Part shown: positions 1 through 38,619 of the stretch, one piece after another
How positions within the stretch are numbered: position 1 is the first letter of the stretch
Layout of the letters: each line of letters opens with the position of its first letter
From: an uncultured beta proteobacterium
GTDB lineage: Bacteria > Pseudomonadota > Gammaproteobacteria > Burkholderiales > Burkholderiaceae_C
Assembly (NCBI GenBank): GCA_903948045.1
Contig: CAJAXU010000483.1
Span: forward strand, 1 to 38,619
Reading direction: 5' to 3'
Length of the DNA stretch: 38,619 bases
The notes under the pieces: generated by a model
Databases searched by the model: none
What the model was told of the DNA's origin: nothing
What the model saw: the letters and a program-made list of their open reading frames with translations, nothing else
Made by a program: the position numbers and the translations under genes

Positions 1-497
1 AGCATGCCGGCATGGGCACGACGCTGGTGATGGCCATTTTTCGCGGGTCCAAGCTGATTCTGGGCCATGTCGGAGACTCACGTTGTTACCGCTTGCGCGG
101 GGGTGCTCTTCAGCAGCTGACGCGTGACCACTCGGTGCTGCAGGAGCAGATTGACGCCGGATTGCTGACGCCGGAGCAGGCGGCGCTGTCAAGGGATCGC
201 AACCTGGTCACGCGGGCTTTGGGCGTGGAAGGTGCTGCGAAACTTGAGATCAATGATTTTCCTGTGCAGGGCGACGACCTGTACTTGCTGTGTTCAGACG
301 GTTTGACCGATATGGTTCAGGATACGGGCATCGCGGCCACGTTGCGGCAGCGAACCACCCTCGATCAGACGGCGCAGGATCTGGTTCAGATGGCTAACCA
401 GAATGGCGGGCGCGACAATATCGCGGTGGTGCTGGTGCGGGCCAACGAGGCGAACCGTCAGAGCCATTTTCTCGCCAGGCTTTTGGGGAGATCTTAG
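1..497 (+). CDS. PP2C-family Ser/Thr protein phosphatase, C-terminal part
   Basis: The gene is cut by the left edge; its frame is open from base 3, so the ATG at 12 is an internal Met. The visible part carries late PP2C motifs: GMGTT, then GDSRCYR (about residues 22-28 counting from that Met), LCSDGLTDM (metal-binding Asp, about 93-101) and GGRDNIAVV (last metal Asp, about 132-140). The family removes phosphate from Ser/Thr residues using two Mn/Mg ions in the cytosol, and often works beside a Hanks-type kinase and FHA readers. A decayed FHA frame follows directly, which fits that role. No membrane segment is visible in this part. The family call is secure; the target protein is unknown. Confidence 0.9.
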   Translation, partial: HAGMGTTLVMAIFRGSKLILGHVGDSRCYRLRGGALQQLTRDHSVLQEQIDAGLLTPEQAALSRDRNLVTRALGVEGAAKLEINDFPVQGDDLYLLCSDGLTDMVQDTGIAATLRQRTTLDQTAQDLVQMANQNGGRDNIAVVLVRANEANRQSHFLARLLGRS

Positions 498-725
498 TGT
501 CTCAGCGCTGGTAACGATGCGCAGGTCACGGTCTAAGACCTCGCGAGCATCAATGGCACCTATGTGAGCGACGAAACTGTGTGCAAATGAGTTGGCTCCA
601 AGCCGGTTCATCGGCCGCAGTGTATGCTTTGGCCCTTCAAGGACCTGCTGCCGACCGAGATGCCGGTTGATTTGCTGCGTGATTTAGCCGGCCATTGTCG
701 AGATCTAAAGAGGAAGGAAAGTTGA
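498..725 (+). pseudogene. Decayed FHA-domain gene remnant
   Basis: The frame starting at 498 reads NDAQVTV, stop (TAA 534-536), then DLASINGTYVSDETV, stop (TGA 588-590). It then runs open to a TGA at 723-725 that overlaps the ATG of the next gene (TGATG). The string DLASINGTYV matches the FHA signature D-x-x-S-x-N-G-T-x-V, which forms the phosphothreonine-binding loop. FHA proteins read phosphothreonine and commonly sit beside Ser/Thr kinases and PP2C phosphatases, as here. Two in-frame stops and the lack of an N-terminal beta-sandwich indicate a broken, shortened gene. The stop-start overlap at its end suggests it was once translationally coupled to the phosphodiesterase. A sequencing error could account for one stop but hardly for both. 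Confidence 0.6.
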
Positions 726-1519
726 TGAAGGTTCGTGTACTCGGTTGCTCTGGCGCCATTGCCAGAGATTGCAGGACCACGTCCTTTCTCATCGACCATG
801 ATTTGTTGCTTGACGCCGGAACGGGCGTTGGTGATTTGACCCTGGACGACATGCGTGGCATCAAACATGTGCTGCTGACACATTCGCATCTGGACCATGT
901 GGCTGCATTGCCGCTGATGGTCGACGCCATTGCCGGATCGATTACCCAGCCCCTGCAAATTTACGCTTTGCCCGCCACCCTTGACGCCCTTCGTGCGCAT
1001 ATCTTCAATGGGGTGATCTGGCCTGACTTCAGCCGCATCCCGACACCGCAAAAGCCATTTGTCAGCTTTCATGCCATTGAAGTCGGGCAGATCCTGCAAT
1101 TCGGCCAAAAACGCGTGGAGGTTTTGCCTGCAGTCCATATCGTGCCGGCGGTGGGCTTCGCCGTGTCGACCGAGGGGCAGCCGGCGTGGGTATTTACAGG
1201 CGACACGGAGCGCAACCCGGCGTTTTGGCAGCGAGTCAACCAGCTCGAGGTGGCCATGCTGGTGATTGAAACCGCCTTCAGCAACCGTGAGCAGGATTTG
1301 GCCCGGCGCAGCCTGCACCTCTCGCCCATCGCCTTGGCCGAGGAGCTTGGCTGCATCGCTGAGGGGCGCGACTACCCGATCTACATCACGCACACCAAGC
1401 CGGCGGAAGCCGAGCTGATCATGGCAGAAATCCTGGATTTCGAGCGTTCAAGTGCCTCGGCGTCGGGCAAAGCCCACGACATCCGGTGGCTGCTGGCGGG
1501 TCAGGAGTTCGACCTGTGA
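725..1519 (+). CDS. Metallo-beta-lactamase-fold 3',5'-cyclic-nucleotide phosphodiesterase (class II-like)
   Basis: A 264-residue protein starting MKVRVLGCSG. The ATG at 725 is chosen because AGGAAGG lies 8 bases upstream at 711-717; a longer version from 695 would begin before that site. The zinc motif THSHLDH gives His53, His55, Asp57 and His58. Further ligands are in AVHIVPAVGF, FTGDTE and YITHTKP. This arrangement, with the N-terminal GCSG, is that of class II cAMP phosphodiesterases in the MBL superfamily, which hydrolyse cyclic nucleotides in the cytosol. The gene overlaps the downstream ATPase gene by GTGA, so the two are probably co-translated. An adenylate cyclase lies elsewhere in the window. 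Another MBL hydrolase activity remains possible. Confidence 0.8.
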   Translation: MKVRVLGCSGAIARDCRTTSFLIDHDLLLDAGTGVGDLTLDDMRGIKHVLLTHSHLDHVAALPLMVDAIAGSITQPLQIYALPATLDALRAHIFNGVIWPDFSRIPTPQKPFVSFHAIEVGQILQFGQKRVEVLPAVHIVPAVGFAVSTEGQPAWVFTGDTERNPAFWQRVNQLEVAMLVIETAFSNREQDLARRSLHLSPIALAEELGCIAEGRDYPIYITHTKPAEAELIMAEILDFERSSASASGKAHDIRWLLAGQEFDL

Positions 1520-3921
1520 GTGCCGCGCTCAAGGCCGGCTTGCCTGAGCCGTCCTTTGAAGCGCTCCAAAAATTGCCGGCAGACGAACGTGGCTTGCCAT
1601 TTGAGGCCCTGTTCTACAAGCACTTGCAGCAGGTCTCGGCGCGTATTCACGAGACAGATAACCTGGACCAGATCATGCTGGACGCCAGCGCCGATATCTG
1701 CGCGCTGTTCAACGCCGAGCGGCTGACCATGTACGCCGTTAACGCGGAGCAGTCGACGATTGTGTCCAAAGTTAAGACCGGCCTGAGCAGCAGCACCGAT
1801 CTCAAGCTGCCGATATCGGCACAAAGTATTGCAGGCTACGTTGCCTCCAGCCGCCAGTTGCTGAACTTGGCGGATGCCTATGATGAGCAGGCACTGCGGC
1901 GCATCCATCCGGATCTGAAATTTCTGAAGACTGTCGATCAGCGCTCCGGTTACCGTACGCGCCAGATGCTGGTCGCCCCGATCGTCGAGGGCGGCACGCT
2001 GCATGGCGTCCTGCAGATCATCAACAACCGGAACAACCAGACCTTCTCGGATCTTGAGGTGGACGGGGCCCTGCAGTTGTGCCGGACACTCGCCACTGCG
2101 ATCCGCCAGCGCGTCGAGAAGGCCTCACTCGGCCTGCGCCGGCGGGCCACCAAGTACGACGGGCTGGTCTTGGGTGGCGCCCTGACCACCGAGGCGCTCG
2201 AACAAAGCTGGCAGTTGGCCCGCGCTGGGGGGCACCCGGTCGAGCAGGTGATGATGACCCAGTTCAAGGTGGCAGCAGCCCAGATCGGCCAATCGCTGGC
2301 CCGCTATTTCGACGTGCCCTATGAACCGTTCCAGGCCAATCGGCTGCGGGCGGAGCCGCTGCATGGCATGCTCAAACGCGACTTTGTCGACAAACAAGGC
2401 TGGATCCCGCTGGAAGAGTCCGCCGTTGGCTTAGTGGTGATGTGCATGGATCCAGAGACAGTGCGCAGTTCGCGCATCGTGCCGCAGGTGTTTCCCCGCG
2501 TCACCCGCTTTGCCTACCGTGTGACAACACAGGCTGAATTTCAGGAGACGCTGGCGCAAATTTTTGGCGCGGCCGGTGGTCTGTCCATTGATGAAATGCT
2601 GGCCGACATGGATGGTGCGCCGATCGATGACGGCAGCAGCGATGATTCGCTCGAGTCGGCCGCCGCGGACAACGAGCTGGTCAAATTCGTCAACAAGGTC
2701 ATCATTGACGCGTACCACCAAAAGGCCTCGGACATTCACATCGAGCCCATGCCGGGCAAGCTTAAAACCGGTATCCGCTTCCGCATCGATGGCACGCTGA
2801 TGCCCTATATTGAAGTCCCGGCGCATTTTCGTCAGGCCATGGTGACTCGACTCAAGATCATGTGCGATCTCGATATTTCAGAGCGCCGCAGGCCGCAGGA
2901 CGGCAAGATCAAGTTCAAGAAGTACGGGCCGCTCGATATTGAACTGCGGGTGGCCACCATTCCGTCCGCCGGTGGCGTTGAGGACGTGGTGATGCGGATT
3001 CTGGCCGCAGGCGAGCCCATCCCGCTGAACCAGCTGGGACTGACGCCGCACAACCGAGAGCGAGTGGTGAAAACCGTTGAAAAGCCCTACGGTCTGTTTT
3101 ACGTCTGTGGCCCCACTGGGTCTGGCAAGACCACCACCCTGCATTCGATCCTCAGCCACCTGAACCGGCCCGACACCAAGATCTGGACCTGTGAAGACCC
3201 GGTGGAAATCACGCAAAAAGGCCTGCGTCAGGTGCAGGTCAACAAGAAGGCGGGCATTGACTTTGCGCTGGTAATGCGGGCCTTCTTGCGCGCGGACCCG
3301 GACATCATCATGGTCGGTGAGTCGCGCGACAAGGAAACCGTCTCGATGGGTGTGGAGGCGTCGCTGACCGGGCACCTGGTGTTTTCCACCCTGCACACCA
3401 ACTCGGCGCCCGAGTCGATCACGCGCCTGCTGGACATGGGCATGGACCCGTTCAACTTTGCCGACGCCCTGCTCGGCATCCTGGCGCAGCGGCTGACCAA
3501 AAAGCTGTGCGCCTGCAAGGCCGCTTATGTGCCCGAGGCGGAAGAGCTGGAGGTGTTTGCGGCCGAATACGCGGAAGAACTTAGCCACTCCACCGCCTGG
3601 CAACTTGACTTGGCCGGGGAAACCAGTCGTTTGATTGAGAGCTGGCGGCAGATGCATGGTCAGGATGGGCAGATCCAGCTGTACCGGGCGGTCGGTTGCG
3701 ACAAATGCAATCAGACCGGCTACAAAGGCCGCATCGGCTTGCATGAGCTGCTGATCGCCGACGAAGAGATCAAAAAACTGATACAGCAGCGGGCCCGCGT
3801 GGCGGAAATTTTTGCAGCGGCAGTGCAGTCAGGCATGCACACCCTCAAGATGGACGGCATGGAGAAGGTCATGATGGGGCTGACCGATCTCAAGATGGTG
3901 CGCTCGGTCTGTATCCGTTGA
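1516..3921 (+). CDS. GAF-fused GspE/PilB-family secretion or pilus ATPase
   Basis: The GTG at 1516 is preferred: it overlaps the previous stop as GTGA and has CAGGAG at 1501-1506. This gives 801 residues, long for the family because of an added N-terminal domain. Order: GAF domain (about 40-205), MshEN/GspE N-domain (about 210-360), then the T2SSE ATPase core (about 395-790). Walker A is GPTGSGKTTT (532-541) and the Walker B region is DIIMVGES (596-603). The zinc-finger cysteines are Cys665, Cys667, Cys728 and Cys731, so the first pair is CxC instead of the usual CxxC. These ATPases power pilus or pseudopilus assembly at the inner membrane. The GAF domain and the adjacent phosphodiesterase suggest control by a small ligand (inference). 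The pilin gene follows 165 bases downstream. Confidence 0.88.
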   Translation: MSAALKAGLPEPSFEALQKLPADERGLPFEALFYKHLQQVSARIHETDNLDQIMLDASADICALFNAERLTMYAVNAEQSTIVSKVKTGLSSSTDLKLPISAQSIAGYVASSRQLLNLADAYDEQALRRIHPDLKFLKTVDQRSGYRTRQMLVAPIVEGGTLHGVLQIINNRNNQTFSDLEVDGALQLCRTLATAIRQRVEKASLGLRRRATKYDGLVLGGALTTEALEQSWQLARAGGHPVEQVMMTQFKVAAAQIGQSLARYFDVPYEPFQANRLRAEPLHGMLKRDFVDKQGWIPLEESAVGLVVMCMDPETVRSSRIVPQVFPRVTRFAYRVTTQAEFQETLAQIFGAAGGLSIDEMLADMDGAPIDDGSSDDSLESAAADNELVKFVNKVIIDAYHQKASDIHIEPMPGKLKTGIRFRIDGTLMPYIEVPAHFRQAMVTRLKIMCDLDISERRRPQDGKIKFKKYGPLDIELRVATIPSAGGVEDVVMRILAAGEPIPLNQLGLTPHNRERVVKTVEKPYGLFYVCGPTGSGKTTTLHSILSHLNRPDTKIWTCEDPVEITQKGLRQVQVNKKAGIDFALVMRAFLRADPDIIMVGESRDKETVSMGVEASLTGHLVFSTLHTNSAPESITRLLDMGMDPFNFADALLGILAQRLTKKLCACKAAYVPEAEELEVFAAEYAEELSHSTAWQLDLAGETSRLIESWRQMHGQDGQIQLYRAVGCDKCNQTGYKGRIGLHELLIADEEIKKLIQQRARVAEIFAAAVQSGMHTLKMDGMEKVMMGLTDLKMVRSVCIR

Positions 3922-3944
3922 CTGACAAAAGTGGACTGACAAAA
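3920..3944 (+). repeat. Short tandem direct repeat after the ATPase gene
   Basis: GACTGACAAAA occurs at 3920-3930 and again at 3934-3944, a 14-base period that overlaps the stop codon of the ATPase gene. It is probably a local duplication. No function is evident. Confidence 0.6.
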
Positions 3945-4020
3945 ATGTCGATAAGGCTTTGAAAAATCTCAAATGCTAGCCAAATCGCGCAAAATCGACA
4001 AAAATGGCACTCCTATGTGT

Positions 4021-4036
4021 TGGCATGAATGATGCT
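4021..4036 (+). promoter_or_regulatory. Sigma-54 (-24/-12) promoter of the pilin gene
   Basis: TGGCATGAATGATGCT matches the RpoN consensus TGGCACG-N4-TTGCW. The invariant GG (4022-4023) and GC (4034-4035) are present with the required 10 bases between them. Transcription would start near 4047, leaving a leader of about 40 bases before the pilin ATG at 4087. Pilin genes in other proteobacteria (Pseudomonas pilA under PilR) use sigma-54, which supports the call. No enhancer site could be identified with confidence. Confidence 0.65.
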
Positions 4037-4086
4037 GATACACAGACGGAGAGACAGGTGTTTGGTTTTTTATCAAGGAGTTTTTC

Positions 4087-4503
4087 ATGAAGCGTTCTAT
4101 GCAAAAGGGTTTTACCCTGATCGAGTTGATGATTGTGGTGGCCATCATTGGTATCTTGGCCGCCGTCGCGCTGCCGGCTTACCAGGATTACACCAAGAAG
4201 GCCAAGTTTGCTGAGGTGGTCTCGGTGGCCAACACCTACAAAACGGCCGTTGCCACCTGCGCTCAGGAGGCCGGTACGCTGACGGGTTGTAACGCTGGCG
4301 CGCTTGGCGTCCCTGCCACCACCGCGACCACGCACGTGGCGTCGGTTGCTGTCGCTGATGGCGTCATCACCGTGACCCCGACGTCGACCACTGCCGCCAC
4401 CGCCACACTCAAGCTGACACCGACCATGACTGCCGGTGCGCCAATGACCTGGTCCAATGCTGGCAGCGGTTGCCTGACGTCGAGCCCGATCCTTTGTAAG
4501 TAA
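4087..4503 (+). CDS. pilA: Type IV major pilin (PilA-like)
   Basis: A 138-residue prepilin. AAGGAG at 4075-4080 sets the ATG at 4087. The leader MKRSMQKG is cleaved before Phe9 by prepilin peptidase; Glu at mature position 5 (Glu13) and the hydrophobic alpha-1 helix follow ([19 protein letters not shown]). The globular half is unusually rich in Thr, Ala and Val between about residues 74 and 120. It has a Cys pair near 58 and 67 and a second pair close to the C-terminus, which could form disulphides. The mature protein polymerises into pili for attachment, motility or DNA uptake. A sigma-54 promoter lies upstream, a terminator and a PglL-type glycosyltransferase downstream. Minor pilin is a less likely alternative. 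Confidence 0.93.
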
Positions 4504-4547
4504 GGGTTGACGCCAGCGGACGCGGCCTCTCTGGGCCGCTCCGTTTG

Positions 4548-4576
4548 AAAAAGCGCTGGCGACAGCGCTTTTTTTC
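4548..4576 (+). terminator. Rho-independent terminator after pilin
   Basis: AAAAAGCGCT (4548-4557), loop GGCGAC, then AGCGCTTTTTTT (4564-4575) form a 10-base-pair stem ending in a T run. A second inverted repeat, GCGGCC/GGCCGC (4522-4539), lies just before it. The position 45 bases after the pilin stop fits termination of an abundant pilin transcript. Confidence 0.85.
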
Positions 4577-4625
4577 TGTCTGCAGCTAACCTGCCTACCT
4601 AGAAAATATCCAAGACGATTGCCTT

Positions 4626-6137
4626 ATGCCATCATCTAGCCACGGCGTCCTCACCCGGGCAATCGGCGTCTTCTTGCTGCTGTTGCCTTGGCTCAATCCG
4701 TTTGCCCCTGCCCCGACCAGTCAGGTGGTGCAAAGCCTGCTGAGTCTGAGTTGTCTAGCGCTGCTGCTGCCGATGCCGCTGTGGCAAGGTGGTGGCGCAG
4801 TGCTGGTCAGGGTGGCAGCGCCGGCCTGGTTGTTGGCGGCTTTGCTGAGCTGTCTGATCGCCATGTTGCAATATTTTGGGGTAGGGCAGGCTTGGTCGCC
4901 CTGGGTCAACAGCGCGAGCGTCGGCGAGGCTTTTGCCAATCTGCGCCAACGCAACCAATTTGCCACCCTGACCACCATCGGGTTGGCCGCATTGCTGTGG
5001 TGGGCGCAAGCCGTGCGAACGCTGCCTTGGGCATCGTCTGCCAGCCTGCTCGCTGCCGTCCTGCTGGGGCTTGGTAATGCCGCATCGTCGTCGCGAACCG
5101 GCCTGCTCGAGCTGCTGGCATTGGCCTTGCTGCTACTGGTCTGGCAGCAGTGGCGGCACCCCCTGGTCTGGCGGGTGATGCTGACGGTTGGCGCTGCCTA
5201 CGCCAGCGCAACCCTGCTGCTGCCCTGGTTGGCTGGCCTGGGCGTTGGCGGTGCCGGCATCTTGGCGCGGATGCAGGAGCAAGCGCCAATTTGTGCCAGC
5301 CGACTCACGCTGTGGCACAACGTGCTGTATTTGATTGCAGAAAAGCCCTGGACCGGCTGGGGCTGGGGCGAACTGGACTACGCCCATTTCATCACCCTCT
5401 ACCCGGGTCCGCGCTTTTGCGATATCTTGAGCAACGCGCACAACCTGCCGCTGCACTTGGCGGTGGAGCTGGGCCTGCCGGTGGCCACCCTGTTGTGCGG
5501 CGGCGGCTTGTGGGTGCTGTGGCGGGCCAAACCCTGGCGTGAGCCCAACCCCACCCGGCAATTGGCCTGGGCAGTCCTGGCGCTCCTGGGCTTGCACAGC
5601 TTGCTGGAGTACCCCCTTTGGTACGGGCCGTTTCAACTGGCCGCTGGTTTGGCGCTCACCCTGCTGTGGCTGACCAGACCGGCCTCATTGCTGGTGCCAC
5701 GGTTGGCTCGGTCCGCTCGCTCTTTGGCTGCGGCGCCCGAGCTTTGGCGGCTGGCCATTGCGATCAGCCTCATGCTCGCCGTGCTGTATGCGGCCTGGGA
5801 CTACCAACGTATTCGCCAGATCTACCTGCCCGTCGCAGAGCGGGCGGCGCCCTACCGCGACAACACCCTGGCTAAGCTGCAGGGTTCCGGGTTGTTTGGT
5901 CCGCAGGTCGATTTTGCTGAGCTCACCACCACGGTGCTCAGCCCAGCCAACGCTTCCGCCAGCCAGGCGCTGGCGGAAGCGATGCTGCATTTTTCGCCGG
6001 AACCACGCGTGATTGAAAAACTGATTGACAGTTTGCTGCTGCAAGGCGAAGACGAAGCGCTAAAGTTTTATCTGGCGCGCTTCCAGGCGGCTTTTCCGGA
6101 GCCCTATAGCGCTTGGGCCAGTCGAAGCGGACGGTAA
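4626..6137 (+). CDS. PglL/TfpO-type O-oligosaccharyltransferase (Wzy_C family) for pilin
   Basis: A 503-residue multi-spanning inner-membrane protein with about ten or more hydrophobic segments and a soluble C-terminal tail (from about residue 390). Family features include the N-terminal LLPWLNPFAPAPTSQ, the RNQFATLTTIGLAALL segment, a periplasmic-loop region with WGWGELD, AHNLPLHLAVELGLP, and HSLLEYPLWYGPFQ. These are typical of the Wzy_C/PglL_A ligases that transfer lipid-linked sugars to Ser/Thr of exported proteins. The position right after the pilin makes the pilin the likely acceptor, as in TfpO/PilO loci. The start ATG at 4626 has only a weak ribosome site. An O-antigen ligase is the alternative, but context argues against it. 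Confidence 0.82.
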   Translation: MPSSSHGVLTRAIGVFLLLLPWLNPFAPAPTSQVVQSLLSLSCLALLLPMPLWQGGGAVLVRVAAPAWLLAALLSCLIAMLQYFGVGQAWSPWVNSASVGEAFANLRQRNQFATLTTIGLAALLWWAQAVRTLPWASSASLLAAVLLGLGNAASSSRTGLLELLALALLLLVWQQWRHPLVWRVMLTVGAAYASATLLLPWLAGLGVGGAGILARMQEQAPICASRLTLWHNVLYLIAEKPWTGWGWGELDYAHFITLYPGPRFCDILSNAHNLPLHLAVELGLPVATLLCGGGLWVLWRAKPWREPNPTRQLAWAVLALLGLHSLLEYPLWYGPFQLAAGLALTLLWLTRPASLLVPRLARSARSLAAAPELWRLAIAISLMLAVLYAAWDYQRIRQIYLPVAERAAPYRDNTLAKLQGSGLFGPQVDFAELTTTVLSPANASASQALAEAMLHFSPEPRVIEKLIDSLLLQGEDEALKFYLARFQAAFPEPYSAWASRSGR

Positions 6138-6142
6138 AGGCC

Positions 6143-6156
6143 GTTTGCAGCGGTTC
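6143..6156 (+). repeat. Left copy of a 14-base direct repeat at the insert edge
   Basis: GTTTGCAGCGGTTC lies six bases after the glycosyltransferase stop and recurs in the same orientation at 19346-19359. The two copies bracket the catabolic insert. Fourteen-base matches are expected a few times by chance in a window this size, so an attachment site is only a possibility. Confidence 0.4.
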
Positions 6157-6254
6157 GCACAATGGTGGGAGCATGTCACCTCAATCCGGTCAGAACGAAA
6201 ATGGACGGTGCTATTTACTATCAACGGTCCGTGCTCGGGTCTTTGGGGAGGAAT

Positions 6255-6281
6255 ATGGCCAACCTTGTTGTGCGTTTCTAG
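6255..6281 (+). other. Short reading frame with strong ribosome site at insert edge
   Basis: GGGGAGG at 6245-6251 precedes ATG at 6255 by three bases; the frame then reads MANLVVRF and stops at TAG 6279-6281, overlapping the sulfatase stop codon on the other strand. An optimal ribosome site before an eight-codon frame could be the start of a gene cut off when neighbouring DNA was inserted or lost. Chance is equally possible. Confidence 0.25.
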
Positions 6282-7804
6282 TCCTTGATGCTTGACTTTC
6301 GAGGCCAGCGGCTACGCGTCTTGAGGGCCAGCCCGCTGGTGCGGCGCACGAACCGTTGAGTGTCGTCGACGTTGACCTGATAGTCCCAGGGCGGACGCAT
6401 TTCGCTCGGCAGTTCCTTGATGAAGCGTCGTCGTGTTTGGCTCTTCAGCACCTCGTTGCGAATCCGTTCCGGTTCCCACCAGGAGAGCAGTTCGTTACGC
6501 AGCCCGGCCAGCACTTCGCCCGCGATGGAGGCAATGTTGTGCAGTTCGTTCGGATCCGCCACCATATCGTAGAGCTGGTCCTGATGACCATGGGTATAAA
6601 TGAGCTTGTAGCGTCCGCGCCGCAGCATGCAGCAGGGAGTCGATACCCCATCGGCCATGTACTCCACGAAGGCTGTCGCTTGGTCTGGGTCCGAGCGGCC
6701 CTCCATCAGCGGTCGCAGCGAACGGCCGTCGATCGGGTCGACCCATTTTGTTGTCGCGCCGTCAGTGCAGAAGTCAATCAGCGTTGGCAGCAGGTCGACG
6801 TGGGAGGCGCAGTCCGGGATCCGACGCATCGTCGACGACCCCGGCGGGCGGATGAGCAGCGGCACCTTGGCCGACCAGTCGAAGAACACTCGCTTGAACC
6901 ACATTCCGCGCTCGCCCATCATTTCGCCGTGGTCGGTGGTGAAGACTACGATGGTGTCGTCATCCATGCCTGAGCGCTTCAGGGTGAGAAGCAGGTTGCC
7001 CACCTTGTCGTCAATGTAGCTGATCATCGCGTAGTAGGTGTGGCGGGCACGGCGGATCTGCTCTTCGCTGGCGGACTTCTCGGCCAGACCATGCGAATGC
7101 TGGATCCAGCGGCTTAGGGTGTCACGCTGCTCCATCGGCATATCGCCAACAATCGGCAGGTTGATTTCCTCAGGTTTGTAGCGCTCCAGGTATTCCGGAA
7201 GGATGTGGAACGGCGGGTGCGGGTGGGTGAACGAGACACACAAGAAGAACGGGGCAGTCGAGTCGTCCCGCGCTAGGTCGTAGAGGCACTGGACGGACTT
7301 TGTCTCTACCTCTTCGTCATAGTCGAGTTGCAGGCTGCGGTAGCATAGGCCGCTCTCGTCTATTGTCCCGAGGTTGTATCCTGATGGGGCGGTTTCATTC
7401 TCTTTCTTGCGCCAGTCGGCCGTCCATGCGAAGTCTGACGGGTAGATGTCCGTGGTTAGGCGTTGCTGGAACCCGTGCAACTGGTCCGGTCCAGCGAAGT
7501 GCATTTTGCCTGACAAGATGGTCTTGTAGCCCAGGCTATTGAGGTAGTACGGTAGGGTTGGCGTGGCGGCAGGGAATTCGCTGGCGTTGTCGAAGGCGCC
7601 GATGCGAGAGGCGAACTGGCCGGCCATCAGCGACGAACGCGCCGGCGAACACAAAGGGAAGTTGCAGTAAGCGTTGTCGAAGACTGCCGACCGCTTGGCG
7701 AGCTCTTCGAGGTAGGGAGCCTTGACCGCGACGTTGCCATGAAACGGTAGTGCGAGTGCCGATAACTGGTCAGCCATTATCAACAGGATGTTGGGGCGTT
7801 TCAT
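6278..7804 (-). CDS. Choline-sulfatase-family arylsulfatase (sulfate ester hydrolase)
   Basis: A 508-residue type I sulfatase. The start MKRPNILLIMADQ carries metal ligand Asp12. The sulfatase signature CSPAR starts at Cys52, the residue expected to be converted to formylglycine. TTDHGEMMGERGMWFKR supplies the second half of the metal site. The C-terminal PPWDYQ region resembles the Choline_sulf_C extension, which places it near BetC. No export signal is visible, so it should act in the cytosol. It hydrolyses an O-sulfate ester to alcohol plus sulfate. It is the last gene of the minus-strand operon, 79 bases after the Bug receptor gene, with only a weak ribosome site. No choline-oxidation gene (betA/betB) is present, so the substrate need not be choline sulfate. 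Confidence 0.85.
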   Translation of the reverse strand: MKRPNILLIMADQLSALALPFHGNVAVKAPYLEELAKRSAVFDNAYCNFPLCSPARSSLMAGQFASRIGAFDNASEFPAATPTLPYYLNSLGYKTILSGKMHFAGPDQLHGFQQRLTTDIYPSDFAWTADWRKKENETAPSGYNLGTIDESGLCYRSLQLDYDEEVETKSVQCLYDLARDDSTAPFFLCVSFTHPHPPFHILPEYLERYKPEEINLPIVGDMPMEQRDTLSRWIQHSHGLAEKSASEEQIRRARHTYYAMISYIDDKVGNLLLTLKRSGMDDDTIVVFTTDHGEMMGERGMWFKRVFFDWSAKVPLLIRPPGSSTMRRIPDCASHVDLLPTLIDFCTDGATTKWVDPIDGRSLRPLMEGRSDPDQATAFVEYMADGVSTPCCMLRRGRYKLIYTHGHQDQLYDMVADPNELHNIASIAGEVLAGLRNELLSWWEPERIRNEVLKSQTRRRFIKELPSEMRPPWDYQVNVDDTQRFVRRTSGLALKTRSRWPRKSSIKD

Positions 7805-7883
7805 GTGGAGGACTTTCGTTGCGGACGTTTTCGGAGTTGGTCCAGCGCCATACGATAGGGGCGGCGCAACTGCTGCTACCTCG

Positions 7884-8861
7884 TTATTCAGTCAGCTTGA
7901 TGTTGCGCTCGCGCACGGTGTCGGCCATTTTCTTCATGTCGCTGGCGATGAACCCCCGGAACTCCTCGGCGCTGCCCCCCGTCGGGAAGCACCCCAGTAA
8001 CGCGAACTGAGCGATGACTTCTGGGTTCGCCAGGATGCGGTTTACCTCGGTGTTGAGCCTGTTGACGATGGCTGGCGGAGTGCCGGCGGGGGCTAGTAAA
8101 CCGAACCAAGCTACCGTATCGACTGCAGGATAGCCAAGTTCACGCATCGTCGCGACGTCGGGCAACGCGTCAAAGCGTTTGGGGCCGATCACTGCGAGGG
8201 CCCGTAACTTGTTTGCCTTTAGCATGGCACTGGTCACGCCGAGTCCGTGCATGCCGGCGCTCACCCGACCGGTGATGATGTCTCCGAGGGCCTGGGCTGA
8301 ACCCTTGTAGGGAACGTGCAGTGCTTTGAACCCGGCCACATCGGCCAGGGTTTCGATCGCGAAGTGCGCCCTGCTGCCGTTTCCTGCGCTGGCCATCGAG
8401 GCTTTGGATGGGTCTGAGCGCGCGGTGTCGATGTATTCCTTGAGAGTTTTAACGGGAGAGGACGCCGAGACTACAACCAGAAAGGGGATCGAGGTTGTAT
8501 TGATGATCGGTACAAAGTCCTTGACGGTATCGAATGGAAGCTTGTCGTACAGTGAGGGGTTACTGGTATGGGTGGCCGCAGCCCATAACAACGTGTAGCC
8601 GTCTGCCGGGCTTTTGGCCACGATGTCGGAGCCAAGAAGGGTCGCAGCACCAGCCTTGTTTTCAACCACCACCTGCACGCCTAGAGCCGACGCGAGATGG
8701 CGTGCCACGATACGGGCCGACGAGTCGCTGTCACCACCTGGACCATAGGGCGAGATCAGGCGGATCAACCGATTCGGCCAAGCGGACTGCGCAAAGGCAA
8801 GGTGCGGTACCGCACCGGCCGCTGCGAGCACGAGGGCGGCTCGTCTGGAAATTTTCAGCAT
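7884..8861 (-). CDS. Bug/TctC-family periplasmic solute-binding protein
   Basis: A 325-residue protein with an N-terminal signal peptide (about residues 1-24, ending AFA, with SRR before the hydrophobic stretch). The mature part follows the Bug family pattern: WPNRLIRLISPYGPGG near its start, a VVVENKAGAATLLG segment, SPADGYTLL, and a C-terminal half with LNTEVNRILANPEV. AGGAG precedes the ATG. Bug proteins bind carboxylates or other small anions in the periplasm and feed the TctAB tripartite carrier or sensor systems. No tctA or tctB is present in this window, so it may act as an orphan receptor. It lies between the NIPSNAP and sulfatase genes, suggesting that it binds the substrate of this pathway. 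Confidence 0.92.
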   Translation of the reverse strand: MLKISRRAALVLAAAGAVPHLAFAQSAWPNRLIRLISPYGPGGDSDSSARIVARHLASALGVQVVVENKAGAATLLGSDIVAKSPADGYTLLWAAATHTSNPSLYDKLPFDTVKDFVPIINTTSIPFLVVVSASSPVKTLKEYIDTARSDPSKASMASAGNGSRAHFAIETLADVAGFKALHVPYKGSAQALGDIITGRVSAGMHGLGVTSAMLKANKLRALAVIGPKRFDALPDVATMRELGYPAVDTVAWFGLLAPAGTPPAIVNRLNTEVNRILANPEVIAQFALLGCFPTGGSAEEFRGFIASDMKKMADTVRERNIKLTE

Positions 8862-8921
8862 GTTTTCTCCTTCAGTTGTCTGTTGAGATGTCCGTTAGTG
8901 TGCGGCGTCGTTTGGAACGGG

Positions 8922-9623
8922 TCAGCGAATGCGGCTGTAGTCCAAGGGTTTGAGCAGCAGGCTGTCCATGCGGTCGATCAAAGAAGGCCAGACCTGCCGT
9001 GTGAGCTCCCACAGCGCCGGGTCGCTTTCCTGTGCTTCGCGCCAGCGCTGCCACGCCCCCATGTCCGTAAAGTGGCGTAACTCGATGCTCCGATGTGAGC
9101 GCCCGTTTGTGGTGCCGGGGCCGATCACAGTGTCGAAGAAGGCCACGACACGCGATCCCTCTCGCTCAAGCGCCGGCTGGATCTGATCAAAATAGGTCTC
9201 ATGGTGGCGGTCGGTGCCATCGGGTCGCAGCCATATCGTGCGCTGCTCGAACACGCCGCGCGGCTGGCCCTGGACCGCATCGAAGCTCGGCCACTGCTGC
9301 GGCAGGGCTGGCGAGCGGGGGTTGAGCCGCAGGATCGAGGTGTCGCAGAAGTCGAAGAGCGTGTATAACTGCGACACTCGACGCTCATCATGCGCGGCAT
9401 CATCGCGCAGACGCTGCTGATGCTGTTCCCAGGCGGCCAGGCTGTCGAACTGACGGATCTGGTAGACGCTCGATCCTGCCTCTGCGCCGATCCAAACTTC
9501 CCATGCGCCGACCAGAACGGAACCGTGGGATTCGATCACTTTCATCGAATCGCCCTGAAAGACCTCGTGGCGCTTGCTCAGGCGACCACCGCGGGAGATG
9601 ACCAGGCGGTGTTGGTAAATCAT
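8922..9623 (-). CDS. NIPSNAP-family protein, two tandem domains
   Basis: A 233-residue protein that appears to contain two ferredoxin-like NIPSNAP modules: about residues 1-100 (VYQIRQFDSLAAWEQHQQRLRDD) and about 120-230 (SIELRHFTDMGAWQRWREAQESDP). The paired pattern of 'lyeiR.F..l..w...w' followed by an acidic/charged helix is typical. The fold is dimeric alpha/beta-barrel; the biochemical role in bacteria is unsettled, though such genes recur in catabolic operons. Its start overlaps the SDR stop by ATGA, so the two are likely co-translated. There is no signal peptide or membrane segment. Confidence 0.75.
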   Translation of the reverse strand: MIYQHRLVISRGGRLSKRHEVFQGDSMKVIESHGSVLVGAWEVWIGAEAGSSVYQIRQFDSLAAWEQHQQRLRDDAAHDERRVSQLYTLFDFCDTSILRLNPRSPALPQQWPSFDAVQGQPRGVFEQRTIWLRPDGTDRHHETYFDQIQPALEREGSRVVAFFDTVIGPGTTNGRSHRSIELRHFTDMGAWQRWREAQESDPALWELTRQVWPSLIDRMDSLLLKPLDYSRIR

Positions 9624-10504
9624 GTGCTTGCCCCAAGTGGGACGTCGAGGGGTGAGCCGGCCGGATGGTCGAAAGCCACCGTGTGGGCCAGAGGTTCCCA
9701 GTGGTCGAGTTCGGCGATGGTTTTCGCGATCCGTGTGCGCACGCGGATCACGGCATCTTCACCCAGCGGAAGCCGCAACGGCAGGCGGTGGCTGCGGGCG
9801 AGTCGGAACAGGACCTGGGCGAGTCGCACTGGGTCATTGGGTTGGTGCCCGTTGCGTTCTTCTATGCGCCGGCGCGTGATGTCGATCGGTGTTCCGACAT
9901 AGGCCGCGATCTCGCTGGCCGTGAGGCGCATCGAAGCGCCAGCGAATAGGGTGCGAAACGAGCCTGGCTCGAGCACCATCACCTCGATGCCGAGGCTTGC
10001 GACCTCCTGTTTCAGGGCGTCCGAGTAGCCCTCGACCGCAAATTTGCTGGCCGCATAGAAGGCAAAGCCAGCCGACGCGGCATAGCCGCCCAGGGACGAG
10101 GTATTGAAGATGTGGCCGGCCCCGCGCGCTCGCATGAAGGGAAGCACGGCCCGTGTGACCTCGACCAGGCCGAAGAAATTGACCTCGAACATAGGACGGT
10201 ACTCCTGAGGCGAGGTTTCCTCCGCAGCGCCGAGCACGCCGTATCCGGCGTTGTTCAACAGCACGTCAATGCCGCCGGAGGCCGTTTCGGCCTGCGCCAC
10301 GACGCGGGCGACGCGTTCATGGTCGGTAACATCCAGCTGGTAGGCAAAGGTGCGGTCCGGATAAGCTTCTACGAGGGGCTGCACGTTGGCCACGTTGCGC
10401 GCCGTCAGGATAACGGCGTCACCTCGTGACAGCACTTCCTTGGCGACTGCATGCCCCATGCCAGAGTCGCAGCCGGTGATGAACCAGGTTTTCTTATTGT
10501 TCAT
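9620..10504 (-). CDS. Classical short-chain dehydrogenase/reductase
   Basis: A 294-residue Rossmann oxidoreductase. The cofactor motif TGCDSGMG spans residues 10-17, NNAG is at 84-87, and the catalytic set is Asn near 110, Ser136/137, Tyr150 and Lys154 (YAASK). The acidic LDVT at 57-60 is normal. It probably oxidises an alcohol (or reduces a carbonyl) with NAD(P). It is the second gene of the minus operon, 7 bases after the aldehyde dehydrogenase and overlapping the NIPSNAP gene by 4 bases. In this setting it would turn the alcohol released by the sulfatase into an aldehyde or ketone; that is inference from order only. Confidence 0.88.
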   Translation of the reverse strand: MNNKKTWFITGCDSGMGHAVAKEVLSRGDAVILTARNVANVQPLVEAYPDRTFAYQLDVTDHERVARVVAQAETASGGIDVLLNNAGYGVLGAAEETSPQEYRPMFEVNFFGLVEVTRAVLPFMRARGAGHIFNTSSLGGYAASAGFAFYAASKFAVEGYSDALKQEVASLGIEVMVLEPGSFRTLFAGASMRLTASEIAAYVGTPIDITRRRIEERNGHQPNDPVRLAQVLFRLARSHRLPLRLPLGEDAVIRVRTRIAKTIAELDHWEPLAHTVAFDHPAGSPLDVPLGAST

Positions 10505-10511
10505 TGCAATC

Positions 10512-11954
10512 CTAGATATGGAGATGAGTGATCGTTTTGGCGACCGTGTAGCTTCTGACCCCTTCGGTTCCGCCTTCGCGCCCGGAGCCGCTGTCCTTGA
10601 CGCCGCCGAAGGGGATGCCTGTCGTTGAGACCGTCAGATGGTTGATCGCAACGGCGCCACACTGCAGTTCGCGGGACATATGGTCGGCGCGGGCCGCATC
10701 GCGCGTGAATACGTAGCCGGCCAGTCCAAATGGGAGGGCGTTTGCTAGGGCCAGGGCCTGGTCCAGGTCTGTGTAGCTCGCCAGGCATGCGACAGGACCG
10801 AATGGCTCCTCGTGCAGAATGCGGGCCGTAGGCGGGACATCGACGAGGACCGTGGGTGCGTAGAAGAACCCCGACGTGCCGATCTGCTCACCGCCGCACA
10901 GCAGCGCTGCACCGCGCTGGCGCGCATCCTGCACCAGCCCGTCGATGTACTGTAGCCGCCTGGCATTGACCAGCGGGCCGACCGTAACGTCAGGCGCAAG
11001 CGGTGAACCCACCTTGAGCTGGCGCACCCGTTCCAGCATCGCTTCGGTAAAGGTCCGGTAGACCGAGTTGTGGATAAAAAAGCGCGTTGGTGCGATGCAG
11101 GCTTGACCTCCGTTGCGGAATTTGGCTGGCGTGCAGCGGGCCGCAGCGGCTTCGATGTCCGCGTCCTCGCAGACAATGACGGGTGCGTGCCCGCCAAGCT
11201 CCATCAAAATTGCCTTCATCTGTTGCGCTGCCAGCGATGCAAGTCGCTTGCCCACCGGCACGGAGCCGGTGAACGTGACCATGCGCACTTCTGGTGCTTC
11301 GATGAGTGTGCTCGAGACCAGTTCGGGGTTTCCGTACAGGAGTCCGATGACGCCTGGCGGAAGGCCGGCGTCAGCAAATGCTTGGACTACTGCCATCGCC
11401 GAGGCCGGTGTTTCCTCGGCTGCCTTCAGGATGATCGCGCAGCCCGCCGAGAGTGCGCTGCCGATTTTGCGGCACGGCGAGAGCACCGGTGCATTCCAAG
11501 GCGTGAAGGCGGCGACGATGCCAACGGCCTCAGGCACCACCATTTGTCGTAACCCGCGTTCGGACGGCACCACGCGGCCGTACAGACGGCGGCCTTCGGC
11601 GGCATCCCACTCCATCAACTCGATCGCACGCAGAACGTAGCTGCGGGAATCGGTCAAGGGGGTACCCAATTCCATCGCCGAGACCAGGGCCACGTGGTCG
11701 AGCCGATCGCGCAACAACCGGCACGCTCGCAGGATGAGTTCACTGCGTAATGCGGGATTGGTGTTTCGCCAAATGGTGTGGCCCGTGCGTGCGGCTGAAA
11801 GCGCCGACGCAAGCGTGGCGGCATTGGCTTCAGGCGCACGGCCGAGGATGGTTTCGTCGGACGGATTGACAACGTCGAAAAAGCGGGTGCTCGGGTCACC
11901 GGTAGTCCATTCGCCGTCAATGAAGAATTTGATGGTGGGGTAAATATCGGTCAT
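10512..11954 (-). CDS. NAD(P)-dependent aldehyde dehydrogenase
   Basis: A 480-residue ALDH-superfamily enzyme of normal length. The oxyanion Asn is in PWNAP (Asn154), the general base Glu252 in MELGGHAP, and the nucleophile Cys286 in GGQACIAPTRF. The FTGS cofactor site lies at about 228-231 and EEPFGPV is near 390. It oxidises an aldehyde to the carboxylic acid in the cytosol. It is the promoter-proximal gene of the minus-strand operon and diverges across 199 bases from the acyl-CoA dehydrogenase operon. The carboxylate it makes could be activated by the acyl-CoA synthetase on the other strand. The closest named relatives are succinate-semialdehyde or benzaldehyde dehydrogenases; the real substrate cannot be read from sequence. 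Confidence 0.92.
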   Translation of the reverse strand: MTDIYPTIKFFIDGEWTTGDPSTRFFDVVNPSDETILGRAPEANAATLASALSAARTGHTIWRNTNPALRSELILRACRLLRDRLDHVALVSAMELGTPLTDSRSYVLRAIELMEWDAAEGRRLYGRVVPSERGLRQMVVPEAVGIVAAFTPWNAPVLSPCRKIGSALSAGCAIILKAAEETPASAMAVVQAFADAGLPPGVIGLLYGNPELVSSTLIEAPEVRMVTFTGSVPVGKRLASLAAQQMKAILMELGGHAPVIVCEDADIEAAAARCTPAKFRNGGQACIAPTRFFIHNSVYRTFTEAMLERVRQLKVGSPLAPDVTVGPLVNARRLQYIDGLVQDARQRGAALLCGGEQIGTSGFFYAPTVLVDVPPTARILHEEPFGPVACLASYTDLDQALALANALPFGLAGYVFTRDAARADHMSRELQCGAVAINHLTVSTTGIPFGGVKDSGSGREGGTEGVRSYTVAKTITHLHI

Positions 11955-12153
11955 TGAAGAAGCGTGTTGATGGAGTTCTCAAGACCGCCTCCGAGCTGGT
12001 CTGGACAAGCACAGTATAGTTCGATAGCCCTAATAGATACACATATATAAATAAATTATTCAAATACATAAATTATGGTAGCCTAAGGCCCGGCCGGTTT
12101 TAAGAGTTCCAACAGTTTAAAAAGATGAAAATGCAACCAGTGCGAGGTTTTGA
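11955..12153 (+). promoter_or_regulatory. Divergent AT-rich control region between the two catabolic operons
   Basis: This 199-base gap separates the divergent aldehyde dehydrogenase and acyl-CoA dehydrogenase genes and must hold both promoters. The centre (about 12030-12080) is strikingly AT-rich in a GC-rich region. It holds a direct repeat ATAAATTAT at 12051-12059 and 12068-12076. A ten-codon reading frame (12125-12157, MKMQPVRGFE) ends in an ATGA-type overlap with the first acyl-CoA dehydrogenase start. The IclR regulator of the plus operon is a candidate binder. I could not assign -35/-10 boxes with confidence. Confidence 0.5.
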
Positions 12154-13302
12154 ATGATGGCGGGTGCGTTCCACTTCCCGCCGTTCCAGGAGGACGAGGG
12201 CTTGCGCTCGCTACGAGAGGACGTCCGCAGTTTCCTCGGTGCGGAACGACGCAACGGCGGGATTCCGCCAGCTCCAGCGGGGTTTGACCCTGGGTTTAGC
12301 CGGCGGCTGGCGGGCCAGGGCTGGATTGGCATGACTTGGCCGAAACGCTTTGGCGGGCATGAGCGCACGCCGATCGAGCGTCATGTGGTCACCGAGGAAC
12401 TGCTATCTGCGGGTGCACCGGTGCGCGCCCATTGGGTCGCGGACCGGCAAAGCGGGCCGCTGCTGCTGCGTTTCGGCAACGAACAGCAGCAGCAGCGCTA
12501 CCTTCCGGAGATTGCTGCCGGGCGCTGCTACTTTTGCATTGGGATGAGCGAGGCCGGTTCGGGGTCCGATCTGGCATCGATCCGCACCAAGGCAATCAAG
12601 GTCGACGGTGGGTGGCGAGTAGACGGCGCAAAGCTGTGGACCAGCAACGCCCATCGGACCCATATGATGATTCTGTTTGCGCGCACGGGACCGGCCGGGC
12701 CCAGTCGGCACGAGGGGGTGAGCCAGTTCTTGGTGGACCTGAAATCTCCTGGCATTTCGATCCGTCCGATTATGAATATGGCCGGGGAGCACGATTTCAA
12801 CGAAGTCGCCTTGGATGCGGTGTTCGTGCCGGACGATGATTTGTTGGGAATCGCGGGGAACGGCTGGAACCAGGTGACCAGCGAACTCGTGTACGAGCGC
12901 AGCGGTCCCGATCGCTGGCTCAGCACCTACCACCTGCTGCGCGCCATGGCCGATCTGTGTCCGCAATTGGGCGCCGAGGGGTTGCAGGGCGTCGGACGCC
13001 TGACTGCACACCTATGGACGCTGCACCACATGTCGCTCTCAATCGCCGGGCTGATGGTCAAGGGCGAACACCCGGCCACTGAGGCGGCCGTGGTGAAGGA
13101 TCTCGGCACAAGCTTCGAGCGCGAGATTCCTGAGGCTGCCCGGCGGTTTGTCAGTGAGTCGGTGCGTGCCGCGTTACCGGCGCAGCATGCGTTTCCACAG
13201 GCGCTGCGAGCTGCAACCCTGCTGGCGCCTGCATTGACCATACGTGGCGGAACGCGCGAGATCCTGCGCGGGATGATTGCCAAGAGTTTGGGAATGAGAT
13301 GA
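12154..13302 (+). CDS. Acyl-CoA dehydrogenase, larger partner of a pair
   Basis: A 382-residue acyl-CoA dehydrogenase (FAD). Signature GMSEAGSGSDLA lies at 130-141 and WRVDGAKLWTSNA at 154-166. The usual C-terminal YEGT glutamate is replaced by RGGT (near 365), as in isovaleryl-type and several heteromeric enzymes. Glu248 in VYERSGP, the helix-G position used as base by isovaleryl-CoA dehydrogenase, could serve instead. It introduces an alpha,beta double bond into an acyl-CoA. The next gene, a second acyl-CoA dehydrogenase, overlaps by ATGA, which suggests a hetero-oligomer like PimC/PimD or ChsE1/ChsE2. ATG codons at 12154 and 12157 are both possible starts. Confidence 0.9.
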   Translation: MMAGAFHFPPFQEDEGLRSLREDVRSFLGAERRNGGIPPAPAGFDPGFSRRLAGQGWIGMTWPKRFGGHERTPIERHVVTEELLSAGAPVRAHWVADRQSGPLLLRFGNEQQQQRYLPEIAAGRCYFCIGMSEAGSGSDLASIRTKAIKVDGGWRVDGAKLWTSNAHRTHMMILFARTGPAGPSRHEGVSQFLVDLKSPGISIRPIMNMAGEHDFNEVALDAVFVPDDDLLGIAGNGWNQVTSELVYERSGPDRWLSTYHLLRAMADLCPQLGAEGLQGVGRLTAHLWTLHHMSLSIAGLMVKGEHPATEAAVVKDLGTSFEREIPEAARRFVSESVRAALPAQHAFPQALRAATLLAPALTIRGGTREILRGMIAKSLGMR

Positions 13303-14381
13303 GCGATATACAAGATTTGGTGCGCGATACGGCGTCGCGCCTTTTCAGGGATCACTGTACGCGCGATGTTCAGGACGCGGCAGAACGAGGCACCTGGCCC
13401 GCGGCGGCTTGGGATGCGGCCTGGGGGGCCGGCCTGTTGTCGGCGCTGGACCCGGAAGCCATCGATGGACCTCTGCTGCCCCTTAGCGTGCTTGCGCCGG
13501 TCTTGGAGATGACCGGTGTGCATGCCGTTCCCCTGCCGATCGGTGAAACGCTGCTCGCGCAGCGCCTTTTTACTGCAGCTGGCCTAGCGTTTCCAGACGG
13601 ACCCCTGAGCATCGCCTCTGGGCTGGACCCCTTGCCGGACCTGAGCCGCACGAACAACGGCTGGGAGCTCAGCGGCCCCGTGCGACGCGTTCCATGGGGC
13701 CGGTATGCACAGGCCATCGCAGTGGCGGCACGTTACGGAGAGCGTATCGTGCTGGTGCGACTGGAAGGTCTGCGACCGGATACTCTGGACGTCAATTTGG
13801 CTGGCGAAGCGCGCGATAGTTTTGAACTCACCGGCCATCGCCTGACGGATGACACGGTGCAGGACAACGCGGCGGAAGTCGGTTCCCGGCTCCGGTTTGA
13901 GGGGGCACTGCTACGCGCGCTACAGATTGCCGGAGCCTTGGGACGGGTGCTGGAGCAAACGGTGCAATACAGCCTGGACCGCGTACAGTTTGGACGGCCT
14001 ATCGCAAAGTTCCAGGCTGTGCAACATCAGGTCGCGGTTCTTGCCGGTCAGAGCGCTGCGGCGGTGGCTGCTGCTGCGGCGGCGGTTACTGCGGTTTGGG
14101 CGCGAACTGGAGGCTTCGAGATTGCAGCCGCCAAGCTGCGAGCTAGCGAAGCGGCGGGCGTCGGTTGCGAGATCGCGCACCAGGTGCACGGAGCCATCGG
14201 GATCACTCATGAGTACGATCTGCATCTGCGCACCCGGCGGCTGTTGAGTTGGCGCGATGAGTTTGGATCCGAAACAGAGTGGGCGTACTGGATCGGCGAG
14301 CGTGTGCGCACCGTCGGTGGCGACGGGCTGTGGAACTACATTCAATCGCCCTACGAGGTGGTACGGGAGCCGGTAGCGTGA
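13299..14381 (+). CDS. Acyl-CoA dehydrogenase, smaller partner of a pair
   Basis: A 360-residue acyl-CoA dehydrogenase-like protein. The N-terminal half is divergent and lacks the clear GMSEAGSGSD-type signature of its neighbour. The C-terminal helical domain is recognisable: RVQFGRPIAKFQAVQHQVA (about 226-244), an Ala-rich helix, then HQVHGAIGITHEYDLHLRTRR (about 293-313). This pattern matches the second subunits of heteromeric acyl-CoA dehydrogenases. It starts within the stop of the first dehydrogenase (ATGA) and its own stop overlaps the GTG of the synthetase gene, so translation is coupled on both sides. It may contribute to FAD binding more than to catalysis (inference). Confidence 0.87.
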   Translation: MSDIQDLVRDTASRLFRDHCTRDVQDAAERGTWPAAAWDAAWGAGLLSALDPEAIDGPLLPLSVLAPVLEMTGVHAVPLPIGETLLAQRLFTAAGLAFPDGPLSIASGLDPLPDLSRTNNGWELSGPVRRVPWGRYAQAIAVAARYGERIVLVRLEGLRPDTLDVNLAGEARDSFELTGHRLTDDTVQDNAAEVGSRLRFEGALLRALQIAGALGRVLEQTVQYSLDRVQFGRPIAKFQAVQHQVAVLAGQSAAAVAAAAAAVTAVWARTGGFEIAAAKLRASEAAGVGCEIAHQVHGAIGITHEYDLHLRTRRLLSWRDEFGSETEWAYWIGERVRTVGGDGLWNYIQSPYEVVREPVA

Positions 14382-16531
14382 CAGAAGTTTCGACCACTCA
14401 CCTTGAAAGGGTCTTCTCCCCGTCCGCCATTGCGGTCGTCGGTGCCAGCGACGACGCCGACAAGATCGGCGGAAAGGTTCTCCGTACGCTGATGCGTCAC
14501 AACTATGCAGGCAAGCTCTATCCGGTCAACCCGTCACGCTCGACGGTAGCCGGACTAAAGGCCTATACGAGTGTCGCGTCCATTGGTATGCCGGTAGATC
14601 TGGCGCTGATAGCCGTTCCAGCTGCCGCCGTGCCATACACCTTGCAGGAATGTGCCCTTGCCGGGATCCCAGGCGCTGTCATCTTCAGCTCGGGGTTCGC
14701 TGATGCGGGCGACCGAGGGGCCGGACTGCAGCAGCAGCTGGATGACATCTGCCGGCGTACGGGAATTCGGGTTTCCGGTCCCAACTCGGAAGGTTTCCTC
14801 AACGTGCGTGACAAGGTGGCCGCCACCTTCAGCCCCGCTATTAATATCGAAGCGGGCGATCTCGATTGCGAGGCCCAGATCGGCATCGTCGCTCAGAGCG
14901 GAGGCCTAGGTTTTGCATTTTTCAATCGCGGACGGCGCGACGATCTGATTTTCAACTACGTATTCAGCGTCGGCAATCAGGTTGACCTCGAAATCGCAGA
15001 GTACCTGGAGTTTCTCATCGGGCAGTCGCGTACGAAAGTCGTGCTGATGTATGTTGAGTCGCTGAAGGACCCTGCCCTTTTCCTGCGAACGGCCCGACGC
15101 GCGGCTGACCTAGGCAAGCCCATCGTGCTGGTCAAGGTCGGCACGTCCAAGGCGGGGCGGCGCGCGGCGGAGTCCCATACAGGTGCGATTGCAGGGTCGC
15201 TGGAGGTGAGCAGCGCTGTATTTGCTCACCACGGCATCGTATGCGTGGACGATCAGGATGGGATGCTGGACTTCGCTGCCGCCTTCATCCACAACCCCCT
15301 ACCAAAGGGAAATCGGGTGGCCATCATTTCTGCTTCGGGCGGGACGGCCGTGTGGCTGGCCGATGCCTGTGAAGCAGCCGGCTTCGAGCTGCCTGAGATC
15401 GATGCCGGGCGGCGTGCGCAGTTGGAGGCGTTCATTCCGTTCTACGGCTCGACCACCAACCCGGTGGACATTACTGCACAAGGGACAGGTGGATATTCCC
15501 GGTCAATGGAGATCCTGGGGCAGGCGCCATACATTGACACACTGATCATCGCCGTGAGTTTTGCTCAGGAGCGTCGATTGATCGACGATGGACAGGCCAT
15601 TGCCGACATCGCTCGCAAGCTCGGCAAGCCCGTGCTGATCTACAGCTACACGGTGCCATCGGAGGCTTCACGCATGCATCTGCGGAAACTGGGGCTGCAC
15701 TGCTTCGCATCGCTTCAGGGATGCGTGCGCAGCCTGCAGGGACTGTGGACCTATGCGCAGTTCCAGCAGACTCGCCGGGAACGGGATGCGCCGGCTCGCT
15801 CCCCGGACATGGTCCCGCCCGAAGCCCGCCACTGGCTCGATGCACCCGGCGGTGCGTTGTGCGAGTACGAAGCCAAGGCGATGCTGGCCGCCTACGATGT
15901 ACCGGTTCCGCGCGAGGCGCTGGCTCGGGATGCTGACGATGCGGTTGCCAGCGCAGGGAGGATGGTCGGCCCCGTGGCCCTCAAGCTGCAGTCCCCCGAG
16001 ATCCCGCACAAAACAGAAGCAGGTGCTGTAAAGCTTGGCGTGCATGGTGAAGCCGCGGTACGCGCGGCCTTCGAGCAGGTCATGGCCAACGGCCGGCGGT
16101 TCGATCCGAAGGCGCAGGTCCGCGGGGTGCTAGTGCAGCCGATGGCCTCACCCGGTTTGGAACTGATTGCCGGCGTTATCAACGACCCTGATTTCGGCCC
16201 GATGGTCATGGTCGGTCTAGGCGGAATCTACGTTGAGATTCTGGGGGATGTGGCGCTGGCACCCGCGCCGTTGAATGCCGCCGCGGCGCTCGCAATGTTG
16301 GAGCGGCTGCGTGGGCGGCGCCTGCTCGAAGGTGTGCGCGGCGAAGCCCAGCGAGACAAGGCGGCCATTGTCGACCTGCTGGTCCGGCTTTCTCACTTGG
16401 CCTGGGACTTTCGGCATCGGCTGGCGGAGTTCGACGTGAACCCGGTCTTCCTGCACGAGCAGGGGCACGGCCTCACGGTGGTGGATGCGCTCGGCATTCT
16501 GAAGCCGATTGAAGAAGGAAAGACTTCATGA
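14378..16531 (+). CDS. NDP-forming acyl-CoA synthetase (acetate-CoA ligase family)
   Basis: The GTG at 14378 overlaps the preceding stop as GTGA with GGGAG upstream, giving 717 residues; an upstream start at 14279 would lie inside the previous gene. Order: CoA-binding domain (about 10-140, SAIAVVGASDDADKIGG), succinyl-CoA-ligase-like domains (about 150-450) and a C-terminal ATP-grasp domain (about 490-710; GPVALKLQSPEIPHKTEAGAV). His267 in SHTGAIAGS is the expected phosphohistidine. The family makes acyl-CoA from acid, CoA and ATP, releasing ADP and phosphate. It sits between the dehydrogenase pair and the crotonase, so it likely activates the acid that enters this beta-oxidation route. Protein acetyltransferase (Pat) fusion is excluded, as no GNAT domain is visible. 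Confidence 0.9.
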   Translation: MTEVSTTHLERVFSPSAIAVVGASDDADKIGGKVLRTLMRHNYAGKLYPVNPSRSTVAGLKAYTSVASIGMPVDLALIAVPAAAVPYTLQECALAGIPGAVIFSSGFADAGDRGAGLQQQLDDICRRTGIRVSGPNSEGFLNVRDKVAATFSPAINIEAGDLDCEAQIGIVAQSGGLGFAFFNRGRRDDLIFNYVFSVGNQVDLEIAEYLEFLIGQSRTKVVLMYVESLKDPALFLRTARRAADLGKPIVLVKVGTSKAGRRAAESHTGAIAGSLEVSSAVFAHHGIVCVDDQDGMLDFAAAFIHNPLPKGNRVAIISASGGTAVWLADACEAAGFELPEIDAGRRAQLEAFIPFYGSTTNPVDITAQGTGGYSRSMEILGQAPYIDTLIIAVSFAQERRLIDDGQAIADIARKLGKPVLIYSYTVPSEASRMHLRKLGLHCFASLQGCVRSLQGLWTYAQFQQTRRERDAPARSPDMVPPEARHWLDAPGGALCEYEAKAMLAAYDVPVPREALARDADDAVASAGRMVGPVALKLQSPEIPHKTEAGAVKLGVHGEAAVRAAFEQVMANGRRFDPKAQVRGVLVQPMASPGLELIAGVINDPDFGPMVMVGLGGIYVEILGDVALAPAPLNAAAALAMLERLRGRRLLEGVRGEAQRDKAAIVDLLVRLSHLAWDFRHRLAEFDVNPVFLHEQGHGLTVVDALGILKPIEEGKTS

Positions 16532-17316
16532 CTGATCAACTGCTGTACGAGGTTCAGGACCGGGTTGCCACGATCACGCTGAACCGTCCGGAAAAGAAGA
16601 ACGCGTTCACGACCGAAATGCTGCATGCATGGGCCGATGCGCTGAATGAATCGGCTAGCCGCGAGGATGTGAACGTTGTCGTCTTGACCGGAGCCGGAGA
16701 CGCCTTCTGCTCTGGCGGCGACGTCGGTGGCATGCGCGAGCGTTCTGGCGCAAGTGCCTACCGGCGCAAGATGGAGTTGGCCGATCGCGTGCACCGGATT
16801 CCTCTGATCCTAGATGGTTTTGAAAAGCCAGTGCTTGTTGCCGTCAACGGGGTGGCCACAGGCGCTGGTATGGACATGGCCTTGATGGGCGATATCCGCA
16901 TCGCGGCCCGCAGCGCCCGGTTCGCCGAAACCTATATCCGCCTCGGAGTCTTCGCCGGCGATGGGGGGACCTGGTACCTCCCGCGCATCGTGGGCATGGC
17001 CAAGGCGCTCGAACTGCTGTGGACCGCGCGCTTTGTGGATGCTGATGAGGCCGAACGCCTCGGTATCGTCAGTACGGTGGTGGAAGACAGCCAACTGATG
17101 GCGTCAACCTACGAGATGGCCGGCCGGATTGCAGCGCAGCCGCCAGTTGCCGTGCGCATGATGAAGCGTGCGGCCATGCAGGGCGAGCGCATGGAACTGC
17201 GCGCCCACCTCGACATGGCTTCCTCGAACATGGCGATGCTATACTCAACTGAGGACCATCTGGAAGCATTGGAAGCCTTTGCCGAAAAGCGAAAAGGGCA
17301 GTTCAAAGGCCGCTAA
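16528..17316 (+). CDS. Enoyl-CoA hydratase/isomerase (crotonase) family protein
   Basis: A 262-residue crotonase. The oxyanion-hole motifs are CSGGD (61-65) and NGVATGAGMDMAL (107-119), and the RFAETYIRLGVFAGDGG segment follows (131-147). Aligned with rat enoyl-CoA hydratase, the two catalytic glutamates Glu144 and Glu164 correspond to Asp116 and Tyr136. The usual hydratase dyad is therefore missing, although Glu134 is close by. It may be a hydratase using other residues, an isomerase or a hydrolase. The start overlaps the synthetase stop (ATGA) and it is the fourth gene of the plus-strand operon. Crotonase-fold membership is certain; the exact reaction is not. Confidence 0.88.
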   Translation: MTDQLLYEVQDRVATITLNRPEKKNAFTTEMLHAWADALNESASREDVNVVVLTGAGDAFCSGGDVGGMRERSGASAYRRKMELADRVHRIPLILDGFEKPVLVAVNGVATGAGMDMALMGDIRIAARSARFAETYIRLGVFAGDGGTWYLPRIVGMAKALELLWTARFVDADEAERLGIVSTVVEDSQLMASTYEMAGRIAAQPPVAVRMMKRAAMQGERMELRAHLDMASSNMAMLYSTEDHLEALEAFAEKRKGQFKGR

Positions 17317-17325
17317 AACACGGGT

Positions 17326-18171
17326 GTGACGCGCATTAATTCACACATCCCCATGCCCAAAACGAAGGGGGCATTGCCCTCAGAGCCTGAGTCCTCGCAA
17401 GTTGCCGGAGTCGTTAAGTCGGCACGCCGTGTGTTGGAGATCTTCGAGCTGTTCGCCGAAGTCCAGCAGTCCTTGACCCTGACTGAAATCGCCAGGCGGC
17501 TGAACTATCCTGCACCCAGCGCCCTCGCGCTGCTCAAAAGCTTGCAGGCTCTGGACTACATGGCATTTGACCCGGCTGGCAAGACCTACAGCCCTACCAT
17601 GCGGGTTGCCATGCTCGGCGGCTGGGTCCAGGGCCGGGTGTTTCTGGAGGGCACGGTCGTGGCACTGATGACTGACTTGCAGGAGCGCACCGGTGAAACC
17701 GTCATGCTGGGAATGCAGAACGACATTCATGCCCAATACGTCCACACCGTGCAATCCCGGCGATCGCTGCGCTACTTTCTCAAGCCAGGCACTTTGCGGC
17801 CCATTGCTCGCAGCGCGATGGGCACCGTCCTGCTGGCGCAACTGCCGATTGAAGCGGTGACGAAGCTCATCCCCCGAATCAATGATCGGCAGGGGTCCGG
17901 CGAGCCCAGGGTCGATGCCGACGAACTGCTGTCGAAGCTGGCAAAAGTCCGGCGCGCGGGTTATGCGTACAGCGACCAGTTGACGGAGGGAATCAGTGCA
18001 ATCGCCATTCCGCTGCGCAACGATTCGGTGGACCAACCGATGGTGCTGGGGTTGGGCGGGCCGACGAGTCGGATCAAACCCAAGACGCAGGAGCTGGTGC
18101 AGCTCATGCGAGAGCTGATCGATCATCACACAGGCCCGACCTCGCGCGCGACGCCTTCCGGACGCGATTGA
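17326..18171 (+). CDS. IclR-family transcriptional regulator
   Basis: A 281-residue regulator if the GTG at 17326 is used, or 272 residues from the ATG at 17353; neither has a strong ribosome site. The winged helix-turn-helix lies at about 30-90 (VVKSARRVLEIFELF, LTEIARRLNYPAPSALALLKSL). The effector-binding domain spans about 100-265 (GETVMLGMQ, RPIARSAMGTVLLA, GYAYSDQLTEGISAIAIPL). IclR proteins bind small carboxylates or aromatic acids and repress or activate catabolic operons. It lies 9 bases after the crotonase gene, so it is probably transcribed with the pathway and controls it from the divergent region at 11955-12153. Confidence 0.92.
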   Translation: MTRINSHIPMPKTKGALPSEPESSQVAGVVKSARRVLEIFELFAEVQQSLTLTEIARRLNYPAPSALALLKSLQALDYMAFDPAGKTYSPTMRVAMLGGWVQGRVFLEGTVVALMTDLQERTGETVMLGMQNDIHAQYVHTVQSRRSLRYFLKPGTLRPIARSAMGTVLLAQLPIEAVTKLIPRINDRQGSGEPRVDADELLSKLAKVRRAGYAYSDQLTEGISAIAIPLRNDSVDQPMVLGLGGPTSRIKPKTQELVQLMRELIDHHTGPTSRATPSGRD

Positions 18172-18231
18172 GGCGCCCCGTTTCGACCCCGGACGGCAGC
18201 CATAATTTTCCGCGTGGTGGATTCAGCACTT

Positions 18232-19155
18232 CTATGCGTTGAAGTGAAGTTTCAAGCCTGGCCGTGGCCACTCCATCTCGTACAGAACGCCAAGACCAGA
18301 TGATGTGATGTAGGCGGTGCGTAGATCCGGACCGCCAAAGCAAATGTTGGTGACGTAGGGATCGTATTGAGGCAGCGAAATCTGTTCAACCAACTTACCT
18401 TGCGGAGTCACCACACTGATACAACTTTTCATGAGTGTCGCCACACAGATGTTGCCTTCACTCTCAGTTGCCATAGAGTCGAGTAATTGATATCCATCAA
18501 ATCCATAAACCAAGGTTCCTGGCGTGAATTTGTTGGTTACGGGCTTTAATACTCCTGGCGATTCAATCTCCCATCCCCACAGACGTGCCGAGGTTGTCTC
18601 TGCAACATAAACGTGTGTATCGTTAGGTGCGAGCGATACACCATTTGCGCGACTGAGTGGATATATGCAGTTGGTGATGAACGAACCGTCTGCTTTCGCG
18701 TAGTACAAACCGGCATGGTCCGAATCACGATCGCGACTTTTGCCCAAATCGGTGAAATAAAAACCGCCATGCCCATCAAACACAATGTCATTTGGTCCGC
18801 ACAGTTTGTGCCCATCACAGGAGTCATAGAGGGTCTCGGTTGCACCTGTATGGATGTCAACACGTTGAATAGAACCCGACAGGTAATCAGATGGTGTGCC
18901 ATATGGGGCGGCGAAGCCTTCCACCTCTCGCCACATGAAGCCTCCGTTATTGCAGACATACAACTTGCCATCTGGCCCCATCGCAGCACCATTCGGACCG
19001 CCACCCACATGAGCGACAACGTTCTTGGTGCCATCGGGATAGCAACGGGTGATGTTGCCTGGTTTGATTTCAACTACGATCACACTAGCGTCTGACATAG
19101 CTATTGGACCCTCGGGAAACTGTAATCCCGTGGTCATGACTCGAGCTGTACTCAT
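18232..19155 (-). CDS. SMP-30/gluconolactonase-family protein
   Basis: A 307-residue six-bladed beta-propeller protein. Typical motifs: GLQFPEGPIAM (10-20), GGGPNGAAMGPDGKLYVCNNGG (about 51-72), CGPNDIVFDGHGGFYFTDLG (about 119-138), NGVSLAPNDTHVYVAET, and the late LDSMATESEGNICVAT. The Asn and Asp of NGAA, NDIVFD and the later NGV/D sites bind the divalent metal in lactonases. It likely hydrolyses a lactone in the cytosol. AGGAG sits before the ATG. Base composition is visibly lower in GC than its neighbours (the 60 bases from 18481 are 38% GC), hinting at a separate origin. A crotonase stump lies directly upstream on the same strand. Confidence 0.88.
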   Translation of the reverse strand: MSTARVMTTGLQFPEGPIAMSDASVIVVEIKPGNITRCYPDGTKNVVAHVGGGPNGAAMGPDGKLYVCNNGGFMWREVEGFAAPYGTPSDYLSGSIQRVDIHTGATETLYDSCDGHKLCGPNDIVFDGHGGFYFTDLGKSRDRDSDHAGLYYAKADGSFITNCIYPLSRANGVSLAPNDTHVYVAETTSARLWGWEIESPGVLKPVTNKFTPGTLVYGFDGYQLLDSMATESEGNICVATLMKSCISVVTPQGKLVEQISLPQYDPYVTNICFGGPDLRTAYITSSGLGVLYEMEWPRPGLKLHFNA

Positions 19156-19210
19156 GTTTTCTTACTCCTGGAAAATGCGAGTGACTTCGCGGTTAACGAG
19201 CAATTGCTTG

Positions 19211-19321
19211 CTAGCGACCAACGTATTCTGGATTGCGCTTTAAGAAGAACGATTTCACGCTCTCAATGCACTCTTCGGTCTTGAACAGTGTTGGCGCCAC
19301 CACAGAAAACCATCTGTGCAC
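19211..19321 (-). pseudogene. C-terminal stump of an enoyl-CoA hydratase (crotonase)
   Basis: On the minus strand, a frame ending at TAG (19211-19213) reads WFSVVAPTLFKTEECIES then VKSFFLKRNPEYVGR. This matches the crotonase C-terminus, where a short spacer, LFkTeD, an acidic-Gly or acidic-Ser pair, then aFleKR.P.y.G close the protein. No start codon or catalytic part remains; upstream the sequence loses resemblance at about 19315-19321, close to the 14-base repeat at 19346. Its stop is 56 bases before the SMP-30 gene, so the two were probably one operon before the rest was lost. It is not the same sequence as the intact crotonase at 16528. Confidence 0.7.
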
Positions 19322-19345
19322 AGTTGTCACCTGAGCATAGAAGCG

Positions 19346-19359
19346 GTTTGCAGCGGTTC
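19346..19359 (+). repeat. Right copy of the 14-base direct repeat at the insert edge
   Basis: GTTTGCAGCGGTTC is repeated exactly from 6143-6156. This copy overlaps the stop codon of the adenylate cyclase gene. A related string, AGCGGTTTGCAGCG, also occurs on the minus strand at 35073-35086, which weakens the case for a true attachment site. Confidence 0.4.
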
Positions 19360-21466
19360 AGGATGCCAGTTTTTGGCGGCACTTTTCAACCATGACCTTG
19401 GCCAGCGCATCGTCAAATTCCCGGGCGATGTTGTCGTACGACACCAGCGCTGCCTCGTAGTCGTGGCTGACGTACACCTCATAGGCCGCCTGCGTTGACA
19501 GGCACAGTCGCTGCTCCGCTTCCGTGGCTTGAGTCTCTTGCGTACCGTCGCGAATTCCTAGCAGCTCATAAATGATCAGCTCGCCCTTCCTGCCTTTGAC
19601 GGTGATCTGATCGATCGGCCGCAGCCAGAGGCGCTCGCCAGCCTCCCGGAACAGTGAGTGGCTGACGCAAATGTGAGTGCCGAATTCCTTATTGATGCCT
19701 TCCAGACGAGAGGCGATGTTCACGCCATCGCCCATAACCGTATAACTCAAGCGCTCGGAAGACCCAATATTGCCCACAATCACAGCGTCGGTGTGCAGCC
19801 CAATCCGAACCACCAGTGGGGGCTTGTTCTCACTGATGAGTTGCTGGTTCAGTGTCACCATGCGTCGCTGTGCTTTCACCGCCGCCACACACGCATGATA
19901 GGCGTGGTCTTGGTCCAGTTTGGGGGCGCCCCAGAACGCCATCACCGCGTCGCCAATGAACTTGTCTACAGTACCCACCTCCTCCTTGATCGCGTAGGTC
20001 ATCAGTTCGAGGTAAGACGATACCCGCCGCAGCAATTCACGTGAGGGTGTGGACTCGGAGAGGCTGGAAAAGTCCTTGAGGTCAGAGAACAAAATCGTGA
20101 GGTAGCGGCTCTCGCCACCGAGCTCCAAGGCATTGCCCGAGCTCATCAGGTCGTTCACCAGGTCTCTGGGCACATAGGACGTGAACGCCGCAATGGTGGT
20201 CTTGAGTTTGCGGATGGCTTTGGAGAGCGTGTTGACTTCGTAAATGCTCGACTTGACCAGCGCAGATTCGCTGGCCGTGAAGTCCAGGATGCTCTGAATT
20301 TCTGCCGTGAGTCGCTCCAGCGGCTTGGAGATGATCTTTGACAGATAAACCGACATCACAGCAATGAAGACAAACGCCAAGGCGCCGAACATCATCAGCC
20401 GTTGGTTGATGGCATTGAGCTCCTGCAAAAAATCATTCAGTGGCACGACGGTCATCACCTCCCACGGCTTGTAAAAACTGGAGGGAAATGGTTGAAAGAC
20501 GGCAAAGTAAGTCTCTTTGTGGGGCCCGAACTGAAATTCAATCTGATTCTTTTTGCTATCAGCCCGGAGTTGTTGCGCCATGGCGGCCGGCGAATTTGGC
20601 AGGTCGAGCACCTTGCGAGGCGTCAACGTATCGCGGTCGCGCGTAAAGCCCTTGTCGACATCGGGATGAACAATGATATTGCCCGAGGTGTCAATGATCA
20701 GAGTCTGGCTGTTGCGACTGATGACGTTGGCCGTCAAGAAGTCAGAAAATGAGCGGACCGCAACCTGAGCGGTCACTGTGCCCAGCAACTCCTTGTCCCC
20801 CACAAAGGGGATCGTCGTCCCAATCACCGCCTGCTTGGTACTGGCGGCAAAAAACGGGTTGTCGATCACCATAGCATCAGCACCTCTGCCGGAAAAAGCC
20901 TTCACCGTGTCGATGTAAAAACCGCGTGTTCGGGGGTCATATTTGGTGGGTGTGGAAAACTTATCGACCACCCCGCCTGAGGCCTTGAAAAACGTGTAGA
21001 CCGATTCCGCCTCTGCCTTCTTGCTGCGGTCAATCACCCAGCTGACGTAATGGGAGCCATCGGGCGGGATCCTGTCGCCTACCGGCAGGGCCTTGTTGGT
21101 CCGCTGCACTTGCCGAAATGAGCCGTCCTTGGTCGCCAGAAAATAACTCACGATGTTGGGGTTGTTTTCAAGGTTGACCAACAAGTGTTCGGCAATCCGC
21201 TCCTGGTTGGCCAATTCTGGTTGCGCACTGATCATCCGAGAGGTGACCCGCACCGAACTGGCGATTGGATTAAGCAGCGCCACCAGGCTATTGATGAACT
21301 CCTGGTTTCCGCGTGCAACCAGGTTGACGGCATTGTTCTTGTAAGTGACGTAGTTTGTTTGGTACGAATAAGCGATAAATCCGACAAACAAGGGCGTTAT
21401 CAGCATCAGGAAAATCACACTGATGCTGAACTGCAGTCGGATATTTTTTGCGATTTGTTTCAGCAT
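19358..21466 (-). CDS. Membrane-bound class III adenylate cyclase with Cache sensor
   Basis: The ATG at 21466 is preferred because GAGGAG stands 7 bases upstream; a longer frame to 21616 adds an unlikely 50 residues. The product has 702 residues. It has TM1 (about 12-33), a periplasmic dCache-like sensor (about 35-350), TM2 (about 357-378), HAMP (about 379-430) and a class III cyclase domain (about 450-620). Metal ligands are Asp462 (FSDLKDF) and Asp506 (FIGDAVMAF). Lys502 and Thr576 are the adenine-selecting residues and Arg587 the transition-state Arg, pointing to cAMP rather than cGMP. It would convert ATP to cAMP in response to an outside ligand. The phosphodiesterase gene at 725 could be its counterpart. 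Confidence 0.9.
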   Translation of the reverse strand: MLKQIAKNIRLQFSISVIFLMLITPLFVGFIAYSYQTNYVTYKNNAVNLVARGNQEFINSLVALLNPIASSVRVTSRMISAQPELANQERIAEHLLVNLENNPNIVSYFLATKDGSFRQVQRTNKALPVGDRIPPDGSHYVSWVIDRSKKAEAESVYTFFKASGGVVDKFSTPTKYDPRTRGFYIDTVKAFSGRGADAMVIDNPFFAASTKQAVIGTTIPFVGDKELLGTVTAQVAVRSFSDFLTANVISRNSQTLIIDTSGNIIVHPDVDKGFTRDRDTLTPRKVLDLPNSPAAMAQQLRADSKKNQIEFQFGPHKETYFAVFQPFPSSFYKPWEVMTVVPLNDFLQELNAINQRLMMFGALAFVFIAVMSVYLSKIISKPLERLTAEIQSILDFTASESALVKSSIYEVNTLSKAIRKLKTTIAAFTSYVPRDLVNDLMSSGNALELGGESRYLTILFSDLKDFSSLSESTPSRELLRRVSSYLELMTYAIKEEVGTVDKFIGDAVMAFWGAPKLDQDHAYHACVAAVKAQRRMVTLNQQLISENKPPLVVRIGLHTDAVIVGNIGSSERLSYTVMGDGVNIASRLEGINKEFGTHICVSHSLFREAGERLWLRPIDQITVKGRKGELIIYELLGIRDGTQETQATEAEQRLCLSTQAAYEVYVSHDYEAALVSYDNIAREFDDALAKVMVEKCRQKLAS

Positions 21467-21554
21467 CGTTGGACTCCTCAAGAAAATGATGTAGCGCCTG
21501 CCAAGCGTGTCAATTTGCAGCGCAATAATTGGGTTGCGAGTACGCCAATTTTGC

Positions 21555-22046
21555 TCAGGTGGCGGCGACAAAACTGCCCGACTTGCCACCGTGCTTTTCC
21601 AGCAACTTGCAGTCATTGATGGTCATGCCGCGGTCTACAGCCTTGCACATGTCGTACATGGTGAGCAGGGCCACCTGGACTGCCGTCAACGCCTCCATCT
21701 CGACGCCGGTGGGGCCGACGGTTTCAACCGTCGCGCGGCACGTCACGCTTGCAGGCTGGGTGGCAGTTGCTGGCACCGCCTGAAAATCAATCGCGAGTCG
21801 GGTCAGCGCCAGGGGGTGGCAGAGCGGGATCAGGTCGCTGGTTTTCTTGGCGGCCAGAATGCCAGCGATGCGGGCAATGCCCAACACATCGCCTTTCTTG
21901 GCGGTGCCGGCCTCAATCAAGGCCAAGGTCGCCGGCAGCATGTCGATCCGCCCGGCTGCCACGGCAAGCCGGTGCGAACTGGGCTTGGCCGCCACATCGA
22001 CCATGTGGGCCTGGCCCTGGCTGTCAAAATGCGTCAAAGCGCTCAT
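21555..22046 (-). CDS. moaC: Cyclic pyranopterin monophosphate synthase MoaC
   Basis: A 163-residue protein of normal MoaC length. Diagnostic stretches: [14 protein letters not shown] at the start, [30 protein letters not shown] (about 50-79), [14 protein letters not shown] and [12 protein letters not shown] (about 128-141, with the catalytic Asp and Lys). It turns the 8-cyclo-GTP product of MoaA into cyclic pyranopterin monophosphate in molybdenum cofactor synthesis, in the cytosol. AAGGTG precedes the ATG. No other moa gene is present here; it faces the M48 protease gene divergently across about 115 bases and runs towards the adenylate cyclase. Confidence 0.96.
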
Positions 22047-22161
22047 AAAAAATCACCTTGGTGGACACGATGGATCGCCAGCGCCCGGTTTACACAGCGT
22101 TGACATCGCTGGTGCATCATACGGGCAGCCACTCAAGGAATTCCAGTTGCGACAAATCTAT

Positions 22162-23751
22162 ATGTCAAAAATGGCTCCAAGCCTTATGAAGCATAGTGTT
22201 ATAGCTATTATTTTAATAGCATTCAGCTGGTTGCAAGGGCCTGTGGTGCAGGCTCAGACGGTCGGCGCAGGCGGCGCCCGCTTGCCAACCCTGGGTGATG
22301 GTGGCGAGATGAGCAGCGCCGCGGAGCGCCGGTTGGGCGACCGGATCGCGCGTGAGATCTACCGAGACCCCGACTACCTGGACGACCCGGTGCTGGTCGA
22401 CTATGTCCAGGGCATCTGGCAGCCACTGCTGGCCGCGGCGCGGGCCCGAGGTGACCTGTCGTCCGAATTGCAGGCGAATTTTGCCTGGGAGATCATGCTG
22501 GGGCGCGACCGCTCGGTCAATGCCTTTGCGCTGCCAGGTGGCTACTTTGGCGTCCATCTGGGACTGTTGGCCGTGGTCGGCAGTCCCGATGAGTTGGCCT
22601 CGGTGCTCGGTCACGAGCTCAGCCACGTGACGCAACGGCATATTTCCCGCCTGATGGCGCGCCAGGGACAGCAGGCGCCTTGGCTGATGGGCGCCTTGAT
22701 TCTCGGCGCACTGGCCGCCAGCAAGAGTGCGGATGCGGCAAATGCCCTGATTTTGGGTGGGCAGGCGGCGTCGGCCCAAGGGCAACTCAATTTTTCCCGT
22801 GACATGGAGCGCGAAGCAGACCGCATCGGCTACGGCATCATGACCGAGGCCGGTTTTGACGCGCGTGGATTTGTCGGCATGTTCGACAAGCTACAGCAGG
22901 CGTCGCGCCTCAATGATAGTGGTGCCTATCCCTATCTGCGCAGCCACCCATTGACGACCGAGCGGATCGGCGACATGCAAAGTCGCCAGTCGATGGCGGG
23001 TCCGGTGATGCCAGGCGCAGCGCCATCGCTGGCGCACGCCATGATGGCGGGCCGCGCCCGTGCCCTGTCCAACCCGGGGGTTGACGCACTGCGTGGCTTG
23101 CTGAGCGAGGCTGACAGCATGGGGCTATCGCTGTCATCGACCGTAACGACACGCCAGGCCGGTGCGCTTTACGCGGGCGTGCTGGCCGCCGTCCGTTTGC
23201 GTGACTTTGGGGCGGCGGCCCTCCACCTGGACCGGCTGACGGCCCTGGTCTCATCTGACCCGGCGGGTGGCCAGTTGACGCATTGGCTGCGGGTCGAGCT
23301 CAATTTGGCGGCCGGGGACTGGCGGTCAGCTCAGGCCTTGCTTGAGACCCGCTCAGCGGGTGAGCCCGGGGCGGGGCAGATGCGTCGGCCGGAATTGCTT
23401 TTGCGGGGCCAGGTGGCGCTTCAGGCTGGGCAAGAGGCTGCTTGGCCGGCATTGACCGAGCGTTTGCAGCTGTGGGTGGCGGATCATCCGCGCGATGCCC
23501 AGGTGTGGCAACTGCTCGCCGGCGTCTACGCGGCGCAGCGCCAGACTTTGCGCGCTTTGCGCGCCGAGGCCGAGTCACGCGTGGCACAACTCGACTTGGC
23601 TGCGGCCCTGGACCGGCTCAAGGCGGCGCAGGACTTATTGCGACAAGGGCCCAGTGGCACAGCCAGTGCCGACCACATCGAGGCGTCGATCATCGACACC
23701 CGGCGCCGGCAACTGGAATCAGCGCTGCGAGAACAGGCGCTGGAGCGCTGA
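22162..23751 (+). CDS. BepA-like periplasmic M48 metalloprotease with TPR region
   Basis: Three in-frame ATGs (22162, 22171, 22186) are possible and none has a clear ribosome site; 22162 gives 529 residues. The signal peptide ends near VVQAQ (about residue 34). The M48 motif HELSH is His151-His155, with the third zinc ligand in DMEREADRIG (Glu218). The C-terminal half (about 300-529) is rich in Ala and helical, as expected for the TPR tail of BepA/YfgC. BepA acts in the periplasm on outer-membrane protein assembly (LptD, BAM) as chaperone and protease. The gene ends convergently and overlaps the next minus-strand gene by 33 bases. Confidence 0.88.
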   Translation: MSKMAPSLMKHSVIAIILIAFSWLQGPVVQAQTVGAGGARLPTLGDGGEMSSAAERRLGDRIAREIYRDPDYLDDPVLVDYVQGIWQPLLAAARARGDLSSELQANFAWEIMLGRDRSVNAFALPGGYFGVHLGLLAVVGSPDELASVLGHELSHVTQRHISRLMARQGQQAPWLMGALILGALAASKSADAANALILGGQAASAQGQLNFSRDMEREADRIGYGIMTEAGFDARGFVGMFDKLQQASRLNDSGAYPYLRSHPLTTERIGDMQSRQSMAGPVMPGAAPSLAHAMMAGRARALSNPGVDALRGLLSEADSMGLSLSSTVTTRQAGALYAGVLAAVRLRDFGAAALHLDRLTALVSSDPAGGQLTHWLRVELNLAAGDWRSAQALLETRSAGEPGAGQMRRPELLLRGQVALQAGQEAAWPALTERLQLWVADHPRDAQVWQLLAGVYAAQRQTLRALRAEAESRVAQLDLAAALDRLKAAQDLLRQGPSGTASADHIEASIIDTRRRQLESALREQALER

Positions 23752-24072
23752 GTCGATCACGACGCCAAACACCGAATAAATCAGCGAGCCCAACAGCGCC
23801 GCGCCAAAGCCGCTGACGTAAAAGCCGTTCAGCAGGCTGGCGGCCCACCAGAACAGCAGGGCATTGATCACAAACAAAAACAGGCCCAGCGTCAACACCG
23901 TGACCGGCAGTGTTAACAGCACCAGCACCGGGCGCAGCAGCATGTTGAACAGCCCGATGACGAAAGCTGCGGTCAGTGCCGAGCCGAAGCTGCGCACCTC
24001 GACCCCCGTGTACAGATAGGCCACCGCCAGCAAGGCGGCCGCGCTGAGCAACCATTTGAGAATTAACTTCAT
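23719..24072 (-). CDS. Phage-holin-4-2-family (PF04020-like) small membrane protein
   Basis: A 117-residue integral membrane protein starting MKLILKWLLSAAALLAVAY; the ATG at 24072 is preferred over an extension to 24123. Four hydrophobic segments lie at about 5-22, 30-50, 52-78 and 85-108. The central FNMLLRPVLVLLTLPVTVLTLGLFLFVINA is the family hallmark (DUF/PF04020). No experimental function is known, and the name holin rests on weak similarity to phage proteins. Its 3' end overlaps the protease gene by 33 bases tail to tail. It lies 32 bases after the TerC stop and could be read from the same transcript. Confidence 0.85.
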   Translation of the reverse strand: MKLILKWLLSAAALLAVAYLYTGVEVRSFGSALTAAFVIGLFNMLLRPVLVLLTLPVTVLTLGLFLFVINALLFWWAASLLNGFYVSGFGAALLGSLIYSVFGVVIDSALQRLFSQR

Positions 24073-24103
24073 GGTGCACCAGCATAGCACCGCCGTTGGC
24101 GCG

Positions 24104-24793
24104 TCAAGTGGGCGCAGCTGCACGCCGGGTAGCCCAGTGCCCCCCTACCAGCACGGCGATCACCGTGACGATGTACGTGCCCCAGCGCGCGGCCGTGTTG
24201 GGCAGGGCGGGTCCGTCAAACAGGCTGTCGAGCATCGGTTCGTTAACGATCATCTTGGCAGCGGTCAGGGCCAATACGGCAGCGCCGATCTGGATGATGG
24301 CGGGGAAGCGTTCCACCAGTTTGAGCACCACCGAGCTGCCAAAGACCACGATCGGCACGCTGATCAGCAAGCCGATGATCACCAGGTCGAAGGCGCCGTG
24401 GGCGGCACCCGCCACGCCAAGCACGTTGTCCACACCCATCAGTGCGTCGGCCACGACGATGGTTTTCATCGCACCCCAGAACGTGTTGGCGACTGGTGCG
24501 TCGTGCTCGCCACCGCCCTGATCAGCCAGTAATTTGTAGGCAATCCAGACCAAACCCAGGCCGCCGACGAGCATCAGGCCTGGCACCTGAAGCAGCCAGA
24601 CCACACCCACGGTCATCACAGCGCGTACGCCGATCGCACCCACAGTGCCCCAGATGATGGCCTTTTTTTGCAGTTGCGGCGGCAGGCTGCGCGCGGCCAG
24701 CGCAATGACGATGGCGTTGTCGCCAGCCAGGACCAGATCGATCAGGATGATCGCCATCAGGGCGGACCACCAGGCGGCGGAAAAAAGTTCCAT
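24104..24793 (-). CDS. TerC-family membrane protein, probable Mn2+ exporter
   Basis: A 229-residue protein with about seven membrane segments. The two halves carry the paired acidic motifs DLVLAGDNAIVIALA (about 19-33) and DALMGVDNVLGVAG (about 115-128), typical of the TerC/Alx/YkoY family. Members behind yybP-ykoY riboswitches (Alx, YkoY, MeeF) export manganese, which also helps load secreted enzymes. Here such a riboswitch lies just upstream, so Mn2+ export is the best inference. The holin-like gene follows by 32 bases. Confidence 0.9.
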   Translation of the reverse strand: MELFSAAWWSALMAIILIDLVLAGDNAIVIALAARSLPPQLQKKAIIWGTVGAIGVRAVMTVGVVWLLQVPGLMLVGGLGLVWIAYKLLADQGGGEHDAPVANTFWGAMKTIVVADALMGVDNVLGVAGAAHGAFDLVIIGLLISVPIVVFGSSVVLKLVERFPAIIQIGAAVLALTAAKMIVNEPMLDSLFDGPALPNTAARWGTYIVTVIAVLVGGHWATRRAAAPT

Positions 24794-24865
24794 TGCAATA
24801 CCTTTTATATGTCGGGTGAATCAACACAGACCTGGCGCTGGCAAAGGTGGCGGTGGGAGGGTCGC

Positions 24866-24890
24866 CTTCCCGTGCTGCACGGAAAGTGCA
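24866..24890 (-). promoter_or_regulatory. Probable expression platform hairpins of the riboswitch
   Basis: Two overlapping, mutually exclusive hairpins can form here: CCGTGC/GCACGG (24870-24882) and TGCAC/GTGCA (24876-24890). They lie between the aptamer core and the TerC start, about 75-100 bases upstream of the ATG. This is the position expected for a switching element, though neither ends in a clear T run. Confidence 0.4.
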
Positions 24891-25002
24891 TGGCGAAGGT
24901 CTTGCCCGATGGCGCGCAGCAGGCTGCGGCATCTGATGCACCGGTCTTGCCCGGGGGCATGACGTATTGACGACGCATCAACGGGGGGCTACTCCCCTTC
25001 AG
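24890..25002 (-). ncRNA. yybP-ykoY manganese riboswitch upstream of terC
   Basis: Reading the minus strand, the leader contains GAAGGGGAGTAG (25000-24989), the best-conserved element of the class. CGTCAATACG (about 24970) follows, then GGGCAAGACCTTCGCC (24907-24892), the closing element. These three in this order define the yybP-ykoY aptamer, which binds Mn2+ and turns on Mn exporters of the TerC and MntP types. It precedes a TerC gene, the classic partner. An extra GCAAGACC copy (24950-24943) lies inside the aptamer. The 280-base gap from 24794 to 25073 holds only this element and the DUF3717 gene's promoter. Confidence 0.88.
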
Positions 25003-25073
25003 CGCGAATTAAACCATGCGCCGGGTAGGCTTGGAACGACAGGGGTTTCTGCCCCGGCTATCATCGGCCCCCC

Positions 25074-25544
25074 ATGGCAGGCATTCACATCACCGACATC
25101 GAGTCGGCCATCAATTACTGGCGCGACAAAAGTCCCTCGCTCGATGGCTTCTCCTTGGCGTCGCCGACGCGCGCCTTGGCCGAGGTGTATGCCCTGCTGG
25201 TTTTTTACCATGAGACCGAGGCGGATGAGTTTTCCTTTCCGCCGGCCGCGCTGGACGCCTGGCTAGCCTGGTACGACACCACGCCCGACGCTCCCTGCAT
25301 CGCGATCTGCTCTACCAGCCAGGGCGACGAGCAGTGCAAGGGCTGTGGCCGCAGCTTTGCCGAGGTGCAGTACTGGACCCAGATGCGCCCGGCGGAAAAA
25401 CGCCAGACCTGGCGGCGGATCACGCTGGAGGCTAGCGCCTGGCGGTTTAACCGCTACGCCGAGCGCGCCGGCGCCTATTTCCAGCGCGAGGGTTCGACGT
25501 CCACCGTCAGCGCACCGTCGCCCAGCATCAAGACGCCTTCTTGA
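25074..25544 (+). CDS. DUF3717-DUF1289 fusion protein
   Basis: A 156-residue protein. Residues 1-65 (HITDIESAINYWRDKSPS) match DUF3717, a small helical domain common in Burkholderiales. Residues 75-115 (PCIAICSTSQGD, CKGCGRSFAEVQYWTQM) match DUF1289, whose four cysteines may hold a metal or cluster. The tail is Ser/Thr-rich. No function is established. There is no strong ribosome site before the ATG. The 3' end overlaps the YaeQ gene by 70 bases convergently, so the Ser/Thr-rich tail is encoded antisense to the YaeQ C-terminus. Confidence 0.85.
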   Translation: MAGIHITDIESAINYWRDKSPSLDGFSLASPTRALAEVYALLVFYHETEADEFSFPPAALDAWLAWYDTTPDAPCIAICSTSQGDEQCKGCGRSFAEVQYWTQMRPAEKRQTWRRITLEASAWRFNRYAERAGAYFQREGSTSTVSAPSPSIKTPS

Positions 25545-26034
25545 ACCGTGGCCTGCAGCTGCATGCTGCGTTGCGCCATCGGGATGAGGGCTTGCGCTGC
25601 CGCACTGGGGATGCGCCACACCGCCAGATTGGGCGGCCGTGCCAGTTTGGCTTGCATGCTGCGCCACCAGATGTCGGCCGAGGCGCTAAAGCAATACAGA
25701 ACCACCTGGTCGGCGCGGCTACAGGCCTTGAGCAGCGGCTTGTCTTCGGGTTGCCCCACCTCCAGCCACAGCCGGGTGCGGCCGGTGAAGTCGCGCAGCC
25801 AGACATCTGGCTCGTCCGGGTCACTCAGGCCGGCGCCAAAGGCCAGCGTGCCGTCGCCTTGGCAGACCGATTGCAGCTCGTGGGCGTGAAGCGCCAGCGC
25901 ACAGAGCCGAACCATCATGCGCTCATCGGTTTCACTCGGATGCCGCGCCAGCATCAGCGCATGGTCGGCGTAGTAGCCATGGTCGATGTCGGCAATCTGC
26001 AGACTGGCCTTGAAGATTGTTGATTTGAGCGCCA

Positions 26035-26035
<1 letters not shown>
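25475..26035 (-). CDS. YaeQ-family protein
   Basis: A 186-residue cytosolic protein of the usual YaeQ length. Motifs: MALKSTIFKASLQIADIDHGYYADHALMLARHPSETDERMM at the N-terminus, DEPDVWLRDFTGRTRLWLEVGQPEDK (about 73-98) and VVLYCFSASADIWWR. The fold resembles PD-(D/E)XK nucleases, with E and D/K in ELGQPEDK-like positions, but activity is unproven; E. coli YaeQ was once linked to transcript elongation. Its ATG overlaps the purB stop as TGATG, so it is translated with purB. Confidence 0.93.
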
Positions 26036-27504
<1,469 letters not shown>

Positions 27505-27506
27505 TC

Positions 27507-28121
27507 ATGAAATTAATTGGCGCGCTCACCAGTCCCTATGTCCGCAAAGTCCGTGTCGTCATGGCCGAGAAAAAACTCGACTATGACTTGGTGCTGGAGA
27601 ACGTCTGGTCGGCCGAGACCCTGATTGGTGAGTCCAATCCACTGGGCAAGGTCCCCTGTCTCGTGATGGAGGGGTCCGAGGCCTTGCATGATTCCCGTGT
27701 GATCGTCGAATACCTTGACACCCTGTCACCGGTGGGCAAGCTGATTCCGTCGGTCGGGCGTGAAAGGGCCGAGGTCAAGACCTGGGAGGCGCTGGCCGAT
27801 GGTTTGCTCGATGCCTCGCTGCTGGCCCGGCTTGAGGCCACCTGGGCTGGACGCAGTGACGCCGAGCGCAGCCAAGCCTGGATTGACCGTCAATTGAGCA
27901 AGGTGCATGCCGCGCTGCGCGCCATGAGCCAAGGCCTGGCCGATAAGTCTTACTGTGTTGGCATCCATCTCAGTTTGGCCGATATCGCGGTGGGCTGCGC
28001 ACTGGGTTACCTGGATTTTCGCTTTCCCCAGATTGATTGGCGCACACCTTACCCGAACCTCACCCGGCTCCATGAAAAACTGATGCAGCGGCCCAGTTTT
28101 GCTGACACGTTGCCTGCCTGA
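27507..28121 (+). CDS. Glutathione S-transferase
   Basis: A 204-residue GST of normal length. The thioredoxin-like N-domain (1-78) starts MKLIGALTSPYVRKVRVVMAEKKLDY with a candidate catalytic Ser9. It includes NPLGKVPCLV (cis-Pro) and ALHDSRVIVEYLD for glutathione gamma-Glu binding. The helical C-domain (about 85-204) has SLADIAVGCALGYLDFRF. It probably conjugates glutathione to electrophiles or acts in disulphide chemistry. The next gene is convergent, and a short CTGACC/GGTCAG inverted repeat (28118-28140) lies in the gap. No specific substrate can be named. Confidence 0.93.
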   Translation: MKLIGALTSPYVRKVRVVMAEKKLDYDLVLENVWSAETLIGESNPLGKVPCLVMEGSEALHDSRVIVEYLDTLSPVGKLIPSVGRERAEVKTWEALADGLLDASLLARLEATWAGRSDAERSQAWIDRQLSKVHAALRAMSQGLADKSYCVGIHLSLADIAVGCALGYLDFRFPQIDWRTPYPNLTRLHEKLMQRPSFADTLPA

Positions 28122-28136
28122 CCGCGACAACGATGG

Positions 28137-28586
28137 TCAGTGGTTAGCGCGCCGTTTGAGCCAGCGCATCAGGCCGCCCAAAATGGGGAGTTTCTCGTAC
28201 AGCTCCTCGGCAGCGTCCCAGTAGTCGCGGTGCAGGGTGACCAAGCCAGTTGCGGCAAATACCAGATGAGAGGCACCCAGGATGACCTGTGGCTGCGAAG
28301 GTCGGTAGGACCGCAATCGAAAATGGAATTCCCAGGTCAAAAAGCACTGCGCGCCTTGCACCACTTGTTCTGTCACCACAAAGCGCGGTTCATGCAGTGA
28401 TGCAAACATGTGCCTGAAGATGCCTTCAATCGCTGGCACGCCCGTCACCTCATTGAAAGGGTCCTTGAAGCGGGCCTGAGCATCGTAGATCTGACCGATG
28501 TCGGCCACGCTGCTCAGCGTCAGGGTTTCAAAAAACGTGACAACTCTGGCTACTGCGACCGCCGAAGGTGGTGGTGTCGTAATCAT
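28137..28586 (-). CDS. NTF2-like (SnoaL-type) protein
   Basis: A 149-residue protein from the ATG at 28586, which overlaps the SDR stop as ATGA; a longer frame to 28652 lies inside the SDR gene. The NTF2 cone fold is suggested by VVTFFETLTLSSVADIGQIYDAQARFKDPFNEVTGVPAIEGIFRHMF, followed by paired beta strands ending in HRDYWDAAEELYEKLPILGG. Relatives are small isomerases, dehydratases or binding proteins. It is the last gene of the eight-gene lipid operon, where an NTF2-like protein is a regular member. Function unknown. Confidence 0.82.
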   Translation of the reverse strand: MITTPPPSAVAVARVVTFFETLTLSSVADIGQIYDAQARFKDPFNEVTGVPAIEGIFRHMFASLHEPRFVVTEQVVQGAQCFLTWEFHFRLRSYRPSQPQVILGASHLVFAATGLVTLHRDYWDAAEELYEKLPILGGLMRWLKRRANH

Positions 28587-29362
28587 TGCGTGACACGCCG
28601 TACCAGGGCGAAAAACAGGCGGTCGGGCAGCAGCCGTAGTACTTTCATCCACCGCGTGAAGCGCTTGGGAAAGTGCAGCTCAAAGGCGCCGCTGCGCCAG
28701 CCTGCCAGCATGGCGGTGGCTGCCTGTTCCGGCGTGATCAGCGCAGGCATGGTGAAGGCATTGCCAGCGGTCAAGGGCGTCTCGACAAAACCTGGATTAA
28801 CAATCGACACCCCCAGGCCGCGGGGGCGCAGATCGAGGTACAGGGTTTCGGCCAGATTGATCAGCGCCGCTTTGGTCGGGCCGTAGGCCAGGCTGTTGGG
28901 CAGGCCACGGTAGCCGGCCACGCTGCCGACCAGGCTGATGTGACCCTGGCCGCGCGCCAATAGCGCCGGCAGCACTGCATCCAGCAGGTACAGGGCGCCC
29001 AGGTAATTGACGGCCAGGTGGCGTTGCATGTCGGCGACGTCGATGGCTTCGGCACGCATGGCCTGGTAGTGGCCTGCGCAGTAGACCACGCAGTCGATGG
29101 GCCCTTGTGCCAGCAAGTTGGTGGCGGCCAGGGCCACAGCCGCTGGGTCGGTGGCATCCAGCGCCAGCGCTTGACTGCCCGGGTGCTGCTGCACGAAGTC
29201 CGCCAGTGCCTCTGCCTTGCGGGCTGACACGGTCACCCGCGCGCCCGCCCGGTGCAGCGCTGAAGCGGTAGCCCGCCCGATGCCGGTCGAGGCACCAACA
29301 ATCCAGACTGTCTGGCCCTGCCAGTCACGCAGGGGCGGGTTGAGTGGGGCAAAGAGCGGCAT
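28583..29362 (-). CDS. Short-chain dehydrogenase/reductase of the lipid operon
   Basis: A 259-residue classical SDR. Cofactor motif GASTGIG (about 23-29), SARK after beta-2 suggests NADP, YCAG replaces NNAG (about 92-95), the catalytic Ser is in LVGSVAG, and Tyr/Lys are in YGPTKAA (about 156-162). A hydrophobic C-terminal segment (MKVLRLLPDRLFFALVRRV) may touch the membrane, as in lipid-acting SDRs. It lies 10 bases after the DUF3833 gene and overlaps the NTF2-like gene. It probably reduces or oxidises a lipid-linked carbonyl/hydroxyl (inference from context). Confidence 0.88.
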   Translation of the reverse strand: MPLFAPLNPPLRDWQGQTVWIVGASTGIGRATASALHRAGARVTVSARKAEALADFVQQHPGSQALALDATDPAAVALAATNLLAQGPIDCVVYCAGHYQAMRAEAIDVADMQRHLAVNYLGALYLLDAVLPALLARGQGHISLVGSVAGYRGLPNSLAYGPTKAALINLAETLYLDLRPRGLGVSIVNPGFVETPLTAGNAFTMPALITPEQAATAMLAGWRSGAFELHFPKRFTRWMKVLRLLPDRLFFALVRRVTQ

Positions 29363-29372
29363 AGGTGGCTGC

Positions 29373-29912
29373 TCAGCGTTTCACGAACGACAGGGTGACC
29401 TCGCCCAACCGGACGCCAAACTTGCTCATGGCGGCTTTGTTGAGCATGACCTTGTCCGTCATCAGGTACATCCAGTCATCAAACTGAACCTCGAACACGC
29501 GGCCGTCAACAGGCAGGTTCAGGGTGTAGGTCCAGTGGAAGGTGTTACCCCTAGTCTCGCCGCGAGCTTCGCCCACCACGTCGTCGGCGCGACCACTGAA
29601 GCGGCCGTCGCCGAGCTTGCGCAGTCGCCAAATGCGTTTTTGCGTGCTGCCATCGGAATAGCGGAAGTCTTCATCCAACACGCCATCGTCACCGTTCCAT
29701 GTGCAGACCATGACCACGGTGAAACGCTTGACCACGGTGCCGGAGCGGTCGGTGAAAACGCCGTAGGCGTCCAGTGTGCCGTTGAAGTACTGCGCAAGGT
29801 CAAGCAGTGGTTTGTCCTGGGCATAGGTTTCGATCTGCTGCACAGCGCAGCCGCTCAGTAGCAGCGTGGCTGGTGCGGCAGCGGCGGCAGCGAGCAACAG
29901 GCGGCGTTTCAT
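29373..29912 (-). CDS. DUF3833 lipoprotein
   Basis: The ATG at 29912 overlaps the MFS stop as ATGA; this gives 179 residues, while the frame extends further upstream inside the MFS gene. The N-terminus MKRRLLLAAAAAAPATLLLSGC is a lipoprotein signal with lipobox LSGC, so the mature Cys is lipidated and the protein is likely outer-membrane or periplasmic. The rest is a lipocalin-like beta-rich DUF3833 (FNGTLDAYGVFTDRSG, FRYSDGSTQKRIWRL, WTYTLNLPVDG, MNKAAMSKFGVRLGEVTLSF). DUF3833 genes recur with MFS, SDR and cyclopropane-synthase-like genes. It may carry or shield a modified lipid. Confidence 0.88.
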   Translation of the reverse strand: MKRRLLLAAAAAAPATLLLSGCAVQQIETYAQDKPLLDLAQYFNGTLDAYGVFTDRSGTVVKRFTVVMVCTWNGDDGVLDEDFRYSDGSTQKRIWRLRKLGDGRFSGRADDVVGEARGETRGNTFHWTYTLNLPVDGRVFEVQFDDWMYLMTDKVMLNKAAMSKFGVRLGEVTLSFVKR

Positions 29913-31186
29913 GGCGTTCTCCGGATGATCAGGGTGTACAGCAGGGTGGCGGCCAGCAATTTGAGTGCGCAGGGCAACAGACAATAGGCTGCGGACAGGG
30001 TTTCCAGGGCGGCTCCGTCGCGGCTGCCTGGCTGATAACCGAGCGCCGCCAGCGCTGGCAGCGCACGGCCGGCCGCAAGGGCCAGGTTGAGTTTGGACGC
30101 GAAATTCCACCAGCCAAAGTAAGTGCCCTCCTGTGTGGACTGATCGCCACTGTTGGCGATGTGACCTGCTAGCAGCGCGCTCGGCACGGCCAGGTCGGCG
30201 CCCAGCCCGATGCCTGACAGTGCACACACGCCCGCGAAGGCGGCGCTATCGCCGGCGCCCAGACCGGCAGCAAAGATGAAGACGGCGATCGACAGCAGCA
30301 TGCCCAGCCCCCAGGCGCGCGCCAGCCCGAACCGGCCAACCAGCTTTAACCAGGCAGGTATTGACAGGGCAGCAGCCACAAAATAGGCGCTCAGGAACAG
30401 GGGCTCGGCAGCGGGCGGGGCCTGCAGCACGTCTTGCACAAAGAACAGCAGCAGGGTGGCTGGAATAGCGCTGGCGATGCCATTGACGATGAACACCGCC
30501 AGCAGTCGGCGGAATCCCGGGCGTGACCAAGGCAGCCAAAGCGAGCGCCTATCGCGCCCAGCGGATGGCTCTGGCGCAGCGGCCGGCCTGGGCCTGGGGG
30601 CTCGGGTCCAGGCCAGCCAGCCCAGCCCGATGGCTGCAAAAAAAATACCGACAGTGGCGGGCAGACCCAACGCGATGGGGCTTACGGACGCCAGGATCAC
30701 GCCGGCCAAGCCAAGCCCTTCACGCCAGGCCACCACGCGGCTGCGTTGCGCCTCGTTGCCACCCAGCATGGCGCCCCAGGACTGATGCATCACAGTCAGT
30801 GCGCTGAATGCGGCGTAAGTCAACACCAGACAGGCTCCGGCCCAGGCCAGCAGGGCATCCACCCCTTGCATCGGGGGAAAGAACAACAGTGCGAAGCCCA
30901 GGCCCAGTACGATCGATGCCGCCGCTGCCGCGCCCAGGACGGTGCGCGCCGAGCGTGCAAACAGGCGGTCGCTCCATCGCCCAAGCATTGGGTCGATCAG
31001 CGCGTCAAACAAGCGCGCGCCCAGCAGCAGGGCGCCAAGCGCCGCCAAGGGTACGCCAAAATTACGGGCGTAGTGGTTCGGCAGCAGTACATAAAGGGGC
31101 AAGGCGACAAAGGCGAGCGGCAGGCCCATCAGACCGTATCGCCAGCCCTCGCGCCAGCCAAAAGCAGTGGTGGCGCCGTCGTTCAT
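29909..31186 (-). CDS. MFS transporter (GPH/melibiose-like family)
   Basis: A 425-residue inner-membrane protein with about 12 hydrophobic segments. The signature of the glycoside-pentoside-hexuronide group is visible: ARLFDALIDPMLGRWSDR (about 58-75), with the acidic D..D. The second half repeats the pattern more weakly (KLVGRFGLARAW; LSGIGLGADLAVPSALLAGHIANSGDQSTQEGTYFGWWNFASKLNLAL, about 323-370). In this operon it probably moves a lipid precursor or product, not a sugar. Its ATG overlaps the stop of the chalcone-isomerase-like gene (ATGA). Confidence 0.88.
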   Translation of the reverse strand: MNDGATTAFGWREGWRYGLMGLPLAFVALPLYVLLPNHYARNFGVPLAALGALLLGARLFDALIDPMLGRWSDRLFARSARTVLGAAAAASIVLGLGFALLFFPPMQGVDALLAWAGACLVLTYAAFSALTVMHQSWGAMLGGNEAQRSRVVAWREGLGLAGVILASVSPIALGLPATVGIFFAAIGLGWLAWTRAPRPRPAAAPEPSAGRDRRSLWLPWSRPGFRRLLAVFIVNGIASAIPATLLLFFVQDVLQAPPAAEPLFLSAYFVAAALSIPAWLKLVGRFGLARAWGLGMLLSIAVFIFAAGLGAGDSAAFAGVCALSGIGLGADLAVPSALLAGHIANSGDQSTQEGTYFGWWNFASKLNLALAAGRALPALAALGYQPGSRDGAALETLSAAYCLLPCALKLLAATLLYTLIIRRTP

Positions 31187-31749
31187 GTTGCGGCGCGGGC
31201 CAGCAGGGCGTTGCGCAACTTGGGTTCGCTGGTGGCCTCACCCAGCCAGATGCCGAAGAACTTGGTGCCAAAGGCTGCGTCGCCCATGCCCCCGATTCTG
31301 CGCCCCTGGTGCCAGAACGAGACGCCCCCTGGCGGGTGCAGCCCCGTGATGCGGTCGCCCGCTGCCACATCAGGCAAGATGTCTTGCAAGTTCGTGAGCC
31401 AAGTCCGCGCTGTGTCCGGCGCGACCTCGTGCATCCGCCGGATCTCTTGCAGCGAGCGCTGCGCGATGTCGCTGGCGGTGAAGGCACGCAGATAGGTCAG
31501 GCACAAGGCAAAACGCTGTTGGCTGAACTGAGCAGGCTCAAAGCCAGGCAGCGCCCACAAAGCGGCGTCATACACAGACAGGCCGAAGTAGCGCAGCCGG
31601 CCGTTACCGACCAAGCGGGTTCCTGGCATGGCGGCGAGCACTTCGGCAGGCGGCGCCGGTGGCGTGTCCTGGGCCAGGGCGTCGAAGGTACAGGCCTGAA
31701 CGAAAGCGCCCAGGGCGGCTTGACCAAGCAGGGTGCGGCGAGTTGGCAT
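31183..31749 (-). CDS. Chalcone-isomerase-like exported protein
   Basis: The ATG at 31749 gives 188 residues. The N-terminus MPTRRTLLGQAALGAFVQA contains RR followed by a hydrophobic stretch, compatible with Tat or Sec export. The mature part has the bacterial chalcone-isomerase-like pattern: GTRLVGNGRLRYFGLSVYDAALWALPG (about 43-69), LCLTYLRAFTASDIAQRSLQEI, and FWHQGRRIGGMGDAAFGTKFFGIWLGE. The same fold binds fatty acids in plants (FAPs); bacterial members have no set function. It lies 10 bases after the cyclopropane-synthase-like gene and overlaps the MFS gene by 4. Confidence 0.85.
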   Translation of the reverse strand: MPTRRTLLGQAALGAFVQACTFDALAQDTPPAPPAEVLAAMPGTRLVGNGRLRYFGLSVYDAALWALPGFEPAQFSQQRFALCLTYLRAFTASDIAQRSLQEIRRMHEVAPDTARTWLTNLQDILPDVAAGDRITGLHPPGGVSFWHQGRRIGGMGDAAFGTKFFGIWLGEATSEPKLRNALLARAAT

Positions 31750-31759
31750 GGGTCCGTCT

Positions 31760-32983
31760 TCAGAGCGCTGGCTTCTGCAGTGTGTATTGCACGACATCAA
31801 TATTGCCTTCGCAGAAAGCCGCTTCGCAATAAGCCAGATAGAACTCCCAAATTCGCATGAAACGCTCGTCAAAACCGCCTTGCAGCACCTGGCTGCGCGC
31901 GCCCAGAAAGGCTTCGCGCCAGCGTTTCAAAGTTTCGGCATAGTCCAAGCCAAACGCGTATTCGTCCACCACCTCGAAACCTGCGGCACTGGCCTGCGCC
32001 CGGAACTCGCGCGGGCAGGGCAGGCAGCCGCCCGGGAAGATGTACTGTTGGATGAAGTCTGTGCCTCGCACATACCGCTCAAAGATGCTGTCGTCAATCA
32101 CAATGCTTTGCACGCAGGCCCGACCCCCGGGTTTGAGCAGGCGCGCCAGCGTAGCGAAGTAGTTGGGCCAGTACGCGCGCCCTACCGCTTCAATCATCTC
32201 GATCGAGCAGATGGCGTCAAAAGGCGGGTCCTGGATGTCGCGGTAATCCTGCAGCCGTAGGTCAGCCCGTTCAGCCACGCCCAGGCGTTGCAGTCGCTCG
32301 CGCGCAAAGGACAGTTGTTCAGTGCTTAGTGTGACCCCGACCAGCGAGGCGCCGAAGGTGGTGGTGCTCATTTCCGCCAGGGCCCCCCAGCCGCAGCCGA
32401 CCTCCAGCACCCGGTCGCCGGCCTTGACCTGACACAGTTCCAGGGCACGCCGTACCTTGGCTGTTTGAGCCTGCGCCATGGGTTGGCTCAGATCACCGGC
32501 AAAAATTGCCGACGAGTAATTCATGGTGTCATCGAGCCAAAGACGGTAGAAAGCGTTGCCCAGGTCGTAGTGGGCGTGGATATTCTTTTGGCTGTTGGCG
32601 CGGGTGTTGCGGTTAAGCAGGTGCTTGATCCGGTAAAACAGGCGGCCGGCCCAGGACCCATAAATGGCCGATTCCACCTCTGCTCGGTTTTTCACCAGCA
32701 CCCGCAGCAGCTCGGTCAGGTTGGGGGTACTCCAATCTCCTGCGATAAAGCTCTCGGCAAAACCAATATCGCCTGATTTCAGCGCGGCGGCGCAGGGTTT
32801 CCAGTTGTGCAGATGCAAGGCGGCGTGGGGCGCTGCCGTGCCGCCAAAGCGCTGCATCGAGCCGTCTGGCAATTGCAGCGTCAAGCTGCCGTGCTGCAGG
32901 CCTTGCAGCAGCTTGAGCACGGCGCGGCCGGCCGCGGGCGTACCTTGCGGAATGGAATAGGGGGTGGCAGTGCTGGTGTTCAT
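31760..32983 (-). CDS. Cyclopropane-fatty-acyl-phospholipid-synthase-like methyltransferase
   Basis: A 407-residue SAM-dependent methyltransferase of normal CFA-synthase length. An N-terminal lipid-binding region (about 1-130, IGFAESFIAGDWSTPNLTELL) is followed by the catalytic domain with YDLGNAFYRLWLDDTMNYSSAIF (about 141-163). SAM motif I is VLEVGCGWGALAE (about 194-206). SIEMIEAVGRAYWPNYFATLARLLKPGG and IQQYIFPGGCLP follow. It adds a methylene or methyl group to unsaturated acyl chains of membrane lipids. Because the operon also has DUF1365 and a FAD amine-oxidase-like protein, a methylated or furan fatty acid product (compare Rhodobacter UfaM) is as likely as a plain cyclopropane. Confidence 0.9.
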   Translation of the reverse strand: MNTSTATPYSIPQGTPAAGRAVLKLLQGLQHGSLTLQLPDGSMQRFGGTAAPHAALHLHNWKPCAAALKSGDIGFAESFIAGDWSTPNLTELLRVLVKNRAEVESAIYGSWAGRLFYRIKHLLNRNTRANSQKNIHAHYDLGNAFYRLWLDDTMNYSSAIFAGDLSQPMAQAQTAKVRRALELCQVKAGDRVLEVGCGWGALAEMSTTTFGASLVGVTLSTEQLSFARERLQRLGVAERADLRLQDYRDIQDPPFDAICSIEMIEAVGRAYWPNYFATLARLLKPGGRACVQSIVIDDSIFERYVRGTDFIQQYIFPGGCLPCPREFRAQASAAGFEVVDEYAFGLDYAETLKRWREAFLGARSQVLQGGFDERFMRIWEFYLAYCEAAFCEGNIDVVQYTLQKPAL

Positions 32984-32996
32984 GAGGGGCTTGGGC

Positions 32997-33773
32997 TCAG
33001 CGGGTGGTCAGCGAAGTCGGAGGAACCGGTTTGGCAAAGAAGGGCGCACGTTTGGCAAACAGCTTGAGCGCCTGCCAGTGGATGCGCAGTACCACGCCCA
33101 GCGTCATGGCCGGGTAGTGCCACAGCGCACGGCGCACGCTGCGGGCATTCAACGGAACCAACGCGCCACTGACACTGGTCTGAATTAGCGGGCCGTCGGC
33201 GTCGTCGAAATCAATCCGCCCCACCGTGCGGCAGCGCTTGGCATCCACCATGAAGCGGAAGCGGTAGCCCCCCTCCACCGGGCAAAACGGCGAGACATGA
33301 AAGACCTTGGCAGCCCGCTGCTCCACCCCGTAGCGGGGGGCGTCAAGCAGGTAGCAGTGGCGCTCACCGAAGGTGTTGTTGACCTCGACCACTATGGCGC
33401 GCAGGGTGCCGTCGGCACGGTGGCAGTACCAAAAACTGACCGGCTTGAAGGTGTGACCCAGTACCCGTGGGTAACAGTGCAGCCAGACCTCGCCATCGGC
33501 GCCGTCAATACCCTGCTGCTGCAACAGGTCGTCGAGCCAGGCCAGGGCGCCGCCCTGTGCCGGACTGCGCCCGTCACCATGGTCGACGTCAAAAAAACTC
33601 AGGGGTGCCCAGCGGTTGCGAACCAGCGCACCCGGGCCGGCCACCGCCAGACTGCGCATGGGCAGCATCAAAAAATACGTGCCATAGGTGAAGGCATTGC
33701 GCACCGGCTTGAGGCGCGTATGTCGCACCTGACCAAAGCCGATCAACGCCTGAGACGTTTCAGCGCGGTTCAT
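32997..33773 (-). CDS. DUF1365 family protein
   Basis: A 258-residue protein that matches DUF1365: GQVRHTRLKPVRNAFTYGTYFLMLPM (about 13-38), WLHCYPRVLGHTFKPVSFWYCHR (about 102-124), VVEVNNTFGERHCYLL, KVFHVSPFCPVEGGYRFRF and a C-terminal basic helix with IHWQALKLFAKRAPFF. DUF1365 genes almost always stand between a FAD amine-oxidase-like gene and a cyclopropane-synthase-like gene, as here, so a shared role in lipid modification is inferred. No enzyme activity is established. It overlaps the oxidoreductase stop by ATGA and precedes the methyltransferase by 13 bases. Confidence 0.93.
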   Translation of the reverse strand: MNRAETSQALIGFGQVRHTRLKPVRNAFTYGTYFLMLPMRSLAVAGPGALVRNRWAPLSFFDVDHGDGRSPAQGGALAWLDDLLQQQGIDGADGEVWLHCYPRVLGHTFKPVSFWYCHRADGTLRAIVVEVNNTFGERHCYLLDAPRYGVEQRAAKVFHVSPFCPVEGGYRFRFMVDAKRCRTVGRIDFDDADGPLIQTSVSGALVPLNARSVRRALWHYPAMTLGVVLRIHWQALKLFAKRAPFFAKPVPPTSLTTR

Positions 33774-35071
33774 GCCAGAGCGCCCTGGTTTGGGCCTAGC
33801 AGAGGTTCGAGTTGTGCTGCCACCGCCAAACCTGATTTAAGCCCGTCTTCATGAAAGCCATAGCCAGTCCAGGCCCCGCAAAAATAGGTGTGGCGCTGCC
33901 CCTGCAAGGCTCTGACAGCTTGCTGGGCCCGGATCGCGGCGAGGTCGAAGATCGGGTGCGCATAGTCGAAGCTGGCATGAACCTCGCCAGGCGCAATGGC
34001 GCGCAGTGGGTTGAGCGACACCAGCACTGGCTGCGCAAAGGGCAGCGGCTGAAGTTGATTGAGCAGGTAGTGCAGGCAGACTTGGTTGGCGTCCCCAGCC
34101 CCAATGGCGCGCTCATAGTTCCAGGCCGCCCAGGCCCGGCGCTGGCGTGGCAGCACCGAGGTGTCGGTGTGCAGCACGGCCCGGTTGGCCTGGTAACGGA
34201 TGGCGCCCAGTGTGGCGCGTTCGGCCTCGCTCGCGTCATCCAGCAAGGCGAGGGACTGGTCGGAGTGACTGGCCAGCACGACCTTGTCAAAGCGCTCGGT
34301 CTGCCCTGCGGCGCTGACCAGTACGCCCTGTGCATCCCGGCGGATCAGCTGCACCGGGCAGCGCAGGCGCTTGTCGTCAATCCGGGCGGTGATTTTGTCA
34401 ACGTACTGGCGTGCACCGCCATCCACCGTCCACCATTGCGGCCGGTTGGTGACCTGGATCAGGCCGTGGTTGTGGCAGAACCGGACCATGGTGGCCACCG
34501 GGAACTGCAGCATTTGGTCGGTTGGACAGCTCCAGATGCAGCCCAGCATCGGCAGAAAGTACCAGTCTCGGAACTCGGTTGAAAACTGGTGCTGCGACAA
34601 GAAGTCAGCCAACGGTTGTAGCAGTTCGGCATCCCGACCTCCGACGGCCAGGGCGGTGGCCAGACGGTTGAAACGCAGCACATCGCCCAACATCGCCAGA
34701 AAACGCGGGCGCACCAGATTGCGGCGCTGGGCAAACACGGTGTTGAGCGAGGAGCCGCTCCATTCCAGGACTGCTGGTGGCCGATGACCCGGGACCTGAA
34801 CCGAAAACGACATGTCCGAGCGGGCGGTCGGCACGCCGAGCTCGCCAAACAGCCGGATCAGTTCGGGGTAGGTGCGCTCATTGAAAACGAGAAAACCGGT
34901 GTCCACGCCATGACGGACGGGTCCGTCCGGGCCCGGGAGGGTGAGGTCGACCGTATGCGTATGGCCGCCGAAATAGTCGCCCGCCTCAAAAAGAGTGATG
35001 TCCGCCCGGCCGCGCAGGCGATGCGCCACAGCCAGACCAGATATGCCGGAGCCGACGATGGCCAGCTTCAT
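33770..35071 (-). CDS. FAD-dependent amine-oxidase-like oxidoreductase
   Basis: The ATG at 35071 gives 433 residues beginning MKLAIVGSGISGLAVAHRL; 35107 is an alternative start adding 12 residues, and neither has a clear ribosome site. GSGISG (8-13) is the dinucleotide-binding motif and FEAGDYFGGHTHTVD (about 28-42) the amine-oxidase GG-doublet region. DTGFLVFNERTYPEL, LPMLGCIWSCP and the C-terminal CGAWTGYGFHEDGLKSGLAVA (FAD-binding GxxxxxGxxEgal type) complete it. It likely oxidises or desaturates an acyl chain. It is the first gene of the eight-gene operon. In Rhodobacter sphaeroides the comparable gene cluster is tied to furan fatty acid formation. Confidence 0.9.
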   Translation of the reverse strand: MKLAIVGSGISGLAVAHRLRGRADITLFEAGDYFGGHTHTVDLTLPGPDGPVRHGVDTGFLVFNERTYPELIRLFGELGVPTARSDMSFSVQVPGHRPPAVLEWSGSSLNTVFAQRRNLVRPRFLAMLGDVLRFNRLATALAVGGRDAELLQPLADFLSQHQFSTEFRDWYFLPMLGCIWSCPTDQMLQFPVATMVRFCHNHGLIQVTNRPQWWTVDGGARQYVDKITARIDDKRLRCPVQLIRRDAQGVLVSAAGQTERFDKVVLASHSDQSLALLDDASEAERATLGAIRYQANRAVLHTDTSVLPRQRRAWAAWNYERAIGAGDANQVCLHYLLNQLQPLPFAQPVLVSLNPLRAIAPGEVHASFDYAHPIFDLAAIRAQQAVRALQGQRHTYFCGAWTGYGFHEDGLKSGLAVAAQLEPLLGPNQGALA

Positions 35072-35145
35072 GCGCTGCAAACCGCTGCCTTGGGAGGCTC
35101 GAGGCATAAAAAGAGGGTGTGCATTGAAGATGGTACGTTGTAGTT

Positions 35146-35173
35146 ATTTTATGACCAGTCGGTAATTTTTCAA
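35146..35173 (-). promoter_or_regulatory. Sigma-70-type promoter of the lipid-modification operon
   Basis: On the minus strand, TTGAAA (35173-35168) and TAAAAT (35151-35146) are separated by 16 bases. Each differs from the sigma-70 consensus by one base. It lies about 40 bases before the longer start and 75 before the preferred start of the FAD oxidoreductase gene. It suggests housekeeping expression; no ECF-type GGAAC or TGATC box was found in the 109-base gap. Confidence 0.55.
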
Positions 35174-35216
35174 AGCAAGGCCGCAATACCCGGGCTGGCG
35201 CCATGGCCGACCCCTG

Positions 35217-36455
35217 CTAAATGCGTTTGACCGACGGGATGGCCTTGGTCAGCGGCAGAAGTCGCTTGAGTGGCGGCCGGACCTTGATCTCATGACCCGG
35301 AATACTGCTCAGAATCTTGAACTCGCTTTGCGCCGTATCACGCACCGTCAACTCACTGTGCGTCATCCCGAGGCGATTGAGCATCACAGCGACAAAGGGG
35401 GTGGTGGTGTTCGCGCCGCGCCGTACCACGATCGCAGTTTCCTGAGAAGCCAGACGAACATAGGTGCCTGGAGAGTAGATGCCGACGGCCTTGATCAGGG
35501 CCGCGCCTGCCTCGTCGACCTGCTTGTTTTCATCAAAGTAAATGGCTTTCATGGCGATGCCCGGGGGCACCGCCTTGCGCGCCGCTCGCGGCGAAATGGC
35601 GGCCGCAAATTTGTCGGCGCGTTGAATCAGGCGGGCGATCCGTTCACCGGGCGAGCGTTTGGACAGCGGCCCTGGCAGTTTGGCGTGATGGTGCCGCACG
35701 CCCTCGAGCCAGAGTTGGTTGGTGAGCCCAAGTGAGGTCAGCATGTCGACTGAGCGTGCCGGATGCTGGTCAATGTTCTGCCGTTGTGGTGGTGCGACGG
35801 GCTCTTTTTGTTGCGCCAGCACGTCTTGCAGCTCCGTCATGCCAATGTTCATGCTCAGCGCGGCACGGCCGAGCGCGCTGGTGAGATCCGCCGGCCAATG
35901 CAACACCTCGCGTGCTGCAATGCCGCACATGGCATTGACCAGCATGGCATGGGTCGCACTGTAGCGCTCGACCTCGATAGAGGCCATCTGAATCAGGGCC
36001 AGCAGCGTTCCGTCCGGGTTGGCTTGGCTGAACAGACTGACTTTATCCTCCAGCCGCTCGACCTGTTCCAGGAACGCCGCCTCGCGACCATTTCGCAATA
36101 TGGCGTGTGCCTGCTCTTGTAGATAGGGCCAATCCGGTTCCTTGTCGACTTCCGGCAGCCGGGAAGGGCTGCGCCTGGCCCCCGCGACCTGGTCTCCGGC
36201 CTGGGCGATGTTGGCGAGTTTGGAGTCCCGCGCCAGCATCGTCAACATCTGTCCCTCTTGATGCCGCTTCAGTGCCTGCGCATCCTGGCGGTCGATGAAC
36301 AGGCTGTCGTTCCCCTGGGCCATGGCTTCAAGCTCGGTGCGGCTTTTGACGCGGCTCCCCTTTTTGAGCAGCAGGGCCCCACTGGCACTCCATAACGAAA
36401 AGGGAAGTGGATCTTCGATGCGGATGCTGGCGATTTTGACGGGCGAGAGGTCCAT
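35217..36455 (-). CDS. Degenerate HD-GYP-like protein, copy 1
   Basis: A 412-residue protein. A short N-terminal beta-rich region (1-60) and a linker precede an HD-GYP-like helical domain (about 145-320) and a C-terminal beta-rich tail (about 320-412). Relics of the metal site are His169 (YSATHAM), His231 (QHPARS), His255-257 and Asp281 (RADKFAA). The HD dyad, however, is Met202-Asn203 (SMNIGM), and the GYP motif is replaced by PGPLSKRS. It is therefore unlikely to cleave cyclic di-GMP but may bind it or a partner. It is 46% or so alike by eye in the core to the adjacent copy, 28 bases upstream, and the pair are probably co-transcribed. Confidence 0.8.
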   Translation of the reverse strand: MDLSPVKIASIRIEDPLPFSLWSASGALLLKKGSRVKSRTELEAMAQGNDSLFIDRQDAQALKRHQEGQMLTMLARDSKLANIAQAGDQVAGARRSPSRLPEVDKEPDWPYLQEQAHAILRNGREAAFLEQVERLEDKVSLFSQANPDGTLLALIQMASIEVERYSATHAMLVNAMCGIAAREVLHWPADLTSALGRAALSMNIGMTELQDVLAQQKEPVAPPQRQNIDQHPARSVDMLTSLGLTNQLWLEGVRHHHAKLPGPLSKRSPGERIARLIQRADKFAAAISPRAARKAVPPGIAMKAIYFDENKQVDEAGAALIKAVGIYSPGTYVRLASQETAIVVRRGANTTTPFVAVMLNRLGMTHSELTVRDTAQSEFKILSSIPGHEIKVRPPLKRLLPLTKAIPSVKRI

Positions 36456-36483
36456 GGACGGTCAGGAGTTACGGTCGCGGCGC

Positions 36484-37851
36484 TCAGGCCGGAAAATTGG
36501 AGGCCGGGGTGCGGGTCAAGGGGATGAGCCGAGAGAGATTGAGGCTGACTTTGACGCTGGCGCTGGGCAGGCCGGCGGTGACGCGCCAGTCGGCCAAACT
36601 GGTGTCGCGCAGGGTCAGCTCATTGTTGGGCAGGCCCTCGCGATTCAGCACCACAGCGACGCGTGGCGCGCTGGTTACTCGGCCGCGCCGCACCACAATC
36701 GCCACCTCTTGGCTGGCCAGCCGGACAAAAGACCCCGGTGGGTAAACACCCACGGCCTTCACAAGTGCGGCCCCAGCCTCGTCGACAGCCTGGTTTTCAT
36801 CAAAATAGGCCGCTTTCATGGCGATCCCGGTGGCGGCTGCCGAGCGGGAGGCGCGGGGTGAAATCGCGGCGGCAAAAATGTCGGCCCTTTGAATCAAGCG
36901 CGCCATCCGCTGGCCCTGGCTGCGTGCGGCCAATGGACCGGGTGCTTTGGCATGGTGGTCGAGCACCGCCTCCAACAGGTCGCGGTTGGTCACACCCAGT
37001 TGGCGCAGCAGTGCCGCCGAGTGACTCGGGTGCACCCGAACCAGTTCGCGCTGTTTGGGGTTCAAAGGTTCTTTTTGCTGCGCCATCCGGTCCTGCTGGA
37101 CCGACATACCGATGTTCATCGTCAGAGCCGCATGGCACAGCACAGTTTCTTGCAGCGCCGGCCATTTCAAGACATCGCGTGCGGCGATGCCGCACATCAC
37201 ACTGACGAGCATCGCGTGGGTGCCGCTGTAGCGCTCCAGATCCCGCGACGACAGAAAAAACAGGCTGAGCAGTGTGCCGTCGGGGTTGAGCCGGGCGTAG
37301 TGGCCAAGGTGGGCCTGTAGTTTTTCCAGTCGTTCACGGAAATTTTGTGGGTTGGAGACCCGCAGCAGGGCATGTGCCTGGTCTTGCAAGTCCAGCCAGT
37401 CGGCCTCACTGCTGGGGATCTCGCCCAAGGGAGCTTCGACTTTCGTGCTGGTAGCGCCGCTGGCCTCAACGCCTGCATTCAGTACGGCCGATACTTCGGT
37501 GCGCGGCGGTGCCGCCTTCAGGGTCGCCAGTCGGTCAGATCCTCTTGAGACAGCCCGCTCGCGAGCGACCACCACGCCCATGTCAGTCAGTCGGGTGCTG
37601 GCGATGGCGCCAAGAGCGCGATCTCCGCTCAGCAGTGCATTCAAGCGCTTTTGATAGGCGTTTTGAAAACGCTCGTATTCAATCGCATCGACCAGCAGCT
37701 TGTCGCGCTTGCCCAGCATGACCTCGTACTCCCGCTTGTCCTTCAGGATGTAGCCGCTACCAGCCACCATCAGGCCATTCTCATCCCAGACTGAGAATGG
37801 CAGGGCCTCGCCGATGCGGATGTGTTCGAAACTGAAGCTGACGCGTCGCAT
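36484..37851 (-). CDS. Degenerate HD-GYP-like protein, copy 2
   Basis: The ATG at 37851 (MRRVSFSFEHIRIGEALPFSVW) gives 455 residues; the longer frame to 37932 runs into the rfaE2 promoter. The layout is that of copy 1, with an extra 40-odd-residue Ala/Thr/Ser-rich linker (about 115-155). The core repeats the same changes: THAMLVSVMCGIAARDVLKWP, TMNIGM in place of HDIGK, RVHPSHSAALLRQLG, DHHAKAPGPLAARS without GYP, and IQRADIFAAAISPRASR. The C-terminal tail ends in VSLNLSRLIPLT, like RPPLKRLLPLT in copy 1. Both paralogs have kept the same losses, so the altered site is probably selected. It is divergent from rfaE2. Confidence 0.8.
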   Translation of the reverse strand: MRRVSFSFEHIRIGEALPFSVWDENGLMVAGSGYILKDKREYEVMLGKRDKLLVDAIEYERFQNAYQKRLNALLSGDRALGAIASTRLTDMGVVVARERAVSRGSDRLATLKAAPPRTEVSAVLNAGVEASGATSTKVEAPLGEIPSSEADWLDLQDQAHALLRVSNPQNFRERLEKLQAHLGHYARLNPDGTLLSLFFLSSRDLERYSGTHAMLVSVMCGIAARDVLKWPALQETVLCHAALTMNIGMSVQQDRMAQQKEPLNPKQRELVRVHPSHSAALLRQLGVTNRDLLEAVLDHHAKAPGPLAARSQGQRMARLIQRADIFAAAISPRASRSAAATGIAMKAAYFDENQAVDEAGAALVKAVGVYPPGSFVRLASQEVAIVVRRGRVTSAPRVAVVLNREGLPNNELTLRDTSLADWRVTAGLPSASVKVSLNLSRLIPLTRTPASNFPA

Positions 37852-37932
37852 GGTCGCCCTGGGTTGTAACGATGGCGGGAGTCGAAAAAAGCAGCAGCTT
37901 AACCCAATTGTTGACCTGCTAGCATTGAACAC

Positions 37933-38424
37933 ATGAGCAATTCAGATGCCATTTTGGCCCTTTACGACAAAATTTGTGACCCGCGGGACCTGCCAGCGCG
38001 ACTGGCGCGCTTGCCACGGCCACTGGTGTTCACCAACGGCGTCTTTGATGTGTTGCACCGGGGCCATGTGCAGTACCTGGTGCAGGCCCGGGCGCTGGGC
38101 GCCAGCCTGCTGGTTGCACTCAACACCGACGCCTCGGCGCGCCGGTTGGGTAAGGGGCCAGACCGGCCGCTCAATCCGGAGGATGATCGCGCCGTGGTGA
38201 TGGCGGCGCTGGCCTCGACCAGCCTGGTCACCTGGTTTGACGAGGACACGCCGCTGCAGCTGATCACCCAGGTGCGGCCCGACATCCTGGTCAAGGGCGG
38301 CGACTACGACATGCAGACCCTGGCCGAGACCCGCGTGGTTGAATCCTATGGTGGCCGCGCCCTGGCCCTGCCTTTTGTCAGCGGCTATTCCACCACGGCT
38401 CTGGTGCGAAAAATCCGCCAATAA
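37933..38424 (+). CDS. rfaE2: D-glycero-beta-D-manno-heptose 1-phosphate adenylyltransferase
   Basis: A 163-residue stand-alone nucleotidyltransferase. The signature VFTNGVFDVLHRGHVQYL (about 32-49) contains the HxGH-type HRGH ATP-binding motif. DRPLNPEDDRAVVMAAL, IRPD-like VRPDILVKGGDY and the C-terminal GYSTTALVRKIR complete the HldE C-domain pattern. It transfers AMP to heptose 1-phosphate, making ADP-heptose for the lipopolysaccharide inner core. In E. coli this is fused to the kinase (HldE); here it is separate, as in many betaproteobacteria. The stop is 10 bases from the end of the convergent RND gene. Confidence 0.96.
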   Translation: MSNSDAILALYDKICDPRDLPARLARLPRPLVFTNGVFDVLHRGHVQYLVQARALGASLLVALNTDASARRLGKGPDRPLNPEDDRAVVMAALASTSLVTWFDEDTPLQLITQVRPDILVKGGDYDMQTLAETRVVESYGGRALALPFVSGYSTTALVRKIRQ

Positions 38425-38434
38425 AGCATGGCGA

Positions 38435-38619
38435 TCAAGGTCTGGCCGGTGCGGATGGGGTAGGAGCGGGCGCGCGCCGCAGCCAGCGGGTCAGGCGCCC
38501 CAGCAGGTGCTCCAAGTCGTCGATGTAGGTGAACACCGCCGGCACCACCAGCAGGCTCAGCAGCGTGGAGGTGATCAGGCCGCCGATCACGGCAATCGCC
38601 ATCGGTGAGCGAAAACTCG
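38435..38619 (-). CDS. RND efflux transporter permease, C-terminal end
   Basis: A frame running in from the right edge ends at TGA (38437-38435). It reads [20 protein letters not shown] then [20 protein letters not shown] and a basic, Pro/Ala-rich tail. This is the last transmembrane helix (TM12) of a large RND pump, where [15 protein letters not shown].lY is nearly invariant. About 60 residues are visible; the rest lies outside the window. HAE1 drug-type and heavy-metal-type pumps cannot be told apart from this piece. Confidence 0.85.

Follow-up and report, generated by a model that had tools for sequence, protein, structure and literature searches.

The window analyzed here, a 38,619-nucleotide stretch of DNA from an uncultured beta proteobacterium, carries at its end a tandem pair of genes for degenerate HD-GYP proteins. 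In both proteins, the HD dyad and the GYP motif are replaced. The altered pocket is nevertheless under stronger constraint than any other part of the protein, showing that selection holds the altered site. We propose, as an explanation that has about an even chance of being right, that the two proteins are cytoplasmic, non-catalytic and non-hydrolyzing regulators that bind a nucleotide, of the kind represented by DvhD, PA2572 and HnoD. By analogy with characterized homologs, both copies are very likely inactive and nucleotide binding is moderately probable; dimer switching and the existence of partners are weakly suggested.

Copy 2 (455 residues; 36484-37851, minus strand, ATG at 37851) is the first gene of the pair and is separated by 28 nt from the downstream second gene, copy 1 (412 residues; 35217-36455, minus strand). 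The two proteins share 46% identity over 437 columns (E=9e-129). Copy 2 is composed of a small N-terminal domain (residues ~1-75), a disordered linker (73-147), a pseudo-HD-GYP domain (~200-350) and a C-terminal beta domain. Copy 1 has the same architecture with a shorter linker. The AlphaFold2 model of copy 1, made with 13 sequences, has a pLDDT of 82.5, and a model of copy 2, with the same order of elements, a pLDDT of 73. Among the PDB chains compared, the copy 1 model matches Bd1817 best (Z 19.2, 268 residues, 5.2 Å), followed by c-di-GMP-bound DvhD (Z 14.6) and by PA4781 and PmGH (both Z 11.3). Because the rmsd is high, these matches support the fold but not the fine geometry. As judged from the models, both proteins have the HD-GYP fold.

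Copy 1 and copy 2 narrowly miss the curated cut-off of Pfam HD_5 (PF13487), with 27.1 bits (residues 157-314) and 25.9 bits (residues 227-346), respectively, against 27.2. GYP-bearing relatives match the same model with E values of 1e-14 to 1e-25. NCBIfam has no model for either copy. The N-terminal domain DUF3391 (PF11871) is present in canonical HD-GYP proteins of the window genome (L004-L006) but is found in neither copy at E values up to 10. HDOD (PF08668) gave no match either at the same threshold, and membership in both groups was rejected for this reason. HDOD domains are likewise HD-related and non-catalytic, but the sequence of the copies is nearer to HD_5. Two of the canonical proteins, L004 and L005 on contig C361, also form a tandem; both carry DUF3391, with an intact HDAGK and GWP in place of GYP.

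Motifs were read from an alignment to L004-L006. As the initial annotation had claimed, MNIGM stands for HDxGK in both copies (copy 1 residues 202-206, 35838-35852; copy 2 residues 245-249, 37105-37119; all features of this paragraph are on the minus strand) and PGPL stands for the GYP region, GxGYP (copy 1 residues 261-264, 35664-35675; copy 2 residues 304-307, 36931-36942). A dyad located elsewhere in the domain, which the same annotation had named as the contrary case, was searched for, and neither protein contains any HD dipeptide. The claimed retention of His169, His231, His255-257 and Asp281 in copy 1 is also borne out, His256 and His257 being the metal-ligand counterparts. PmGH H189 corresponds to His169 in copy 1 (35949-35951) and to His212 in copy 2 (37216-37218), H250 to His231 (35763-35765) and His274 (37030-37032), H276/H277 to His256/His257 within the His255-257 triplet (35685-35693) and to His299-His300 (36952-36957), and D305 to Asp281 (35613-35615) and Asp324 (36880-36882). 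All five of these PmGH metal ligands are kept in both copies, while positions H221, D222, K225 and D308 have become M, N, M and A. Arg290 and Arg293 of copy 1 (35577-35588), like Arg333 and Arg336 of copy 2 (36844-36855), align with R314/K317 of PmGH and R650/R653 of DvhD and form a putative ligand-binding pair. Tyr165 of copy 1 (35961-35963) is at the position of PmGH E185 and aligns with DvhD Y523, a ribose contact.

In PmGH, alanine substitution of H221 or D222 leaves essentially no activity, and K225A and D308A have a similar impact (PMC4159591). Since these four essential positions are all replaced in the copies, we infer that neither is catalytic, which agrees with the non-catalytic character first proposed. 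Judged from the pocket, hydrolysis of c-di-GMP by these proteins is very unlikely.

Core dN/dS is 0.02-0.04 between close orthologs of both copies. It reaches 0.13-0.28 for more distant orthologs, where dS is near saturation, and is 0.09 and 0.13 for the closest two pairs (L040 with L041), which hold few changes. Across the 57 GYP-less proteins, 18 alignment columns out of 255 show no variation. Ten of these 18 belong to a set of 12 pocket positions chosen from PmGH and DvhD: Y165, H169, M202, N203, M206, H231, H256, D281, R290 and R293 in copy 1 numbering. The enrichment (p ~1e-11) assumes independent columns and is inflated by relatedness. All 57 proteins have H189, H250, H276 and D305 (PmGH numbering) and both Met, and 44 keep H277. 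The invariance of M and N, together with the low core dN/dS between close orthologs, argues that the MN/PGPL state is due neither to chance nor to decay. A 13-member subclade of relatives from the same genus (L015-L027) has R, S or N instead of the second His of the HH pair and keeps the other pocket residues.

The initial annotation had suggested searching for homologs and mapping their neighbors; this search gave 129 MN relatives, with neighbors that differ between genera. A match at E <= 1e-10 was found in 44 of 60 relatives searched. A profile of 19 members was then run against 200 genomes of the order, where family members score above ~175 bits and canonical HD-GYP proteins at or below ~160. 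High-scoring members occur in ~49 of these genomes, about a quarter, and the dyad is MN in 129 high-scoring proteins. Median pairwise identity within the family is 31%. After clustering at 50% identity, 30 of 35 clusters are MN, the others being RD, AN, HD or HD/KD. In the wider class the motif reads ALT-x-N, with x = M, A, G, S, C or Q and, in these small samples, a nearly fixed Asn. A search of 199 genomes of the phylum at a strict cut-off found members within the class only. The tandem pair described at the outset is real but is not the whole story, as the window genome contains a third MN member at another locus (L003, 319 residues, MNIAM), beside a plsY-like gene. In the mostly open-access literature covered, we found no paper presenting MN or xN as a fixed HD-GYP motif, nor is there a family model for such a lineage among those searched. 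With no NCBIfam model and a borderline HD_5 score, this supports the view that the subfamily is undescribed.

No family match was found in viral contigs. On plasmids, the sole confirmed member is WP_013006499.1 (L174, 4584-5741), encoded by the conjugative plasmid pTK9001 of Thioalkalivibrio sp. K90mix; it has GN in place of HD, an intact GYP, and is annotated as an HD domain-containing phosphohydrolase. The other plasmid matches, obtained with a GYP-bearing relative, are weak (<33% identity) and for the most part incomplete. On these grounds, an origin from a virus or plasmid was rejected.

The phylogenetic tree was computed without the MN and GYP columns. It separates the family from canonical proteins at 98% SH-aLRT, with both copies inside the family; close to the family base lie a few members with HD, RD, AN or KD. 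The tree set includes 129 MN proteins, and HHExxDGxGYP is intact in 72 of them and missing from the other 57. The branch corresponding to the window's taxonomic family holds nearly all GYP-less proteins, and most relatives outside this family retain GYP. Because MN is order-wide and mostly accompanied by GYP, whereas the GYP-less state is mainly restricted to the window's family, the sequences indicate two separate events: replacement of the dyad in an old ancestor, followed later by loss of GYP. Parsimony gives three GYP changes in total, the number of losses being unsure; further losses are possible since one GYP-bearing protein (L073) lies inside the GYP-less branch. The duplication that gave copy 1 and copy 2 also lies within this branch, where a 14-row set containing both copies is supported at 99%; the ortholog groups of copy 2 and copy 1 have 97% and 86% support. 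The tree thus indicates that the gene was already altered when it was duplicated, once, and independent loss in the two copies was rejected. Both copies inherited both states from this single duplication, so that finding the same state in each does not count as independent evidence. The initial annotation had argued from the shared loss to a conserved non-catalytic or re-purposed role: such a role is supported, but the shared loss is inherited.

Other members document variations of this scheme. L106, L122 and L123 still have HD but already lack the residues equivalent to Lys225 and Asp308; they are possible intermediates or reversions. An independent tandem is found in another taxonomic family (L172, 7159-8274, plus strand; L100; L101), in which an MN-GYP gene is followed by a degenerate copy. 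This second copy, which reads ALSLQL, retains almost none of the pocket residues and provides a natural control for full loss. L118 and L119 form another MN-GYP tandem pair, showing that tandem duplication recurs in the family.

The proposed mechanism starts from an old ancestor in which M-N...M together with a small residue took the place of the dyad and of the Lys and Asp that hold the metal cluster, while the remainder of the pocket, with its four His, single Asp and two Arg, was retained. A cyclic dinucleotide, c-di-GMP or 3'3'-cGAMP, would enter this pocket and stay uncut, with the Arg pair and Tyr165 holding it in place. The bound ligand may then alter domain pairing, or packing against the N-terminal domain and partners, and the signal could be passed on, possibly via a contact between copy 1 and copy 2. 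The window genome has 18 GGDEF matches, so that c-di-GMP is very probably produced in this cell; canonical matches to HD_5 number about a dozen. Binding without hydrolysis has been observed in this fold: a PmGH monomer with one Fe holds uncut c-di-GMP, with R314 and K317 on a guanine, and DvhD binds c-di-GMP without metal, with a Kd of ~99 nM, and leaves it uncut (PMC13090378).

The DvhD ligand contacts Y523, L577 (L/V), K582 (R), R650, R653 and E668 are present in the copies, Tyr165, Arg290 and Arg293 being invariant; Y621, M646 and Y652 are missing. Arg293 is not a marker of receptors, since the active enzyme V-cGAP3 also has Arg there. In the GYP-less branch, Y621, which is the GYP tyrosine, has become A/S and Y652 has become S/A. 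GYP-bearing members of the family keep Y621 in 81 of 81 cases and Y652 in 48 of 81. Because the GYP-less branch has lost a base-clamping Tyr, c-di-GMP binding is less certain for the window copies than for GYP-bearing relatives. By analogy with DvhD, the latter are likely to sense a nucleotide. For the two window copies, nucleotide sensing is the best but not a secure reading, and a change of ligand is possible. The c-di-GMP receptor initially suggested is therefore one plausible form of the role, weakened by the loss of this Tyr. A broader view would make the family a class-wide set of HD-GYP-derived cyclic-dinucleotide receptors, at present annotated as phosphohydrolases, in which a fixed HD-to-MN (xN) exchange switched off catalysis once, with the window's branch re-tuned (two Tyr lost, Arg pair kept) to a new ligand and working as a tandem hetero-pair; we consider this view doubtful as a whole.

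The pocket might alternatively be kept for folding, in regulators that bind no nucleotide and restrain a true phosphodiesterase or cyclase by protein contact. There are precedents for such a role. The degenerate HD-GYP protein HnoD of Shewanella oneidensis is inactive and inhibits the phosphodiesterase HnoB by binding it directly (PMC6335343), and PA2572 has undetectable activity yet controls virulence genes (PMC3411652). The absence of two Tyr ligand contacts in the window's branch goes in the same direction. However, all 57 GYP-less proteins carry Arg290 and Arg293, and their DvhD counterparts matter for ligand binding: R650A and Y652A/R653A are less stabilized by c-di-GMP, while the ligand-free mutants are as stable as wild type (PMC13090378), so that in DvhD these residues have a role in binding and not in stability. 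We see this explanation as possible but rather unlikely. A re-purposed metal site, in which four His, one Asp and two Met would hold one metal, perhaps a soft one, for metal or redox sensing or for another catalysis, is less probable still. The invariance of H189, H250, H276, D305 and both Met, with H277 in 44 of 57, would fit such a site, and the resistance to EDTA of the G-site (GYP-side) iron of PmGH, the other two being stripped, shows that a one-metal state of the fold exists. On the other hand, the bridging Asp is absent, the 13-member subclade lacks H277 with all else kept, and many proteins of the wider class have A, G, S, C or Q at the position of the first Met, which is accordingly not a needed ligand there.

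That the proteins are still c-di-GMP phosphodiesterases with fewer metal ligands appears very improbable. Most His ligands remain, and GYP, R314 and K317 are dispensable for PmGH activity (PMC4159591), so that GYP loss alone would not kill activity. But the copies have replaced each of the four positions at which substitution severely impairs PmGH, and PA2572, which has YN at the dyad, has no detectable activity. Finally, loss of motifs resembles decay, as in the second copies of L100 and L101, which lost nearly all pocket residues. That the window pair consists of decaying, functionless paralogs is scarcely credible given the invariant pocket and the intact reading frames of the orthologs examined, and the core dN/dS of 0.02-0.04 led us to reject it.

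The genomic context does not help to define the function. A cytidylyltransferase-like gene of the rfaE2 type (37933-38424, plus strand) lies head-to-head with copy 2; it is a conserved neighbor in the genus and not part of the system. This arrangement is found in the genus loci examined and is lost in other genera. Neighbors are lipid, rfaE2, purB or plsY genes, vary between genera and are mostly housekeeping; none of those in the loci examined indicates a c-di-GMP output. As the rfaE2 link is limited to the genus and the other neighbors are mostly housekeeping, we drew no function from the neighbors and rejected a functional link via them. On the other side of the pair, a cluster on the minus strand (28583-35107) encodes SDR, DUF3833, MFS_2, chalcone isomerase-like, CMAS cyclopropane synthase, DUF1365 and amine oxidoreductase proteins. 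It is largely conserved beside the pair in several relatives and is reminiscent of furan fatty acid or ChrR-type stress clusters.

In Pfam the family falls under HD_5, and one member with a public annotation is called a phosphohydrolase. Members occur in about a quarter of the 200 genomes sampled from the order, so the number of c-di-GMP-degrading enzymes counted in these bacteria is probably inflated and a group of likely receptors overlooked. The series from HD to MN with GYP, and then to MN without GYP, would provide a natural record of an enzyme becoming a regulator.

Inactive HD-GYP regulators are already known, namely PA2572, HnoD, NosR, Bd1817 and DvhD. The canonical phosphodiesterases PmGH (4MCW), PA4781 (4R8Z) and V-cGAP3 (5Z7C) have in common with the copies the fold and most of the His, Asp and Arg of the metal site, but HD, Lys225, Asp308 and GYP are all replaced in the copies. 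HnoD and NosR (Burkholderia pseudomallei, HG-GTP) likewise have a degenerate HD-GYP domain (PMC6335343, PMC12570481); in contrast to the copies, they are response regulators, NosR having a REC domain. The NCBIfam model of NosR matches copy 2 with E=0.016, far under its cut-off. PA2572 (Pseudomonas aeruginosa, YN-GYP), likened here by motif and description, also has Asn at the D222 position but possesses a REC domain and keeps GYP. Bd1817 (Bdellovibrio bacteriovorus, PDB 3TM8) is likewise inactive, and the match with the model covers residues 1-325, N-terminal domain included. Unlike the copies, Bd1817 retains the HD dyad and a di-iron centre, and is itself devoid of the GYP Tyr (PMC4159591). 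DvhD (Desulfovibrio vulgaris, PDB 9RBZ/9RC0) resembles the copies in having the HD-GYP fold without the HD dyad, which is SQ in DvhD, and the Arg pair and Tyr523 of its ligand site are conserved in them. It differs in its membrane location and in carrying dCache and PAS domains. The two systems also differ in what they have lost: DvhD lost the HH pair and D305 and kept GYP, whereas the copies keep HH and D305 and lost GYP and Tyr652.
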